DNA of 64,000 nt from Arthrobacter sp. NEB 688. Its GTDB lineage: Bacteria; Actinomycetota; Actinomycetes; Actinomycetales; Dermatophilaceae. The stretch spans positions 1,302,001-1,366,000 of the forward strand of contig NZ_CP053707.1 in assembly GCF_013201035.1 (NCBI RefSeq). The letters run 5' to 3'. A model generated the notes under the pieces. That model was not told the origin of the DNA. It made no database searches and was given only the letters and a program-made list of their open reading frames with translations. The translations under genes were made by a program, and so were the position numbers. Shown here in pieces: positions 1-64,000 of the stretch. Numbering within the stretch: the first letter of the stretch is position 1; every line of letters begins with the position of its first letter.

Positions 1-630
1 GTCCTGCTCGCGGTGACGAGCGGCGCGACCGACGCCGTCGGCTTCCTCGCCCTCGGCAGCGCGTTCACGAGCGTCATGACCGGCAACATGGTGCTGTTCG
101 GGATGGGGCTGGCCCGCGGCGACGGTGCGGCCCTCGCGCTGACCGCCGTCGCGATCGGCTCCTTCGTCACCGGAGCCGCGCTCGGCGCCCGGATCGCCGG
201 CTCCCCGCGCACCGGTGACCCGGTGTGGCCGAGGCGGATCCGCGCCGCCCTCGGGGTCGAGCTCGCGCTCTTCGCGGTGTTCGCCCTCGCGTGGTGGGGC
301 CTCGGCGCCGCGCCGCCGGAGCCGGCGTTCCTCCCGCTGCTCGCGCTCAACGCGGTGGCGCTCGGCATCCAGAGCAGCGCGATCCAGCGCTTCGGGGTAC
401 CGGGCCTGTCGACGACCTACCTGACCGGCACGCTGACGAGCGTCGTCGGCCGGCTCGTCTCCGGGCACGGCCTGCGGGCCGTGGGTCACTCCCTGACGAT
501 CCTCGCCGGGCTCGTCGCCGGAGCGGGGCTCGGCGCGACCCTCGTGCGCGTCGCGCCCGCGGCCGTCCCCCTCGTCCAGCTCGTGCCGGTGGGGCTGGTC
601 CTCCTCGGCAGCCGCCTCGTGCGCGCCTGA
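1..630 (+). CDS. YoaK/DUF1275 family membrane protein (5' truncated)
   Basis: The reading frame is open from base 1, so the start lies outside the window; an internal GTG at 13 is probably not the real start. The visible 209 residues are almost entirely hydrophobic, with about six membrane segments, and contain the small-residue-rich stretch DAVGFLALGSAFTSVMTGN that I recognise from the YoaK (DUF1275) family of integral membrane proteins of unknown function. It ends in a short basic tail, and the next gene begins 170 bp downstream with its own ribosome binding site. Substrate or role cannot be read from the sequence. Confidence 0.75.
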   Translation, partial: VLLAVTSGATDAVGFLALGSAFTSVMTGNMVLFGMGLARGDGAALALTAVAIGSFVTGAALGARIAGSPRTGDPVWPRRIRAALGVELALFAVFALAWWGLGAAPPEPAFLPLLALNAVALGIQSSAIQRFGVPGLSTTYLTGTLTSVVGRLVSGHGLRAVGHSLTILAGLVAGAGLGATLVRVAPAAVPLVQLVPVGLVLLGSRLVRA

Positions 631-799
631 CCGGACGGGTCACGCAGGAGGTCCCACGGCGCCGCAGAGGTCGCGGGAGGGGTGGGAGGTGCCGCGTGCC
701 GGGGGCGGCGTGCCGTCCGCGATGGTGACCGCCGCCACACGCCGGCCCGATCGTTGCCAGAATGGCCGTGCCGCACCGTCCATCGAAGGAGCCCGCACC

Positions 800-1999
800 A
801 TGACCGTCCGCACCGTCGCCATGCTCACCGCCGGTGGCCTGGCCCCGTGCCTCTCGTCGGCCGTCGGCGGCCTCATCGAGCGGTACACCGAGGTCGCGCC
901 CGACGTGCGGATCATCGCCTACACGGGGGGCTACACCGGCCTGCTCAAGGGCGAGTACGTCGAGGTGACGCCCGAGGTCCGCGAGAAGGCCCACCTGCTG
1001 CACCGCTTCGGTGGCAGCCCGATCGGCAACAGCCGGGTCAAGCTGACCAACGTCGCCGACTGCGTGCGCCGCGGCCTCGTCCAGGAGGGCCAGGACCCGC
1101 TGCACGTCGCGGCCGAGCGGCTGACCGCGGACGGCGTCGACGTCCTGCACACGATCGGCGGCGACGACACCAACACGACGGCCGCCGACCTCGCCGCCTA
1201 CCTCCACGAGAACGGCTACGAGCTGACCGTCGTCGGCCTGCCGAAGACGATCGACAACGACGTCGTCCCGATCCGCCAGAGCCTCGGCGCCTGGACGGCC
1301 GCCGAGCAGGGGAGCCGGTTCGCGCAGAACGTCATCGCCGAGCACTCCTCCAACCCGCGGATGCTCATCGTCCACGAGGTGATGGGCCGGCACTGCGGCT
1401 GGCTGACCGCCGCCACGGCCGCCGAGTACCACCGCTGGGTCGGCGAGCAGGAGTACGTGCCGGCCATCGGCAACGACCCGCGCGCCTGGGACGTGCACGC
1501 CGTCTTCGTGCCCGAGCGCCACATCGACATCGAGGCCGAGGGCGCGCGCCTGCGCGCGGTCATGGACGAGGTCGGCTGCGTCAACATCTTCCTGTCCGAG
1601 GGCGCCGGCGTCGAGGAGGTCGTCGCGCAGCTCGAGGCGAGCGGCCAGGAGGTCCCGCGCGACCCGTTCGGCCACGTCCAGCTCGACAAGGTCAACCCCG
1701 GCGCCTGGTTCGCCAAGCAGTTCGCCGAGGTCCTCGGCGCCGAGAAGACGATGGTCCAGAAGTCCGGCTACTTCTCCCGCTCGGCCCCGGCGAACGAGCG
1801 CGACCTCGCCCTCATCAAGGAGTGCACCGACCTCGCGGTCGACGCGGCGCTGCGCGGCGAGCCGGGCGTCATCGGGCACGACGAGGAGCGCGGCGACGAG
1901 CTGCGTCCGGTCGAGTTCCCGCGCATCCGCGGTGGCAAGGCCTTCGACCCGAGCGTCCCGTGGTTCACCGAGCTGCTGGAGTCCCTCGGCCAGGCGTGA
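800..1999 (+). CDS. pfp: Pyrophosphate-dependent 6-phosphofructokinase
   Basis: A cytoplasmic 399-residue enzyme that phosphorylates fructose 6-phosphate to fructose 1,6-bisphosphate, the committed step of glycolysis. Two motifs point to pyrophosphate rather than ATP as phosphoryl donor: GGDD at residues 120-123, where ATP enzymes have Gly as the fourth residue, and PKTIDND at 148-154, where ATP enzymes have PGTIDND. Asp152 is the expected catalytic base. The length fits the long actinobacterial PPi-PFK group. The ATG at 800 has a strong GAAGGAG ribosome binding site 8 bp upstream. An upstream in-frame GTG exists but has no such signal. Donor preference is inferred from family motifs. Confidence 0.92.
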   Translation: MTVRTVAMLTAGGLAPCLSSAVGGLIERYTEVAPDVRIIAYTGGYTGLLKGEYVEVTPEVREKAHLLHRFGGSPIGNSRVKLTNVADCVRRGLVQEGQDPLHVAAERLTADGVDVLHTIGGDDTNTTAADLAAYLHENGYELTVVGLPKTIDNDVVPIRQSLGAWTAAEQGSRFAQNVIAEHSSNPRMLIVHEVMGRHCGWLTAATAAEYHRWVGEQEYVPAIGNDPRAWDVHAVFVPERHIDIEAEGARLRAVMDEVGCVNIFLSEGAGVEEVVAQLEASGQEVPRDPFGHVQLDKVNPGAWFAKQFAEVLGAEKTMVQKSGYFSRSAPANERDLALIKECTDLAVDAALRGEPGVIGHDEERGDELRPVEFPRIRGGKAFDPSVPWFTELLESLGQA

Positions 2000-2012
2000 G
2001 CCGGCCGCGACG

Positions 2013-2246
2013 ATGAGGGAGACGACGGGGTTCATCGACGGCTGGTGGGTGGCCGTCGTCATCTACGCCGCCCTCCTGCTCGGGCAGCGGCTCTACCGCG
2101 CCCGGCGCTGGGTGCCGCCGGAGTGGCCGGACGCCGACTACGGCTGGAAGGTGACCCACCTGTTCTGGGTGCCCTTCCACGTCCTCGACGTCGTCTTCGG
2201 CGTGCCGCTGCTGTTCGCGGTGTTCATCGCCTTCTTCGCCATCTGA
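2013..2246 (+). CDS. Small two-TM membrane protein
   Basis: A 77-residue protein starting 13 bp after the phosphofructokinase stop codon, so probably cotranscribed with it. It has a hydrophobic segment at about residues 10-26, a polar loop with several Trp, Tyr and Arg residues, and a second hydrophobic segment at about 52-77 that runs to the C terminus. I do not recognise a family. The ATG follows a GC-rich stretch with no clear ribosome binding site, so it may depend on translational coupling. Confidence 0.55.
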   Translation: MRETTGFIDGWWVAVVIYAALLLGQRLYRARRWVPPEWPDADYGWKVTHLFWVPFHVLDVVFGVPLLFAVFIAFFAI

Positions 2247-2264
2247 CCGCCGCCACGACGCACG

Positions 2265-2299
2265 GGTGGGCCCACGGACGTGCGGTCCGTGGGCCCACC
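2265..2299 (+). terminator. Strong hairpin terminator after pfp operon
   Basis: A perfect 15-bp inverted repeat (2265-2279 and 2285-2299) with a 5-nt loop lies 18 bp after the small membrane protein gene and before the convergent histidine kinase gene. There is no T tract, as is usual for GC-rich actinobacterial terminators. It could act in both directions. Confidence 0.7.
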
Positions 2300-2474
2300 A
2301 GGCGTCACCGGGGCGCATGCGCTCGCCCGTGTGATGTGCGTGCACCGTCCCCTGCGACGGCCACGCGCCCAGCCTTCCCCATCCCGTCCGCCCTGTCGGT
2401 AGGGCCGACCCCCGACTCCCGGGTGGTGCTGGCACCACCCCCGCCACCGACGCCGCACCGGCACCGCCCCGGCG

Positions 2475-3695
2475 TCAGTGCGGCTGGGAGCGGGGCGCGA
2501 AGGAGCCCACCACCGAGGTGCCGACCCCGGGCACGGAGACGACGTCGAGCACGCCTCCGGCGGACTGGATCCGGTCGCGCATCCCGGTGAGCCCGGAGGC
2601 GTCGGCCCGCGCGGCGGTGTCGAAGCCGACCCCGTCGTCCGACACCGAGAAGTGCAGCCCCTGCTCGTCCTCCACGCTCACGGTGATGAGCGATCCGCCC
2701 GAGTGCCGGTCGGCGTTCTGCATCGCCTCGAGGCAGCAGAAGTAGACGGCGGCCTCGACCTCCGGCGCCGGCCGCCCGCCGAGCAGCGCGACCTCCACCG
2801 CGCACGGCAGCGTCGTGCGCCGCGCCGCCGCGGGCAGGGCGCCGGCGAGACCGCGCTCGGCGAGCAGCGGCGGGTAGATGCCGTGCGCGAGGTCGCGCAG
2901 CTCGCGGATGGCCTCGGCGAGCTGCTCCTGGAGGCCGTCGACGAGCACCCGGGCCTGCTCCGGGTCGCGGTCGACGACGCGCCCGAGCCGGCCGAGGTCG
3001 ACGGCCAGGGTGGTGAGGCGCTGCTGGGCGCCGTCGTGCAGGTCCCGCTCGATCTCGCGCCGGGCCTCGATGGAGGCGCCGGCCAGGCGGGCGCGCGAGT
3101 CCTCGAGCTCGTCACGGCTGCGGGCCAGGCGCAGCACCGCGTCGCGGATGCCGAGGACGAGCACGGCGGCGACGACGACCGTGAAGAACCCGACGAGCGC
3201 CGGCGTCATCGGCAGGTCGGGGTGGTCGGCCTGCCACGCGGGGCGCCGCCACTCGCCGAGGGCGACGAGCGCGCCGGTCAGCCCGATCGTCGCCGTGAGC
3301 AGCGCCGTGCGCAGCCGGATCCCGAGGGCGTCGGTGAGGATGAGCGAGGGGACGTGGAGGACCAGGAGCGCGACCGGCGTCGTGAACGGGGTCGCCCAGG
3401 CGAGGGAGAAGGCGACGAACCAGGTCGCGACGATGGCGGTCGCCGCCGCGCCGCGCAGCCGCCCGCCCCGCGCCAGCCCGAGGGCGACGCCGTACGCGAC
3501 ACCCGCCAGCACGAGCGCGGCGATGTTCTGCCGCAACGAGACCGAGCTCCCGATGGCCCGGTCGAGCACGGTGAGGAAGACGACCGAGAGCCAGATGGCC
3601 CCGAGGTTGAGCACGAGGTAGGCCCGCACCCGGGCCTCGGTCGAGCCGTCGGGACCGGGTCCGCGCACCCACGACGGGAGCCGCACCCGTGCCAC
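2475..3695 (-). CDS. NarL-type sensor histidine kinase
   Basis: A 406-residue membrane sensor kinase. The N-terminal half (about residues 25-185) holds five to six hydrophobic segments. A short coiled region leads into a HisKA_3 dimerisation domain with phosphoacceptor His220 in the motif ERDLHDGAQQR, and a C-terminal HATPase_c domain has the N box (EAMQNADRHS) and a GVGFD loop. This is the DesK/NarX class that pairs with LuxR-type regulators. The GTG start lies 4 bp after the stop codon of the upstream response regulator gene, so the two form an operon. The signal sensed is unknown; there is no recognisable extracytoplasmic sensor domain. Confidence 0.88.
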   Translation of the reverse strand: MARVRLPSWVRGPGPDGSTEARVRAYLVLNLGAIWLSVVFLTVLDRAIGSSVSLRQNIAALVLAGVAYGVALGLARGGRLRGAAATAIVATWFVAFSLAWATPFTTPVALLVLHVPSLILTDALGIRLRTALLTATIGLTGALVALGEWRRPAWQADHPDLPMTPALVGFFTVVVAAVLVLGIRDAVLRLARSRDELEDSRARLAGASIEARREIERDLHDGAQQRLTTLAVDLGRLGRVVDRDPEQARVLVDGLQEQLAEAIRELRDLAHGIYPPLLAERGLAGALPAAARRTTLPCAVEVALLGGRPAPEVEAAVYFCCLEAMQNADRHSGGSLITVSVEDEQGLHFSVSDDGVGFDTAARADASGLTGMRDRIQSAGGVLDVVSVPGVGTSVVGSFAPRSQPH

Positions 3696-3699
3696 GGGG

Positions 3700-4398
3700 T
3701 CAGCCCCTCGCCGGCCGCGGGCCGCTCCCGGCGGCGCCGCTCTCGGCGAGGTAGAGCAGCACCGCCTTGACCCGCCGGTGCAGCGCCTCGCCCTCGGGCA
3801 GGTCGAGCTTGCTGAAGATCGAGTTGATGTGCTTCTCGACCGCCCGGGAGGTGACGTGCAGGCGCCCCGCGATGGCGGAGTTCGACGCCCCGGTCGCGAT
3901 GAGCCCGAGCACCTCCCGCTCGCGGGCGGTCAGCCGCGCCACGGGTCCCTCGAACCGCATCCGGTGCTGCATGAGGGCGTCGACGACGTGGGGGTCGATG
4001 ACGCTCTCGCCGCGCCGGACCGCCGTGAGCGCCGCGACGAGCTGGTCGACGTCCGACACCCGCTCCTTGAGGAGGTAGGCCCGCCCCCGGCTGCCCCCCG
4101 ACACGAGCGACAGCGCGCCGTCGGCGTCCGCGTGCTGCGAGAGGACGACGACGCCCAGGTCGGGGTCGCTCGAGCGGAACGCCGCGGCCGCCCGGATGCC
4201 CTCGTCGGTGTGCGTCGGCGGCATCCGGATGTCGGTGAGGACGGCGTCGGGTCGCTCGTGGGCGACGGCCGCCAGCAGCTCGTCGAGGTCCCCGGTCTCG
4301 ACGACGGACGCGACGGCGTCGTGCTCGGTGAGCAGCGCCGCGAGACCCCGACGCAGCAGCGCGTTGTCCTCGGCGAGCACCACCCGCATCCCGGCCAT
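3700..4398 (-). CDS. NarL/FixJ family response regulator
   Basis: A 232-residue DNA-binding response regulator. The receiver domain (about residues 4-120) shows the acidic pair E10-D11, phosphoacceptor Asp56 in VLTDIRMPP and Lys in the LLKERV segment. The C-terminal LuxR-type helix-turn-helix (about 155-215) contains LTAREREVLGLIATGASNS and the recognition region around SRAVEKHI. The ATG at 4398 sits six bases after a TACGAT -10 hexamer, the geometry of a leaderless transcript. It is the first gene of a two-gene operon with the kinase at 2475-3695. Confidence 0.9.
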   Translation of the reverse strand: MAGMRVVLAEDNALLRRGLAALLTEHDAVASVVETGDLDELLAAVAHERPDAVLTDIRMPPTHTDEGIRAAAAFRSSDPDLGVVVLSQHADADGALSLVSGGSRGRAYLLKERVSDVDQLVAALTAVRRGESVIDPHVVDALMQHRMRFEGPVARLTAREREVLGLIATGASNSAIAGRLHVTSRAVEKHINSIFSKLDLPEGEALHRRVKAVLLYLAESGAAGSGPRPARG

Positions 4399-4501
4399 GA
4401 CCGCATCGTAGGTGCGCGCCGCGGGTGGGATCGGGAGGTCCGTGACGCGGACCACGACCCACCCCTCCCGCGGGGGCCGCGCATCCGACAGGATGGGGCC
4501 G

Positions 4502-6181
4502 ATGCTCTCCGACGTGTTCCTCCTGCCGCAGGAGCGTGGCAACCCGCACACCCGGGTCGATGCGCGCCACCCCGACGACGTCGCGTGGAGCACCGGCAAC
4601 CACGTGCGCCCGATCGCGCACGGCGCCGCGTACTTCGCCGAGCTCCACGAGCGGATCACCGCGCTCGGGCCCGGCGACCTCCTCCTCTTCGCGGACTGGC
4701 GCGGCGACCCGGACGAGCAGCTGACCGACGACCCCGCCTCGACCCTCAGCGCCACCCTGACCGGCGCGGCCCGGCGCGGGGCGACCGTCCGCGGCCTGCT
4801 GTGGCGCTCGCACTGGCGCAAGTTCGGCTTCCACTCCGAGAAGTCGCGGCTGCTCGGCCTCGAGATCAACGAGGCCGGCGGGCAGTGCCTGCGCGACATG
4901 CGGGTGGCGCCCGGCGGCTCGCACCACCAGAAGCTCGTCGTCCTGCGCCACGGGGACGACCCCTCCCGCGACGTCGCCTACGTCGGCGGCATCGACCTGT
5001 GCCACAGCCGACGCGACACCGCCGACCACGACGGCGACCCGCAGCCCATCGCGATGCCCCAGGTGTTCGGCCCGCGGCCGGCCTGGCACGACGTGCACGC
5101 GGCGCTGACCGGGCCCGCGGTGCACGACGTCGAGACGACCTTCCGCGAGCGCTGGGAGGACTCGACGCCGCTGACGAGCAACCCCGGCCGCTTCGCCTCG
5201 AGCCGCCTCCAGGGCGAGGACCTCGACCCGGGGCCGCTGCCGGAGCAGGCCCCGCCCCCGCCGCCGGTCGAGGGCGGGCACGAGGCGGTCCAGGTGCTGC
5301 GCACCTACCCCGAGCTGCTCACCCAGGGCTTCGACTTCGCGCCGAAGGGGGAGCGGAGCATCGCCGCGGCCAACGCCAAGGCCGTGCGCTCGGCCCGGCG
5401 GCTGGTCTACCTCGAGGACCAGTACCTCTGGTCGGAGGAGGTCGGCCGGCACTTCGGGGAGGCCCTGCGCGAGCAGCCGGACCTCCACCTCGTCGCGGTC
5501 ATCCCCATCGTCCCCGACATGGACGGCGCGCTGACCCTCGCCGCGCAGCTGCACGGTCGCCGCCTCGCGATGGACCTCCTCCTCGACGCCGCGCCCGACC
5601 GGGTCGCGCTCTACGGCCTGACGAGCCCCGCGGGCTACCCGGTCTACGTGCACTCGAAGGTCTGCATCGTCGACGACGTGTGGGCCAGCGTCGGCTCGGA
5701 CAACTTCAACCGCCGCTCGTGGACCAACGACTCCGAGCTCTCGCTCGGCATCCAGGACGACCGCCCGCGCGGGGACGACGGCGCCCCCCGGGACGCGTTC
5801 GCGCGCCGGCTGCGGCGCGAGCTCGTCGGCGAGCACGTCGGCCTGCCCGCCGACGAGGTCCCGGACGACCCGATGGAGGTCTGGGAGCTCATGGCCCGCA
5901 CGGCCGACGCCCTCGACGCCTGGTACGGGGACGCCGGGCCCTCGCGCGGCCGGGTGCACGTGCCGCGGCCCAAGGCACCGCTCAAGGGCACGGCCGTGCG
6001 CTGGCGCCGACGCGGCCGCCCCGCCATCGGGGTGGCCGGCGTCCCGCGGCCGGCCGGTCGGCTGCGTCGCATCGGCCCCCCGGAGCTGCGCGGGTGGCAG
6101 AACCTCGTGGCCCCGCGCCTCTACGACGTCTTCGACCCCAACGGGACGATCGGGCTGACGAACGGCCTCGAGCAGGCCTGA
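4502..6181 (+). CDS. Phospholipase D-like phosphodiesterase family protein
   Basis: A 559-residue protein with two PLD half-sites. The first HxK is His142-Gln-Lys144 and is followed by KLVVL and an acidic loop; the second is HSKVCIVDD from His384, followed by GSDNFNRRS. Two HxK motifs in one chain mean both halves of the active site are present, so it should hydrolyse or transfer a phosphodiester-linked group, either on phospholipid or in a cardiolipin-synthase-like reaction. There is no signal peptide or membrane segment, so it is probably cytoplasmic. The start at 4502 follows CAGGAT by seven bases; an in-frame ATG at 4493 is an alternative. It is divergent from the two-component pair. Confidence 0.8.
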   Translation: MLSDVFLLPQERGNPHTRVDARHPDDVAWSTGNHVRPIAHGAAYFAELHERITALGPGDLLLFADWRGDPDEQLTDDPASTLSATLTGAARRGATVRGLLWRSHWRKFGFHSEKSRLLGLEINEAGGQCLRDMRVAPGGSHHQKLVVLRHGDDPSRDVAYVGGIDLCHSRRDTADHDGDPQPIAMPQVFGPRPAWHDVHAALTGPAVHDVETTFRERWEDSTPLTSNPGRFASSRLQGEDLDPGPLPEQAPPPPPVEGGHEAVQVLRTYPELLTQGFDFAPKGERSIAAANAKAVRSARRLVYLEDQYLWSEEVGRHFGEALREQPDLHLVAVIPIVPDMDGALTLAAQLHGRRLAMDLLLDAAPDRVALYGLTSPAGYPVYVHSKVCIVDDVWASVGSDNFNRRSWTNDSELSLGIQDDRPRGDDGAPRDAFARRLRRELVGEHVGLPADEVPDDPMEVWELMARTADALDAWYGDAGPSRGRVHVPRPKAPLKGTAVRWRRRGRPAIGVAGVPRPAGRLRRIGPPELRGWQNLVAPRLYDVFDPNGTIGLTNGLEQA

Positions 6182-6214
6182 CCCGCGGTCGGACGCGACC
6201 CGCCGCCGGGGATC

Positions 6215-6233
6215 CTGCCGGATGCCCCGGCAG
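6215..6233 (+). terminator. Weak hairpin after PLD gene
   Basis: Seven-bp arms (6215-6221 and 6227-6233) with a 5-nt loop lie 34 bp after the PLD gene stop codon. It is modest and lacks a T tract. The rest of the 282-bp gap to 6464 shows no other gene; a possible -10 (TACGGT) lies at about 6379-6384 for the next operon. Confidence 0.35.
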
Positions 6234-6463
6234 CTGCGTGCGCATCGCGCAGGAACCCCGGCCGCGCCCTCGCCGCACGACGACCGCGCGGGCGCAGCGT
6301 CCCGACGGGCCCGGCACGACCGGCCCTGACCTGCGAGGTCGTGGGTCCGGGGGTCTTCCCACGACGGGGGTCGCCGGGTTACGGTCATCGAGGTTCGGCG
6401 CGGCAGGGGCGCCACGGCCACCTGCCCGACCCTGCCGTCCGCCGTGCCCGGGAGGAGGCGGGG

Positions 6464-7981
6464 ATGGCCGATGACACGCGCCCCGGGGCGGCCGGCGAGG
6501 TGCTGGTGCTCGCTCCCGCGCTCCTCGCCGCCACCGTGCTGCGCGAGGTCGGGCCCCCCGCCCGCGGCGACGTGCGGGACGACCTCGCGAGCGCGCTCGT
6601 CCTCCTGCTGGGCCTCGCGCTCTGGGTCCTCGCCCGGCGGCTGGACCTGCCCCGGTGGGCGGCCACGGTGGTCGTCGTCCTCGTCCCCCTCTGCCCGCCC
6701 GTCGCGTCGGCGGCCGCGCGCGGCGAGACGCTCCCGCTCCTCGCCGCCGTGCTCCTCGTCGGTGGTCTCGGCCTGCTCGTCGTGCGGCCCGCGCACCCGG
6801 CCGGGCTCGTCGCCGCCGCCGTGACGGTCGCCGCCGCGGCGGTCCTCGAGCCGGTCCTCCTCGTCGCGCTCGCGGGACCGGCCCTGGCCCTGGCCGTCGA
6901 GGGAGGACGGTCCGCGCCGGACGCCGCGCCCCGCCGGGCGGCGCTGATCGCCACGGGCGCCGCCGCGCTCGGCGCCGGGGTGCGTCTCGCCGAGGTCGGC
7001 GGGCCGGCCACCCCCGACCCGCTCGACGTGGGGCTGCTCGCGACCCTCCTCGCGCTGCTCGCGGTGGCCGGGGGCCTGCTGCTGCGGCGGGTCCGCGCGC
7101 TCGCCACCACGGGTGTCGCCCTCGTCGTCGCGCTCGCCCTCCCCGGGCCGGTGCCCGCGGCGCTCGCCGTCGTCGCCGCCGTCGTGCTCCTCACCCTCGC
7201 GCTCGCCGTGGCCGACGGCTTCGTCCGCTACGCGCCCACCCGGCTCGCGGGGCACGACGTGCGCCGCCCCCTGCTCACGGCCGCGGTCGTCGCGGCGGTC
7301 GCGGCGGTCGTGGCCGTCGTCCCCGGCTGGGCGTCGCGGCTCGTCCCGGCCGGCACGGTCGCCGCCGCCGGCCCCGTCGCGTCGGCCCGGCCGGACGCGA
7401 CGGGCGCGTCCACCCCGGCCCCGACACCCACCGCCGCTCCCTCGGTCGTCGCCACCTCTCCGACGCCCGCGCCGACCGTCACGCCGGAGGCCTCCGTGAC
7501 GGCGCAGCCGCCCGCGACGACCACGGCCCCGACCCCGACCGACACCGGATCCCCGGTGACCCCGACCACCGCACCGGAGCTCCCGCCGGCACCCGCCGCC
7601 GACGCCCTGCTCGCCCGCGCCGGTGCGCAGCTGGCGGCCAACCCGGCGGTCCGGCTCAGCGGGGCGGCGCGGGCCGACCTCGAGGCCGGCCGCGTCGACC
7701 CCCGCGTGCTCGCCACCCTCGCGACCGTCGCGGGGACGCAGTCCGTCCAGGTCGACGCCTTCCCGCCCGCCGACGCCGCGGACACCGGGCTCCTGCGGGC
7801 GGTGCGCATCAGCGCGCTCGCCGGGGCGCCGGCCACCCGGGACGCCGGCGCGACCGCCGACCTCCTCGCCGTCCTCGACGCCCAGAGCCCCGAGTTCCAC
7901 CCGCTCGTCGACTACGAGCGAGCCGCCGCCGTCGACGGCGGTCCCACCGTCCTGCTCACCTTCCCGCGGGAGGACGCATGA
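6464..7981 (+). CDS. Polytopic membrane protein with Pro/Thr-rich linker and external domain
   Basis: A 505-residue protein preceded by a clear GGAGGAGG ribosome binding site. Residues from about 10 to 310 are strongly hydrophobic (roughly eight to ten membrane segments). A Thr/Pro/Ala-rich linker follows at about 315-375, then a compact C-terminal domain of about 130 residues rich in Ala, Asp and Leu, presumably extracytoplasmic. It is followed after 71 bp by a DUF4397 protein and a sortase, so I infer a role in the cell envelope or surface display. I do not recognise the family. Confidence 0.7.
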   Translation: MADDTRPGAAGEVLVLAPALLAATVLREVGPPARGDVRDDLASALVLLLGLALWVLARRLDLPRWAATVVVVLVPLCPPVASAAARGETLPLLAAVLLVGGLGLLVVRPAHPAGLVAAAVTVAAAAVLEPVLLVALAGPALALAVEGGRSAPDAAPRRAALIATGAAALGAGVRLAEVGGPATPDPLDVGLLATLLALLAVAGGLLLRRVRALATTGVALVVALALPGPVPAALAVVAAVVLLTLALAVADGFVRYAPTRLAGHDVRRPLLTAAVVAAVAAVVAVVPGWASRLVPAGTVAAAGPVASARPDATGASTPAPTPTAAPSVVATSPTPAPTVTPEASVTAQPPATTTAPTPTDTGSPVTPTTAPELPPAPAADALLARAGAQLAANPAVRLSGAARADLEAGRVDPRVLATLATVAGTQSVQVDAFPPADAADTGLLRAVRISALAGAPATRDAGATADLLAVLDAQSPEFHPLVDYERAAAVDGGPTVLLTFPREDA

Positions 7982-8052
7982 CCTCCCGCCCGCAGTCCCC
8001 GTCACCGACCGGCCGCCCCCCGTGCGGGCGGCGCCGACCCGAGAGGACCACC

Positions 8053-9024
8053 ATGTCTCGACGCCCCACGGGTCGGCCCCGGTCCCCGTTCCCCGCCGCG
8101 CTCCTCGCCGTGCTCGTCACCGTCCTCGCCGTCGTCGCGGCGGCCCCGGGTGCGGCCGCCGCCGGGCGGCATCTCCCGGCGGCGACGTCGACCGCCTGGG
8201 TCCGCGCCGCGCACCTCGTCCCCGGCGTGGGGACGATGACGATCCGCCTCGTGCCCTTCGCCGGGTCCGCGCTCTCGGACGTGCCGAGCGGCAGCGTGCC
8301 GGAGGCCGTCGCCGAGGGCCAGACCCGGGTCCTCGAGCCCGCGGTCGGTTACGGCGGCATCGGGGACTACCGCCAGGTGCCGGCCGGCGTCTACGCCGTG
8401 ACGATCCGGCCGGTGGGCTCGGGCACGAGCGGGCCGCCGGTGCTCACCGGGACCTTCGAGGCGCGCCCCGGCGAGGCCGTCACGCTCGCGGCCCTCGGTG
8501 GCACGAAGAAGGACCCGCGCGTCGAGATCATCACCGACAGCCCCGCCAGCCCGGCCTCCGGCACGGCCCGGGTGCGCCTCCTGCCCGCCCTCCCGCAGGT
8601 CTCGGCGATCTCGGTGCGCGCGGACGGCGGCCCGGTCATCGCGCGGGACGCGGCCTACGGGCAGCCGACCGCCTACCGCACGGTGCCCGCCGGGACGTGG
8701 GACCTCACCCTCACGACGACCGGCGGGACCGCGGACATCACGCCGCTCGACTCCACCGTCGACGTCGGCGGCGGGGGCGCGTACACCGTCTTCGTCCTCG
8801 GCGACGGCGACGGCGGCGTCGTCCTCAAGCCGGTCTCGGACGCGATGGGCGCGAGCGCGACCCCGGTCGACGGCGTGCAGACCGGCTTCGGCGGCGTGGC
8901 CAGCCGGCCGGGCGACACCGCCGTCCGCGCCGGCCTGACCGTCGGGGCCATCGGCACGAGCATCCTCCTCCTGCTCACCGTCGTCGGCCGGCGCCGCCGC
9001 CCCCGCCCGGGGCCGGCCTGGTGA
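8053..9024 (+). CDS. DUF4397 domain cell-surface protein
   Basis: A 323-residue secreted protein. The N-terminal signal peptide has a basic start, a hydrophobic core at about 15-30 and an AAAAG cleavage region near 35-39. Two DUF4397-type beta-sandwich repeats follow: residues about 47-160 begin with WVRAAHLVPG, and about 170-255 begin with ARVRLLPALP. Near the C terminus is a VQTGFGG motif (275-281), then a hydrophobic helix (about 291-311) and a GRRRR tail. This order of motif, helix and positive tail resembles a cell-wall sorting signal, and a sortase gene overlaps the stop codon. The ATG has a GAGAGGA ribosome binding site. Confidence 0.85.
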   Translation: MSRRPTGRPRSPFPAALLAVLVTVLAVVAAAPGAAAAGRHLPAATSTAWVRAAHLVPGVGTMTIRLVPFAGSALSDVPSGSVPEAVAEGQTRVLEPAVGYGGIGDYRQVPAGVYAVTIRPVGSGTSGPPVLTGTFEARPGEAVTLAALGGTKKDPRVEIITDSPASPASGTARVRLLPALPQVSAISVRADGGPVIARDAAYGQPTAYRTVPAGTWDLTLTTTGGTADITPLDSTVDVGGGGAYTVFVLGDGDGGVVLKPVSDAMGASATPVDGVQTGFGGVASRPGDTAVRAGLTVGAIGTSILLLLTVVGRRRRPRPGPAW

Positions 9025-9767
9025 AGCCCCTCGCGGTCCGCCTCCTCGGCGGCGCCGCGGCCCTCGCCGCCGTCGGCGGCCTCGCGGTCGCGGCGCTCGC
9101 CGCGACCCGTGACGAGCCCGCCCGGACGGCCGGCCCCGTCGTGGCGAGCGCCCTGCCGACGGCCGGCCCCTCGCCGACCGCCCCGGCCACGGTCGCCGGA
9201 CCCGGCGGGTTCGCCCAGCTCGCACCGGACGCCTGGCCGAGCCCGGACGTGCCGGACTCCGTCGCGGTCACCCGTCGCGGACCCAACGACGCCTCGCTGC
9301 CCGCGCGGGCGACGGGGGGCTCCGCGGCGACGGGGGACCGGCCGGCGCGGGTGCGCATCCCGTCGATCGGGGTCGACTCGCGCCTCGTCGACCTCGGGAT
9401 CGCCCCGGACGGGACGATGGAGGTGCCGCGCGACCCCGCGCTCGCCGGCTGGCTGACCGCGGCCGCCGCACCGGGGCAGCGCGGGCCGGCGGTCATCGCC
9501 GGGCACGTCGACACCCACACAGGCCCGGCGGTGTTCGTCCGGCTGCGCGAGCTACGGCCGGGGGACGACGTCGAGGTCGTCCAGCGCGACGGGGACGTCG
9601 TGCGGTTCACCGTCCGCTCGTCGGTGCAGGTGGCCAAGGACGACTTCCCGACCGAGGCGGTCTACGGGCCGCAGCCCGGCCCGGTCCTGCGCCTGGTCAC
9701 CTGCAGCGGCGAGATCGACCCCGCCACCGGCCACTACACCGACAACACGGTCGTCTTCGCCTCCTGA
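9021..9767 (+). CDS. Class F-like sortase
   Basis: A 248-residue transpeptidase expected to cleave a sorting motif and anchor proteins at the cell surface. An N-terminal membrane segment (about residues 5-28) is followed by a Pro/Ala/Thr-rich spacer and a sortase beta-barrel from about 108. The catalytic His is H162 in AGHVDTH and the nucleophile is C228 in RLVTCSG. After the Cys the sequence reads DPATGHYTDN and contains no Arg, whereas classical sortases have an Arg about ten residues after Cys. The GTG start overlaps the stop codon of the DUF4397 gene, so that protein is the obvious substrate candidate. Class F assignment is from overall pattern. Confidence 0.85.
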   Translation: MKPLAVRLLGGAAALAAVGGLAVAALAATRDEPARTAGPVVASALPTAGPSPTAPATVAGPGGFAQLAPDAWPSPDVPDSVAVTRRGPNDASLPARATGGSAATGDRPARVRIPSIGVDSRLVDLGIAPDGTMEVPRDPALAGWLTAAAAPGQRGPAVIAGHVDTHTGPAVFVRLRELRPGDDVEVVQRDGDVVRFTVRSSVQVAKDDFPTEAVYGPQPGPVLRLVTCSGEIDPATGHYTDNTVVFAS

Positions 9768-9879
9768 GCCCGGCGGCGGGCCCGGCGCCCCGGCTCGCGC
9801 GCCGCGATTCGGCCCGGCCCGGCCGATGGGGGATCATGGGTGGCCGAGCCAGCCGCCCCCTGCCGCGAAGGACCCCCGC

Positions 9880-11124
9880 GTGCCTCCTGCCGCTCCCGCC
9901 ACCGACTTCCGCCCCGTCATCCTCGGTGGCGACATCACCGCCTACACGCTCGTGCGGACCTTCCACGCCGCCTACGGCGTCCGGCCGCTCGTCGTCAACA
10001 TGAGCGAGGGCGGCCCGGTCGCCCTCTCGACGCTCTGCGACCACGAGTACGTCGCGGGCTTCGAGGAGGCCGACACCTTCGTCCGCGAGCTCGAGCGCGT
10101 GGGCCGCGAGCACGGGGGCGAGGGCCGCCCGCCGCTGCTGCTCGTCGCCGCCGGTGACTGGTACGTGCGGATGATCATCGAGCACAAGGACCGGCTCTCG
10201 GCCTGGTTCACCATCCCGTACATCGACCTGGACCTGCTCGACCGGATCGTCCGCAAGGACGTCTTCTACGGGATCCTCGACGAGGTCGGCGTCCCGCACC
10301 CCGCGACGATCGTCGTCGACTGCTCGGGCGAGCACGGCGAGGAGCGCGACCTGCCGTGGCAGTTCCCCGTCGTCGCCAAGCCGGCCGACAGCGCGCTGTA
10401 CCACTACGCGAGCTTCGAGGGGAAGAAGAAGGTCTACGTCTGCGACACCCCCGAGGAGCTCGCCGACACCCTGCGGCGGGTCCGGGCCAGCAGCTACGAC
10501 GGCAACTTCCTCCTCCAGGACTTCGTCCCCGGCGACGACACGAACATGCGGGTGCTCACCTGCTACTCCGACCGCGACGGCAAGGTCGTCTTCGGCTCGG
10601 TCGGGCACGTCCTCCTCGAGGAGCACCACCCGCTCGCCATCGGCAACCCCTGCGTCATCATCACGACCGAGATCGACGAGGTCGTCGAGCAGGCCAAGCG
10701 CTTCCTCGAGCACATCGGGTACGTCGGGTTCAGCAACTTCGACCTCAAGTACGACCGGCGCGACGGCACGTACAAGTTCTTCGAGATCAACGTCCGCCTC
10801 GGGCGCTCGAACTTCTACGTGACGGCCGGCGGGAACAACGTCTCGGAGTGGTACGTCCGCGACTGGGTGCGCCACGAGCCGATGGAGGGGCTGACGATCG
10901 CCCGCGGCGAGCACCTCTTCGCGTTCGTGCCGAAGCACGTCGTCAAGCACTACGTCCTCGACGAGGCCCTGCGCGACAAGGCGCTCGGGCTCATGCGCTC
11001 GGGCCGGGCGAGCGACCCCAACGTCTACGCGCCCGACCTCACCCTCAAGCGCCGCGCGTACAACCTCGCGTACCACGTCAACCAGGTGCGCAAGTTCCGC
11101 GAGCACTTCACGGACCGCCGATGA
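9880..11124 (+). CDS. ATP-grasp carboxylate-amine ligase, probable D-amino acid peptidoglycan bridge ligase
   Basis: A 414-residue ATP-grasp ligase. An N-terminal pre-ATP-grasp fold has VILGGDITAY at about residues 12-22. The ATP-binding lobe follows, with conserved VVAKPADS, a FLLQDFVPGDD lid and the Mg-binding segment FFEINVRLGRSN. ATP-grasp enzymes of this kind join a carboxylate to an amine through an acyl phosphate. The ATGA overlap with an Asp/Glu racemase suggests the substrate is D-Asp or D-Glu added to the peptidoglycan stem peptide, as by Aslfm of enterococci and bifidobacteria. The GTG start follows a GAAGGA site by 7 bp. The family is firm; the substrate is inference. Confidence 0.78.
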   Translation: MPPAAPATDFRPVILGGDITAYTLVRTFHAAYGVRPLVVNMSEGGPVALSTLCDHEYVAGFEEADTFVRELERVGREHGGEGRPPLLLVAAGDWYVRMIIEHKDRLSAWFTIPYIDLDLLDRIVRKDVFYGILDEVGVPHPATIVVDCSGEHGEERDLPWQFPVVAKPADSALYHYASFEGKKKVYVCDTPEELADTLRRVRASSYDGNFLLQDFVPGDDTNMRVLTCYSDRDGKVVFGSVGHVLLEEHHPLAIGNPCVIITTEIDEVVEQAKRFLEHIGYVGFSNFDLKYDRRDGTYKFFEINVRLGRSNFYVTAGGNNVSEWYVRDWVRHEPMEGLTIARGEHLFAFVPKHVVKHYVLDEALRDKALGLMRSGRASDPNVYAPDLTLKRRAYNLAYHVNQVRKFREHFTDRR

Positions 11125-11843
11125 CCGGCGCCGCGGTCCCCGGGCAGCCGGGCGGGGTGCTCGGCGGGCTCGGGCCGGCCGCCACCGTCCACTTCCTGCG
11201 CCGCGTCGTCGAGCTGACCGACGCGCACCGCGACCAGGACCACGTCGACCTGCTCGTCTGGCAGCACGGCTCGATCCCCGACCGCACCGGTTTCCTCCGC
11301 GGCGAGAACGAGAGCCCCGAGCCCGCGCTCGTCGCCGACGTGCAGGCCCTCGAGCGGGCGGGCGCCACGTTCGTGGCCGTCCCGTGCAACACCGCGATCG
11401 TCTGGGTCGAGCAGATGCGCGCCGCCGTCGGCATCGAGGTCCTCGACACCGTCGACGAGACGGTCGCCGCAGCGCGCGAGGCCGTCCCCGGCCTGCGGCG
11501 GCTCGGCGTCCTCGCCACCGACGGCACGCTCTCGGCCGGCACCTACGCCCGCTCCGCCGAGCGCGCCGGCATCGAGCTCGTACTCCCTGACCCCGAGCAC
11601 CAGCGCGAGACGATGAGCGTCATCTACGACGGCGTCAAGGCCGGGAACCCGGTCCCGCGCAGCCGCTTCGACGCGCTCGTCGAGCACCTGCGGGCCCAGG
11701 GCGCCGAGGCCGTCGCCCTCGGCTGCACCGAGCTGTCGGTGCTGCGGGGCGACCTCGGGGTCGAGGACCCGCTCGTCGTCGACTCCATCGACGCGGTGGC
11801 CGTGGCGACCATCCGGCGGGCCGGCGCGCGGCTGCGCGCCTGA
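11121..11843 (+). CDS. Aspartate/glutamate racemase family protein
   Basis: A 240-residue cofactor-independent racemase. It shows GVLGGLGPAATVHFL at the N terminus, the first catalytic cysteine C89 in VPCNTA and the second C202 in LGCTELS, spaced as in aspartate racemases. It would interconvert L- and D-aspartate (or glutamate). The ATG overlaps the stop of the ATP-grasp ligase gene by 4 bp, so the two products are made together. The likely joint task is to supply and attach a D-amino acid to the interpeptide bridge. Whether Asp or Glu is used cannot be told. Confidence 0.88.
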   Translation: MTGAAVPGQPGGVLGGLGPAATVHFLRRVVELTDAHRDQDHVDLLVWQHGSIPDRTGFLRGENESPEPALVADVQALERAGATFVAVPCNTAIVWVEQMRAAVGIEVLDTVDETVAAAREAVPGLRRLGVLATDGTLSAGTYARSAERAGIELVLPDPEHQRETMSVIYDGVKAGNPVPRSRFDALVEHLRAQGAEAVALGCTELSVLRGDLGVEDPLVVDSIDAVAVATIRRAGARLRA

Positions 11844-11890
11844 GCACTGCTCCTCAGGCGGCCCCGCCCGGGCCGTGGCACGGTGGACGG

Positions 11891-12196
11891 GTGCTGCGAT
11901 CCCTCCGTCCGTACCTCGTCGTGCTCGGCGTCCTCTGGCTGCTGCCGACGGTGCTCGTCGCGGGGCTCCACTTCTCGCTGCCCGACCACAACGCCGGCGG
12001 CCAGTGCGAGGGTATCGGGTGGGGGTGCACGCTCCCGCCGGCCGAGGGCGTCCTGCTCCTCGGGATGATGGCCTCGCCGTTCCTGCTCGCGGCGGGGATG
12101 CTCGGCTGCGCGGTCGTCGCCCTCGTCCGGGCCCGACGCCGCCGGGTCGCCGCCGGGCCGCGGTCACCTCGTCGCGCCGGGGTCACCTCGCCCTGA
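11891..12196 (+). CDS. Small membrane protein
   Basis: A 101-residue protein with two membrane segments (about residues 7-27 and 53-79) and a loop containing two Cys residues (QCEGIGWGC) that could form a disulfide outside the cell. The tail is rich in Arg. The GTG at 11891 lies six bases after CACGGT at 11879-11884, consistent with a leaderless promoter. I do not recognise a family. The stop codon is 22 bp from the convergent HNH gene. Confidence 0.6.
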   Translation: MLRSLRPYLVVLGVLWLLPTVLVAGLHFSLPDHNAGGQCEGIGWGCTLPPAEGVLLLGMMASPFLLAAGMLGCAVVALVRARRRRVAAGPRSPRRAGVTSP

Positions 12197-12218
12197 CGGC
12201 GTCCCTCCGCCCGGCCGG

Positions 12219-12908
12219 TCAGCAGTCGGCGTCGAGCATCCCCGTGAGGGCCGTCTTCTCGCGGCTGTCGACCTCGAGGTCGTACTTGTACTTGACCTCG
12301 ATCCACGAGCGGGCGTACTCGCAGCGCCAGCCGCTCGCCGAGGGCTGCCACTCGGCCGGGTCCTGGTCGGACTTGCTGCGGTTGCTCGAGGCCGAGACGG
12401 CGATGAGCTGGGGGATGGCCAGGTCGTTGGCGAACGCCTTGCGCTGCGCGTCGGTCCAGAGGTTGGCGCCGGAGCCCCAGGCCTCGGCGAGCGGCACCAC
12501 GTGGTCGATGTCGAGGTCGGAGCCGCTGGTGAACGTCGTGTCGTCGTAGACGCTGCGCCACGTGCCGGAGGTCGCGCGGCACGAGGAGTCGGTGCTCACG
12601 CCCGAGCCGTCGCGCTTCAGCACGGTCTCCCGGGTGTCGCACGTGCCGCTGATCGTCACCCAGTGGGTGAAGGCGGTGCGGTCGTAGCCGACGTTGTCCT
12701 CGTAGCCGACGTGCAGCCCGGCCAGCTGGTCGCGGGCGTCGGCGACGCTCGGGGGCGCCGGGGGCAGCGCCTGGGCGGCGCTCGCGGCGGCCGGCGCGCC
12801 GAGCGCGACGAGGAGCAGGGCCGCGGCGGCCCGGCGCAGCCCGCGGGAGGGGCGGCCGAGGCGGTGGGGGCGGCGGGTGGACGGGGCGGCGGAGGTCGGG
12901 GTGCTCAC
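12219..12908 (-). CDS. Secreted HNH endonuclease family protein (DUF1524/GmrSD C-terminal type)
   Basis: A 229-residue protein with a basic N terminus, a hydrophobic signal core at about residues 27-45 and a likely cleavage near ASA-AQA. The mature part contains the HNH core DLDIDHVVPLAEAW (131-144; His136) and a downstream SSNRSKSDQDPAEW segment that supplies the other metal-binding residues. Four Cys suggest disulfides in an exported protein. Such proteins are common in actinobacteria and are thought to be extracellular nucleases. The GTG at 12908 is chosen for its fit to the signal peptide; an upstream ATG at 12962 is possible. Confidence 0.82.
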   Translation of the reverse strand: MSTPTSAAPSTRRPHRLGRPSRGLRRAAAALLLVALGAPAAASAAQALPPAPPSVADARDQLAGLHVGYEDNVGYDRTAFTHWVTISGTCDTRETVLKRDGSGVSTDSSCRATSGTWRSVYDDTTFTSGSDLDIDHVVPLAEAWGSGANLWTDAQRKAFANDLAIPQLIAVSASSNRSKSDQDPAEWQPSASGWRCEYARSWIEVKYKYDLEVDSREKTALTGMLDADC

Positions 12909-13008
12909 GGGAGAACAGCCTGCTCGGCCGGGGTCAGCCCCGGCCCAAGCGTGCCCCGGCATCCGGTACGCGTCCGGTCAGGCGCGTCCCCCGTCGGTCA
13001 ACCGCGGG

Positions 13009-13683
13009 TCAGGACGGTCGGGCCGGCGTGCGCGACCGGGGCGACGAGCGACCCGCGGCGCCGCCGGCCCGCGAGGCCGGGGGCCGGGGGTCGACGGTGT
13101 CGAGCAGCTCGGCCCGCACGAGGACGGGCAGGACGAGCCGCCAGAAGTCCTCGACCCGCTGCGGCAGGTCGGCCCGCCCGGTCAGCGCCTCGCTCGTCAG
13201 CTGCATCCCGGTGACGACCGAGGTGACCACGTAGGCGAAGCGGTCCGGGTCGGTGCCCGGCACGAGCGAGCCGGCGGCCTCGGCCTCGCGCAGCATGTCC
13301 GCGACGGCCTCGATCCAGCCGAGGTACCCGGCGCGGATGACGTCGTCGCCGGCCGCCCGGTCCAGGGTCATCCGGACGCTGGCGCGCATCAGCGGGTCGG
13401 TGAGCAGGGCCTCGACGAAGGAGTAGGTGAGGTCGACGACGGCCTGGACCGGGGGCCCGGCGCCGGGACCGCGCTGGGTGCGCCACTCGTCCTGCTCGGC
13501 GATGACCGCCTCCGCGAGCGCCTCCTTCGAGGGGAAGTGGAAGTAGAGCGCGCCCTTGGTGATGCCCGCCGCGCGGACGATCTCGGCGACGGTCGCGGCC
13601 TCGTAGCCGTGGCGGTCGATGACGGCGGCCGCGGCGCGCAGGATGCTGCTGCGCGTGGCGACGGCTCGCTGCTGCCGGGGCAC
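13009..13683 (-). CDS. ScbR/ArpA-like TetR regulator (gamma-butyrolactone receptor family)
   Basis: A 224-residue TetR-family repressor. The first 60 residues (PRQQRAVATR, then ILRAAAAVIDRHGYEAATV, then GITKGALYFHFPSKEALAEAV) are very close to the N terminus of gamma-butyrolactone receptors such as ScbR and ArpA. The ligand domain follows, and the last 25 residues are a low-complexity Arg/Ser/Pro tail. The GTG start has an AGGAGGAG site just upstream. About 100 bp upstream lies a palindrome resembling the autoregulatory element bound by these receptors, which implies autorepression. No butyrolactone synthase (AfsA) gene is in the window. The ligand may differ from a butyrolactone. Confidence 0.82.
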   Translation of the reverse strand: MPRQQRAVATRSSILRAAAAVIDRHGYEAATVAEIVRAAGITKGALYFHFPSKEALAEAVIAEQDEWRTQRGPGAGPPVQAVVDLTYSFVEALLTDPLMRASVRMTLDRAAGDDVIRAGYLGWIEAVADMLREAEAAGSLVPGTDPDRFAYVVTSVVTGMQLTSEALTGRADLPQRVEDFWRLVLPVLVRAELLDTVDPRPPASRAGGAAGRSSPRSRTPARPS

Positions 13684-13781
13684 GGGGCTCCTCCTGGGGG
13701 GCGGGACGGGCGGGGCGGCGCTCACGCTACGCGTGCTCGCTGTGCGGCCCGACGTGGGCGGGTCCACCCCGGCGCGGACGG

Positions 13782-13805
13782 CAAACAGACCGGTCGGTCG
13801 GTTTG
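13782..13805. promoter_or_regulatory. ARE-like operator of the TetR gene
   Basis: A 24-bp imperfect palindrome (10 of 12 positions symmetric) with half-sites CAAACAGACCGG and TCGGTCGGTTTG. It closely resembles the autoregulatory element consensus of ScbR/ArpA-type receptors, which is built on an ACCGACCGGTCGGT core. It lies in the promoter region of the TetR gene, between that gene and galT. Confidence 0.75.
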
Positions 13806-13878
13806 TCGTACGATGCGGGCCGGGGCACACCCGTGCAGGGGGTGCGTGACCGCTCGAGGAGGGGCGAGGGGTGCGCAC

Positions 13879-13920
13879 CGGTGGTGCCCGACGGAGGTCC
13901 GCCTCCGTCGGGCACCACCG
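13879..13920 (-). terminator. Hairpin terminator after galT
   Basis: A perfect 19-bp inverted repeat (13879-13897 and 13902-13920) with a 4-nt loop, 16 bp beyond the galT stop codon. It separates the galactose operon from the TetR gene promoter. Confidence 0.85.
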
Positions 13921-13936
13921 AGGGCGTCCGGGGGTG

Positions 13937-15055
13937 TCAGCCGGTGGCGAGCGAGCGCAGCCGCGCCGCGACGGCCTCGGGGCGGGTGTCGGTGACCCAG
14001 CCGCCGACCGCGCTCTCGGAGCCCGCGAGGTACTTGAGCTTGCCCGGCCCGCGCAGGACCGACATCACCTGGAGCACCAGCCGCGAGACCTCGCGGCCGC
14101 GGCGCGCGGGGGCCTGGTGCCACGCCGCGATGTAGGGCAGGCGCACCGGGCCGTCCTCGCCCACGTGGTAGCCGTCGAGGCGGCGCAGCAGCTCGAGGTA
14201 GACGTGCGCGAGCTCTTCGCGCTCGGCGTCGTCGAGGGCGACGAGGTCCGGCACGTCGCGGTGCGGGGCCAGGTGCACCTCGACCGGCCAGCGCGCGGCG
14301 TAGGGGACGTAGGCCGTCCAGTGCTCGCCGGCGAGGACGACGCGCGAGCCGTCCGCCTGCTCGGCCGCGAGGAGGTCGGCGCCGAGGAGCCGACCGGTGC
14401 GGGCGTGGTGCTCGGTGGCGCGCGCAAGGATCTCGGCGGTGCGGGCGGGGACGTAGGGGTAGGCGTACACCTGCCCGTGCGGGTGGTGGAGGGTCACCCC
14501 GATCTCCTGGCCGCGGTTCTCGAAGCAGAAGACGTGCTCGACGCCCGGCGTCGCGCCGAGCTCGGCGGTGCGGTCGGCCCAGACGTCGACGACGGTGCGC
14601 ACGCGCTCCGGGCCGAGGGCCGCGAACGAGGAGTCGTGGTCGCTCGTGAAGCAGACCACCTCGGTGCGGCCACCGGCCGGGCCGTGGAGGTAGCCCTCGG
14701 GTGCGACGACGTCGTCGACGGCGACGGGTGCGTAGGAGGGGAAGCGGTTCTCGAAGACGACGACGTCGTACTCGGCGTCGGGGATCTCGGAGGGGACGCT
14801 GCCTCGCCCGGTGGGGCACAGCGGGCACTCGTCCTTGGGCGGCAGGAAGGTGCGGTTCATCCGATGGCCGGCGACCGCGACCCAGTCGCCGACGAGCGCG
14901 TCGTAGCGCACGTGGCCGGCGGGGGCCCGCTCGCCGAGCTCGCGGGCGTCGACCGTCGTGCGCTCGGGAGCGTCGGGGGAGTCGTCGAAGTAGATGATCT
15001 CGCGCCCGTCGGCGAGCGTGCGCACGGTGCGCCGGACGGCGCGGGTCGTCGTCAC
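13937..15055 (-). CDS. galT: Galactose-1-phosphate uridylyltransferase
   Basis: A 372-residue Leloir pathway enzyme that exchanges UMP between UDP-glucose and galactose 1-phosphate. The active-site triad HPH (His191-Pro-His193, in LHHPHGQVYAYP) carries the covalent uridylyl intermediate. CPLC at 77-80 is the usual N-terminal zinc pair. The GTG start overlaps the stop codon of the deoR-type gene by 4 bp, making galT the third gene of the beta-galactosidase operon. galK and galE are not in the window and must lie elsewhere. Length and motifs fit class I GalT well. Confidence 0.95.
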   Translation of the reverse strand: MTTTRAVRRTVRTLADGREIIYFDDSPDAPERTTVDARELGERAPAGHVRYDALVGDWVAVAGHRMNRTFLPPKDECPLCPTGRGSVPSEIPDAEYDVVVFENRFPSYAPVAVDDVVAPEGYLHGPAGGRTEVVCFTSDHDSSFAALGPERVRTVVDVWADRTAELGATPGVEHVFCFENRGQEIGVTLHHPHGQVYAYPYVPARTAEILARATEHHARTGRLLGADLLAAEQADGSRVVLAGEHWTAYVPYAARWPVEVHLAPHRDVPDLVALDDAEREELAHVYLELLRRLDGYHVGEDGPVRLPYIAAWHQAPARRGREVSRLVLQVMSVLRGPGKLKYLAGSESAVGGWVTDTRPEAVAARLRSLATG

Positions 15056-15858
15056 CCGACACCCTCGCTCGCCGGCCGCGCACGACCGGGCTCGGCGAGC
15101 ACGAGCTGCTCGACCGACTCCACGAGCACCTGCCGGGCCCGGGCCGGGATGCCCGAGTCGGTGATGAGGGTGTCGACCTCCGAGAGGTCCATGAAGGTCG
15201 AGAGCCCGACGATGCCGATCTTCGAGCGGTCGGCGAGGACGCACACCGAGCGCGCCGAGCGCACGAGCGCGCGGTTGGTCTCGGCCTCGACGAGGTTCGG
15301 GGTCGTCAGGCCCGCCGCACGGTCGATGCCGTGGGCCCCGAGGAAGAGGCGGTCGACGTGCAGGCCGGCCAGGGCCGTCACCGCGACCGGGCCGACGAGC
15401 GCGTCCGAGGGGGTCCGGACGCCGCCGGTGAGGACGACGACGTGCGCGGCCGCCTGCGACTCGTGGAGCAGCTGCGCGACGGGGACGGAGTTGGTGACGA
15501 CCGTGAGCTGCGGGACGTCGCGCACGGCCCGGGCGAGCTCGTAGGTCGTCGTCCCGGCCGAGATGCCGATCGTCGCGCCGGGCTGCACGAGCCGCGCGGC
15601 CTCGGCGGCGATGGCCTGCTTCTCGGCGGTCATGAGCGTCGACTTCGCGGTGAACCCCGGCTCGTCCGTGGCACGCGGGGTGACCGCGACGGCGCCGCCG
15701 TGGACCCGCTCAAGGAGGCCGTCGCCGTCGAGCCGCTCGATGTCGCGGCGCACCGTCATGTCCGAGACGCCGAGCTGGTCGACGAGCTCGGAGACGCGCG
15801 CGGCGCCGTGCTCCTCGACGATCGACAGGATCGCGGCGCGGCGCTGGCTGGCGAGCAT
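15052..15858 (-). CDS. DeoR family transcriptional repressor of galactoside genes
   Basis: A 268-residue regulator. The N-terminal DeoR helix-turn-helix contains RVSELVDQLGVSDMTVRRDIERLDGDGLL, the family signature. The C-terminal DeoRC sensor domain has GISAGTTTYELARA and the ADRSKIG motif that binds phosphorylated sugars. It sits between beta-galactosidase and galT (overlaps of 1 and 4 bp), so its effector is probably a galactose-derived phosphate. Likely operators are the palindromes in the divergent control region at 17856-18046. This is a departure from the LacI repressors more often found with such loci. Confidence 0.9.
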   Translation of the reverse strand: MLASQRRAAILSIVEEHGAARVSELVDQLGVSDMTVRRDIERLDGDGLLERVHGGAVAVTPRATDEPGFTAKSTLMTAEKQAIAAEAARLVQPGATIGISAGTTTYELARAVRDVPQLTVVTNSVPVAQLLHESQAAAHVVVLTGGVRTPSDALVGPVAVTALAGLHVDRLFLGAHGIDRAAGLTTPNLVEAETNRALVRSARSVCVLADRSKIGIVGLSTFMDLSEVDTLITDSGIPARARQVLVESVEQLVLAEPGRARPASEGVG

Positions 15859-17846
15859 CAGGCCTCCCGGACGACGGCGACGGTGCGGCCGGCGACCGTC
15901 GCGACCGGGCCGACGTCGGTGCCGGCGACGAGGTCGTGGCCGGAGACGGCGACCTCGCACGGGGCGTCGGTGTGGTTGAGCACGAAGAGCCACGAGCCCG
16001 AGGCCGAGCGGCGGCGGGTGACCTCGACGCCGGCCGGGACCTCGGCCACCGGGGCGACCCCGGACTCGTCGACGACCCGGGCGAGGAGGGCGGCGAGCGT
16101 CGCGTCGTCCGGGAGCGTCCCGAGGTACCAGGCGGCGCCCTGCCCGACCGGTCGACGGGTCACGGCGGCGCGGCCGGCGAGCGGCCCGTCGGCGTAGGAG
16201 TCGAGCACCTCGGCGTCGCGGCCGCGGGCGTCCTCGGACCACACCGAGCCGGTCCCGCCCCCGCGCAGGGCGACGCTCTCGCCGACCCGCAGCGGGAAGA
16301 GCTCCTCGACGCGGACCCCGAGCAGGTCGCGGAAGGCGCCCGGGTAGCCGCCGAGCCGGACGTGGTCGTCGAGGTCGGAGATGCCGGAGAAGTAGGTGAC
16401 GAGGACGTGCGCCCCGGCCTCGGCGGCGGCCGCGATGCGCTCGGCCGCCGCGTCGGAGACGAGGTAGAGCGTGGGGACGACGACGACCCGGTAGCCGGAG
16501 AGGTCGGTGTCGGGGTGGACGACGTCGCAGGTGACGCCGGCGTCGCGCAGCAGGCGGTGGACCGTGTGCGCCGCCTGCGGGTAGTCGAGCTCGGTCGAGG
16601 GCATGCACGGCCCGCTGACCGCCCACTGCGCCTCGTAGTCCCAGAGGACGGCGACCTCGGCCTCGACGCGGGAGCCGACGAGCTCGCCGAGCCGCCCGGC
16701 GACCGCGCCGAGCTCGCAGACCTCGCGGAAGCGGTCGCTGTCCTCGCCGGCGTGCGGCACGAGGGCGGAGTGGAACTTCTCCGAGCCCGCCCGCGACTGG
16801 CGCCACTGGAAGAAGCCGAGCGCGTCGGCGCCGCGGGCCACGTGGGTCAGGCTGTCGAGGAGGGTCTCGCGCGGCGGCTTGGCCGGGTTGACCGGCTGCC
16901 AGTTGACCGCGCTCGTCGAGTGCTCCATGAGCATCCACGGGGCGCCGCCGGCGAGGCCGCGGGTCAGGTCGCCGTGGAAGGAGAGCTCGGCGCGGGGGTG
17001 CTCGAGCGCGTCGACGACGTAGTGGTCGGTGCTCACGACGTCCTGGTGCGGCGCCCAGTCGTGGTAGTCCAGCAGCCGGAAGCTGCTCATCGTCATGAAG
17101 TTCGTCGTCACGGGGACGTCGGCCGAGTGCCGGCGGATGACCTCCTTCTCGGCGACGTGGAAGTCGAGCAGCGTGTCGGACCCGAAGCGGTGGTAGTCGA
17201 GCTCGTGGGTCGGGTTGCCGAAGGTCGTCGTGATCCGCGGGGGCAGCACGTCGTCCCAGGCGGTGTAGCGCTGGCTCCAGAACGCGGTGCCCCACGCCTC
17301 GTTGAGGGCGTCGAGGGTGCCGTAGCGGCGCTCGAGCCAGCGCCGGAACGCGGCGGCGCAGGTGTCGCAGTAGCAGGGCAGGTTGTGGCAGGCGTACTCG
17401 TTGGAGACGTGCCACATCGCCAGCGCCGGGTGGTCGTGGTAGCGCTGGGCCATCCGGTCGGTGAGGGCCAGGGCGAAGTCGCGGTAGAGCGGCGAGGACG
17501 GGCACCACGCCTGCCGGCTGCCGGGCCAGAGGGTGTGGCCCTCGCGGTCGACGGGGAGGATCTCGGGGTAGGCGGCGCTCAGCCACGGCGGCGGGGTCGC
17601 GGTGGCGGTCGCGAGGTCGACGGCGATGCCGTGGGTGTGGAGGAGGTCCATGATCTCGTCGAGCCAGCCGAACTCGTACTCGCCCTTGGTCGGCTCCAGC
17701 CAGGACCACGAGAAGACGCCGAGGGTCACGAAGCTGACCCCCGCGGCGGCCATCAGCCGCATGTCGTCGTCCCACACCGCCCGCGGCCACTGCTCGGGGT
17801 TGTAGTCCCCACCGAAGGCGACGCGGTCGTCTGGCCATTGACGCAT
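15858..17846 (-). CDS. GH42 beta-galactosidase
   Basis: A 662-residue intracellular glycoside hydrolase that releases galactose from beta-galactosides. The TIM barrel carries acid/base Glu150 (WHVSNE) and nucleophile Glu308 (WMLMEHS). A cluster of Cys (C153, C158, C160, C163) matches the zinc site of GH42. The trimerisation and C-terminal beta domains follow. No signal peptide, so substrates arrive through an importer. I chose ATG 17846 because it lies seven bases after a CACACT -10 that is paired with a perfect TTGACA; an in-frame ATG at 17876 falls inside that promoter and operator. Confidence 0.93.
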   Translation of the reverse strand: MRQWPDDRVAFGGDYNPEQWPRAVWDDDMRLMAAAGVSFVTLGVFSWSWLEPTKGEYEFGWLDEIMDLLHTHGIAVDLATATATPPPWLSAAYPEILPVDREGHTLWPGSRQAWCPSSPLYRDFALALTDRMAQRYHDHPALAMWHVSNEYACHNLPCYCDTCAAAFRRWLERRYGTLDALNEAWGTAFWSQRYTAWDDVLPPRITTTFGNPTHELDYHRFGSDTLLDFHVAEKEVIRRHSADVPVTTNFMTMSSFRLLDYHDWAPHQDVVSTDHYVVDALEHPRAELSFHGDLTRGLAGGAPWMLMEHSTSAVNWQPVNPAKPPRETLLDSLTHVARGADALGFFQWRQSRAGSEKFHSALVPHAGEDSDRFREVCELGAVAGRLGELVGSRVEAEVAVLWDYEAQWAVSGPCMPSTELDYPQAAHTVHRLLRDAGVTCDVVHPDTDLSGYRVVVVPTLYLVSDAAAERIAAAAEAGAHVLVTYFSGISDLDDHVRLGGYPGAFRDLLGVRVEELFPLRVGESVALRGGGTGSVWSEDARGRDAEVLDSYADGPLAGRAAVTRRPVGQGAAWYLGTLPDDATLAALLARVVDESGVAPVAEVPAGVEVTRRRSASGSWLFVLNHTDAPCEVAVSGHDLVAGTDVGPVATVAGRTVAVVREA

Positions 17847-17853
17847 GGCGGAC

Positions 17854-17883
17854 AGTGTGTTGGGCGGAATCGACATCTGTCAA
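17854..17883 (-). promoter_or_regulatory. Beta-galactosidase operon promoter (leaderless)
   Basis: On the minus strand TTGACA (17883-17878) is followed after 18 bp by CACACT (17859-17854). Seven bases later comes the ATG at 17846, so the transcript should begin at or next to the start codon. The -35 lies within the palindrome at 17875-17888, so a bound repressor would block RNA polymerase. Confidence 0.65.
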
Positions 17884-17897
17884 CAGATACCAACACA
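17856..17897. promoter_or_regulatory. Nested operator palindromes of the GH42 promoter
   Basis: An inner perfect palindrome, ATCTGT-CA-ACAGAT (17875-17888), covers the -35 box. An outer pair, TGTGTTGG (17856-17863) and CCAACACA (17890-17897), brackets it. The DeoR-type product encoded in the same operon is the likeliest binder. Confidence 0.65.
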
Positions 17898-17983
17898 GCG
17901 CGACACGGCCGGGTGGGACGACCGACACGCGCCCAAATGCGCTGTCCCGCGCCGGGGCAAAGGTCAAACGTTGGTCACGACCC

Positions 17984-18012
17984 TTGACACCCGCCCGACC
18001 CGTCTCCACACT
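17984..18012 (+). promoter_or_regulatory. Promoter of sugar ABC importer operon
   Basis: TTGACA at 17984-17989, 17 bp spacer, and CACACT at 18007-18012. It uses the same two hexamers as the divergent beta-galactosidase promoter. Confidence 0.65.
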
Positions 18013-18031
18013 CTGACGTCATCGGTTGTTC

Positions 18032-18046
18032 GTTTCTGATCGAAAC
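18032..18046. promoter_or_regulatory. Operator GTTTCTGATCGAAAC downstream of the importer promoter
   Basis: A 15-bp inverted repeat (GTTTC and GAAAC arms) about 20 bp after the -10 hexamer, well placed to block initiation or early elongation. TTTC/GATCGAAA-like sites are typical of DeoR-family repressors. It differs from the ATCTGT palindrome on the other side, so two regulators or two modes may be involved. Confidence 0.55.
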
Positions 18047-18081
18047 TGTCAGAGGCGGCACGTTCGTCAAAGGAGACACCC

Positions 18082-19437
18082 ATGGCACGCCCGGCCCCGC
18101 GCGACCCCCGGTTCGCGAGCTCCCTTCCCGCCTCCGTCCGTGGGGTGAACCGCCGGACCCTCCTGTCGGGCGCCCTCGGTGCCGGCGCCCTGTTCGGGGC
18201 CGGCTCGCTCGCCGGCTGCGGCAGCGACGACGCGCCCGCCACCGGCGGCGGTGGCGGCGCCTCCGCCAAGGCCGGCAACGTCAAGTTCGGCGTCAACGAG
18301 GCCAAGGGCTCCGGGCCGGCCTACGAGCGCATGCAGGGCATGGCGGACGCCTACGCGAAGAAGGAGGGTGTGCAGGTCTCGGTCAACGCCGTCGACCACA
18401 ACACCTTCCAGGAGAGCATCACCACCTACCTCCAGGGCAGCCCGGACGACGTGTTCACGTGGTTCGCCGGCTACCGCATGTCGCAGTTCGCCGAGGCCGG
18501 CCAGATCGCCGACCTCTCGGACGTGTGGCCGATCGACGGCATGAGCGACGCCTTCAAGCAGGCCGCCACGGCCGCGGACGGCAAGCAGTACTTCGTCCCG
18601 ATCAGCTACTACCCGTGGGCCGTCTTCTACCGCCCGTCGGTCTTCGAGAAGAACGGCTGGACCGAGCCGAAGACGATGGACGAGCTCAACGCGCTGATGA
18701 CCGACATGCAGGGCAAGAAGATCACCCCCTTCGCCTTCGCGGCCAAGGACGCCTGGGCGCCGATGGGCACCTTCGACATCCTCAACATGCGCCTCAACGG
18801 CTTCGACTTCCACATGCAGCTGACCAAGGGCGAGCAGAAGTGGGACAGCCCCGAGGTCAAGAAGGTCTTCGAGACCTGGAAGACCCTCCTGCCCTACCAC
18901 CAGGAGAACTCGCTCGGCCGCACCTGGCAGGAGGCCGCGACCTCGATGGCCAAGGGCGAGTGCGGCATGTACCTCCTCGGCACCTTCGTCGTCGACGGCG
19001 TGCCCACCGAGGCCCAGGAGGACCTGGACTTCTTCACCTTCCCGGCCCTCGACGCGAGCATCGGCGCCGACGCGCTCGACGCCCCCATCGACGGCTTCTG
19101 CGTCGCCGAGGGCGCGCAGGACACCGAGGCCGGCAAGGCGTTCATCAAGTGGCTCGGCAGCGCCGAGGCCGCGGACGCCGGCAACAACGCGGGCTCGGCC
19201 CCGTTCATCGCCGCCAACTCGGGTGCGAGCACCGCCAAGTATGGTGCGCTGCAGAAGAAGTCGGTCGAGGTCGTCCAGAACGCGAAGAACATCGCGCAGT
19301 TCCTCGACCGCGACACCAACGCCGACCTCGCGAACACCGTCGTCACCGTCGCGCTCCAGGACTTCATCAAGAACCCGAACGACATCGACAAGGTCACGAC
19401 CTCCATCCAGCAGCAGGCCGCGTCCATCCTCGGCTGA
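18082..19437 (+). CDS. Sugar ABC transporter substrate-binding lipoprotein
   Basis: A 451-residue family 1 extracellular solute-binding protein. The N terminus has a twin-arginine pair (Arg24-Arg25 in NRRTLL), a hydrophobic stretch and a lipobox LAGC with lipidated Cys46, so it is likely exported by Tat and anchored to the membrane. The mature part shows the two-lobe binding-protein pattern. An AAAGGAGA ribosome binding site precedes the ATG. It is the first gene of an operon with two permeases, alpha-galactosidase and a GH13 enzyme, so its ligand is probably an alpha- or beta-galactoside such as melibiose, raffinose or a galacto-oligosaccharide. Confidence 0.92.
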   Translation: MARPAPRDPRFASSLPASVRGVNRRTLLSGALGAGALFGAGSLAGCGSDDAPATGGGGGASAKAGNVKFGVNEAKGSGPAYERMQGMADAYAKKEGVQVSVNAVDHNTFQESITTYLQGSPDDVFTWFAGYRMSQFAEAGQIADLSDVWPIDGMSDAFKQAATAADGKQYFVPISYYPWAVFYRPSVFEKNGWTEPKTMDELNALMTDMQGKKITPFAFAAKDAWAPMGTFDILNMRLNGFDFHMQLTKGEQKWDSPEVKKVFETWKTLLPYHQENSLGRTWQEAATSMAKGECGMYLLGTFVVDGVPTEAQEDLDFFTFPALDASIGADALDAPIDGFCVAEGAQDTEAGKAFIKWLGSAEAADAGNNAGSAPFIAANSGASTAKYGALQKKSVEVVQNAKNIAQFLDRDTNADLANTVVTVALQDFIKNPNDIDKVTTSIQQQAASILG

Positions 19438-19457
19438 GCCGGGGACGAGGAGGAACG

Positions 19458-20366
19458 ATGGCCACCAAGACCGCACGCCGGCAGTCACGACGGGTCGAGA
19501 AGAAACGAGGAGCACGCGACCGCCTGGTCGTCTCCCTGATGATCGGGGTCCCCACGCTCCTCGTGGTCTGGCTCGTCTGGCTGCCGGCGGCGGCCTCGGT
19601 GGCGCTGTCGTTCACGAAGTGGAACGGGTTCAAGTTCAGCGCGATCCAGTGGGTCGGCACGAAGAACTACGTCGACATCGCGACGATCTACCCGCCCTTC
19701 TGGCCGGCGATCCAGCACAACCTCATCTGGCTGGTGTTCCTCTTCGTCTTCCCGACGATCCTCGGGGTGCTGCTGGCCGTCGTCCTCGACCGCGAGATGT
19801 GGGGGAGCCGGTTCTACCAGACCGCCTTCTACCTGCCGGTCGTGCTGTCGCTGGCCCTCGTCGGCTTCATCTGGCAGCTCTTCTACTCGACCGACCAGGG
19901 CCTGATCAACGAGATCTTCAAGGGCAACGTCGACTGGTACGGCGACCCCGACGTCAACCTCTGGGCCGTGCTCGTCGCCACCGCCTGGCGGCACACCGGC
20001 TACATCATGCTCATCTACCTGGCGGGCCTCAAGGGCGTCGACGGCTCGCTGCGCGAGGCCGCGGCCGTCGACGGCGCCAACGAGGTGAAGACGTTCTTCA
20101 ACGTCATCTTCCCGGTCATGCGCCCGATCAACATGATCGTCCTCGTCATCGTCGTCATCGAGTCGCTGCGCGCGTTCGACCTCGTCTGGATCATCAACAA
20201 GGGTCGCAACGGGCTCGAGCTCATCTCGGCCCTGGTGTCGCAGAACGTCATCGGTGAGGCAACGCGGTACGGCTTCGGCTCCGCGCTCGCCGTCATCATG
20301 ATGGTCATCTCGTCGGTGTTCATCACCATCTACCTGCGCATCGTCTTCCGGGAGGACCGCCGATGA
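19458..20366 (+). CDS. Sugar ABC transporter permease 1 (MalF/UgpA type)
   Basis: A 302-residue inner-membrane permease with a long basic N terminus and six predicted membrane helices. The cytoplasmic EAA loop (EAAAVDGANEVKTFFNVIFP) contacts the ATPase subunit. Start has a GAGGAGGAA site. It follows the binding-protein gene by 20 bp and overlaps the second permease by 4 bp. No ATPase gene is present in the operon, as in many actinobacterial sugar importers that share a single MsiK-type ATPase encoded elsewhere. Confidence 0.93.
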   Translation: MATKTARRQSRRVEKKRGARDRLVVSLMIGVPTLLVVWLVWLPAAASVALSFTKWNGFKFSAIQWVGTKNYVDIATIYPPFWPAIQHNLIWLVFLFVFPTILGVLLAVVLDREMWGSRFYQTAFYLPVVLSLALVGFIWQLFYSTDQGLINEIFKGNVDWYGDPDVNLWAVLVATAWRHTGYIMLIYLAGLKGVDGSLREAAAVDGANEVKTFFNVIFPVMRPINMIVLVIVVIESLRAFDLVWIINKGRNGLELISALVSQNVIGEATRYGFGSALAVIMMVISSVFITIYLRIVFREDRR

Positions 20367-21295
20367 CCACCGCCACCGCCCCCACCGCCGTGCCCGGCAC
20401 GACGGGCAACCCCCTGAAGAGCCGGGGCCCCTCCGGTGGCGTCCTCAACAAGCGCCGCGGCAAGGTCGCGACGGTCATCATGCTGGTCCTCGCGATCCTG
20501 TGGCTCTTCCCGCTCCTGTGGGCGCTCTACAACTCCTTCCGCGACTACTCGTACACACAGACCAACGGGTACCTGTCGTTCGGCGGGTGGACGTTCAAGA
20601 ACTACGAGAACGCCTGGAGCCGAGGCAACTTCGGCCTGCACTTCAAGAACTCGCTCCTCATCACGGTGCCGGCCGTGGCGCTGACGCTCTTCCTGTCCTC
20701 GCTCGTGGCCTTCGTCCTGGCGCGGTTCTCGTACCGCTTCAACCTCACCCTCCTCGGGGTCTTCCTCGCGGCGAACCTCCTGCCGCCGCAGGCGCTGCTC
20801 ATCCCCGTCTTCCGGATGTTCCGCGAGATCCCGCTGCCGGAGTTCATGAGCGAGACCGGCACGATGCTCAACAGCTTCTGGGCCCTGATCCTCGTCAACA
20901 CGGCCTTCCAGCTGGGGTTCTGCACCTTCGTGCTGAGCAACTACATGAAGACGCTGCCGCACGAGATCTACGAGTCCGCCGAGCTCGACGGCGCGAGCGT
21001 GTGGCGCCAGTACTGGCAGCTGACGATGCCGCTCGTCCGCCCGGCCCTCGCCGCCCTCGCGACCCTCCAGGTCACCTGGATCTACAACGAGTTCTTCTGG
21101 GCGACCGTGCTCATCTCGCGCGGCGACAAGTACCCGGTGACGAGCGCGCTCAACAACCTGCGCGGCCAGTTCTTCTCGGACACCAACCTCGTGGCCGCCG
21201 GCTCGATCATCGTCGCCCTGCCGGTGCTCGTCGTGTTCTTCGTCCTCCAGAAGCAGTTCGTCTCCGGCCTCACGCTCGGGTCGACCAAGGGGTGA
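20363..21295 (+). CDS. Sugar ABC transporter permease 2 (MalG/UgpE type)
   Basis: A 310-residue permease, the partner of the preceding gene product. It has six membrane helices and an EAA loop starting ESAELDGASVWRQYW. The ATG overlaps the stop of permease 1 (ATGA), and the alpha-galactosidase GTG overlaps its own stop. The heterodimer would form the channel for the sugar delivered by the lipoprotein encoded at 18082. Confidence 0.93.
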   Translation: MTTATAPTAVPGTTGNPLKSRGPSGGVLNKRRGKVATVIMLVLAILWLFPLLWALYNSFRDYSYTQTNGYLSFGGWTFKNYENAWSRGNFGLHFKNSLLITVPAVALTLFLSSLVAFVLARFSYRFNLTLLGVFLAANLLPPQALLIPVFRMFREIPLPEFMSETGTMLNSFWALILVNTAFQLGFCTFVLSNYMKTLPHEIYESAELDGASVWRQYWQLTMPLVRPALAALATLQVTWIYNEFFWATVLISRGDKYPVTSALNNLRGQFFSDTNLVAAGSIIVALPVLVVFFVLQKQFVSGLTLGSTKG

Positions 21296-23457
21296 GCGCC
21301 GACCTCACCGTCCTGCGCGGAGGGGGCGTCGCCCTCGTCCTCGCCCGACGCGACGGCGGCCTGCCGGCCGTCCTGCACTGGGGGGCCGACCTGCCCGACG
21401 AGGCGGCGGCCGACCTCGTCCTCCTGCGCGACACCCCGGTCGCGAACAACGCCCTCGACGAGCCGTGGGACCTCACGGTCCTGCCGACCTCGGGCGACGG
21501 CTGGCTCGGCACCCCCGGCGTCGCCCTGCAGCGCGCCGGCGGGTCCGCCGCGCCGCGCTGGGTCGCGACGCTCGAGGGGGGCGGGGCCCGCTGCACCGTG
21601 CGGGCCGAGGCCACCGACGTCGAGGCCGTCGTCGAGCTCGTCCTGGCCCTCGACGAGCACGGCGTGCTCACCACCTCGACGTCGGTGACCTCGACCGCCG
21701 AGGCCGGCACGGCGCCCCTCGAGGTCGGGGCCCTGCGCACGCTCCTGCCCCTGCCGGCCCGCGCCGAGGAGGTCCTCGACCTCAGCGGTCGCTGGGTGCG
21801 CGAGCGGACCCCGCAGCGCCGGCTCGTCGCCGACGGCACGTGGCTGCGCACCGGCCGCCGCGGCCGCACCGGGCACGACGCGACCCTGCTCATGACCGCC
21901 GGCACGGCCGGGTTCGGCTTCCGCCACGGCGAGGTCTGGGCCGTCCACGCCGCCTGGAGCGGCCACCACGAGCACCTCGTCGAGCGGCTCCCCGAGGGCG
22001 CCGGCGCCCACGCGGCCGTCATCGGCGCGGGCGAGGCGCTGGCCTCCGGCGAGGTCCGGCTCGGCCCGGGCGGGACCTGGACGGCCCCCGACGTCGTCGC
22101 CGTCTGGTCCGACGCCGGGCTCGACGGTCTCACCGCGCGCCTCGTGCGTCACCAGCGCGCCGGCGACGACTACCGCGCCGGGCGGCCGCGCCCGCTCGTC
22201 CTCAACACGTGGGAGGCCGTCTACTTCGAGACCGACCTCGGGCACCTGAAGCGGCTCGCCGACACCGCGGCCTCCATCGGGGTCGAGCGCTTCGTCCTCG
22301 ACGACGGCTGGTTCGGCTCGCGCCGCGACGACACGCGCGGCCTCGGCGACTGGCAGGTCTCGACCGACGTGTGGCCCGACGGCCTCGGCCCGCTCGTCGA
22401 GCACGTCAAGGGCCTCGGGATGGAGTTCGGCCTCTGGTTCGAGCCCGAGATGCTCAACCTCGACTCCGACGTCGTGCGCGCCCATCCCGAGTGGGTGCTC
22501 GGCCCGGCCGCCGGCCCGACCGCCCCCTCGCGCCACCAGCACGTCCTCGACCTCGCGAACCCCGACGCCTTCGAGCACGTCCTCGCGGCGATGACCGAGG
22601 TCATCGGCACCCACGGCGTCGACTTCGTCAAGTGGGACCACAACCGCGACCTCCACGAGGCCGTCCGCACCGACGCCACCGGCACCGACCGCCCGGCCGT
22701 CGCACTCCAGACCCGCGCCACCTACCGGCTGCTCGACACCCTGCGCGAGCGCTTCCCCGCGCTCGAGATCGAGTCGTGCTCCAGCGGCGGCGCCCGCGTC
22801 GACCTCGGCGTCCTCGCCCGCACCGACCGGGTGTGGACCTCCGACTGCAACGACGCGCTCGAGCGCGTGGCCATCCAGCGCTGGACCGGGCTGCTCGTGC
22901 CGCCGGAGCGGATGGGCACGCACATCGGGCCCGGGCGCGCGCACACGACGCACCGTGACCTCGACCTGTCGCTGCGGATGCTCGTCGCGCTCGGCGGGCA
23001 CGCCGGCCTCGAGTGGGACATCTCCGGGTGCTCGCCGCAGGAGCTCGACGCGCTGCGGGCCTGGAGCGGCCTGTACCGCGAGCTGCGGCCCCTGCTGCAC
23101 TCCGGCGACGTCGTGCGCTCCGACCACCCGGACCCCTCGCTCGTCCTCGGCGGCGTCGTCGCCGAGGACCGCTCCGAGGCCGTGCTCACCGTCGTCCGCG
23201 TGGCGAGCGGGCGCGGGGTGACGCCCGGTGCGGTGCCCCTGCCGGGGCTCGACCCCGCCCGCCGCTACCGGGTGCGGGTGCGCCCCGAGGCCGGTCTCCC
23301 CGAGAGCCAGCAGGTGCGGGGCCCGCGGTGGTTCGAGGACGCGCAGGCCGCGGACGGGGTGCTCGCCTCCGGCGCCGTGCTCGGCGACCACGGGCTGCCG
23401 GTGCCGGCGCTCGCACCGGGCCAGGGCTACCTGCTGCACCTGCGAGCCGAGGGCTGA
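21292..23457 (+). CDS. GH36 alpha-galactosidase
   Basis: A 721-residue cytoplasmic enzyme that removes terminal alpha-linked galactose from melibiose, raffinose and related sugars. The N-terminal beta-supersandwich is followed by a TIM barrel with nucleophile Asp449 in FVKWDHNRD and acid/base Asp518 in WTSDCNDALER. The LDDGWFGSRRDD and EPEMLNLDSD segments are characteristic of GH36. The GTG start overlaps the stop of permease 2 by 4 bp, which ties this enzyme to the importer. Released galactose would enter the Leloir pathway through galT of the divergent operon. Confidence 0.94.
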   Translation: MSADLTVLRGGGVALVLARRDGGLPAVLHWGADLPDEAAADLVLLRDTPVANNALDEPWDLTVLPTSGDGWLGTPGVALQRAGGSAAPRWVATLEGGGARCTVRAEATDVEAVVELVLALDEHGVLTTSTSVTSTAEAGTAPLEVGALRTLLPLPARAEEVLDLSGRWVRERTPQRRLVADGTWLRTGRRGRTGHDATLLMTAGTAGFGFRHGEVWAVHAAWSGHHEHLVERLPEGAGAHAAVIGAGEALASGEVRLGPGGTWTAPDVVAVWSDAGLDGLTARLVRHQRAGDDYRAGRPRPLVLNTWEAVYFETDLGHLKRLADTAASIGVERFVLDDGWFGSRRDDTRGLGDWQVSTDVWPDGLGPLVEHVKGLGMEFGLWFEPEMLNLDSDVVRAHPEWVLGPAAGPTAPSRHQHVLDLANPDAFEHVLAAMTEVIGTHGVDFVKWDHNRDLHEAVRTDATGTDRPAVALQTRATYRLLDTLRERFPALEIESCSSGGARVDLGVLARTDRVWTSDCNDALERVAIQRWTGLLVPPERMGTHIGPGRAHTTHRDLDLSLRMLVALGGHAGLEWDISGCSPQELDALRAWSGLYRELRPLLHSGDVVRSDHPDPSLVLGGVVAEDRSEAVLTVVRVASGRGVTPGAVPLPGLDPARRYRVRVRPEAGLPESQQVRGPRWFEDAQAADGVLASGAVLGDHGLPVPALAPGQGYLLHLRAEG

Positions 23458-23483
23458 GGGTCCGGCCTCGCTAGGGTCGGGTG

Positions 23484-25073
23484 ATGACGAGCACCCGCCC
23501 CCAGCCGGCCTGGCTGGCCGACTCGGTCCTTTACCAGATCTACCCGCAGACCTTCGCGGACGGCAACGGCGACGGCATCGGCGACCTCGCCGGCGCGACC
23601 GAGCGGCTCGACCACCTCGCGTGGCTCGGGGTCGACGCGGTGTGGTTCAGCCCGCTCTTCGCCTCGCCCTTCGCGGACGCGGGGTACGACGTCGCCGACT
23701 ACCTCTCCGTCGCCCCGCGCTACGGCACGAACGAGGACCTCGGTGCGTTCGTCGAGGCCGCCCGCCGCCGGGGCATCCGGGTGCTGCTCGACCTCGTCGC
23801 CGGGCACACGAGCGACCAGCACCCGTGGTTCCGCGCCTGGGCCGACGACCCCGCGGACGGGCGCTACATCTGGAACGAGCGGGTGGCCGCGCCGGCCGGC
23901 AGCTGGTGCCCGGTGCCGGGGCGCCGCGGCGGCTACTACCAGATGAACTTCTACCCCTGCCAGCCCGCGCTGAACTTCGGCTTCGCCCGGCAGCGCGCCG
24001 ACCAGCCGTGGCGCGACCCGGTCGACGCCGAGGGCCCGCGGGCCAACCGGCAGGCGCTGCGCGACGTCATGGCGCACTGGTTCGACCTCGGCATCGGCGG
24101 CTTCCGCGTCGACATGGCGGCCTCGCTCGTCAAGGACGACCCGGGCCACGTGGAGACCGCCCGGCTCTGGACGGAGATGCGCGACTGGCTCGACGCCGAG
24201 CACCCCGACAAGGCGCTGCTCTCCGAGTGGGGCGACCCGGCCGTCGCGGTGCCGGCCGGCTTCCACGCCGACTTCTTCCTCCACTTCGGCCGCCCCGGGC
24301 TGCGGTCGCTGTGGCACACCGGGGTCGGTACCTACGACCCGTCGTGGACCGACACGGGTCGCTACTTCTTCGACCCCGAGGGCAGCGGCGGCATCGACAC
24401 CTTCCTGCGCGAGTGGCGGCGGGCCACCGAGGCCATCGGCGTCGACGGCGGGCACGTCGCGCTGCCGAGCGCCAACCACGACTACGCGCGCCTGGTCACG
24501 GGGCCGCGGACGGCGCAGATGGCCCGGGCCGCCTTCGCGTTCGTCACCACGTGGCCGGCGCTGCCGACGATCTACTACGGCGACGAGATCGGGATGCGGT
24601 ACGTCGAGGGACTGCCCGACACCGAGGGCAGCCTCCTGCAGTCGACGCAGGACCGCACCGGCTCGCGGACGCCGATGCAGTGGGAGCCCGGGCCCGGTGC
24701 CGGGTTCTCGACCGCACCCGAGTCGGACTTCTACCTGCCCCTCGACCCCTCGCCGGACCGGCCGGACGTCGCGACCCAGCGGGCGGACGAGGGCTCGCTG
24801 CTGCACCTCGTGCGCCGACTGCTCGCCCTGCGCCACGCGACCCCCGCGCTCGGCGCCGGCGGGTCGCTCGAGGTGCTGACCGAGGACTACCCCTTCGTCC
24901 ACGTCCGCGGCGGCACGCACCTCGTCGTGGTCAACCCGCGGCGCGAGCCGGCCTCCGCCGCAGTGCCGCCCGGGTGGGACGGGGCGCGGGAGCTCGAGGT
25001 CGAGGGCGTCCGCGTCGCGGGTGGGAACGTCGAGGCGTCCGGCTTCTCGTTCGGGATCTTCGAGCGCGTCTGA
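23484..25073 (+). CDS. GH13 alpha-glucosidase / oligo-1,6-glucosidase-like
   Basis: A 529-residue alpha-amylase family enzyme. Conserved regions are visible: LLDLVAGHTSDQHPWF (region I), GFRVDMAAS with nucleophile Asp210 (region II), LLSEWGDP with acid/base Glu248 (region III) and SANHDYAR with Asp333 (region IV). It belongs with exo-acting alpha-glucosidases and could hydrolyse the sucrose left after raffinose is trimmed by the alpha-galactosidase. The ATG at 23484 lies six bases after TAGGGT (23472-23477), so the gene also has its own leaderless promoter inside the operon. Exact specificity cannot be told. Confidence 0.88.
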   Translation: MTSTRPQPAWLADSVLYQIYPQTFADGNGDGIGDLAGATERLDHLAWLGVDAVWFSPLFASPFADAGYDVADYLSVAPRYGTNEDLGAFVEAARRRGIRVLLDLVAGHTSDQHPWFRAWADDPADGRYIWNERVAAPAGSWCPVPGRRGGYYQMNFYPCQPALNFGFARQRADQPWRDPVDAEGPRANRQALRDVMAHWFDLGIGGFRVDMAASLVKDDPGHVETARLWTEMRDWLDAEHPDKALLSEWGDPAVAVPAGFHADFFLHFGRPGLRSLWHTGVGTYDPSWTDTGRYFFDPEGSGGIDTFLREWRRATEAIGVDGGHVALPSANHDYARLVTGPRTAQMARAAFAFVTTWPALPTIYYGDEIGMRYVEGLPDTEGSLLQSTQDRTGSRTPMQWEPGPGAGFSTAPESDFYLPLDPSPDRPDVATQRADEGSLLHLVRRLLALRHATPALGAGGSLEVLTEDYPFVHVRGGTHLVVVNPRREPASAAVPPGWDGARELEVEGVRVAGGNVEASGFSFGIFERV

Positions 25074-25091
25074 GCTCGCCTGAGCGCGCCC

Positions 25092-25125
25092 GGGGCGCCG
25101 GCCTCCGACGGGAGGTCGACGCCCC
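25092..25125. terminator. Bidirectional hairpin between GH13 and DUF1479 genes
   Basis: Arms 25092-25106 and 25111-25125 pair over 15 positions with one mismatch and one G-U pair, around a 4-nt loop. The two flanking genes converge here with only a 60-bp gap. Confidence 0.65.
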
Positions 25126-25133
25126 GCGTCGCG

Positions 25134-26429
25134 TCAGTCGTCGAGGCCCAGACCCCGCCGGCCGGTGCGGTTCAGCTGCTCCGGCGCGAAGCGGTCCGGC
25201 CACTCCCGCTCGTAGTGCTCGGCCGGGAAGTCCGTGGGGCTGCTGCCGTCCGCGAAGGCCTCGCGCACCGACGCGGCGTACGCCTCGTTGCGCGGGCACC
25301 ACGGCGCGGCCGGGATGTACATGACGTTGCCCCAGCCCTGCTGGTCGGTGACCGGGTCGACGCCGTGGATCATGTCGCAGTGCCACCAGACGGAGTCGCC
25401 GGCGCGCACGTCGGGGATGCCGCTGACCGCCCTCAGGAGCAGCGAGTGCCAGCGCTCGGTGGCCGGGAAGACCTGGTTCGTCGTGACGCCGCACATGTCG
25501 TCGTCCGGGACGTCGGCCAGCAGCGGACGGAGCATGAGGTAGGCCATCGCCTCGGGCACCGGGACGGTGTGCAGCACGCCCTGGTCGCGGTCCATGTCCG
25601 ATAGCGCGGTCCAGCCCTGGAAGGTCCGGAAGGCCGAGCACATCGTCGTGCCGGGGTACTGCGGGCCGGCGGTGCGGTGGGCGGCGTCCCAGGGGTCGTA
25701 CTGCTCGACGCTGCCGTCGAAGAGGTGGCGGAAGGCGCGCTGGTAGGCCTGCGTCATCCACAGGTCGAGCGTGCCGGGGTCGAGGTGCGTGCCGAGGCCG
25801 CCGGAGTCGGCGCCCGGCGGACGGCGGCGGATGCGGTCGGGGTAGAGCGAGTCGCGCTCCGGGTCGAACCACGTCGTGCCCTCGGACTCGTGCCGCCACA
25901 GGCCGTTGAGGAAGCGCTGGACGGTGGCCATCCGCTCGCTCTGGCGGGCCTCCATCTGCGCCGGGGACCAGTAGACGGGGTAGATCTCGGGGCGCGAGCC
26001 GACGCTGCCGAAGAAGTCGTCGCCGGGGCCGCGGTAGTCCTCGAAGAACCGGTTGCCCTCGACGTAGTCGACGATGCCGGCGTCCCAGGCCAGGGCCTGC
26101 TCGCGCGGGAAGTGCCCACGCACGACGAGGCAGCCCCGGCGGCGCAGCCGGGCGAGGTCGTCCGGGGTGACGGCGCCCGAGGTGATGTCGGCGTACTCGA
26201 GCACCGGCCACACCTCCTCCCCGCGGGCCCGCTGCGCCTCGACCTCCTCGACGGCGGCGCGCACCCGGGCCTCGACGACGGCGAAGACCTCCTCGACGCT
26301 GCGCCCGGAGGCCTCGAGGCGGGCGCGCAGCGCGGCCTTGACCTCGCGGGTCGCGGCCCGCAGGTCGGCGGGGGGCTGCTCCCAGTGGGGGAGCGCGGGC
26401 AGGACCTGCGGCTCGGCGGTGGTGGTCAT
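25134..26429 (-). CDS. DUF1479 (YbiU-like) putative Fe(II)/2-oxoglutarate oxygenase
   Basis: A 431-residue protein of the DUF1479 family, homologous to E. coli YbiU, with a double-stranded beta-helix fold expected. The putative iron ligands are the HxD in THLDPGTLD and the distal His in WWHCDMIHG, with TDQQGWGNVMYIP nearby. It would hydroxylate or otherwise oxidise an unknown substrate in the cytoplasm. The ATG has a GGAG site 6 bp upstream. Its promoter region is shared with a divergent ROK repressor and contains two sets of inverted repeats, so expression probably depends on a sugar or sugar derivative. Confidence 0.85.
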   Translation of the reverse strand: MTTTAEPQVLPALPHWEQPPADLRAATREVKAALRARLEASGRSVEEVFAVVEARVRAAVEEVEAQRARGEEVWPVLEYADITSGAVTPDDLARLRRRGCLVVRGHFPREQALAWDAGIVDYVEGNRFFEDYRGPGDDFFGSVGSRPEIYPVYWSPAQMEARQSERMATVQRFLNGLWRHESEGTTWFDPERDSLYPDRIRRRPPGADSGGLGTHLDPGTLDLWMTQAYQRAFRHLFDGSVEQYDPWDAAHRTAGPQYPGTTMCSAFRTFQGWTALSDMDRDQGVLHTVPVPEAMAYLMLRPLLADVPDDDMCGVTTNQVFPATERWHSLLLRAVSGIPDVRAGDSVWWHCDMIHGVDPVTDQQGWGNVMYIPAAPWCPRNEAYAASVREAFADGSSPTDFPAEHYEREWPDRFAPEQLNRTGRRGLGLDD

Positions 26430-26441
26430 CGACCGGTCTCC

Positions 26442-26466
26442 ATTCAGTAAGGACTCCTGACTGAAT
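26442..26466. promoter_or_regulatory. ATTCAGT-N11-ACTGAAT operator
   Basis: Perfect 7-bp inverted repeats (26442-26448 and 26460-26466) directly upstream of the DUF1479 ribosome binding site, on the shared control region with the ROK gene. Well placed for a dimeric repressor. Confidence 0.6.
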
Positions 26467-26511
26467 ACCGAGACTACGGCCTGGGGGTCGATTTCGGCAA
26501 GGGTCCTTACT
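26446..26511. promoter_or_regulatory. Paired AGTAAGGAC / GTCCTTACT sites
   Basis: AGTAAGGAC (26446-26454) and its exact reverse complement GTCCTTACT (26503-26511) lie 48 bp apart, one near each gene of the divergent pair. The second abuts the TAGGAT -10 of the ROK gene. Such spaced sites suggest binding by ROK dimers and possible DNA looping. Confidence 0.6.
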
Positions 26512-26523
26512 AGGATCGTGTCC

Positions 26524-27693
26524 GTGGAGCCCCCGAAGCCCTCGCTCCGGCTGCTGCGGCAGCTGTCCGACCGGCACGTGCTCGGGGTGCTCTTCGAGGA
26601 GCCGGAGCTGACCCGGGCGCAGATCGCCACCCGCGCCGGCCTCTCCAAGCCCACCGTCGGCGAGAGCGTGCGCCGGCTCACCGAGGCCGGCGTCGTCCGC
26701 GACACCGGGGACCGCACCGGCGGCCGCGGCCGGGCCGGCACCATCCTCGCCCTGACCCCGGACCTCGGCGTCGCGCTCGCGGTGGGCATCGCCCCCGACG
26801 GCGTGCTGGCCGAGGTCGTCGACGTCCACGGACGGGTGGTGAGCAGGGCCACGGAGGGGCTGGCCCTGCCCACCACGCCCGACCGGCTCGAGGCCCTCCT
26901 GCCCGCGGTCGTCGCCCGGGCGGCGGCGGGCGCGGCCGGGGCGGTGCGCGTGGCCGTCGTGAGCGCCGCGGACCCGGTCGACCGCGCCACCGGCGCCCTC
27001 GTGCACCTGCCCGACGCGCCCTTCCTCGTCGGCGAGCTCTCGCCCGTCGCGCTCCTCGCCCCGCTCGTCGACGGCGAGGTCGTCGTCGACAACGACGTCA
27101 ACTGGGCCGCCCGCGCCGAGCTCGCCGCCACCCACGACCCCGGTTCCGGCGCCGACGAGGCCGCGGACGGCGTCGCCTACCTCTACCTCGACCGCGGGCT
27201 CGGCTGCGCGGTCGTCGCCGACGGGGTCGTGCTGCGCGGGGTCGGCGGGCTCGCCGGGGAGGTCGCGCACGTCGTGACCACCGGCCCCGACGGCCGGGCG
27301 AGCGCGTTCATCGAGGTCTTCGCGGCCCTGGGGCTGCGCGAGCCGGGCAGCACCGCCGTCGACACGGCGGCCGTCCTGCGCCTGCTCGAGCTCGCGGCGG
27401 CGCCGGGCGGCGACCCCGGCGCCGAGCGTGCCGTCGACGCCCTCGTCGTCGCGGTCTGCGGTGTCCTCGCCGCGCTGGTCGCCTTCACCGACCCCGCGGC
27501 GGTCGTGCTCGGCGGCGCCTGGGGGTCGGACCCGACGTTCCTGGCGCGGGTGGGGCAGCGCTTCGGCCGGATGCCGCGACACGTGCCCTTGCGGCCGCCC
27601 GCCGTGCTCGAGCAGCCCTCCCTCGCGGGCGCCCGGCAGGAGGCGCTGCGCCGGCTGCGCGAGCGCGTCGTCACAGGGTCCGCCGCGGGCTGA
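26524..27693 (+). CDS. ROK family transcriptional repressor
   Basis: A 389-residue regulator with an N-terminal winged helix-turn-helix (TRAQIATRAGLSKPTVGESVRR) and a C-terminal sugar-kinase-like ROK domain. The domain keeps VDNDVNWAARAE and LDRGLGCAVVADG but lacks the CxCGxxGC zinc motif found in ROK kinases and many ROK repressors, and the catalytic Asp context is altered. It is therefore a regulator, not a kinase. GTG 26524 lies seven bases after TAGGAT; GTG 26518 is too close to that hexamer. It is divergent from the DUF1479 gene and probably controls both. Confidence 0.85.
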   Translation: MEPPKPSLRLLRQLSDRHVLGVLFEEPELTRAQIATRAGLSKPTVGESVRRLTEAGVVRDTGDRTGGRGRAGTILALTPDLGVALAVGIAPDGVLAEVVDVHGRVVSRATEGLALPTTPDRLEALLPAVVARAAAGAAGAVRVAVVSAADPVDRATGALVHLPDAPFLVGELSPVALLAPLVDGEVVVDNDVNWAARAELAATHDPGSGADEAADGVAYLYLDRGLGCAVVADGVVLRGVGGLAGEVAHVVTTGPDGRASAFIEVFAALGLREPGSTAVDTAAVLRLLELAAAPGGDPGAERAVDALVVAVCGVLAALVAFTDPAAVVLGGAWGSDPTFLARVGQRFGRMPRHVPLRPPAVLEQPSLAGARQEALRRLRERVVTGSAAG

Positions 27694-27748
27694 CCAGGTC
27701 CGCACGAGTCCCGGGGGCGGGGCGTGCTCGCGGCCTACGCTCTGCTGC

Positions 27749-29653
27749 GTGAACGCACCGTCCGCCACGGCCCCGACGACCGCCCGGCGCGCCCTCGTCC
27801 TCGGCGCGCTCGGGGTCGTCTTCGGCGACATCGGCACCAGCCCGCTCTACGCGATGCAGACCGTCTTCGCGCTCGACGGCGGCATCGTCGAGCCGACCCG
27901 CGACAACGCGCTCGGCGTGGTCTCGACCGTCGTGTGGGCCATCACGCTGGTCGTCTCGGTCAAGTACGTCCTCTTCGTGCTGCGCGCCGACAACGACGGC
28001 GAGGGCGGGGTGCTCTCGCTGGCGTTCCTCGCCCGACGCTCGGTCCGCCCCGGCGGCAAGCGGTTCCGGCTCGTCATGGTCCTCGGCGTCATCGGGGCCG
28101 CGCTCTTCTACGGCGACTCGGTCATCACCCCCGCCATCTCGGTGATGTCCGCCGTCGAGGGGCTCGAGGTCGTCGAGCCCGGCCTGCAGCAGTGGGTGCT
28201 GCCGCTCGGCGCGGCCGTCATCACGCTGCTGTTCGTCGTCCAGCGCCACGGCACCGACCGGGTCGGGCGCTTCTTCGGGCCGGTCATGGTCTTCTGGTTC
28301 CTCACGCTCGCGGCGCTCGGGCTGCCGCACGTGCTGGCCTACCCCCAGGCGCTGCTCGCGCTCAGCCCGCACCTCGCCCTGCAGTTCGCCGTGGCCCACC
28401 CGCTCGTCAGCTTCCTCGCCCTCGGCGCGGTCGTCCTCGCGATCACCGGGGCCGAGGCCCTGTACGCCGACATGGGGCACTTCGGCCGCCCCGCCATCGC
28501 CACGGGGTGGTTCTGGCTGGTCTTCCCGAGCCTCACCCTCAACTACCTCGGCCAGGCCGAGCTGATCGTCAAGGACCCCGCGACGATCGACCGGCCCTTC
28601 TTCCACCTCGGCCCCGACTGGGCGACGCTGCCGCTCGTCGTCCTCGCCACGGCCGCGACGGTCATCGCCTCGCAGGCCGTCATCTCGGGCGCGTTCTCGG
28701 TGTCGCGGCAGGCCGAGCGGCTCGACTTCCTGCCCCGCCTCACCGTGCGCCAGACCTCCGAGCACGAGGGCGGCCAGATCTACGTCCCGGCGGTCAACTG
28801 GGTCCTCTTCGGCGGCGTGCTCGTCCTCATGCTCAGCTTCCGCAGCTCCGAGCACCTGGCCGTCGCCTACGGCCTCGCCGTCACCGCCACGCTGGCGCTC
28901 ACGACGTGTCTCTTCCTCGTCTACGCCGACGCCGCGCTCGACTGGCCGCGCTGGCGCCTGTGGGCGTTCGGCGGGCTCTTCCTCTGGGTCGAGCTGAGCT
29001 TCGTCGCCGCCAACGCCACGAAGATCACCCACGGCGGCTGGCTGCCGGTGCTGCTCGCCACCGTCATCGCGTTCGTCATGCTCACGTGGTCCAAGGGCCA
29101 GCGCGTCGTCAAGGCACGCCGGGCCAAGGTCGAGCGCCCGCTCGCCGAGTTCCTCGAGGAGGCGCACTCCGGCGGGCTCCAGCGCGTCCCCGGGACGGCG
29201 GTCTTCCTCCACACCAGCCACGACACGACCCCGCTGTCGCTGCGCGAGAACGTCGACTTCAACAAGGTCCTCCACGAGAACGTCATCATCACCAACACGA
29301 TCCGGATGAACGTCCCGCACGTGCCGGACGAGGAGCGCGTCGTCGTCGACGACCTCGGCGACCAGTGGGACGGCATCTGCCTGGTCCGGCTGCACTTCGG
29401 GTTCGCCGACGAGCAGGACGTCCCGGCCGCGCTGGCGCTCGCCGCGCAGACCCCGGACCTCTCCTTCGACCGCGACACCGCCCTGTACTTCCTCTCGCGG
29501 GTCTCGGTGCACGCCGCGGCCGACCGCCCGGGGATGTCCCGCTGGCGCAAGCGGGTCTACATCGCGCTGTCGCACAACGCCGCCGACCCGACGGAGTACT
29601 TCCGCCTGCCGATCGACCGCACGGTCGTCGTCGGCGCCCAGCTGCACGTCTGA
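27749..29653 (+). CDS. kup: KUP family potassium uptake protein
   Basis: A 634-residue K+/H+ symporter. The diagnostic start ALGVVFGDIGTSPLYAMQT is at about residues 18-36. Twelve membrane helices follow, including FYGDSVITPAISVMSA and ALYADMGHFG, and a cytoplasmic C-terminal domain from about residue 455 ends at FRLPIDRTVVVGAQ. This is a constitutive low-affinity potassium uptake system in other bacteria. The GTG at 27749 is seven bases after TACGCT, a leaderless arrangement. It follows the ROK gene by 55 bp but seems independently promoted. Confidence 0.95.
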   Translation: MNAPSATAPTTARRALVLGALGVVFGDIGTSPLYAMQTVFALDGGIVEPTRDNALGVVSTVVWAITLVVSVKYVLFVLRADNDGEGGVLSLAFLARRSVRPGGKRFRLVMVLGVIGAALFYGDSVITPAISVMSAVEGLEVVEPGLQQWVLPLGAAVITLLFVVQRHGTDRVGRFFGPVMVFWFLTLAALGLPHVLAYPQALLALSPHLALQFAVAHPLVSFLALGAVVLAITGAEALYADMGHFGRPAIATGWFWLVFPSLTLNYLGQAELIVKDPATIDRPFFHLGPDWATLPLVVLATAATVIASQAVISGAFSVSRQAERLDFLPRLTVRQTSEHEGGQIYVPAVNWVLFGGVLVLMLSFRSSEHLAVAYGLAVTATLALTTCLFLVYADAALDWPRWRLWAFGGLFLWVELSFVAANATKITHGGWLPVLLATVIAFVMLTWSKGQRVVKARRAKVERPLAEFLEEAHSGGLQRVPGTAVFLHTSHDTTPLSLRENVDFNKVLHENVIITNTIRMNVPHVPDEERVVVDDLGDQWDGICLVRLHFGFADEQDVPAALALAAQTPDLSFDRDTALYFLSRVSVHAAADRPGMSRWRKRVYIALSHNAADPTEYFRLPIDRTVVVGAQLHV

Positions 29654-29805
29654 CGCCCGCGGGCTCGGGGTGCGCTCGTCGTGGCGGGGTGGTCTCGCCC
29701 TGCCGGGGTGCCGAGGCGGGTCGGCGCGGCGGGATGGCGGCGGCGAGGCGGGGTCGGGGCGGCGCGGTGGGGTCGGGGTGCGCTGGCCACGCTGAGACGG
29801 GGTTT

Positions 29806-29868
29806 ACAGGACGCCGGCGGTCCCGCTGGTTCGTCCCTCACCACCGGGACCGCCTCCCGGCATCCTGT
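29806..29868. repeat. Long imperfect hairpin downstream of kup
   Basis: An outer 12-bp stem (29806-29817 and 29857-29868, one mismatch) encloses an inner 10-bp perfect stem (29816-29825 and 29845-29854). It lies 150 bp after kup and may be its terminator or a structured repeat. The stretch 29654-29805 before it is G-rich low-complexity sequence without a gene. Confidence 0.5.
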
Positions 29869-29879
29869 CCCCCGACGAG

Positions 29880-29928
29880 CGAGAGGGCCGGGCCGGATCG
29901 ACTGCGTCGATCTGGCCCGGCCCTCTCG
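29880..29928 (-). terminator. Hairpin terminator of tRNA-Pro
   Basis: A 23-bp stem with one mismatch (29880-29902 and 29906-29928) and a 3-nt loop, starting 6 bp after the 3' end of the tRNA gene. It may also stop read-through from kup. Confidence 0.8.
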
Positions 29929-29932
29929 TGAT

Positions 29933-30007
<75 letters not shown>

Positions 30008-30116
30008 TGGCACGTCATCGACGACCCGAGGGCCGCCGCGACACCCGAGGATAGCCGACCACCCACGAGCATCCGAAATCGGTCCCCCCGATGGTCGCCG
30101 GGAGGGCCGGGGGACC

Positions 30117-31097
30117 TCAGCCGAGGCCGTCGTCGCCGCGGGCCACGAGGGTGAGCAGCGTCGCCTCCGGACGGCACGCGAAGCGCACCGGCGCGTACGG
30201 CGAGGTCCCGAGCCCGGCCGAGACGTGCAGCCACGCGGCGTCCGCCGGCGCGGCCGACGACGGCTGCACGGGGCCCTCGCCGCCACCGGGGCCGGCGCCC
30301 TCCCACCAGCGGGAGACGCCCTTGACGCGGCCGGTGTCGAGGTCGCAGTTCGTGACGAGCGCGCCGTAGAACGGCACCGCGAGCTGGCCGCCGTGGGTGT
30401 GCCCGGCGAGCACGAGGCCGGCGCCGTCGGAGACCATCGCGTCGAGGACGCGCTGGTAGGGGGCGTGGACCAGCCCGACGGTGAGCGCGACGTCGTCGCG
30501 CGCCGGGGCCGAGACCCGGGCGTAGCGGTCGAAGTCGACGTGCGGGTCGTCGACGCCGACGAGCTCGACGCGGTGCTCGCCCATCGTGACGACCGTGCGG
30601 GCGTTGTCGAGGTCCGACCAGCCGCCGCCGCGCAGCCCGGCGACGAGCTCGCCGACCGGCAGGTCGCTGCGGGTCTTCGGGGCGATGGCGTAGCGGTCGG
30701 TCAGGTAGCGCGCGGGGTTCTTGGGGATGGGGGCGAAGTAGTCGTTGGAGCCCAGAACGAAGGCCCCGGGGAACTCCATGAGCGGCTCCATCGCCCGCAG
30801 CAGCGGCGGGACGGCCTCGACGTGGGCGAGGTTGTCGCCGGAGTTGACGACGAAGTCCGGGCGCAGCTCGGCGAGGGAGCGGACCCACTCGATCTTGCGG
30901 CGCTGGCCGGGGGTCAGGTGCAGGTCGGAGACCTGGAGGACGCGCACCGGCGCGGACCCGGCCGGCAGGACCGGCACGGTGAAGCGACGCAGCGTGAACC
31001 AGGTGCGCTCGACGAGGGAGGCGTAGGCGACCCCCGCGAGGCCGGCGCCGACGAGACCGCCGACGGCGCGCAGGGCGGTGCGGGCGGGGGTCGTCAT
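30117..31097 (-). CDS. Metallophosphoesterase with N-terminal membrane anchor
   Basis: A 326-residue calcineurin-like phosphoesterase. One N-terminal hydrophobic segment (about residues 8-30) is followed by the metal-binding motifs: VSDLHLTPGQ, NSGDN, GSND and GHTHGGQL. These bind two metal ions for phosphoester hydrolysis; the substrate is unknown. The family includes YkuE/YaeI-like proteins. ATG 31097 is preceded by GAGGAT at a six-base spacing. It lies next to the PBP gene, as Rv3683 lies next to ponA2 in M. tuberculosis by my recollection, so it is part of a conserved actinobacterial block. Confidence 0.9.
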   Translation of the reverse strand: MTTPARTALRAVGGLVGAGLAGVAYASLVERTWFTLRRFTVPVLPAGSAPVRVLQVSDLHLTPGQRRKIEWVRSLAELRPDFVVNSGDNLAHVEAVPPLLRAMEPLMEFPGAFVLGSNDYFAPIPKNPARYLTDRYAIAPKTRSDLPVGELVAGLRGGGWSDLDNARTVVTMGEHRVELVGVDDPHVDFDRYARVSAPARDDVALTVGLVHAPYQRVLDAMVSDGAGLVLAGHTHGGQLAVPFYGALVTNCDLDTGRVKGVSRWWEGAGPGGGEGPVQPSSAAPADAAWLHVSAGLGTSPYAPVRFACRPEATLLTLVARGDDGLG

Positions 31098-31177
31098 CGG
31101 CCCATCCTCGCTCACCGACCCGCCGCCCGGAGAATCCCGGGTGACCCCGTCACGCAGCGGGTGGGAGACTGGCGGGC

Positions 31178-31642
31178 ATGAACGCCCAGAGCCTCAAGGC
31201 GCAGCTGCAGAGCGACCTCCACGACGCGATGCGGGCCCGTGACAAGGTCCGCAGCTCGACGCTGCGGATGGCCCTCACGGCCGTGACGACCGCCGAGGTC
31301 GCCGGTGACGAGGCGCGCGAGCTCACCGACGACGACGTGCTCAAGGTCCTCGTCAAGGAGGCCAAGAAGCGCCGAGAGTCCTCCGCCGCCTACCGCGACG
31401 CGCAGCGCCCCGAGCTCGCGGCCGTCGAGGACGCCGAGCTCGTGGTCCTCGAGGCCTACCTCCCCGCCCAGCTCGGCGACGACGAGCTGCGGGCCATCGT
31501 CGAGCGCGCCGTCGCCGCGAGCGGCGCCACGGGTCCGGCCGACATGGGCCGGGTCATGAAGGCCGCCCAGGGCGAGGTCGCCGGGCGCGCCGAGGGCGGC
31601 CGCGTGGCGGGCGTCGTCAGGGCGGTGCTCGCCGGGCGCTGA
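31178..31642 (+). CDS. GatB/YqeY domain-containing protein
   Basis: A 154-residue protein resembling the tRNA-binding tail domain of GatB, the amidotransferase subunit. Typical landmarks are SLKAQLQSDLHDAMRARDKVRSSTLRM at the start, KEAKKRRESSAAY in the middle and YLPAQLGDDEL before the helical C-terminal part with MGRVMKA. Stand-alone YqeY proteins are widespread, and their function is not settled. The gene is divergent from the metallophosphoesterase gene. Confidence 0.92.
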   Translation: MNAQSLKAQLQSDLHDAMRARDKVRSSTLRMALTAVTTAEVAGDEARELTDDDVLKVLVKEAKKRRESSAAYRDAQRPELAAVEDAELVVLEAYLPAQLGDDELRAIVERAVAASGATGPADMGRVMKAAQGEVAGRAEGGRVAGVVRAVLAGR

Positions 31643-31663
31643 GCCCCGCTCCCCTCCGGACCG

Positions 31664-31706
31664 ACGACGAGGGCCCGACCGGATGTACCGGTCGGGCCCT
31701 CGTCGT
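31664..31706. terminator. Bidirectional terminator between yqeY-type gene and ponA
   Basis: A perfect 19-bp inverted repeat (31664-31682 and 31688-31706) with a 5-nt loop between convergent genes. Confidence 0.85.
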
Positions 31707-31716
31707 GCGGTGGGCG

Positions 31717-34131
31717 TCAGCCCCTGCCCGGCGGCCTGGTGTTGCCGGGCTTGGGCTTGCCCCGGGTCGGGGGCCTGGTCTGCTTGACCGGCTGGGTCGG
31801 CTTGACGTTGACCGCGGGCGCGGCTGCCGGGCCGGAGGAGACGAGCAGCGTGATCGTCGAGCCCTTCATCGCCGAGCCCGAGGGGGAGGTGCCCGCCACG
31901 GTGCCGGCGGGCGCGTTGCTCGAGATCGTCTGGCCGACCGTGGCCCCGAAGCCGGCGCCCTGGAGGATGGCCGTCGCCGACCCGGTGTTGCGGGCGTAGA
32001 CGTTGGGGATGGGCTCGAGGTTGCCGCGCTGGGCCGCCGCGCTCGGCGCGGGGAAGTCCTTGGCCGGCATGTCCGCGGTGATCTTCTTCATGATCGCCGT
32101 CCAGACCGGCACCGAGACCGTGCCGCCGAAGACCTCCTGGAAGCAGCCGTAGCTGCCGAAGCACTTGCCGTTGAGCGAGTAGAACTTCCCGTTCTTGTCG
32201 GCCACCTTGACGTTGCCGATCCACACGACGGTCGACAGCTGCGGGGTGAAGCCCGCGAACCACGCCTGGTTGTGCTTCTCGGTCGTGCCCGTCTTGCCGG
32301 CGGCCGGGCGGGCGCTGACGTCCCAGAAGTTGTCGGCCGTGCCGCCCGGGCGCAGCGTGCCCTTGAGCAGGTAGGCGGCGCCGTCGGCGGCCTCCTTGGA
32401 GATGGCCTGCTTGCACTCCGGCCCCTTGACCTTGATCTCCTTCTTGTCCGGGGTCGTGATGGAGACGATCGGGTTCGGGGTGCAGTACTTGCCGCTCGCG
32501 GCGAGGGTCGCGTAGGCGCTGGCGAGGCTGAGCGGGGTCGTGACCCCGGAGCCGAGGGTGACGTTGGACAGGGTGCCCTCGATCGGCTTGCCGTCGGCCT
32601 GGTGCAGACCCATCTTCGTCATCGTCTTCTGCACGTTGCAGGGGCCGACCTCGATGGACAGCTGCGCCGCCCACGTGTTGACCGACTTCGAGATGCCCTC
32701 GGAGAGGGTCATCGGACCGCCACCGATCGGGTAGTCGTTGCCGACCTTCCACGGGAGGTTCGAGCCGCACGGGGCGCCGACGACCTTCGGGCCGTCGAAG
32801 ACGTGGTCGATCTTGTTCGTCGCGAAGGGGACGTTGATCGTGCCGTTGAGGGGCATGCCCTGCTCGAGCGCGGTGACGAGGATGAACATCTTCGCCGTGG
32901 ACCCGAACTGGTAGCCGTAGGGCCCGCCGCCGTAGACCTGGTCGACGTTGACGTTCGTCTGGTCCTTGTCGAAGTCGGCCGCCTGGGCCATCGCGAGGAC
33001 CCGGCCGGTGCCCGGCTGGACGATGGACACGGCGCCGCCGAGGTTGCTCTTGTTGCCGACCGGGATGGCCTTCTCGATCTGCTGCTGCGCGGTCTTCTGC
33101 ATCTCGGGGTCGAGCGAGGTGCGGATGGTCAGGCCGCCCTGGTTGATCCGCTTGAGGCGCTCCTCGGGGGTCTTGCCGAGGGCGGAGAGCTCCGGGGCGT
33201 GCTGGAGGTAGGCCATGACGTAGGCGCAGAAGTAGGGCTCGGACGAGCGGTGGCAGACACCCTCGACCGGCTTCTTCTTGATCATCTTCTTGACCTGCTG
33301 CTTCTTGGCCGCCGCCACGTCCTTGGCGGAGGCGAAGCCGAGCTGCTGCATCCGGGTGAGCACGACGTCGCGCCGGGCCTGGGCCTGCTTGGGGTTGAGC
33401 ACCGGGTTGTAGGCGGTGGGCTGCTGGACGATGCCGGCGAGCAGGGCGGCCTGGCCGAGCGAGAGCTTGTTCGCGTGGACGCCGAAGTAGTTGAGGGCCG
33501 CGGCCTCGACGCCGTAGGCCTGGTCGCCGTAGTAGACGAGGTTGAGGTAGCCCTGGAGGATCTGGTCCTTGGTGAAGTTGTCCTCGACGTTGACCGCGTA
33601 CTTGAGCTCCTGCACCTTGCGGGAGTAGGTCTGCGCCGTCGCGGCGGCCGCGGCCTCCTTGTCGCCGGCGCGCAGCGCCTGCTCCTGGAGGGTGATCTTG
33701 ACGAACTGCTGGGTCAGCGTCGAGGCGCCCTGCGTGCTGCCGGTGCGGGCGTTGGAGACGAGCGCGCGGGTGAAGCCGCGCAGGTCGAGGCCGCCGTGCT
33801 CGTAGAACCGTGCGTCCTCGATCGCGATCTGCGCGTTGCGCATGTTCTTCGAGATCTTGTTCAGCGGGACGATGATGCGGTTCTCGTCGTAGGGGTTGGC
33901 GATGACGTGGTTCTTCGCGTCGACGATCTTCGACTGCTGGGCCAGCGGGGAGACCGTGAAGTCGCCCGGCAGGTCGTTGAAGAAGTCGACGCCGCTCTTG
34001 GCCGCCTGGCCGCTCGCGCCGATCGCGGGGACGGCGATGCCCGCCAGCAGCAGGCCCGCCACCGTGCTCAGCACGACGAAACCGAGGAGCAGCCTGAGCA
34101 CGGCCGGGAAGTTCTGCGCACGTCCGTCCAT
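31717..34131 (-). CDS. ponA: Class A penicillin-binding protein with PASTA domain
   Basis: An 804-residue bifunctional peptidoglycan synthase. The parts in order are a short cytoplasmic tail, a membrane anchor (about residues 12-38), a GT51 glycosyltransferase (AIEDARFYEHGG, QGASTLTQQFVK), a transpeptidase with Ser411 in SxxK (STAKMF), the SVN motif (SKSVNTW) and K613 of KTG, then one PASTA domain and a basic Pro-rich tail. This order matches mycobacterial PonA2. The ATG is seven bases after TACCCT (minus strand), consistent with a leaderless mRNA. Pairs of Cys in the transpeptidase region may form disulfides. Confidence 0.95.
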   Translation of the reverse strand: MDGRAQNFPAVLRLLLGFVVLSTVAGLLLAGIAVPAIGASGQAAKSGVDFFNDLPGDFTVSPLAQQSKIVDAKNHVIANPYDENRIIVPLNKISKNMRNAQIAIEDARFYEHGGLDLRGFTRALVSNARTGSTQGASTLTQQFVKITLQEQALRAGDKEAAAAATAQTYSRKVQELKYAVNVEDNFTKDQILQGYLNLVYYGDQAYGVEAAALNYFGVHANKLSLGQAALLAGIVQQPTAYNPVLNPKQAQARRDVVLTRMQQLGFASAKDVAAAKKQQVKKMIKKKPVEGVCHRSSEPYFCAYVMAYLQHAPELSALGKTPEERLKRINQGGLTIRTSLDPEMQKTAQQQIEKAIPVGNKSNLGGAVSIVQPGTGRVLAMAQAADFDKDQTNVNVDQVYGGGPYGYQFGSTAKMFILVTALEQGMPLNGTINVPFATNKIDHVFDGPKVVGAPCGSNLPWKVGNDYPIGGGPMTLSEGISKSVNTWAAQLSIEVGPCNVQKTMTKMGLHQADGKPIEGTLSNVTLGSGVTTPLSLASAYATLAASGKYCTPNPIVSITTPDKKEIKVKGPECKQAISKEAADGAAYLLKGTLRPGGTADNFWDVSARPAAGKTGTTEKHNQAWFAGFTPQLSTVVWIGNVKVADKNGKFYSLNGKCFGSYGCFQEVFGGTVSVPVWTAIMKKITADMPAKDFPAPSAAAQRGNLEPIPNVYARNTGSATAILQGAGFGATVGQTISSNAPAGTVAGTSPSGSAMKGSTITLLVSSGPAAAPAVNVKPTQPVKQTRPPTRGKPKPGNTRPPGRG

Positions 34132-34301
34132 GCGCGACAGGGTAACGCGGGGACCTGACGATGCCCGCGGGCCGAGACGGCGGCGCGCGGGCGGGGGTCC
34201 GCGGTGGGGCCGGGGAGGGGGTCAGGCGTGCGGCGGGCGGGTCGTCCGTTCGGCCAACCCGGGGACCGATTCGGCCGATGTGTGCAGGTCACCGGGCGAC
34301 C

Positions 34302-34307
34302 TACGGT
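34302..34307 (+). promoter_or_regulatory. -10 element of the whiB gene
   Basis: TACGGT followed by six bases and the ATG at 34314. A second in-frame ATG with a ribosome binding site lies at 34368. The preceding 34145-34300 region has no gene; it contains GGTC/GACC half-sites just upstream of the hexamer. Confidence 0.5.
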
Positions 34308-34313
34308 AATTGC

Positions 34314-34691
34314 ATGTCCTCATCCGAGAGGGGGGCGAGGACCCCGAGACAGCGAAGAGAGGTGGACATGAGCATCTCACCGGTGACGGCCCCGACCGAG
34401 GGCCAGTGGGTCACGGAGTGGGCGCCGCTCGGCAAGTGCGCCGGCAGCGACCCCGACGCGCTCTTCGTCCAGGGCAAGGCGCAGCGCGCCGCCAAGGTCG
34501 TGTGCAAGGGCTGCCCGGTCGTGGCCGAGTGCCTGGCCGACGCGCTCGACAACCGCACCGAGTTCGGTGTGTGGGGCGGCATGACCGAGCGGGAGCGTCG
34601 CGCCCTGCTGCGCCGCCGCCCCGACGTGCGCTCGTGGACGGCCCTGCTGTCCGCCGCCAAGTCCCGTGGCGCCGAGGGCGCCATCGCCTGA
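34314..34691 (+). CDS. whiB4: WhiB4-like iron-sulfur transcription factor
   Basis: A 125-residue (or 107-residue) Wbl protein. Four Cys bind a 4Fe-4S cluster: C42, C64, C67 and C73 in the long form (spacing C-x21-C-x2-C-x5-C). GVWGG and TERERRALLRRRPDV follow, and the region around EFGVWGGMTER is close to WhiB4 of M. tuberculosis. The gene has two plausible starts: a leaderless ATG at 34314 and an ATG at 34368 with an AGAGAGG site. Like Rv3681c it lies between a ponA2-type PBP gene and two ArsA-type ATPase genes. WhiB4 is a redox-responsive DNA-binding protein there; a similar role here is inference. Confidence 0.9.
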   Translation: MSSSERGARTPRQRREVDMSISPVTAPTEGQWVTEWAPLGKCAGSDPDALFVQGKAQRAAKVVCKGCPVVAECLADALDNRTEFGVWGGMTERERRALLRRRPDVRSWTALLSAAKSRGAEGAIA

Positions 34692-34806
34692 CCCCTCGGG
34701 CCCGTGGCCGCCGACGGCGCCACCGCCCGACCCCCAGACCCCCCGGTGGGGCCGACCATCCCCCCTGCACGCCCGTGGCACCCCCTGCAGTCACGGGCAC
34801 CGGTCG

Positions 34807-34826
34807 GCCCCGCCGGGGCTCTTTCG
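34807..34826 (+). terminator. Terminator after whiB gene
   Basis: A short GC stem (GCCCC and GGGGC, 34807-34811 and 34815-34819) followed by CTTTCG, one of the few hairpins here with a T-rich tail. The rest of the 166-bp gap is featureless. Confidence 0.5.
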
Positions 34827-34857
34827 TGCGCGGGGGGCGCGGCGGCCGCGGTCCGCG

Positions 34858-36033
34858 TCAGCCGCCGAGCGCGTCGCCGACCGCCCGCAGCCCGTCGAGG
34901 TCGTGGATGTCGGTCGCGGCTGCCGGGACCGTCCGCACCGGGACGCCGGGATGGGTCGCGACGAACCGGCGCACCCGCGCCTCGTGCCGGGTCGCCACCT
35001 CGGCGACGGCGGCGTGCAGCCGCAGCAGCGCCGGCGTCGGGCCGGTGCCCGGGGCGGCGGTGTCGGCGTCGTCGGCGCGGTCCTCGAGCTGCTCGGCCGC
35101 GGCGGACGCCCGCGACCCGCTGAGGCCGGGCGCGGCGAGCTGCTGCATCCGGTTGACGACGACCCCGGCGAGGGGCATCGACTCCGCCTCGAGGCGCTCG
35201 ACGAAGTAGGCGGCCTCGCGCAGCGCGTCGCGCTCGGGGGCGGCGACGACGACGAACGCCGTCGACGGCTCCTTGAGCAGGGCGTACGTGACGTCGGCGC
35301 GCTCGCGGAAGCCGCCGAACATCGTGTCGAGCGCGGCGACGAAGGTCTGGACGTCGGAGAGGAACTGCCCGCCGAGGACCTTCGAGAGGGTCGCCGCCGC
35401 GAGGTTGGCGCCGACCGAGAAGACCTTGAGGTAGGCGCGCCCGCCGGCCTTCGCGGGGGCCATGAGCAGGCGGATGAACCGGCCGTCGAGGAAGGAGCCG
35501 AGGCGCTTCGGGGCGTCGAGGAAGTCCAGGGCCGAGCGCGAGGGCGGGGTGTCGACGACGACGAGGTCCCACGTGCCGTCGGCGTCGGCCTGCGCCCGCA
35601 GCTGGCCGAGCTTCTCCATCGCCATGTACTCCTGCGTGCCGGCGAACGAGCTGGAGACCGCCTGGTAGAAGGGGTTCTCGAGGATCTGGGCGGCCTTCTC
35701 GGGGGTCGAGTGGGCGAGCACGACCTCGTCGAAGGTCCGCTTCATGTCGAGCATCATCGCGTCGAGCGAGCCACCGGCCTCGACCCCGACGCCCTCGACG
35801 GGGCGCGGGGTGTTGTCGAGCGCCGTGAGGCCGAGGGACTGCGCGAGCCGGCGCGCCGGGTCGATGGTGAGGACCACGACGTGGCGCCCGGCCTCCGCGG
35901 CGCGCACCCCGAGGGCCGCGGCCGTCGTCGTCTTGCCGACGCCGCCGCTGCCGCAGCAGACGACGATGCCGGTGGCCGGGTCGGCGAGGAGGGCGTCGAC
36001 GTCGAACGCGTCGGCGGCGGTGCGCGCGGCCAT
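34858..36033 (-). CDS. ArsA/GET3 family ATPase (Rv3680-like)
   Basis: A 391-residue P-loop ATPase with the deviant Walker A CGSGGVGKTTTA (about residues 27-38), LTIDPARRLAQSLG as switch I and VVDTPPSRSALDFLD as switch II. ArsA-family proteins act as dimers, and this one forms a tandem pair with the next gene (1-bp overlap). In mycobacteria the pair Rv3679-Rv3680 is associated with anion or metabolite stress tolerance; the cargo or substrate remains uncertain. No arsenic genes are nearby, so an arsenite pump role is unlikely. Confidence 0.9.
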   Translation of the reverse strand: MAARTAADAFDVDALLADPATGIVVCCGSGGVGKTTTAAALGVRAAEAGRHVVVLTIDPARRLAQSLGLTALDNTPRPVEGVGVEAGGSLDAMMLDMKRTFDEVVLAHSTPEKAAQILENPFYQAVSSSFAGTQEYMAMEKLGQLRAQADADGTWDLVVVDTPPSRSALDFLDAPKRLGSFLDGRFIRLLMAPAKAGGRAYLKVFSVGANLAAATLSKVLGGQFLSDVQTFVAALDTMFGGFRERADVTYALLKEPSTAFVVVAAPERDALREAAYFVERLEAESMPLAGVVVNRMQQLAAPGLSGSRASAAAEQLEDRADDADTAAPGTGPTPALLRLHAAVAEVATRHEARVRRFVATHPGVPVRTVPAAATDIHDLDGLRAVGDALGG

Positions 36034-37046
36034 CAGCGCACCCCCTGCTCGTGCAGCTCGTCGGCGAGGACGCCGACCCCGCCGTCGTCGGTGCCCGTCG
36101 TCAGGGCGGGGAGGGTGACGGTCGGCAGCCCGAGCCCGTCGACCTCGGCGCCGAGCTCGTGCTCGAGGGCGAGGCGGGCCGCGTGGTCGGCGCCCTCGGC
36201 GAGCAGGCCCCCGACGGTCTTCGCGCCGGAGCGCACCCCGACCGCGGCGAGGTCCGCGCGCACCTGCTCCTCGAGCCCGGCCGGGTCGCTCGCCAGCCGT
36301 TCGACGAGGTCCGGGGGCAGCAGCGGCTCGCGGACCTGGTTGACGACGACGGCGCCGACGCCGAAGCCCGCGGCCGAGAGCTCGGCGACGGCGTCGGCGG
36401 TCTCCTGCACGGGCATCTCCTCGAGGAGGGTGACGACGTGGACGAGGCTGCTGCGGGCGCGCAGCATCCGGGTGATGGACTCGGCCTGCTGGTGGATGGG
36501 GCCCATCCGCGCGAGGCCGGCGACCTGCTCGTTGACCCCGAGGAAGCGGGTGACCCGGCCGGTCGGCGGGGCGTCGAGGACGACGGCGTCCCACACGGGG
36601 GAGCCCTGGCCGCGCTTGCCCCCGGTCGTGCGGCCGACCGCCTCGTAGACCTTGCCGGTCAGCAGGACGTCGCGGACGCCGGGCGCGATCGTCGTCGCGA
36701 AGTCGACGACGCCCATCCGCTCGAGCGCCCCGCCGGCCCGGCCGAGCTTGTAGAACGTCTGGAGGTACTCGAGCAGCGCGGCCTTGGCCTCGACCGAGAG
36801 GCCCCAGAGCTCGCCGCCCGAGGGGTCCTGGACGAGACGGACCTCGTCGGTGCCGAGCGGCGGCACCCCGAAGGTCTGGCTGATGCCCTGCCGGTTCTCG
36901 ACCTCGACGAGCAGGACGCGGCGGCCCTGCCGGGCCAGGGCGAGCCCGAGGGCGCTCGCGACCGTCGTCTTGCCGACGCCGCCCTTGCCGGTGACGACGT
37001 GCAGCCGGACGCCCTCGAGGACGCGCGCGAGAGGAGGAGCGGCCAT
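36033..37046 (-). CDS. ArsA/GET3 family ATPase (Rv3679-like)
   Basis: A 337-residue ATPase with Walker A VTGKGGVGKTTVA (residues 18-30), VEVENRQGISQTFG as the switch I equivalent and VLDAPPTGRVTRFL as switch II. It is the upstream member of a two-gene operon; its stop codon overlaps the ATG of the partner. The ATG at 37046 lies six bases after TAGGCT (minus strand), so this operon starts leaderless. The two ATPases are divergent enough to form a specific heterodimer. Confidence 0.9.
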   Translation of the reverse strand: MAAPPLARVLEGVRLHVVTGKGGVGKTTVASALGLALARQGRRVLLVEVENRQGISQTFGVPPLGTDEVRLVQDPSGGELWGLSVEAKAALLEYLQTFYKLGRAGGALERMGVVDFATTIAPGVRDVLLTGKVYEAVGRTTGGKRGQGSPVWDAVVLDAPPTGRVTRFLGVNEQVAGLARMGPIHQQAESITRMLRARSSLVHVVTLLEEMPVQETADAVAELSAAGFGVGAVVVNQVREPLLPPDLVERLASDPAGLEEQVRADLAAVGVRSGAKTVGGLLAEGADHAARLALEHELGAEVDGLGLPTVTLPALTTGTDDGGVGVLADELHEQGVR

Positions 37047-37076
37047 GCGGCCAGCCTAGATCGGGCAGCCGGGCCC

Positions 37077-37865
37077 TCAGGCCGGGTGGTGCGGTCCACC
37101 CCGGCCGAGGGTGAGCTCCTCCACCTCGGCGAGGAGGAGGAGGTAGGCCGGGTGCTCGGGGTCGACGAGGTCGAAGTGGTCGGCGCCGCGGGCCAGGGCC
37201 GTCGTGGCCTTGGCGTCCTCGGCGGTGCGGGTCGCCACGTACGCCTGCGCGACCTCGGGCGGCACGACGTCGTCGTGCTCGCCGCTCACGAGGGCGACCG
37301 GGGCCGTCAGGCGCAGGCGGCCGGGGTCGGCGGCGGCCCAGGCGTCCGGCACCTCGTCGGGCGAGCCGCCGAGGAAGGCGCGGGCGGCGTCGTCGCCGAG
37401 GTGGAGGCGGTCGGCGGTCGCGAGGTCGGCGACGGGTCCGAGCGCGACGGCGCCGAGCAGGTCGGGCACGCGGTCCTCGGAGGCGAGCCACGTCACGAGA
37501 TGGCCCCCGGCCGAGTGGCCGACGAGCACGACGGCGTCGGGCAGGTCGGTGTCGGCGTGGGCCGCCGCGAGGTTCGCGAGGAGGGCGTCGGCGGTGCCGG
37601 GCCACCCGCCGCCGGGCATCCCCGGGCGCGGGTACTCGAGGTTGACGACGTGGAAGCCGTCGCGCGAGAGCGCCTCGGCGAGCGGCCCGAGGTGGGTCCG
37701 GTCGTGGGTCGGGCGCCAGAAGCCCCCGTGGACGAGGGCGACCGTGTAGCCGCGGGCGCGGTGCGGGTCGGGCTCGAACACGTCGTAGACGTCGGTCTGC
37801 TCCGGCCCGGTCACCTCGGTGCGGTCGGGCTGTCGGGCGCTGCGGCTCATGACGTCGTCGCTCAT
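37077..37865 (-). CDS. Alpha/beta hydrolase
   Basis: A 262-residue serine hydrolase. HGGFW forms the oxyanion hole, GHSAGGH carries the nucleophilic Ser, and likely acid and base residues are the Asp in GEHDDVVP and the His in DHFDLVDPEH. The HGGxW type is shared by small esterases and kynurenine-formamidase-like enzymes. The ATG is seven bases after TACGGT on the minus strand. The gene lies just upstream of the ArsA-type operon, with a 30-bp gap, but has its own promoter. Substrate is unknown. Confidence 0.85.
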   Translation of the reverse strand: MSDDVMSRSARQPDRTEVTGPEQTDVYDVFEPDPHRARGYTVALVHGGFWRPTHDRTHLGPLAEALSRDGFHVVNLEYPRPGMPGGGWPGTADALLANLAAAHADTDLPDAVVLVGHSAGGHLVTWLASEDRVPDLLGAVALGPVADLATADRLHLGDDAARAFLGGSPDEVPDAWAAADPGRLRLTAPVALVSGEHDDVVPPEVAQAYVATRTAEDAKATTALARGADHFDLVDPEHPAYLLLLAEVEELTLGRGGPHHPA

Positions 37866-37912
37866 CCCGGCCACCGTAGCCGTGGACGGGGCGCGCGGTT
37901 AGGGTGGCGCGC

Positions 37913-38065
37913 ATGCAGAAGTGGGAGTACGCGACCGTACCGCTCATCGTCCACGCGACGAAGCAGATCCTCGACCAGTGGGGTGAGGACGGCTGGGAGC
38001 TCGTCCAGGTCCTCGCGATGCCCGAGGGCAACCTCGTGGCCTACCTCAAGCGCCCCCGGGCCTGA
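37913..38065 (+). CDS. DUF4177 small protein (Rv3678A-like)
   Basis: A 50-residue protein beginning MQKWEYATVPLI with QWGEDGWELVQVLAMPEGNLVAYLKRP in its second half, the DUF4177 signature (Trp-Glu-Tyr, then GxDGWEL). It is easily missed because of its size. The ATG is seven bases after TAGGGT (37900-37905), so it is leaderless. It ends 1 bp before the RidA gene start, so the two are cotranscribed. Function is unknown. Confidence 0.85.
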   Translation: MQKWEYATVPLIVHATKQILDQWGEDGWELVQVLAMPEGNLVAYLKRPRA

Positions 38066-38066
38066 C

Positions 38067-38540
38067 GTGGGTGCCGTCGAGGACCGCATCGCCGCGCTCG
38101 GGCTGACGCTGCCCGAGGTCGTCCCGCCGCTCGCGGCCTACGTCCCGGCGGTGCTCGACGGCTCGCGCGTCTACGTCTCCGGGCAGGTGCCGTTCGTCGA
38201 GGGCGTGCTGCCCGCGACCGGCCAGGTCGGCGAGCTCGTCGGCCTCGTGACGCCCGAGAAGGCCCAGGAGCTCGCGGCGGTCTGCGCGCTCAACGCCATC
38301 GCGGCCATCCGCTCCGTCGTCGGCGACCTCGACCGTGTCGAGCGCATCGTCAAGGTCACCGGCTTCGTCGCCTCCGACCCCTCGTTCACCGGCCAGCCCG
38401 GTGTCGTCAACGGCGCCAGCGAGCTGTTCGGCAAGGTCTTCGGCGACGCCGGCGTCCACGCCCGCTCGGCCGTCGGGGTGGCCGCGCTGCCGCTCGGGGC
38501 GCCGGTCGAGGTCGAGGTCATCGCCCACGTCCGTGACTGA
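38067..38540 (+). CDS. RidA family protein
   Basis: A 157-residue member of the YjgF/YER057c/UK114 family, which hydrolyse reactive enamine and imine intermediates from amino acid metabolism. Landmarks are VYVSGQVPFVEG, the ALNAIAAIRSV helix and a C-terminal RSAVGVAALPLGAPVEVE with the Arg that usually binds the substrate carboxylate. It is somewhat longer than classical RidA, as in the Rv3678c group. The GTG follows the DUF4177 stop by one base; the next gene overlaps its 3' end by 8 bp. Confidence 0.9.
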   Translation: MGAVEDRIAALGLTLPEVVPPLAAYVPAVLDGSRVYVSGQVPFVEGVLPATGQVGELVGLVTPEKAQELAAVCALNAIAAIRSVVGDLDRVERIVKVTGFVASDPSFTGQPGVVNGASELFGKVFGDAGVHARSAVGVAALPLGAPVEVEVIAHVRD

Positions 38541-39240
38541 GCGGACCGTGCTCCGCCGGCCGGTGGAGGACGTCGGGCTGCTCGAGCGCGCGCAGGCGTG
38601 GGTGGCCGCCGGGGCGTCCGAGGGCGCCGAGCCGCGCCCCGCCGCGACCGTGATGCTCGTGCGCGACACCGACGCCGGGCCCGAGGTGTACGTCCAGCGG
38701 CGCGTGGCGACGATGGCCTTCGCGCCGTCGATGGTCGTCTTCCCCGGCGGGCGGGTCGACCCCGCCGACGCCGGCCTCGACCCCGCGACCCCCGGGCTCG
38801 CCGACCTCGCGTCCCACCTCGGGGTGACGCCGCAGGAGGCGGCGCCCTTCGCGGCGGCCGCCGTCCGCGAGGTCGAGGAGGAGTGCGGCGTGCGCATCGA
38901 GGTCGCGGCCCTGCGCGGGCGCGGCCACTGGATCACGCCGGCCTTCGAGCCGCGGCGCTACGACACGTGGATCCTCGCCGCCGGGATGCCCGAGGGCCAG
39001 GAGGCCGGTGAGACGAGCGGCGAGAGCGACGGCGGCGGATGGGCCCGCGCGTCGGTGCTGCTCGAGCGCGCCGAGCGGGGCGAGGTCCGGATGATGCCGC
39101 CGCAGGTCTGGGCCCTCGAGGCGCTCGACCGCTTCGACTCCGCCGCGGCCTTCCTCGCCGACCGTCCCGACATCCGGCGCGTCGTGCCGGTGCTCGAGCA
39201 GGACCCGGACGGCACGCTCGTCCTCGTCACCGCCCTCTGA
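38533..39240 (+). CDS. Nudix hydrolase
   Basis: A 235-residue Nudix protein of the NUDT19/CoA-type subgroup. MVVFPGGRVDPADAG opens the Nudix region, and after an insertion comes REVEEECGV, the metal-binding helix. The N-terminal RRVATMAFAP and the C-terminal extension of about 80 residues set it apart from MutT-like housecleaning enzymes. The GTG start lies inside the RidA gene (8-bp overlap). Substrate is probably a nucleoside diphosphate derivative; it cannot be specified. Confidence 0.85.
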   Translation: MTERTVLRRPVEDVGLLERAQAWVAAGASEGAEPRPAATVMLVRDTDAGPEVYVQRRVATMAFAPSMVVFPGGRVDPADAGLDPATPGLADLASHLGVTPQEAAPFAAAAVREVEEECGVRIEVAALRGRGHWITPAFEPRRYDTWILAAGMPEGQEAGETSGESDGGGWARASVLLERAERGEVRMMPPQVWALEALDRFDSAAAFLADRPDIRRVVPVLEQDPDGTLVLVTAL

Positions 39241-39264
39241 CCGGGCCGCCTCCGTCCCTCCTCC

Positions 39265-39320
39265 GCGCGACCTGCGGTGGTCCGGGTGCGACCGCAGGGG
39301 GATCCGCGCAGGTCGCGCGC
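39265..39320. repeat. Dispersed palindromic repeat, copy 1
   Basis: Outer 12-bp perfect arms (39265-39276 and 39307-39318) enclose smaller inverted segments. The 47-nt stretch from 39267 matches the one from 53224, with long identical blocks, including an 18-nt identical core. It lies in the 104-bp gap between the Nudix gene and the metallo-beta-lactamase-fold gene. Confidence 0.7.
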
Positions 39321-39344
39321 AGGAGACGGGCCTAGGGTGACCGG

Positions 39345-40199
39345 ATGACGCCAGCGACCCCGTCATCCCCGCCGCCGGACCCGACCGCGCAGCCGCCGGC
39401 CTCGGTCCGGGACCCGTGGGCCGGCGGAGCGGTCACCGAGCGGGCGCACTGCGTCCTCGCGCCTAACCCCGGCCCGATGACCCTCGACGGCACGAACACC
39501 TGGGTGCTGCTCGAACCGGGCTCGACCGAGGCCGTCGTCGTCGACCCCGGGCCGCACGGCGACGCGCACCTGCGGGCCGTGCTCGACCTCGTCGCCGCCC
39601 GCGGCGCCCGGGTCGCGCTGACCGTCCTCACCCACGGCCACCACGACCACGCCGAGGCCGCGCCGCGCTTCGCCGAGCTGTCGGGCGCCCCGACGCGGGC
39701 GGTCGGCGCCGGGCACGACGACCTCGGCGACGGCGACGTGCTGACGGTCGGGGGGCTCGAGCTGCGGGTCGTCGCGACCCCGGGGCACACCGCCGACTCG
39801 GTGTCCTTCGCGCTGGCCGCGGACCACGCCCTGCTCACCGGCGACACCGTCCTCGGCCGCGGCACGACCGTCGTGGCGCACCCCGACGGCGAGCTCGACG
39901 CCTACCTCGGCTCGCTCGAGCGGATCGCCGCGCTCACCGGCGACGGCGCCGTGACGCGCATCCTGCCCGGGCACGGGCCGGTCGTCCCGGACGCCGCCGC
40001 GATGGTCGCGTTCTACCGGACGCACCGGGCGCAGCGCCTGGAGCAGGTCCGGCAGGCCCTGCTCGACGGTGCGGCCGCGGAGGACGACCCGGTCGAGGGC
40101 GTGCTGCGGCGCGTCTACGCCGAGGTGTCGCCGGACGTCTGGCCCGCCGCCCGGATGTCCATCCGGGCCCAGCTGGACCACCTCGGCATCCCCGGCTGA
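39345..40199 (+). CDS. Metallo-beta-lactamase fold hydrolase (LACTB2-like, Rv3677-like)
   Basis: A 284-residue MBL-fold protein with the di-zinc motif THGHHDHAEAA, TPGHTADSV, LLTGDTVLG and a final GHGPVV. NPGPMTLDGTNTWVL near the N terminus and a helical C-terminal tail are typical of LACTB2 relatives, some of which are endoribonucleases. The first 30 residues are Pro-rich and poorly conserved. The ATG at 39345 is exactly six bases after TAGGGT, a textbook leaderless promoter. Its place beside the crp-type gene matches the mycobacterial order as I recall it. Confidence 0.9.
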   Translation: MTPATPSSPPPDPTAQPPASVRDPWAGGAVTERAHCVLAPNPGPMTLDGTNTWVLLEPGSTEAVVVDPGPHGDAHLRAVLDLVAARGARVALTVLTHGHHDHAEAAPRFAELSGAPTRAVGAGHDDLGDGDVLTVGGLELRVVATPGHTADSVSFALAADHALLTGDTVLGRGTTVVAHPDGELDAYLGSLERIAALTGDGAVTRILPGHGPVVPDAAAMVAFYRTHRAQRLEQVRQALLDGAAAEDDPVEGVLRRVYAEVSPDVWPAARMSIRAQLDHLGIPG

Positions 40200-40222
40200 C
40201 CCCGCCGCCCGCAGACCTCACG

Positions 40223-40304
40223 CGTATCGGGTGACCCGATACGCCTGCGCCTCACCCGGGAACGGTTCCGGGGTGAAGCGCGCCCGTATCGGGTGACCCG
40301 ATAC
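40223..40304. repeat. Cluster of three palindromes in a convergent gap
   Basis: GTATCGGG-TGA-CCCGATAC occurs twice in the same orientation (within 40223-40243 and 40285-40304; starts 62 bp apart). Between them is a third imperfect inverted repeat (40253-40275). They lie between the MBL-fold gene and the convergent crp-type gene, where a terminator is expected, but the duplicated element also looks like a protein-binding site. Confidence 0.65.
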
Positions 40305-40375
40305 TCGTGTGACGCGGGGGAGGGTGCGCGTGACTCGGGGAGGGTGCGTGGGACTCGGGGGCGGAGCGGGATGGG

Positions 40376-41053
40376 TCAGCGCGCGCGGCGGCGCAGGCGC
40401 TCGACGTCCATGAGGAGGACCGCCCGCGCCTCCAGGCGCAGCCACCCGCGCGAGGCGAAGTCGGCCAGCGCCTTGTTGACCGTCTCGCGCGAGGCGCCGA
40501 CGAGCTGCGCGAGCTCCTCCTGGGTCAGGTCGTGCGAGACCATGACGCCCTCCTCGACCGGGCGGCCGAAGCGCTTGGCGAGGTCGAGCAGCGCCTTCGC
40601 GACGCGGCCGGGGACGTCGGTGAAGACGAGGTCGGCCAGGACGTCGTTGGTACGGCGCAGCCGGCGGGCCAGCGCGCTCAGCAGCGTGAGCGCGACACCC
40701 GGTCGCTCGTGGAGGAAGTCCTTGAGCTGCTCGTGGCCCATCGAGAGCAGCTGCGTCTCGGCGACGGCGGTCGCGGTGGCCGTGCGGGGCCCGGGGTCGA
40801 AGAGCGAGAGCTCGCCGAACATCTCGCCGGGGCCGAGGATGGCCAGGAGGTTCTCGCGGCCGTCGGTGCTCGTGCGGCCGAGCTTGATCTTGCCCTCGCC
40901 GATGACGTAGAGCCGGTCGCCCTGGTCGCCCTCGTGGAAGAGGACGTCGCCGCGCTCGAGGCGCGAGGGGTTCATCTGCGCGATGAGCCCCTCCGCCGCA
41001 CCGTCGTCGAGGGGGGACAGGAGCGGGGCTTTGCGCACGACGTCGTGGTCCAC
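40376..41053 (-). CDS. crp: Crp/GlxR-type cyclic nucleotide-responsive regulator
   Basis: A 225-residue CRP/FNR family global regulator. The cyclic-nucleotide-binding domain shows GDRLYVIGEGKIKLGR and the phosphate-binding cassette FGELSLFDPGPRTATA; the dimer helix has ALARRLRRTNDVLADL. The DNA-binding domain contains DVPGRVAKALLDLAKRFG and recognition helix SRETVNKALADFASRGW. Identity to M. tuberculosis Crp (Rv3676) and corynebacterial GlxR is evident over long stretches. The GTG start is seven bases after CACACT on the minus strand. Likely controls carbon and central metabolism genes, possibly including acs. Confidence 0.95.
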   Translation of the reverse strand: MDHDVVRKAPLLSPLDDGAAEGLIAQMNPSRLERGDVLFHEGDQGDRLYVIGEGKIKLGRTSTDGRENLLAILGPGEMFGELSLFDPGPRTATATAVAETQLLSMGHEQLKDFLHERPGVALTLLSALARRLRRTNDVLADLVFTDVPGRVAKALLDLAKRFGRPVEEGVMVSHDLTQEELAQLVGASRETVNKALADFASRGWLRLEARAVLLMDVERLRRRAR

Positions 41054-41167
41054 GACGGACAGTGTGCCAGAACGGGCAGGTCCGGGGCCGGGTGGTCACG
41101 GGCCCCGGGCGGGCCCCGGACCGCGCGCTCCCGGGGCCCTGTCGGCGCCCGGCCGTAGGCTGCCGCC

Positions 41168-41956
41168 GTGCCCGTCCGCCCCTCGCCCGCCGTCCGTCGC
41201 GCGGCCACCGGTGACGAGTCACCGGTCGCCCGCACCCGTCGCGCCCGCCGCACGTACCGGGCGCTCCTGGAGCGCTACCCGTACGCCCACTGCGAGCTCG
41301 ACTTCGAGACCCCGCTCCAGCTCCTCGTCGCCACGGTGCTGTCGGCGCAGCCCACCGACGTCATGGTCAACACCGTGACGCCGACGCTCTTCTCGCGCTG
41401 GCCCACCGCCGAGGCGCTCGCGGCCGCCGACCGCGCCGAGATGGAGGCCGTCCTGCGGCCCACCGGTTTCTTCCGGGCCAAGACCAACTCGGTCATCACC
41501 CTCGCGCAGGCGGTCGTCGAGCGCTACGGCGGCGAGGTCCCCGGCCGGCTCGAGGACCTCGTGACGCTCCCCGGCGTCGGCCGCAAGACCGCGAACGTCG
41601 TGCTCGGCAACGCGTTCGGCGTCCCCGGGCTCACCGTCGACACCCACTTCGGCCGGCTCGTGCGCCGCTGGGGATGGACGCAGGAGACCGACCCGGTCAA
41701 GGTCGAGGCCGACGTCGCCGCGATCATCCCCAGGAGTGACTGGACGATGCTCAGCCACGTCGTCATCTTCCACGGCCGGCGCACCTGCTTCGCCCGCAAG
41801 CCCGCCTGCGGCGCCTGCCCGGTCACGCGCTGGTGTCCCTCCTACGGCGAGGGCGAGACCGACCCCGAGAAGGCCACGAAGCTCCTCAGGTTCGAGCTGG
41901 CCCCCGGCGCCGTCCTGCCCGACCCGCCCCCCGGCCCGCTGCCCGACGAGGGCTGA
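41168..41956 (+). CDS. nth: Endonuclease III
   Basis: A 262-residue DNA glycosylase/AP lyase for oxidised pyrimidines in base excision repair. The helix-hairpin-helix [12 protein letters not shown] contains the catalytic Lys, VDTHFGRL the catalytic Asp, and the C-terminal C-x6-C-x2-C-x5-C cluster binds 4Fe-4S. A C-terminal extension follows the cluster. GTG 41168 is six bases after TAGGCT (41156-41161), a leaderless arrangement. Gene order with crp is as in mycobacteria (Rv3674c). Confidence 0.95.
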
Positions 41957-42016
41957 GCGGCCGGCTCCCGGCGGACTCGCAGGGCGCCCACACCCGGCGT
42001 GCCTACGATGACGCCC

Positions 42017-42712
42017 ATGACCCCCGCACCCGAGTGGCTGACGCGGCTGGCCACCCGGGCCGACGTCGGTGACCACCCGTGGTTCGCACAGCACCCGGCG
42101 CCGCCGCAGGGCGCGCGCTCCTCGGCGGTCCTCGTCCTCTTCGGGCCCGGCCCGGACGGACGCACCGACGTCGTCCTCACCGAGCGGGCGCACACCCTGC
42201 GCTCGCACCCCGGTCAGGTCTCCTTCCCCGGGGGCCGCACCGACCCCGGTGACGACGGCCCGGTCGGCACCGCCCTGCGCGAGGCGCAGGAGGAGGTCGG
42301 GCTCGCGCCCGAGGGCGTCGAGGTGCTCGCGGCCTACCCCGCCCTGCACCTCGCGCCGAGCGGCAGCGCCGTGACGCCGGTGCTCGGCTGGTGGCCGCGC
42401 CCGGTGCCCGTCGGGGTCGTCGACACCGCGGAGGTCGCCCGCGTCGACCGGGTCGCGGTCGAGGACCTCCTCGACCCCCGCCACCGCTTCACCGCCGTCT
42501 TCGGGCCCTACCGCGGGCCCGGCTTCGAGGTCGACGGCCTCTTCGTCTGGGGATTCACCGCGATGCTCCTCGACACCCTGCTCGACCTCGCCGGCCTGAC
42601 CCGGCCGTGGGACCAGGGGCTCGAGCGCCCGCTGCCGGACCGGGTGCGCTCGCCGTGGATGCGGGGGGCCGAGGACCACCTCGACCCACGCGAGATCGAG
42701 GACGCCCCGTGA
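42017..42712 (+). CDS. CoA pyrophosphohydrolase Nudix protein
   Basis: A 231-residue Nudix hydrolase of the CoA-specific subgroup: RSHPGQVSFPGGRTDPGDDG precedes the Nudix helix REAQEEVGL, with the LRxHxGQVxFPGG signature of NudL/Pcd1. It would cleave CoA to 4'-phosphopantetheine and 3',5'-ADP. ATG 42017 lies seven bases after TACGAT (42004-42009); an upstream ATG at 42008 overlaps that hexamer and is less likely. Its stop codon overlaps the GTG of the protease gene, so they are coupled as Rv3672c-Rv3671c. Confidence 0.9.
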   Translation: MTPAPEWLTRLATRADVGDHPWFAQHPAPPQGARSSAVLVLFGPGPDGRTDVVLTERAHTLRSHPGQVSFPGGRTDPGDDGPVGTALREAQEEVGLAPEGVEVLAAYPALHLAPSGSAVTPVLGWWPRPVPVGVVDTAEVARVDRVAVEDLLDPRHRFTAVFGPYRGPGFEVDGLFVWGFTAMLLDTLLDLAGLTRPWDQGLERPLPDRVRSPWMRGAEDHLDPREIEDAP

Positions 42713-43920
42713 CCGGCTCGACCGTCCTCGACGTCGTCCTCGCGCTCGTCCTGCTCGCCTACGCCTGGAGCGGCTGGCGCCAGGGCCTCGTCGCCGCGGT
42801 GCTCGGGCTCGTCGGCCTGCTCGCCGGCGCCTTCGCGGCCGTGAAGATCGCGCCCGGGCTCATCGACGGCCGCGGCGGCATCGACCTCGGCAGCCCGGCC
42901 GGCACGCTCCTGCTCATCGGGATCGTCCTCGTCGCCGCGACGCTCGGGCAGTGGGTGATGCTCCTGCTCGCCGCCCGGGTCCGCCGGGTCATCGGGCTGG
43001 CCGGGCTGCGGCTCGTCGACAACCTCCTCGGTGCCGTCGCCGTGCTCGTGGCGTCGGTCCTCGTCATCTGGGTGGTCGCCGGGGCGGCCCGCGTCAGCGG
43101 CCCGGTCGGGCTGCGCACCGCCATCGCGTCCTCGACGGTGGTCCGCACGGTCGACGCCGTCGTGCCCCGCTCGGCGCAGACGCTCGTCGACGACCTCACC
43201 GAGGCGCTCGACAGCGGCGGCTTCCCGCGGGTGTTCGAGGGCCTGGGCCCGGAGCCGATCGCGTCCGTCCAGCCGCCGGACCGGGCGCTCGTGCGGGACG
43301 CAGCGGTCTCGCGCGCCCTGCGCTCGGTCGTCCACGTCCGGGCCTCCTCGCCCCGCTGCGGCCAGACCCAGGTCGGCTCGGGGTGGGTGCTCTCGCCGGG
43401 GGTCGTCGTCACCAACGCCCACGTCGTCGCCGGCGCCCGGACCGTGCAGCTGAGCGTGCGCGGGACCGGGCCGCAGGTGACCGGCCGGGTCGTGCGCTTC
43501 GACCCCGACCGCGACGTCGCCGTCGTCGTCACCTCCCGGCTGGGCGCCCCCGCCCTGACCCGCGGGGACGCGCTCGGGCGGGGCGACGACGCCGTCCTCG
43601 CCGGCTTCCCGGGCGACCGGGGCCTGTGGGTCGGGCCGGCTCGCGTCCGCAGCGTCCTCGAGGCGAAGGGCGCCGACATCTACGGGGGCGACGGCACCGT
43701 CCGCGAGATCTACTCGCTGCGCGCCGAGGTGCGGCGGGGCGCGTCCGGCGGCCCGATGGTCGACCCCGAGGGCCACGTCGTCGGGATGGTCTTCGCGACC
43801 TCGCTCGACGACCCGCAGACCGGCTACGCGATGACGTACTCCGAGCTCGCGCCGGTCGTGCGCGGCTCGGGCGTCGGCGACCCGACGGTCTCGACCGGCC
43901 AGTGCCGCGGGGCGGCCTGA
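42709..43920 (+). CDS. marP: MarP-like membrane-anchored serine protease (CvpA domain)
   Basis: A 403-residue protein with four N-terminal membrane helices in a CvpA/colicin V production domain (residues 1-130) and a periplasmic trypsin-like domain. The catalytic triad is His238 (TNAHVV), Asp269 (DPDRDVAVV) and Ser346 (RGASGGPM), only a few residues off the positions I recall for M. tuberculosis MarP (235, 264, 343). Cys217 and Cys399 correspond to the activity-controlling disulfide of MarP. MarP is needed for intrabacterial pH homeostasis in acid; the same is inferred here. The GTG overlaps the Nudix stop codon. Confidence 0.93.
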   Translation: MTGSTVLDVVLALVLLAYAWSGWRQGLVAAVLGLVGLLAGAFAAVKIAPGLIDGRGGIDLGSPAGTLLLIGIVLVAATLGQWVMLLLAARVRRVIGLAGLRLVDNLLGAVAVLVASVLVIWVVAGAARVSGPVGLRTAIASSTVVRTVDAVVPRSAQTLVDDLTEALDSGGFPRVFEGLGPEPIASVQPPDRALVRDAAVSRALRSVVHVRASSPRCGQTQVGSGWVLSPGVVVTNAHVVAGARTVQLSVRGTGPQVTGRVVRFDPDRDVAVVVTSRLGAPALTRGDALGRGDDAVLAGFPGDRGLWVGPARVRSVLEAKGADIYGGDGTVREIYSLRAEVRRGASGGPMVDPEGHVVGMVFATSLDDPQTGYAMTYSELAPVVRGSGVGDPTVSTGQCRGAA

Positions 43921-43936
43921 CCGAGCGGGGTGCCGC

Positions 43937-44326
43937 TCAGCCCTGGTGCTTGAGGGCGGCCACGGTCTCCTTGCCCTGCGCGATGGCCCGCTCGGGCGCC
44001 GGCTTGGCCTTCTGGAGCGCGTTCTTGCCGAGCAGCGCGAGGACCCCGGCGACGACGAACATCAGCACGGTGACGATGAGGTAGCCGGCCCACAGCGGCA
44101 GCCAGATCCCGAGGACCTGCGCGAGGGTGTGGAAGAGGAAGACCAGGCCCAGCAGCCCGACGAAGGCGGCCCCGGCGAGCAGGCCCGCCCCGACGCCGAC
44201 CTTCTTGGCGCCCTGCGCGACCTCGGCCTTGGCGAGGGCGATCTCGCCGCGGACGATGCCCTGGACGTCGTGCGTCGCGTCGGCGACGAGCTGTCCGATG
44301 GTGCGCTCGGTGCTCTCGGGTGCCAT
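43937..44326 (-). CDS. Phage-holin-like family (Actinobacterial holin-X) membrane protein
   Basis: A 129-residue protein with an amphipathic N terminus (TIGQLVADATHDVQGIVRGEIALAKAE), two central membrane helices (about residues 44-66 and 73-98) and a charged tail. This is the holin-X/DUF1469 family, which despite its name is a chromosomal membrane protein in nearly all actinobacteria. It is not part of a prophage here. Convergent with marP; Rv3669 has the same position in M. tuberculosis. Function unknown. Confidence 0.85.
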   Translation of the reverse strand: MAPESTERTIGQLVADATHDVQGIVRGEIALAKAEVAQGAKKVGVGAGLLAGAAFVGLLGLVFLFHTLAQVLGIWLPLWAGYLIVTVLMFVVAGVLALLGKNALQKAKPAPERAIAQGKETVAALKHQG

Positions 44327-44376
44327 GCGTCCTCAGCTCGTGTCGGTCCTGCCCTGCGAAGTGGTCCGCCCCGACC

Positions 44377-45747
44377 CTACCGAGTGCTCGCGGGCCCGGG
44401 GTCCGCGTGCTCCTCCTGGAAGCAGTCGGGCACGCCGTCGCCGTCGTCGTCGCGGGTCTCCTGCTCGTGGATGCGCCGGTAGACGGCGTTGCGCCGCCGC
44501 AGGACGACCGCGGCGAGGGCGGCCGCGATGAGCGACCCGAGGAGGATGCCGAGCTTGACGTGCTCGTCGCGCTCGGACCCCGCCCCGAAGGCGAGCTCGC
44601 CGACGAGGAGCGAGACCGTGAAGCCCACCCCGGTGAGGATCGCCAGCCCCGCGATGTCCGACCACGCGAGGTCGTCGTCGAGCCGGGCCCGCGTGAACCG
44701 CGCCATGAGGTAGGTCGACCCGAGCACGCCGACGAGCTTGCCGACGACGAGGCCGGCGACGACGCCGATGGCCACCGGGTCGCGCAGCGTCTCGCCGAAG
44801 CCGCCGCCGAGCACGGCGACGCCCGAGGCGAAGAACGCGAAGACGGGCACCGCGACCCCGGCGGACAGCGGGCGGATGCGGTACTCGAAGCGGTGCGCGA
44901 CGTCGGTGTCGGCGGACAGCGTGCTGACCGAGGGGACCCCGCGCCGGCGCGGCCTCACCGGCACGACGAGGCCGAGGAGGACGCCGGCGACGGTGGCGTG
45001 GACGCCGGACGCGTGGACCAGCGCCCAGGTGAGCGCGGCGAGCGGCACGAGCAGCCACCACGCGGCGATCCGGCGCTGCACGAGCGCGGCGAACGCGGCG
45101 AGCGGCAGCAGCGCGAGCAGGAGCATCCCCACGTCGAGGTCGGCCGTGTAGAAGACGGCGATGATCGTGATCGCGATGAGGTCGTCGACGACGGCGAGGG
45201 TCAGGAGGAACGAGCGCAGCCCCGAGGGCAGGTGCGAGCCGATGACCGCCAGCACCGCGAGGGCGAAGGCGATGTCGGTGGCCGTCGGGATGGCCCAGCC
45301 GCGCAGGGCGTCACCCTCGCCACCCATGACCGACACGACACCGACGAAGACGAGCGCGGGGACGGCGACGCCGCAGAAGGCGGCGACGACCGGGACGGCG
45401 GCCTTCGCCGGGGAGCGGAGGTCGCCGACGAGGAACTCGCGCTTGAGCTCGAGCCCGGCGACGAAGAAGAAGATGGCGAGCAGGCCGTCGGCCGCCCAGT
45501 GGCCGAGGCTCAGGCGCAGGTGGAACCAGTCGGTGCCGACCTCGGTGTCGCGCAACGAGAAGTAGGCGTCGCTCCACGGGCTGTTGGCCAGCACGATCGC
45601 GACGACGGCGGCGACGAGGAGCACGGCGCCGCCGATGGTCTCGGTGCGCAGGGCGTCGGCGACGTGCTTGGTCTCGGCCCAGGTGGACGGGCGGGAGAGG
45701 AGGCGGTGGCCCTCGGGGCGACGGCCGGGGGGTGCGGAGGTGCTCAT
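44377..45747 (-). CDS. nhaA: Na+/H+ antiporter NhaA
   Basis: A 456-residue antiporter with about twelve membrane helices. The adjacent aspartates Asp188-Asp189 in [10 protein letters not shown] bind Na+ and protons; [13 protein letters not shown] and [14 protein letters not shown] are NhaA signatures. It exports Na+ in exchange for protons, supporting pH and sodium homeostasis. The C-terminal cytoplasmic tail ends with [11 protein letters not shown], a calcium-binding-like loop absent from E. coli NhaA. An AGGAGCC site precedes the ATG. The gene is inserted between the holin-like gene and acs relative to mycobacteria. Confidence 0.94.
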
Positions 45748-45885
45748 CGGGCGGCTCCTGGCGGACGGGGCGGACCGCGGGCGGGCGCGGCGAGGTCGTT
45801 GCCGACCAGACTTCCCGGCGCACCGCGTCCCATCCTAGCGAGGGTGGAGCGCGGCCGGTGGGTCGCGCCACGACCCGGGACGCGC

Positions 45886-45920
45886 GACGGGGCGCCACCC
45901 GGGATGGGTGGCGCCCCGTC
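45886..45920 (-). terminator. Terminator of acs
   Basis: A perfect 15-bp inverted repeat (45886-45900 and 45906-45920) with a 5-nt loop, 17 bp after the acs stop codon. Confidence 0.8.
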
Positions 45921-45936
45921 GTCGGCAGGGCCGGCG

Positions 45937-47904
<1,968 letters not shown>

Positions 47905-48248
47905 GGGTCCTCCTCGTCGTCGAGTGCGGGTACGGCCACAGCCAACCCGACGCGGGCGGGCGAGGCAACCGTCCGTCCGGAGGGAGCGGTCCAGCGGGGC
48001 GTGCGGCGCGCCGAGCGGGTCGCCGGCCGGACGAGGTGGGGTCGGCGGGGCGAGATCGGGGCGGCAGCGCGAGGGATCGGCGGCCTCGCCGCCGGCTGGA
48101 CATCCTGCCCAGTGACACGCCCATCGGGCTGGCGAAACTGTGCGCTCGTTGACCACCGACGGGGTCAAGGGTTCCGCTGTGCGCGCTCCCGTGCTTCCGT
48201 GGGGGTCCGGCCCACGAGGCCACGACCACTCACGAGGAGGTGAGCGCG
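47905..48248. promoter_or_regulatory. Divergent control region between acs and phenylalanine hydroxylase genes
   Basis: A 344-bp gap without a gene. It should hold both promoters. A TTGACC at 48149-48154 could be a -35 for the rightward gene, but I see no convincing -10 at the right distance. No TGTGA-N6-TCACA Crp site is obvious. Confidence 0.4.
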
Positions 48249-49145
48249 GTGTTCGAGGAAGGACAGCTGTACTCGGCCGTGACGACCGAGGACGACGGCA
48301 CCGTCAGGGTGCACCTGTCGGACAACCACCCCGGGCTGCACGACGAGGCCTACCTGCTCCGCCGCGGCGAGATCGCCGCCGTGTCGCTGGCCCACCGCCC
48401 CGGGGACCCCGTCCCGACGGTCGACTACACCGACGCCGAGCACGCGGTGTGGCGCACGGTGAGCACCGAGCTCGCGCCGAAGCACGAGCGCTACGCGCAC
48501 CCCGAGTTCCTCCGCGGCAAGGCCGCCCTCGACCTGCCCGTCGACCACGTGCCCCAGCTGCACGAGGTCACCGAGCGCCTCCTGCCGCTGACCGGCTGGT
48601 CCTACACGTGCGCGCCGGGCCTGGTGCCCCTGCGCGACTTCTACCGCGACCTCGGCCACCGGGTGTTCAGCTCGACGCAGTACCTGCGCCACGACAGCCG
48701 GCCGCTCTACACGCCCGAGCCGGACATCCTCCACGAGGTCGTCGGCCACGGGAACCAGCTCGCGAGCCCCCGCTTCGCCGCGGTGACGCAGGCGGCCGGC
48801 GAGGCCACGACCCGCCTCGAGACCGACGAGGCCGTCAAGTTCGTCGCCGACGTCTTCTGGTTCTCGATGGAGTTCGGCGTCATGGCCGACGGCGACGAGC
48901 TCAAGGCCTACGGCGCCGGCATCCTCAGCAGCTACGGCGAGATGGACGAGTTCCGCTCGATGGAGATCCGCCCGCTCGACCTCGTCGCGATGGGGACGCT
49001 CAACTACGACATCACCGCCTACCAGCCGGTGCTCTTCCGGGCCGAGGGCGTCGACCACCTCGAGGACGTCGTCGGGGCGTTCTTCGAGACGGTCGACGAC
49101 GACCTCGCGGCGCGCCTGCGGGCGCAGGCCGGCGCCGCGGTCTGA
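48249..49145 (+). CDS. phhA: Phenylalanine 4-monooxygenase
   Basis: A 298-residue pterin-dependent aromatic amino acid hydroxylase that makes tyrosine from phenylalanine. The iron is bound by His162 and His167 in DILHEVVGHG and Glu208 in FWFSMEFG; TGWSYTCAPGLVPLRDFYRDL is characteristic. It is the single-domain bacterial form, with a short extra N terminus. GTG 48249 is chosen because AGGAGG lies 8 bp upstream; the in-frame GTG at 48240 overlaps that site. The gene is divergent from acs. No pterin recycling enzyme is adjacent. Confidence 0.93.
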   Translation: MFEEGQLYSAVTTEDDGTVRVHLSDNHPGLHDEAYLLRRGEIAAVSLAHRPGDPVPTVDYTDAEHAVWRTVSTELAPKHERYAHPEFLRGKAALDLPVDHVPQLHEVTERLLPLTGWSYTCAPGLVPLRDFYRDLGHRVFSSTQYLRHDSRPLYTPEPDILHEVVGHGNQLASPRFAAVTQAAGEATTRLETDEAVKFVADVFWFSMEFGVMADGDELKAYGAGILSSYGEMDEFRSMEIRPLDLVAMGTLNYDITAYQPVLFRAEGVDHLEDVVGAFFETVDDDLAARLRAQAGAAV

Positions 49146-49173
49146 CCCCGACCCCGCTCGCCCGCCGACGTGC

Positions 49174-49755
49174 TCACCAGGTGTGGGCGACGTCGACGAC
49201 GAGGCGGCTCGTGCGGGTCGCGGTGTCGTCGACGGTGAACACCCGGAACGGCAGTCGGGCCCGCACGCCGAGCCCGATCGTCGTGTACCCCTCGAACGAG
49301 CCGGCCCAGCGGACCTGCCGGAAGGTCGGGTAGCCGGCGACGGACGGCATCGCGGGCACGCTCGTCGCGCCCTTCTTGACGACGACGGCGAGGCGCGCGC
49401 CGCCGGCGACCGGCACGACGGCTCCCGAGCCCTCGGCGTGCACCTGGCTGACGTAGCGCACGTCGTACCCCGGGGCGACGCCCGTCATGTCGACGACGAG
49501 CCGGTCGTAGCAGGCGTGGTGCCCCGCGCGCACGCCCGTGAGGCGGCCGGTCGCGAGCGGCGCCGAGGTCTTCGGGAGGGACCCCCACGCGGTCGAGCAC
49601 GCGGTGGCCGCCGCGGGTGCCGTGGCCGTGGCGCCGGCCGGGGCGGCGGTGGCGAGCGCGGGGAGCGCCGCGACGGCGAGCGCCGCGGCGAGGACCGTGA
49701 CCCGGCCCCGGGTGGTGCGGGAGGAGCGGCGGTGGGCGGGTCGGGTCGTGGACAT
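49174..49755 (-). CDS. Secreted AMIN-like domain protein
   Basis: A 193-residue exported protein. A basic start, hydrophobic core (about residues 20-42) and an Ala-rich cleavage region form a signal peptide. The mature domain resembles the AMIN-like beta domain of actinobacterial lipoproteins: HHACYDRLVVDMTG, YVSQVHAEGSG and a final TTIGLGVRARLPFRVF-RLVVDVAH pattern. It lacks a lipobox Cys. Two Cys likely form a disulfide. An AAGGAGG site precedes the ATG at 7 bp. A cell-wall-binding role is a guess from the family. Confidence 0.75.
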   Translation of the reverse strand: MSTTRPAHRRSSRTTRGRVTVLAAALAVAALPALATAAPAGATATAPAAATACSTAWGSLPKTSAPLATGRLTGVRAGHHACYDRLVVDMTGVAPGYDVRYVSQVHAEGSGAVVPVAGGARLAVVVKKGATSVPAMPSVAGYPTFRQVRWAGSFEGYTTIGLGVRARLPFRVFTVDDTATRTSRLVVDVAHTW

Positions 49756-49818
49756 GGTCGCCTCCTTCACCGCCGGTATACGCCGGTTCGGCGCGACCCG
49801 CCAGACCCCGGGGACGAC

Positions 49819-49858
49819 GCAGCGGCCGCGGAGGGCTCTCCAGCCCCGCGGCCGCTGC
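49819..49858 (-). terminator. Terminator of DUF485-actP operon
   Basis: Perfect 13-bp arms (49819-49831 and 49846-49858) around a loop with a further short stem, between the actP stop codon and the AMIN-like gene. Confidence 0.75.
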
Positions 49859-49905
49859 TGTCCCGTGGGTCTGGGTCGGGGGAGGCGTCCCCCGACCCCG
49901 ACCGC

Positions 49906-51555
49906 TCAGTGGTCGATCGCCTCCCCGACCCCGTGGCCGGTGAGGGCGCGCACCTCCATCTCGGCGTACTTCGCGGCGTTGTGCTCCTTGCTCGTCACCG
50001 AGCCGAGCCAGCCGAGGAAGAACGCGAGCGGGATGGAGACCAGCCCCGGGTTGTCGAGCGGGAACCAGTGGAAGTCGATCGCGGTGTTCTGGATCATCGA
50101 CTGGCTCGGGCCGCCCGGCTCCAGCGGCGGCTTGCCCGACACGACCGGGCTGAAGATGATCAGGCCGATCGCGCTGACGAGGCCGCCGTAGATGGAGAAC
50201 AGGGCGCCGCGGGTGTTGAAGCCCTTCCAGAACAGCGAGTACAGGATCGTCGGCAGGTTGGCCGAGGCGGCGACGGCGAAGGCCAGCGCCACGAGGAAGG
50301 CGATGTTCTGGCTCTTGGCGAAGATGCCGCCGACGATCGCGACGACGCCGATGACGATCGCGGCGATGCGGGCGACCCGCACCTCCTGCTCCTGGCTGCC
50401 CGTGCCCCGCTTGAAGACCTCCTTGTAGAGGTCGTGGGCGAAGGTCGCCGAGGTGGTGATGGTCAGGCCGGCGACGACCGCGAGGATCGTCGCGAACGCG
50501 ACACCCGAGATGATGCCGAGGAGCACCGAGCCGCCGAGCTCGTAGGCGAGCAGCGGGGCGGCCGCGTTGGCCTTGCCGGGGGCGGCGTTGATGGTCGCCG
50601 GGCCGACGAGGGCGGCGGCGCCGTAGCCGACGACGAGGGTCAGCAGGTAGAAGCCGCCGATGAGCCAGATGGCCCACTCGACCGACTTGCGGGCCTGCTT
50701 GCTCGTCGGGACCGTGTAGAAGCGCTGGAGCACGTGCGGCAGGCCGGCGGTGCCGAGGACGAGCGCCATCGACAGCGAGATGAAATCGATCTTCGTCGTG
50801 AGGTTCTTGCCGTACTTCAGGCCCGGCTCGAAGAGCTTCTCGCCGGCCTTGGGGGAGTTGTCGGCCGCGGCCTGGAAGAGCGAGCTGATGTTGAACGAGT
50901 ACTTGCCGAGCACCCAGACCGTGATGACGAAGGTGCCCGCGATGAGCAGGAGCGCCTTGATGATCTGGACCCAGGTCGTGCCCTTCATCCCGCCGATGAG
51001 GACGTAGGCGATCATGATGATGCCGACGATCGCGATGACGAGGTCCTGCGCGAACTCGCCCGAGATGCCGAGCAGCAGCGACACGAGGCCGCCGGCGCCG
51101 GCCATCTGCGCGAGCAGGTAGAAGAACGACACCGCGATGACCGAGATGGCGGTCGCGATGCGCACCGGGCGCTGCTTGAGGCGGTAGCTGAGGACGTCGG
51201 CCATCGTGAAGCGGCCGGTGTTGCGCAGGAGCTCGGCGACGAGCAGGAGCGCGACGAGCCACGCGACGAGGAAGCCGATCGAGTACAGGAAGCCGTCGTA
51301 GCCCTGGAGGGCGATGGCGCCGGCGATGCCGAGGAAGGACGCCGCCGAGAGGTAGTCGCCGGCGATGGCGATGCCGTTCTGGCGGCCGTTGAAGGCGCCG
51401 GCGGCGGTGTAGTACTGCTCGGCCGTCTTCTTGCCCGCGGCGACGCGGATGACGATGACGAGCGTGACGACGACGAACGCCGCGAAGATGCCGATGTTGA
51501 GGGCCGGCGAGCCGACCGTCGTGGCCGCGTCGGCCATCGGGAGGGTGAGCGCCAT
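49906..51555 (-). CDS. actP: Cation/acetate symporter
   Basis: A 549-residue sodium/solute symporter with about thirteen membrane helices. YYTAAGAFNGRQNGIAIAGDYLSAASFLGIAG near the N terminus is typical of the ActP/MctC acetate and monocarboxylate permeases, as are GTAGLPHVLQRFYTV and the helix with FALAFAVAASANLPTILYSLFWKGF. It follows a DUF485 gene by 2 bp, the standard yjcH-actP arrangement. Together with acs it would allow growth on acetate or propionate. Confidence 0.92.
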   Translation of the reverse strand: MALTLPMADAATTVGSPALNIGIFAAFVVVTLVIVIRVAAGKKTAEQYYTAAGAFNGRQNGIAIAGDYLSAASFLGIAGAIALQGYDGFLYSIGFLVAWLVALLLVAELLRNTGRFTMADVLSYRLKQRPVRIATAISVIAVSFFYLLAQMAGAGGLVSLLLGISGEFAQDLVIAIVGIIMIAYVLIGGMKGTTWVQIIKALLLIAGTFVITVWVLGKYSFNISSLFQAAADNSPKAGEKLFEPGLKYGKNLTTKIDFISLSMALVLGTAGLPHVLQRFYTVPTSKQARKSVEWAIWLIGGFYLLTLVVGYGAAALVGPATINAAPGKANAAAPLLAYELGGSVLLGIISGVAFATILAVVAGLTITTSATFAHDLYKEVFKRGTGSQEQEVRVARIAAIVIGVVAIVGGIFAKSQNIAFLVALAFAVAASANLPTILYSLFWKGFNTRGALFSIYGGLVSAIGLIIFSPVVSGKPPLEPGGPSQSMIQNTAIDFHWFPLDNPGLVSIPLAFFLGWLGSVTSKEHNAAKYAEMEVRALTGHGVGEAIDH

Positions 51556-51557
51556 GG

Positions 51558-51896
51558 TCAGTGCTCCTTGTCGGCGTCGAGGCGGGCGCCGAGGGCGTCG
51601 GCGGCCGGGTCGAACTCACGGGTGGCCCAGCGCGAGTAGATGATCGTGATCGCGAAGGTCGTCACGAACTGGCCGAGGCCGAAGAGCAGGCCGATGGTGA
51701 TGTTGCCGACGACCTTGGTGCCCATGAACCCCGGGGCGAAGATCGACAGCAGGACGTAGAGGAAGTACCAGGCGAGGAAGAACGCCGTCATGGGGAAGAC
51801 GAAGCCCCGGAACTTGCGGCGCAGCTCCTGGAACTCCGACGTGGTCTGCAGGGCGAGGTACGGGTCCTCGGCCTGCGTGCGAGCTTCGTTGCTCAC
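51558..51896 (-). CDS. DUF485 membrane protein (YjcH-like)
   Basis: A 112-residue protein with an N-terminal polar helix ([20 protein letters not shown]) and two membrane helices (about residues 35-60 and 68-90). It belongs to DUF485, which is nearly always encoded immediately upstream of ActP and may assist it. The GTG at 51896 follows a GGAGG site by 5 bp; the in-frame GTG at 51902 is less likely. It is the first gene of the acetate permease operon. Confidence 0.9.
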
Positions 51897-52108
51897 GGTC
51901 ACCTCCAGGGTCGGGTCCGAGCGGCTCTGCCCGGAACGCCCCAAGGGTGGTCGCGCCGGGGGTGCGCTGGCGAGACCCCGCGCCGGGTCCCGCGGCGGGC
52001 GGCGCCCCGGGTCGGTGGGCGGGCCGCGGACCACGGTGTGCGGTGGGTCACACTGCGCCGAACGGGGCGCGTGGTGCGCCGAGCGGTCGTCCCGGCATGA
52101 TGGGCGCC

Positions 52109-53149
52109 GTGCGTGCGCTGAGGAAGGTCTCCGCCGGTCCGGGGCTGTCGCTGGTCGACGTGCCCGAACCCGTCTGCGGCCCGAAGGACGTCAAGATCCG
52201 GGTGCTGCGGGCCGGCCTGTGCGGCACCGACCTCCACCTCGAGCAGTGGGACGAGTGGGCCGCCGCCACCGTGCAGGTCCCGATGACGCTCGGCCACGAG
52301 TTCTTCGGCGAGGTCGTCGAGGTCGGGGCGGACGTCGACCACGTGACCGTCGGTGACCGTGTCTCCGGCGAGGGGCACCTCGTGTGCGGCACCTGCCGCA
52401 ACTGCCGCGCCGGCCGGCGGCACCTGTGCATCAACACCGTCGGCGTCGGGGTCAACCGCGACGGTGCCTTCGCCGACTACGTCGTCATCCCGGCGACGAA
52501 CGCGTGGGTGCAGCCGGCCGACCTCGACCCCGACCTCGGCGCGCTCTTCGACCCGCTCGGCAACGCCGTCCACACGGCGCTGCAGTGGCCGGTCGTCGGC
52601 GAGGACGTCGTCGTCACCGGGGCCGGCCCGATCGGCGTGATGGCCACCGCCGTCGCCCGGCACGCCGGCGCGCGGCGCATCGTCGTCACGGACCTCTCGG
52701 ACGAGCGGCTGGCGCTCGCCGAGGCCGCCGGCGCCGACCTCGGGGTCAACGTCGGCCGCGGCGGGTCGCTGCGCGCGGCCCAGGCCGAGCTCGGGATGCT
52801 CGAGGGCTTCGACATCGGGCTGGAGATGTCCGGGTCGCCGGTGGCCGTCGAGGAGATGCTCGACAACATGAACCACGGCGGCAGGGTGGCGCTGCTCGGC
52901 CTGCCGAAGGACCGCTACGCCATCGACTGGGGCCGGGTCATCACGCACATGATCACGCTGCGCGGCATCTACGGCCGCGAGATGTTCGAGACCTGGTACC
53001 TCATGGGGTCGATGCTCGCGACGTCGGAGCGGCTGCGTTCGGCGGTGTCGTCGGTCGTCACGGGGCGCTACCCGGCCGAGCAGTGGGAGGCCGCGTTCGC
53101 GGAGACCCGCTCGGGCACCGGCGGCAAGGTCGTCCTCGACTGGTCCTGA
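52109..53149 (+). CDS. tdh: L-threonine 3-dehydrogenase
   Basis: A 346-residue zinc-dependent medium-chain dehydrogenase that oxidises L-threonine to 2-amino-3-ketobutyrate with NAD+. Catalytic zinc ligands are Cys38 (LCGTDLH) and His63-Glu64 (GHEFFGE); Cys93, Cys96, Cys99 and Cys107 bind the structural zinc. [11 protein letters not shown] is the nucleotide-binding loop. The pairing with kbl downstream makes the assignment safe. GTG 52109 matches the usual Tdh N terminus and lies seven bases after CATGAT; ATGs at 52097 and 52100 are alternatives. Confidence 0.93.
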
Positions 53150-53223
53150 CGCCTCGACTGGACCTGACGCGCGGACCCGTCGACGCGCGGATCCTCGTGC
53201 GCCCTCCCCGGCGCCTTCTTCTG

Positions 53224-53275
53224 GCGACCTGCGCAGGTCCGGGTGCGACCGCACGCGGACCCGCGCAGGCGCGCG
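53224..53275. repeat. Dispersed palindromic repeat, copy 2
   Basis: Matches the 39267 copy over about 47 nt. Nested inverted repeats: outer arms with one bulge, GGTCCG (53236-53241) with CGGACC (53256-53261), and GTGCG (53243-53247) with CGCAC (53250-53254). It lies in the 274-bp gap between tdh and kbl; the rest of that gap shows no gene. Confidence 0.7.
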
Positions 53276-53423
53276 GAGAAGAGCGGGCGCGGGGGCGCGG
53301 AGGGGACGGTGGACGGGGGCGAGGACGCGGGGGACGGCGGGCGGTGCCGGGGCCCGGCGGGCCTAGGCTGGCGCGGTCGGCCACCCCGACGCCCCGCCCA
53401 CCCCGACGACGTGAGGAGCCCCC

Positions 53424-54617
<1,194 letters not shown>

Positions 54618-54631
54618 CCTCTGGTCCTTCT

Positions 54632-54685
54632 CGCGAACGTGTGTGAACCCGCCGGGAATCCCCGGCGGGTTCACACACGTTCGCG
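54632..54685. terminator. Very strong bidirectional hairpin between kbl and the SSS gene
   Basis: A perfect 25-bp inverted repeat (54632-54656 and 54661-54685) with a 4-nt loop, sitting between convergent genes and ending 7 bp from the symporter stop codon. Confidence 0.9.
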
Positions 54686-54691
54686 GTGGTG

Positions 54692-56224
54692 TCAGTCGCG
54701 GACGCGGCTGCGCGCCAGCCGGACCCGCTCCGGCGTGTGCAGCCGCACGAGCACCCGCGTCGTCGACGCCGGGATGCGCCCCGGCGTCGCGTAGGAGACG
54801 AGCACGGCCGTCGCGAAGGCGAGCGGCACGGCCCAGAGCGCGGGGTTCGCGAGGAGCGCGGCGGGCCATCCACCGAGGTGGCTCGTCGTCATGGTCAGGG
54901 CGAGCGCGGCGACGGTCGCGCCGCCCCCGACGAGCAGCCCGGCCATCGCCCCGGTCGTCGACAGCCGCCGCCACCAGACCCCGAGCATGATGAGCGGCGC
55001 GAACGTGGCGGCGGCCACGGCGAAGGCGAGACCGACGGTGGTCGCGACGCCGAGCGGCTCGGCGACCCGGCTGACGACGTAGGGGATGAGGACGCCGACG
55101 ACGGCGGCGAACCGGAAGCCGCGCACGCCCGGGGCGTCCCCGCCGGTGAAGCGCGCGAGGCGGGGCCGCAGCAGCTCCTGGTCGATGACGCCGGTCACCG
55201 ACATCGCCAGGCCCGAGGCCGTCGACAGGAACGCCGCGAAGGCGCCGCCGGCGAGCATCGCGGTGAGGACGTCGCCGCCGAGGCCGCCGACGAGCTCGCC
55301 GGGCAGCCGGAGCACGACGGAGTCCGAGCGCATCCCGTCGGGCAGCTCGGGGAAGGCGACCCGGCCGAGGGCGCCGTACACCGGCGGGAGCAGGTAGAAG
55401 ACGCCGAGCAGCGCGATGACGGAGACGGTCGTGCGGCGCGCGCCGACGCCGTCGGGGTTGGTGTAGTAGCGGACGAGGACGTGCGGCAGGCCCATCGTGC
55501 CGAGGCAGAGGGCGAGGACGGTCGAGGCGTTGCGGTAGACCGGGTGGTCCTCGGGGCCGGTGGGCGTCAGCGGGATGCTCCACTCCGGCGGGACGACCGG
55601 CGCCGGGTGCCCGTCGCGGAACCACAGGAGCAGCAGGACGAACGCCGGCACCGCGAGGGCGGTCAGCTTGACCCAGTACTGCACGGCCTGGACGAAGGTG
55701 ATCGAGCGCATCCCGCCGGCGCCGACGGCGGCGGCGATGACGACCATGACGACGAGCCCGCCGACCCACTCGGGGGCGCCGGTCACGAGGGTGAGCGTCA
55801 GGCTCGCGCCCTGGAACTGCGGCACGAGGTAGAGCCACCCGATGGCGAGCACGAGCAGCGACGAGACGCGCCGGATCGCCTTGGACCCCAGGCGGGCCTC
55901 GGCGAAGTCGGGGAGCGTGTAGGCGCCGGAGCGGCGCATCGGGGCGGCGACCATCACGAGGAGCACGAGGTAGCCGAGGGTGTACCCGACCGGCAGCCAC
56001 AGCAGGTCGACGCCCCCGCCGTAGACGAGCCCCGCGACGCCGAGGAAGCTCGCCGCCGACAGGTACTCGCCGCCGATGGCGGAGGCGTTGAGGCGCGGCG
56101 AGACCGTGCGGCCGGCGACGTAGAAGTCGCTCGTGCGGCGCGAGAGGCGCAGCCCGAGGCCGCCGACGGCCAGCGTCGTGAGGCACACGGCGACGACGGC
56201 GGCGAGCGACAGCGGCTGGCTCAC
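54692..56224 (-). CDS. Sodium/solute symporter, ActP/MctC-like (second copy)
   Basis: A 510-residue SSS transporter with about thirteen membrane helices. SDFYVAGRTVSPRLNASAIGGEYLSAASFLGVAG and TMGLPHVLVRYYTNP are clear ActP/MctC family marks, but the protein is distinct from the copy at 49906. The GTG start overlaps the stop codon of a small membrane protein gene by 4 bp. It is the last gene of an operon that begins with LytS and LytR, so it is probably induced by an external carboxylate sensed by that pair. Confidence 0.9.
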   Translation of the reverse strand: MSQPLSLAAVVAVCLTTLAVGGLGLRLSRRTSDFYVAGRTVSPRLNASAIGGEYLSAASFLGVAGLVYGGGVDLLWLPVGYTLGYLVLLVMVAAPMRRSGAYTLPDFAEARLGSKAIRRVSSLLVLAIGWLYLVPQFQGASLTLTLVTGAPEWVGGLVVMVVIAAAVGAGGMRSITFVQAVQYWVKLTALAVPAFVLLLLWFRDGHPAPVVPPEWSIPLTPTGPEDHPVYRNASTVLALCLGTMGLPHVLVRYYTNPDGVGARRTTVSVIALLGVFYLLPPVYGALGRVAFPELPDGMRSDSVVLRLPGELVGGLGGDVLTAMLAGGAFAAFLSTASGLAMSVTGVIDQELLRPRLARFTGGDAPGVRGFRFAAVVGVLIPYVVSRVAEPLGVATTVGLAFAVAAATFAPLIMLGVWWRRLSTTGAMAGLLVGGGATVAALALTMTTSHLGGWPAALLANPALWAVPLAFATAVLVSYATPGRIPASTTRVLVRLHTPERVRLARSRVRD

Positions 56225-56601
56225 GGGTCCTCGACGACGTCGACGAAGTCGGACTCGACCCGCTCGCTCTGGCGGGTGTACCAGCGCGCGAGCACCCACG
56301 CCGCCGGGTAGACGGCCACCCCGAGGACGAGCCACGCGAAGGGGATGCCGACGACCGTCACCGCGCGGGTCGCCGGCACGAGCAGCAGCACGAGCGGCAG
56401 CGCGGTCAGGCCCGCGACGGTGATCGCGAGCACGGCCAGCGAGAGGCGCAGCTGCGCGCGCATCAGGCCCTCGAGGTAGACGTCGCCGAGCTCGGTCTGC
56501 TCGTCGATGTCGCGGGCCGGCGGGCGCGAGCGCATCGGCGACGCCCCGCGGCGCGAGCTCGTGACCCGCACCCGCGGCGGGGGCTGCGCGGGCGTGCTCA
56601 T
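56221..56601 (-). CDS. Small two-TM protein upstream of SSS symporter (DUF485-like role)
   Basis: A 126-residue protein with a basic, Arg/Ser/Pro-rich N terminus, an acidic stretch, two membrane helices (about residues 55-78 and 86-105) and a C-terminal acidic tail ending VVEDP. Size, topology and position match the DUF485 partner of ActP, though its sequence diverges from the DUF485 protein at 51558. It starts 5 bp after the lytR-type stop codon and overlaps the symporter start. I infer an accessory subunit of the transporter. Confidence 0.75.
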   Translation of the reverse strand: MSTPAQPPPRVRVTSSRRGASPMRSRPPARDIDEQTELGDVYLEGLMRAQLRLSLAVLAITVAGLTALPLVLLLVPATRAVTVVGIPFAWLVLGVAVYPAAWVLARWYTRQSERVESDFVDVVEDP

Positions 56602-56606
56602 CCCCG

Positions 56607-57389
56607 TCAGTCCCCGGGCTGGCGCTCGCCGACGGGGCGGCGCAGGAGGGTGTCGCGCAGCTCCTTGGTGTGCCGGCGGCTCACCTGGAGCTCGACCTGC
56701 CCGACGACGACCGAGCAGCGGCCGTGGTCCATCCGGACGGCCGAGACGTGGGGCAGCGCGACGAGGGTGCTGCGGTGGATCCGGACGAACCCGAAGTCCG
56801 CCCACTTCTCCTCGAGCAGGCTGAGCGGCACCCGGACGAGGTGGCTGCCGGTGTCGGTGTGCAGCCGGGCGTAGTCGCCGTGCGCCTGGGCGTAGCGGAT
56901 CTGGCTGCGCGTGATGAACCGGGTGACCCCGCCGAGCTCGACGGGGATGGTCTCGTCTTCGACCACCGCTGCGGCGCTGGCCGGTTCGGGCGCCGGACGG
57001 GCGGTGCCGCGCTCGCGCTGCTCGACGACGCGGCGCACGGCCTCGGCGATGCGCTGCTCGCGCACGGGCTTCATGACGTAGTCGGTGACGTCGAGCGCGA
57101 AGGCGTCGACGGCGTGGCGCTCGTGCGCGGTGACGAAGACGACCTGGGGCCGCTCGGTGAAGCGCGAGATGACGCGCGCGAGGGCCATCCCGTCCAGGCC
57201 CGGCATCGAGATGTCGCTGAAGACGACGTCGACGTCGCGGGCGTCGAGCACCTGCAGGGCCTCGGTGCCGCTGGTGGCGGTGATGACCTCGGCGACCCGC
57301 TCGTCGCGGCCGACGAGGTACCCGAGCTCGGACAGCGCGGGGAGCTCGTCGTCGACGACGAGCACCACCAGCCCCCGCTCCGTGGACAT
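56607..57389 (-). CDS. LytTR family response regulator
   Basis: A 260-residue regulator. The receiver has the acidic pair D13-D14, phosphoacceptor Asp59 (VVFSDISMPGLDG) and a Lys in DYVMKPV. A linker leads to a LytTR DNA-binding domain (about residues 145-245), with IRYAQAHGDYARLHT and FVRIHRSTLVAL typical. ATG 57389 is seven bases after TAGGCT on the minus strand. It is encoded between the LytS-type kinase and the transporter genes; this layout resembles the pyruvate-sensing BtsSR/YpdAB systems that regulate a carboxylate transporter. Confidence 0.9.
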   Translation of the reverse strand: MSTERGLVVLVVDDELPALSELGYLVGRDERVAEVITATSGTEALQVLDARDVDVVFSDISMPGLDGMALARVISRFTERPQVVFVTAHERHAVDAFALDVTDYVMKPVREQRIAEAVRRVVEQRERGTARPAPEPASAAAVVEDETIPVELGGVTRFITRSQIRYAQAHGDYARLHTDTGSHLVRVPLSLLEEKWADFGFVRIHRSTLVALPHVSAVRMDHGRCSVVVGQVELQVSRRHTKELRDTLLRRPVGERQPGD

Positions 57390-57412
57390 GCCGGGCAGCC
57401 TACGGCCAGCGG

Positions 57413-58609
57413 TCAGGATTGTGCGTGCACCCCGGGTGCGAACTTCGGCACACGGAAGCTGACCCGCGTCCCGGCCCCCGGGGCGGTCTCGACGACCAGC
57501 CCGAACTCGTCGCCGTACACCTGCCGCAGCCGCGCGTCGACGTTGCCCAGGCCCACCGAGTCGGTCGCGCGCGCGCCGTCGAGGATGGTGCGGACGTGCT
57601 CGGGGTCGGTGCCGACGCCGTCGTCCTCGATGGCGATCTCGGCCTCGGTGCCGAGGTCGGTCGCGGTGATGCTCACGTGGCCCGGGCCCTCCTTCGTCGC
57701 GAGCCCGTGACGGACCGCGTTCTCCACCAACGGCTGCACCGCGAGGTAGGGGACGGTGACGGTGAGGACCTCGGGCGCGACGAGCAGCGACACCTGGAGG
57801 CGGTCGCCGAAGCGCGCCTGCTCGAGCACGAGGTAGCGCTCGACGTTGCGCAGCTCCTCGGCGAGGGTCGTGAAGGTGCCGCCGGTGCGCAGCGCGTACC
57901 GGGTGAAGTCGGCGAAGTCGAGCAGCAGCTCGCGGGCGCGGTCGGGGTCGGTGCGCACGAAGGAGGCGATCGCGGCGAGGCTGTTGTAGATGAAGTGCGG
58001 GCTGATCTGCGCCCGCAGCGCCCGCAGCTCGGCCTCGACGACCTGCCCCCGGGTGCGCGCGAGCTCGGCGAGGGCCAGCTGGCTCGACACCCACGCGGCG
58101 ACCTCCTGGGTCGCGCGGGTCAGGCCGGGGGAGGAGTACGCGGTCCACGCGGTGAGCGTGCCGACGACGAGGTCGTCCGAGACGAGCGGCGCCGTGACGG
58201 CCATCCGCACCGGGCAGTCGGGGTCGGAGCAGCCGACGGCGTCGGGGCCGTGCGCGACGGTGCGCCCCGTCTCGAGGGTCTGCTCGCCGAGGGCGACGGC
58301 GAGGTCGCGGTGGTGCTCGCCGGTGCCGGTCCACGACAGGACGCTGCCGGGCGTCGCGAGCGAGACGGCGTGCGCCCCGAGGATGGAGAGCAGGTGGCGG
58401 CCGGCGCGCTCGGCCGACTCGGGGGTCAGGCCGTCCGCGAGGTGGCGCGACGCGAGCGAGGCGGTGTGCAGCGTGGCGTACGTGGCGCGGTCGGTCTCGG
58501 AGATGAAGCCGCGCCGGCGGCTGCGCCGCAGGAGGGCGACGCCGAGCCAGAGCAGCAGCATCGTCCCGGCGACGAGCACCGCCGTCGGCCAGTGGATGCT
58601 GCCCGTCAT
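57413..58609 (-). CDS. LytS-like sensor histidine kinase with GAF domain
   Basis: A 398-residue kinase with one N-terminal membrane helix (residues 8-28), a GAF-like domain (about 45-180) and a His_kinase domain with His205 in QISPHFIYNSL, then an ATPase domain (VENAVRHGL, GVGLGNV-type loop). The GAF region contains Cys127 and Cys132 in GCSDPDCPVR, which might sense redox or bind metal. ATG 58609 lies six bases after TAGGGT (minus strand), so an in-frame GTG at 58615 is less likely. First gene of the sensor-regulator-transporter operon. Confidence 0.9.
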   Translation of the reverse strand: MTGSIHWPTAVLVAGTMLLLWLGVALLRRSRRRGFISETDRATYATLHTASLASRHLADGLTPESAERAGRHLLSILGAHAVSLATPGSVLSWTGTGEHHRDLAVALGEQTLETGRTVAHGPDAVGCSDPDCPVRMAVTAPLVSDDLVVGTLTAWTAYSSPGLTRATQEVAAWVSSQLALAELARTRGQVVEAELRALRAQISPHFIYNSLAAIASFVRTDPDRARELLLDFADFTRYALRTGGTFTTLAEELRNVERYLVLEQARFGDRLQVSLLVAPEVLTVTVPYLAVQPLVENAVRHGLATKEGPGHVSITATDLGTEAEIAIEDDGVGTDPEHVRTILDGARATDSVGLGNVDARLRQVYGDEFGLVVETAPGAGTRVSFRVPKFAPGVHAQS

Positions 58610-58666
58610 GGGCACACCCTAGGCTCGCGGGGTCCGGTGCGGCAGAGCGACGAAGAGGTGTGGTCC

Positions 58667-59539
58667 GTGGGTGAGCTCGACGAGGTGCTGCGGCTGACGT
58701 GGCCGGACGGGCCGGAGGCGGCGAGGGGTGCCGAGGCCGTGGGGGTCGGCGAGCTCGGCGACGGCTGGGTCGTCGGTGCCGCGGTCAACGGGGGCGTGCT
58801 CATGGCGCTCGGCGTGCGTGCGCTCGTCGAGGGGCCGGTGGGCGCGGGGCATCCCGACGTCCTCGCGTGGAGCACGTTCTTCCTCTCGGCGGCGCAGCCC
58901 GGCCCGGTCGAGGCGCGCGCCGAGGTGCTGCGGGTCGGCCGCTCCGTGTCGACCGGCGCCGTGCGCCTGCTGCAGGACGGCGGTGACGGCCCGGTCGAGC
59001 GGGCGCGGGTCACGGCCACGCTCGGCGACCTCTCCGTGACCGCCGAGCCCGGCCACCGCTGGCCGGCCGCCCCCGCGATGCCGCCGCCAGAGGCCTGCGT
59101 GCCCGCGCGGCGCGAGGCCGGCGGCCCCGGCGAGGCCATCACGCTGCTCGACCGGCTCGACGTGCGGGTCGCTCCCGCGACGGCCGGGTTCGCGGTGGGC
59201 CGCCCGACCGGCCGCGGCGAGCTGCGCGCCTGGGTGCGGATGGCCGACGGGCGCGAGCCCGACGTGACGATGCTGCCCTTCGTCGTCGACTGCCTCATGC
59301 CGGTGGCCTTCGACCTCGGCGTCGCCGGGTGGGCACCGACCTACGAGATGAGCGGGCAGGTGCTCGGCCGGCCCGCGCCGGGGTGGCTGCAGGTCGCCCT
59401 GCGCGCGGACGCGGTCGCGGGGTCGGTGTACGTCGAGGATGCCGACGTCTGGGACTCGACCGGGCGCCTGGTCGCCCGCGCCCGGCAGCTGGCGGGCATC
59501 CGGGTCCCGGCCGGGGGCCTCGTCACCCCCGCTGGCTAG
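58667..59539 (+). CDS. Thioesterase family protein (TesB-like double hotdog)
   Basis: A 290-residue protein with two hotdog-like halves. The first has GWVVGAAVNGGVLMALGVRALVEG and LSAAQPGPVEARAEVLRVGRSVSTGAVRL, the second WVRMADGREPD and TYEMSGQVLGRPAPGWLQV. The pattern (NGG, then LRxGRS) is that of acyl-CoA thioesterase II-like proteins in actinobacteria. It would hydrolyse acyl-CoA. GTG 58667 is preceded by GAAGAGG; an upstream in-frame GTG at 58637 is possible. Divergent from lytS. Confidence 0.75.
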   Translation: MGELDEVLRLTWPDGPEAARGAEAVGVGELGDGWVVGAAVNGGVLMALGVRALVEGPVGAGHPDVLAWSTFFLSAAQPGPVEARAEVLRVGRSVSTGAVRLLQDGGDGPVERARVTATLGDLSVTAEPGHRWPAAPAMPPPEACVPARREAGGPGEAITLLDRLDVRVAPATAGFAVGRPTGRGELRAWVRMADGREPDVTMLPFVVDCLMPVAFDLGVAGWAPTYEMSGQVLGRPAPGWLQVALRADAVAGSVYVEDADVWDSTGRLVARARQLAGIRVPAGGLVTPAG

Positions 59540-59548
59540 GCTGCGCGC

Positions 59549-60415
59549 GTGCCTGCTGCCCCGCCGTCCGGCCCCTCGCCCGTCGTCGAGGCCGTCGCCC
59601 GGCTGGCCGAGCTCCCGGGGCTGCCCGAGCAGGTCGAGGCCGCCCGCGAGGCGTGCACCCGGCTGCGCTGGCACAACGCGCTGCGCCGGCGCACCGCCGA
59701 GGCCGCGGCCGAGTCGCGGGTGCGCGGCGCCGTCGCCAGCGCCGGGCTCGAGGGCGCGACCATCCCCCTCGACGCCGTCCGCGACATCGTCCGGGGGGCG
59801 GCCACCTGGTCGCCGGAGCCCGACCCCGTCGAGCGCGTGGCCCGGGGCGCCGTGGCCGCCACCGCCGAGACCGAGCACGTCGAGCCGCTCGTCCTGCGCG
59901 CCCCCGCCCAGGCGCTCGCCCGGCTGCACACCGTCGCCGCCGCCGGCCTCGTCCCCGACGACGCGCTCGGCCGCCCGCGGCTGCCCGACGAGGACTGCGG
60001 CGAGCTGACCGACCTCGGCCCGGCCCCGGCCGCCGCCGAGGTCGCGGTGCGGCTGCGCGCGCTCGGCGAGGTCCTGCTCGCCCTGCCGCGGCTGCCGGTC
60101 GTCGTCGCCGCGGCCGTCGTCCACGCCGAGATCGCCACCGTGCGGCCCTTCGTCCGCGGCAACGCCGTCGTCGCCCGGGCCCTGGACCGCGCGGTCGTCC
60201 ACGCCGGCGGGCTCGACCCGACCGGCGTCGCCGTCACCGAGGCCGGGCACGCCGCCGGGGGAGGGGCGGCCTACCTCGGGGCGCTCGCGGCGTACGGCCG
60301 GGGCGACGCGGTCGGCGTCGGGCTGTGGGTCTCGCACTGCTGCACGGCCGTGCGCGCCGCGGCCGACGAGGGCGCCCTCGTCGCCGACGCCGTGCTCGCC
60401 GGCCGCCTCGGCTGA
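59549..60415 (+). CDS. Degenerate Fic-domain protein
   Basis: A 288-residue helical protein. Residues 192-210 (HAEIATVRPFVRGNAVVAR) align with the Fic active-site motif HPFxxGNGRxxR, but the catalytic His is Arg199, and the second Gly and the Arg of GNGR are replaced by Ala206 and Val207. AMP transfer is therefore unlikely. Residues 64-69 (SAGLEG) match the SxxxEG inhibitory motif of class II Fic proteins. In other actinobacteria this gene is often labelled oxidoreductase, probably wrongly. GTG 59549 is six bases after TAGGCT (59537-59542). It lies next to the tad locus. Confidence 0.75.
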   Translation: MPAAPPSGPSPVVEAVARLAELPGLPEQVEAAREACTRLRWHNALRRRTAEAAAESRVRGAVASAGLEGATIPLDAVRDIVRGAATWSPEPDPVERVARGAVAATAETEHVEPLVLRAPAQALARLHTVAAAGLVPDDALGRPRLPDEDCGELTDLGPAPAAAEVAVRLRALGEVLLALPRLPVVVAAAVVHAEIATVRPFVRGNAVVARALDRAVVHAGGLDPTGVAVTEAGHAAGGGAAYLGALAAYGRGDAVGVGLWVSHCCTAVRAAADEGALVADAVLAGRLG

Positions 60416-60462
60416 GGCCGCGGCCACCCGTTCCCGTCGGGCTCCACGTCGGCCGCGAGTCC

Positions 60463-60491
60463 TTGTGGGCGGCGGTGTGCAGGAGTACAAC
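60463..60491 (+). promoter_or_regulatory. Promoter of candidate structured RNA
   Basis: TTGTGG (60463-60468), 17-bp spacer, TACAAC (60486-60491). Transcription would start around 60496-60498, at the base of the first hairpin. No start codon with a good reading frame follows. Confidence 0.5.
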
Positions 60492-60495
60492 TGGG

Positions 60496-60680
60496 GGTGA
60501 GGGCAGCAGCCCTCACCGAAGACCTACCGCGGACGACGGGTACCCACGCGCGGGCAGTCCACTGATGGACCGGTTGCCGCGGGCTCGTCCCACGGCCACG
60601 GCACGACAGCACGCCTGGTCGCCCGGAGACCGCGGCAGGACGACGCCCTCGTCCGCCCGACGAGGGCGTCGTCGTGCCCG
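60496..60680 (+). ncRNA. Candidate structured RNA, Ms1-like by position
   Basis: About 185 nt with several helices. A 5' hairpin GGTGAGGGC/GCCCTCACC (60496-60504, 60509-60517) opens it. A long-range stem CCTACCGCGG (60523-60532) with CCGCGGCAGG (60630-60639) has one internal mismatch. An inner GTCCA-CTGA-TGGAC hairpin and a terminator at 60640-60672 complete it. It has its own promoter. In mycobacteria the abundant RNA MTS2823/Ms1, which binds core RNA polymerase, lies by my recollection between Rv3661 and Rv3662c, close to the ssd-tad genes, and a homologue is reported at the same place in Streptomyces. Identity as Ms1 is inferred from position and structure only. Confidence 0.55.
60640..60672 (+). 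terminator. Terminator of candidate RNA
   Basis: A perfect 14-bp stem (60640-60653 and 60659-60672) with a 5-nt loop. Confidence 0.75.
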
Positions 60681-60730
60681 GACCGCCACCCGCCCCGGGG
60701 CCGGTGGACGTGTCGGGGTGACCCTGAGAT

Positions 60731-60840
60731 GTCCACGAGACCCCGGTTCCGAGCGGGGGCCTCGTGGACGAACCGGGGTCTCGGGCCCTCCGTGAACGCG
60801 TGCTCAGCGCGTGACCGTAGGCGTTCACGGAAAACCGGGG
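60731..60840. repeat. Interleaved inverted repeats
   Basis: Segment A GTCCACGAG (60731-60739) pairs with 60761-60769, and segment B (60737-60749, 13 bp) pairs with 60770-60782. The order A-B-A'-B' means the two stems exclude each other or form a pseudoknot. A separate 10-bp stem CCGTGAACGC (60790-60799) pairs with 60831-60840. No gene lies here. Confidence 0.7.
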
Positions 60841-60960
60841 ACAAACTGTCGGCATGCGTGGAAGAATCTGGAGGAAACCTACGGATCCCGCATATCTGAG
60901 GACATTCTCAGGTAGTTTTCAGGGGTACGTCTGCCGGGCTTGCGCCCGGGGGCATCCATG
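60841..60960 (+). promoter_or_regulatory. Low-GC leader upstream of the repeat array
   Basis: This 120-bp stretch is clearly less GC-rich than its surroundings and probably contains a promoter. It includes a CTGAG-N6-CTCAG hairpin (60896-60911) and a TAGTTT hexamer (60913-60918). A 35-codon ORF (60854-60961) is present, but its codon use does not fit this genome. Confidence 0.4.
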
Positions 60961-61061
60961 AGTCACGATGTACTCACTCGCTCCCCTTCGGGGTTGAGCG
61001 ACCGGCGAACCGGCTTCTCCCCCCCGGAGCTCGGCTCGCCGACGGCCCCGGTTGTCCCCCC

Positions 61062-61278
61062 GACCGGGGCCGTCCCATGTCCGGATGCTTTTCGCTCATC
61101 CACGCCCCGGGTCGCGGGGACCCCGCCCCCGACCGGGGCCGTCCCATGTCCGGATGTCTTTCGCCCAGCCACGCCCCGGGTCGCGGGGACCCCGCCCCCG
61201 ACCGGGGCCGTCCCATGTCCGGATGTCTTTCGCCCAGCCACGCCCCGGGTCGCGGGGGCCCCGCCCCCGACCGGGGCC
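61062..61278. repeat. 69-bp tandem repeat, three copies plus partial
   Basis: Units start at 61062, 61131 and 61200, with a 10-bp partial unit at 61269. Units 2 and 3 are almost identical; unit 1 differs at a few positions. Each contains CCCATGTCCGGATG and a GC-rich inverted repeat (GGTCG...CGACC with CGGGG/CCCCG inside). The period is a multiple of three, so all frames stay open, but no reading frame has a credible start. It lies 93 bp upstream of ssd. Confidence 0.9.
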
Positions 61279-61280
61279 GG

Positions 61281-61318
61281 TCGTCCACAGGCGCCGCGTC
61301 CCGGCGCGGTCGTCCACA
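61281..61318 (+). promoter_or_regulatory. Two DnaA-box-like 9-mers upstream of ssd
   Basis: TCGTCCACA occurs at 61281-61289 and 61310-61318 in direct orientation, within a longer 12-bp direct repeat. It fits the degenerate high-GC actinobacterial DnaA box (TTGTCCACA with variation at the second base). Binding by DnaA is inference. Confidence 0.5.
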
Positions 61319-61370
61319 GATGCCCAGAGGCCTCTGGTGAGCCGCGTCCCGGGCGCGACAGCCTGCCGTC

Positions 61371-62099
61371 ATGGACACACCCGCACCCCTCCTCCTCGTC
61401 GTCGGCGCGTCCGGCGGCCTGGGCGCCAGCAGCCTCGCCCTCGCCGTCGGACGCCGCCTCGCCGGTGCCCGCGGCGCCGCGACGGTGGTCGACCTCGACA
61501 CCTCCCGCGGCGGCCTCGACGTGACCGCCGGTGTCGAGCACCTGCCCGGCCACCGCTGGCCGGCGCTCGGCGGGCTGCGGGGGGCGGCGCCGGCCCGGCC
61601 GCTCCTCGACGCCCTCCCCGCCGAGGCGCGAGCACGGGTGCTCGCCGCGGCGGGCGCCGCGACCCGCGACCTCGCGCCGGAGGCCGTCGCCGACACCCTT
61701 TCCAGCCTGCTCGGTGCCGGTGAGCCCGTCGTCGTCGACGTCCCCGCCGCCTCCCCCCACCTGGCGACCCTCCTGCCCCGCGCCGCGCTGGTCGTCGTCG
61801 TCACCGGGCTGCAGACGCGCCGGCTCGCCGATGCCGACGCCGTGGTCGGCCACCTCGCGCAGGTCGCCGACGACTGCGTCGACCCGCCCGCCCTGCGCCT
61901 CGTCACCCGGGGCACCCGACCGGCACCGGCGGTCCTCGACGACCTGCGCCATCACCTCGGCGTCCCCCACCTCCACCACGTCCCCGACGACCCGCAGGTC
62001 GAGCGCGAGGCCGAGCGCGGCCTCTGGCCGGGCAGCACCCGCGGCCCGCTGCGCCGGTGCGCCGACGCCGTCGTCTCCGTCCTCGGCGAGGCGTCGTGA
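61371..62099 (+). CDS. ssd: Septum site-determining protein Ssd / CpaE-TadZ-like
   Basis: A 242-residue MinD/ParA-fold protein. The P-loop region GASGGLGASSLALAVG (residues 13-28) keeps the glycines but lacks the signature Lys (KGGxGKT), so ATP hydrolysis is doubtful. VVDLDTSRGGLDVTAGVEH is the switch I equivalent. M. tuberculosis Ssd (Rv3660c) stands at the same place, directly upstream of tadA; in Tad systems this protein (TadZ/CpaE) places the pilus machine at the pole. The ATG lacks a strong ribosome binding site. The next gene overlaps its stop codon by 4 bp. Confidence 0.85.
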   Translation: MDTPAPLLLVVGASGGLGASSLALAVGRRLAGARGAATVVDLDTSRGGLDVTAGVEHLPGHRWPALGGLRGAAPARPLLDALPAEARARVLAAAGAATRDLAPEAVADTLSSLLGAGEPVVVDVPAASPHLATLLPRAALVVVVTGLQTRRLADADAVVGHLAQVADDCVDPPALRLVTRGTRPAPAVLDDLRHHLGVPHLHHVPDDPQVEREAERGLWPGSTRGPLRRCADAVVSVLGEAS

Positions 62100-63304
62100 G
62101 GTCCACGGCCCGGCGGGATGCCCCGTCCGTCCCGGGGCCCACCGGCCCGGTCGAGCGGTCCATCGCCGCGGGGGAGGGGCCCAGCCCGGCGCGCATCGCC
62201 GCCGTCGCGCGGGCGTCGCTGCCGCTGCTCGGTCGCGAGGGCGGCGTGCGCGCGGGCCGCGAGCTCGAGGCCGGGCTCGTGGGTCTCGGGCCGCTCGCCC
62301 CGCTCGTGGAGGACCGGACGGTGACCGATGTCCTCGTCAACGGCGACGGGTCGGTGTGGGTCGACCGGGGTGGTGGCGTGCGGCCCTCGGGGGTGGCCCT
62401 GCCCGGGGTCGCGGTGCGCGCGCTGGCGGTCCGCCTGGCCGGCCTCGCCGGCCGGCGCCTCGACGACGCCCAGCCCTGGGTCGACGGGCTCCTCCCGGGC
62501 GGGGTGCGGCTGCACGCGGTCCTGCCGCCGCTCGTCGAGGAGGGCGCGCACGTCAGCCTGCGGATCCCCCGGCGGCGGCTCGCCGGGGTGGCGTCGCTCG
62601 TCGAGCACGGGATGGCGGACGAGGGCACCGCGGCGGTGCTCGCCGGCCTCGTGGCCGCGCGCCGCAGCCTGCTCGTCACCGGTGGCACCGGCGCCGGCAA
62701 GACGACCGTGCTCGGGGCCCTGCTCGCGCAGTGCCCACCCGCCGAGCGGCTCGTCGTCGTCGAGGACGTCCGCGAGCTCGACCCGCTCCACCCTCACGTC
62801 GTGCGCCTGCAGGGACGGGCGCCCAACGTCGAGGGCGCCGGCGAGGTGTCGCTCTCCGTCCTCGTGCGGCAGGCACTGCGGATGCGCCCCGACCGCCTCG
62901 TCGTCGGGGAGGTGCGGGGTGGGGAGGTTCGCGACCTCCTCGCCGCGCTCAACACGGGTCACGAGGGCGGGGCGGGGACGCTGCACGCCAACGGGCCGCA
63001 GGAGGTCCCGGCCCGGCTCGAGGCCCTCGCCTCGCTCGTCGGGATGCCCCGCGCCGCGGTCCACGCCCAGCTGCGCGGGGCGCTGCACGCGGTCGTCCAC
63101 GTCGTGCGCGACGACGCGGGCCGCCGGATCGGCGGGGTCGGCGTCCTGTGCCCCCGGGCTGACGGCCTCGTCGAGGTCGAGGTCGCCCTGCGCTGCGACG
63201 CCACCGGTGCGGTCGCGACCCCTGCCTGGCCGCGGCTCCTGGCCCTCCTGCCGCCGGGGACGGCGCCGCCGGTGGGCTTCGCGTCGTCGTCGGGAGCGGC
63301 GTGA
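62096..63304 (+). CDS. tadA: Tad pilus assembly ATPase TadA/CpaF
   Basis: A 402-residue secretion ATPase that powers Flp/Tad pilus assembly. Residues 60-130 form the N-terminal domain (VTDVLVNGDGSVWVD). Walker A is GGTGAGKTT (196-204), followed by VVVEDVRELDP (Asp box), Walker B region DRLVVGEVRGGE and the His box NTGHEGGAGTLHAN. The GTG start overlaps the ssd stop. It lacks the long N-terminal extension of some CpaF proteins. Part of an operon with ssd and tadB. Confidence 0.94.
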   Translation: MRSTARRDAPSVPGPTGPVERSIAAGEGPSPARIAAVARASLPLLGREGGVRAGRELEAGLVGLGPLAPLVEDRTVTDVLVNGDGSVWVDRGGGVRPSGVALPGVAVRALAVRLAGLAGRRLDDAQPWVDGLLPGGVRLHAVLPPLVEEGAHVSLRIPRRRLAGVASLVEHGMADEGTAAVLAGLVAARRSLLVTGGTGAGKTTVLGALLAQCPPAERLVVVEDVRELDPLHPHVVRLQGRAPNVEGAGEVSLSVLVRQALRMRPDRLVVGEVRGGEVRDLLAALNTGHEGGAGTLHANGPQEVPARLEALASLVGMPRAAVHAQLRGALHAVVHVVRDDAGRRIGGVGVLCPRADGLVEVEVALRCDATGAVATPAWPRLLALLPPGTAPPVGFASSSGAA

Positions 63305-64000
63305 TGGCTCTCGTCGCCGCGCTCGTCGTGGCCGGGGTGCTGCTCGCCTGGCCGCGTGGTGGGGCGGCGACCGCCGGGTCCGAGCCGGGGGCCGGGCGGA
63401 CGTCCCTCGTGGCGATCCTGCGTGCGCGCCGGAGAGGGAGCGTCACGGCCGGGTGGGTGGCCGAGCTCGCGGAGGTCACGGCGGTCGCGCTGCGGGCCGG
63501 CGTCCCCCTCGCCGGGGCGGTGCACGTCGCGGCGCGCTCGCCCGGGGTCGCCTCGGCCGCCCCGTGGCTCCGCGACCGGGTCGAGGTCGCCGCCAGCACG
63601 GGGGAGGGCGTGGCCGGCGTGCTCGCCGCGCCCCCGCCGGGCGTCCGGCCGCGGGTCGTCGACGACCTCCGACTGCTCGGTCGGGCCTGGCGGCTGTCCG
63701 AGGAGACCGGTGCGGCCGCGTCGCACACGACGGCCGCGGCCGCCGCGGCCCTGCGGGCACGCAGCGCGGCGCGGGAGCGACGTGAGGCGACCCTCGCCGG
63801 TCCGCGCGCCTCGATGCGCGTCCTCACCCTGCTGCCCGCGGCGGGCCCGGTGGTGGGGCTCGTCCTCGGGCTGTCGCCGACCAGCCTCTACGCCACGTCC
63901 GCGGCCCGGCTGTCCGCCCTCGTGGGCGCGCTCCTCACGCTCGCCGGGTGGTGGTGGGCGCGGCGTCTCGTCGGCGCGGCCGGGCGGCCGGGTCGCACCG
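63304..64000 (+). CDS. tadB: Tad pilus assembly protein TadB (3' truncated by window end)
   Basis: 232 codons are visible and the frame is open at base 64000. An N-terminal membrane segment is followed by a type II secretion system F (T2SSF) domain with ELAEVTAVALRAGVPLAGAVHVAA and the alanine-rich helices before a pair of membrane helices (from about residue 180). TadB is an inner-membrane platform protein of the Tad pilus. ATG 63304 shares a base with the tadA stop codon; a GTG one codon upstream is an alternative. Confidence 0.88.
   Translation, partial: MALVAALVVAGVLLAWPRGGAATAGSEPGAGRTSLVAILRARRRGSVTAGWVAELAEVTAVALRAGVPLAGAVHVAARSPGVASAAPWLRDRVEVAASTGEGVAGVLAAPPPGVRPRVVDDLRLLGRAWRLSEETGAAASHTTAAAAAALRARSAARERREATLAGPRASMRVLTLLPAAGPVVGLVLGLSPTSLYATSAARLSALVGALLTLAGWWWARRLVGAAGRPGRT

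Follow-up and report, generated by a model that had tools for sequence, protein, structure and literature searches.

Ms1 is an actinobacterial RNA that holds RNA polymerase in resting cells, and it seems to replace 6S RNA in many actinobacteria. The question raised here is whether the segment at 60463-60680 of our window encodes such an RNA. The window is the whole stretch of 64,000 nucleotides that was analysed; it occupies positions 1302001-1366000 of a genome that consists of one contig of 4,077,299 bases. A preliminary description had proposed an Ms1-type RNA at this place. Comparison with relatives confirms 60497-60680 as a small-RNA gene at the level of sequence. We consider it very probable that this is the Ms1 gene of Phycicoccus, the genus of the window, a reading that includes the polymerase holding proposed by homology.

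The putative promoter consists of a -35 box, TTGTGG (60463-60468, plus strand), recognised from the sequence and the spacing of TTG across homologues, and a -10 box, TACAAC (60486-60491, plus strand), placed by homologue comparison and preceded by GGAG as in most homologues. The spacer has 17 nt. This is the promoter-like pair of the preliminary description, and its place holds. Of 22 homologues, 15 have TTG 17 nt ahead of the -10 box, while any other spacing from 12 to 23 is found in at most 1 of 22-23. Consensus scans detected neither the promoter nor the terminator of the RNA gene, so comparison was used instead. A primary-sigma-type promoter belonging to the RNA gene itself is present as a conserved sequence pattern. 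Repeats were also seen at this position in other genomes. Within the window's family, the -35 box of some genera (L012, L018 and L023) is overlapped by an inverted repeat similar to GACAAGTCTTGTC, a possible repressor site. Several genomes of the group f22 (L098-L118), which we take to be Mycobacteriaceae, have a palindrome such as TGTGACCGCGGTCACG in the Ms1 promoter spacer, unseen in the window's promoter. It presumably resembles a CRP-type site.

The RNA itself (60497-60680, plus strand) has a predicted length of about 185 nt, with the 5' end estimated from the -10 box and the 3' end from the terminator. All its parts are given on the plus strand. The 5' hairpin already described, GGUGAGGGC/GCCCUCACC (60496-60517; arms 60496-60504 and 60509-60517), is present in the sequence as an inverted repeat and in the fold. 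The outer long-range helix (helix 1) pairs CCUACCGCGG (60523-60532) with CCGCGGCAGG (60630-60639). Both arms were assigned by covariation, and they enclose 97 nt, as first proposed. Within them lies a near-invariant core. Its 5' half, GGGUACCCACGCG (60538-60550), contains the ACCCAC that is invariant in 25 aligned sequences, and its motif is also present in loci hit by the Rfam Ms1 model, RF02566 (those with alignments printed). The 3' half, GCACGCCUGGUCGCCCG (60609-60625), was identified from our alignments and those of the RF02566 loci. An apical hairpin, GUCCA-CUGA-UGGAC (60557-60570), is seen in the alignment. A second one (helix 5), with approximate limits 60575-60597, has two-sided changes at 8 of 8 pairs and 83.3% of its cells paired. 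Finally, the terminator stem that had been noticed corresponds to a hairpin without a U-tract (helix 6; 60634-60678). Its arms, 60634-60653 and 60659-60678, are 95% complementary, with no T-run after them, and 7 of 8 counted pairs show two-sided changes.

Conservation was followed with a 191-nt query, which matched 32 of the 58 genomes of relatives; some of these matches are terminator-like and lie at other places. Thirty loci were kept. We aligned 25 as homologues (the window's and 24 others) and excluded five short terminator-like matches. The most conserved parts of this alignment are ACCCAC, the CAGTCCACTGATGGAC hairpin and CACGC. In a structure of 37 pairs, 92.9% of the cells are paired, against a shuffled mean of 83.9%. 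Two-sided changes occur at 21 of the 37 pairs compared with 11.5 after shuffling, and 0 of 500 shuffles reached this number, in a control that ignores the relatedness of the sequences. Compensatory changes across relatives, in the long-range helix, were a check named in the preliminary description. The covariation score of the structure is 0.287, versus 0.105 or less for slid versions. The arms of the outer helix gave -27.2 kcal/mol when taken from the same species and -21.7 kcal/mol when mismatched between species. Among non-redundant sequences, 26 of 31 beat their own mismatched mean, and 0 of 5000 permutations were as good.

The single sequence folds more stably than expected by chance at 60490-60680, with z = -4.85 and 0 of 200 shuffles equally stable. 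However, the antisense strand is nearly as significant (z = -4.10), and the minimum-energy fold from 60498 does not contain the full long-range helix. For these reasons, we rejected the single-sequence fold as proof of the helix or of the strand, and both rest on comparison. The compared structure has the Ms1 architecture, in which a long hairpin containing an internal loop is accompanied by a short hairpin close to either end; the single-sequence fold from 60498 differs from it.

A covariance search with an Ms1 model, another check named beforehand, gave a divided answer. RF02566 has no match up to E=5 in 60000-61100, none in the window, and none at E<=0.01 in the window's whole genome. The locus is not above the RF02566 cut-off, which is an operational label and not a biological definition. 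According to PMC9130861, the Rfam Ms1 candidates come only from close relatives of mycobacteria. On the other hand, two models built from our sequences land on RF02566 loci. The model R1 contains 25 sequences, the window's and 24 from relatives of its order, with zero from f22. The model R2 contains 66, without f22 and without the Streptomyces-like group f37. One of its training genomes, G077, is itself weakly matched by RF02566, and there RF02566 and R1 match the same place. In the window, R1 matches 60486-60678 with 132.6 bits, a score for a sequence included in its training.

We searched 296 genomes drawn from the class. R1 has matches in 82 of them and RF02566 in 27, 17 of which are above the cut-off. 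The group f22 holds 24 of these 27 matches, including 17 of the 17 above the cut-off. At the 24 f22 loci, R1 matched the same place and strand in 15 cases at E<=0.01 and missed nine. R2 matched 21 at the same threshold, and its best match in the other three also lies at the RF02566 place (E 0.012 to 0.11). Since R2 also matches antisense or off target with 13-25 bits, four of its 24 f22 matches, at 15.8-24.8 bits, are inseparable from noise by score. Genome-wide, R2 has matches in 154 of the 296 genomes, with those of the training sequences included. It found 17 of the 24 f22 genomes with RF02566 and missed seven at E<=0.01; the places listed in f22 coincide with RF02566 in 16 of 16 cases. In f37 (g68), R2 matches are present in 24 listed genomes. 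In the single-contig genomes G074 and G225 of this group, the match lies about halfway along the chromosome, a position consistent with Streptomyces. RF02566 matched only one f37 genome, G251, with 29.6 bits against a cut-off of 162. The f22 loci also have a similar promoter, for example TTGATG-N17-TACAAA (L099). Profile homology to the RF02566 loci, the promoter pattern and synteny support the Ms1-type identity first suggested.

The synteny is as follows. Upstream of the RNA and co-directional with it is a Fic/Doc-like gene, a usual Ms1 neighbour (59549-60415, plus strand), assigned by synteny and a Pfam Fic match (E 9.8e-5, 23.6 bits) just below the cut-off of 24. The 6C RNA (RF01066), which belongs to the conserved block, is at 61004-61078 on the plus strand, with 48.5 bits against a gathering threshold of 47. 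A weaker 6C match in the 3' part of our RNA (60592-60677, 26.5 bits) was rejected. Next is an Ssd/CpaE-like gene (61371-62099, plus strand), also a usual Ms1 neighbour, named from position and similarity, with no Pfam match. It is followed by a TadA-like secretion ATPase (62057-63304, plus strand; Pfam T2SSE 5.8e-44), whose true start is probably later. Fic and Ssd flank the RNA, as in Ms1 neighbourhoods, and the HAD gene is missing. The preliminary description had placed the M. tuberculosis RNA near Rv3660c-Rv3662c. This agrees with the order Ssd-6C-HAD-Ms1-Fic at L076, a locus of the f22 genome G322 where RF02566 scores 289 bits and 6C is nearby. In 47 of the 47 loci examined, from the 82 R1-positive genomes, Fic, HAD, Ssd or TadA is near the R1 match, and Fic itself is present in 38. 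As a weak control, 0 of 18 pieces of the remaining window carry any of the four. Two sets of loci surrounding R1 matches, each locus spanning about 6 kb, had 6C above the Rfam cut-off in 5 of 20 and 7 of 15 cases.

Some other features occur between the RNA and Ssd. Two inverted repeats lie between the terminator and 6C in the region 60720-60842, at 60736-60749/60770-60783 (100%) and 60778-60799/60821-60842 (77%). P. jejuensis, in which the RNA gene is 95% identical to that of the window, shows 84% identity over 60705-61003. A 69-base unit is repeated 3.2 times (96% matches) at 61057-61279; it starts inside the 3' part of 6C, runs downstream, and repeats GACCGGGGCCGTCCCATGTCCGGATG.

Orientation separates the family of the window, f1, from the rest. 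We read the RNA as plus in all loci, and two further R1-positive f1 genomes are outside the count. Within f1, all 28 of the 28 loci have Ssd downstream on the plus strand. Fic is upstream on the plus strand in 26 of 28; it is reversed at L093, and L165 has no Fic match. Outside f1 (28 loci), 20 loci have Ssd, and all of these but L069 (19 loci) have it upstream on the minus strand. Fic is present in 22, downstream on the minus strand in all of them. At L069 (G075) the Ms1 block is rearranged, with HAD and Ssd on the Fic side of the RNA. The order and orientation of Fic and Ssd are unchanged, so the RNA gene itself must have turned round. The gene order indicates that Ms1 is inverted in place in f1. 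In the available part of PMC9130861 and in a literature search, we found no mention of a flipped Ms1 orientation. In the window's genome, transcription of the RNA heads away from a dnaA match at 837,062-837,265 (the origin is assumed to be at dnaA). PMC4191392 reports that Ms1 of mycobacteria is located close to the origin, with transcription directed towards the origin in 84% of cases.

Losses are also seen in f1. HAD is present in 15 of 28 loci outside this family and in 0 of 28 inside. In 25 family-group genomes, a search for HAD gave 42% identity or less, or no match, compared with 54-62% in three genomes from elsewhere in the order. The orthologue was therefore probably lost in the window's family group. 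The RNA itself was matched by R1 in 29 of the 36 f1 genomes from the search of relatives, and seven had no match. Among four further f1 genomes (G103, G136, G230, G321), only G103 was matched. With filters off, seven Fic loci from RNA-less genomes gave nothing above 15.3 bits. In G001, of the same genus as the window (L174, 1060-1530), Fic and 6C are kept and the RNA is absent between them. By this comparison, G001 is a natural loss of Ms1 within the genus.

Other explanations of the locus have to be weighed against this evidence. The closest is a conserved small RNA that descends from Ms1 and no longer binds RNA polymerase, such as a base-pairing regulator. The apical part is far shorter than in an f22 locus, the gene is flipped, and it is absent in 7 of 36 family-group genomes, all in keeping with such a descendant. 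Nevertheless, the most conserved columns are the core common to the RF02566-hit loci, as expected if the binding module were kept, and we regard this explanation as improbable. A true 6S RNA is less probable again; such an RNA binds RNA polymerase as the holoenzyme containing the primary sigma factor and acts as template for product RNAs. The long hairpin with an internal loop and the length in the 6S range are alike, and 6S and Ms1 resemble each other in the account of PMC4191392. However, the Rfam 6S models have no match in the window at gathering and none up to E=5 in 60000-61100.

It is very unlikely that the segment is a mere terminator or a processed 3' region of the Fic gene. The RNA does follow Fic on the plus strand, only 47 bases separate the Fic stop from the -35 box, and the terminator stem is strong. 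Against this, the conserved promoter pattern separates Fic from the RNA, and outside f1 the RNA opposes Fic in each of the 22 loci where Fic was matched. We can practically dismiss a small protein-coding gene. Long mechanical ORFs cross the region, and the most open frame, on the minus strand, is open in 23 of 25 homologues, which is weak evidence either way in GC-rich DNA. No frame is open through the core in 25 of 25, the helices carry compensatory changes, and frames shift because the spacing of the core motifs includes each length between 77 and 82 nt, both ends counted. The locus has no convincing ORF, as first described.

The Ms1 reading, preferred here, was compared with known systems. 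M. smegmatis Ms1 (RF02566; the M. tuberculosis homologue is MTS2823) was likened to our RNA through the f22 loci. They share the core motif, promoter spacing, -10 box, terminator hairpin and the neighbours Fic, 6C and Ssd. In contrast, our RNA has a predicted length of about 185 nt instead of about 300, with a shorter apical region; the gene is flipped, HAD is absent, and the Rfam model has no match. With scr3559, the Ms1 of S. coelicolor (PMC9130861, PMC11077062, both seen in part), it has the Ms1 synteny in common. However, scr3559 is about 230 nt and has a HAD gene upstream. At the one f37 locus considered (L074), the orientation relative to Fic is opposite to ours.

The preliminary description had supposed that this RNA would extend Ms1 to another order. 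This claim is not new, since Table 4 of PMC9130861 already lists Micrococcales with Phycicoccus included. That source gives Ms1 candidates in 824 species, among them Phycicoccus, Knoellia and Janibacter within Intrasporangiaceae. Judged by this genus listing, these candidates are very probably the same element. It also names Fic and CpaE as flanking words for candidates. Distant groups were connected there through gene order, BLAST was applied only inside groups, and the RNAs of S. coelicolor and M. smegmatis had no detectable similarity. Among the matches listed in our literature search, we recognised no covariance model of Ms1 across actinobacteria. Possibly new are the core motif that joins the short and long forms, the inversion in place in f1, and the loss in a congener that keeps Fic and 6C.

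The proposed biology is as follows. A housekeeping-type promoter of its own would produce an RNA of about 185 nt. The fold of this RNA would comprise three hairpins: one at the 5' end, a long one whose internal loop is built around the core (GGNACCCACGCG ... CACGCYUGGURRCC), and the terminator. Homology suggests that the RNA would bind the sigma-free core of RNA polymerase, accumulate in stationary phase, and help to keep RNA polymerase for regrowth. In f1, the flipped gene points at Ssd and runs with Fic. In both M. smegmatis (PMC4191392) and S. coelicolor (PMC9130861), the binding partner of Ms1 is core RNA polymerase free of the primary sigma factor. In stationary phase, scr3559 was enriched about 1250-fold with polymerase and about 45-fold with the sigma factor HrdB (PMC11077062). 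Ms1 without its internal loop bound much more weakly (PMC4191392).

Compared with the R2 model, an f22 RNA (L113) has long apical insertions, 66 versus 15 and 35 versus 4 positions. So, the apical region is probably dispensable for the shared function. The balance tips slightly towards a more specific reading. In it, Ms1 was inverted with its promoter and terminator between unchanged neighbours, the RNA is a natural minimal Ms1 without most of the mycobacterial apical part, and the core ACCCACGCG/CACGCYUGGURRCC is the module that binds the polymerase core.

The chain of covariance models that starts from the window's locus joins distant families, f1 with f22, by sequence and structure, and the short core is a candidate for the polymerase-binding part. 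If the inversion is true, it would change how Ms1 is oriented with respect to replication and how far it is exposed to read-through from Fic. As natural experiments, the flipped gene and the congener that lacks Ms1 bear on the question of which features of the arrangement are important.
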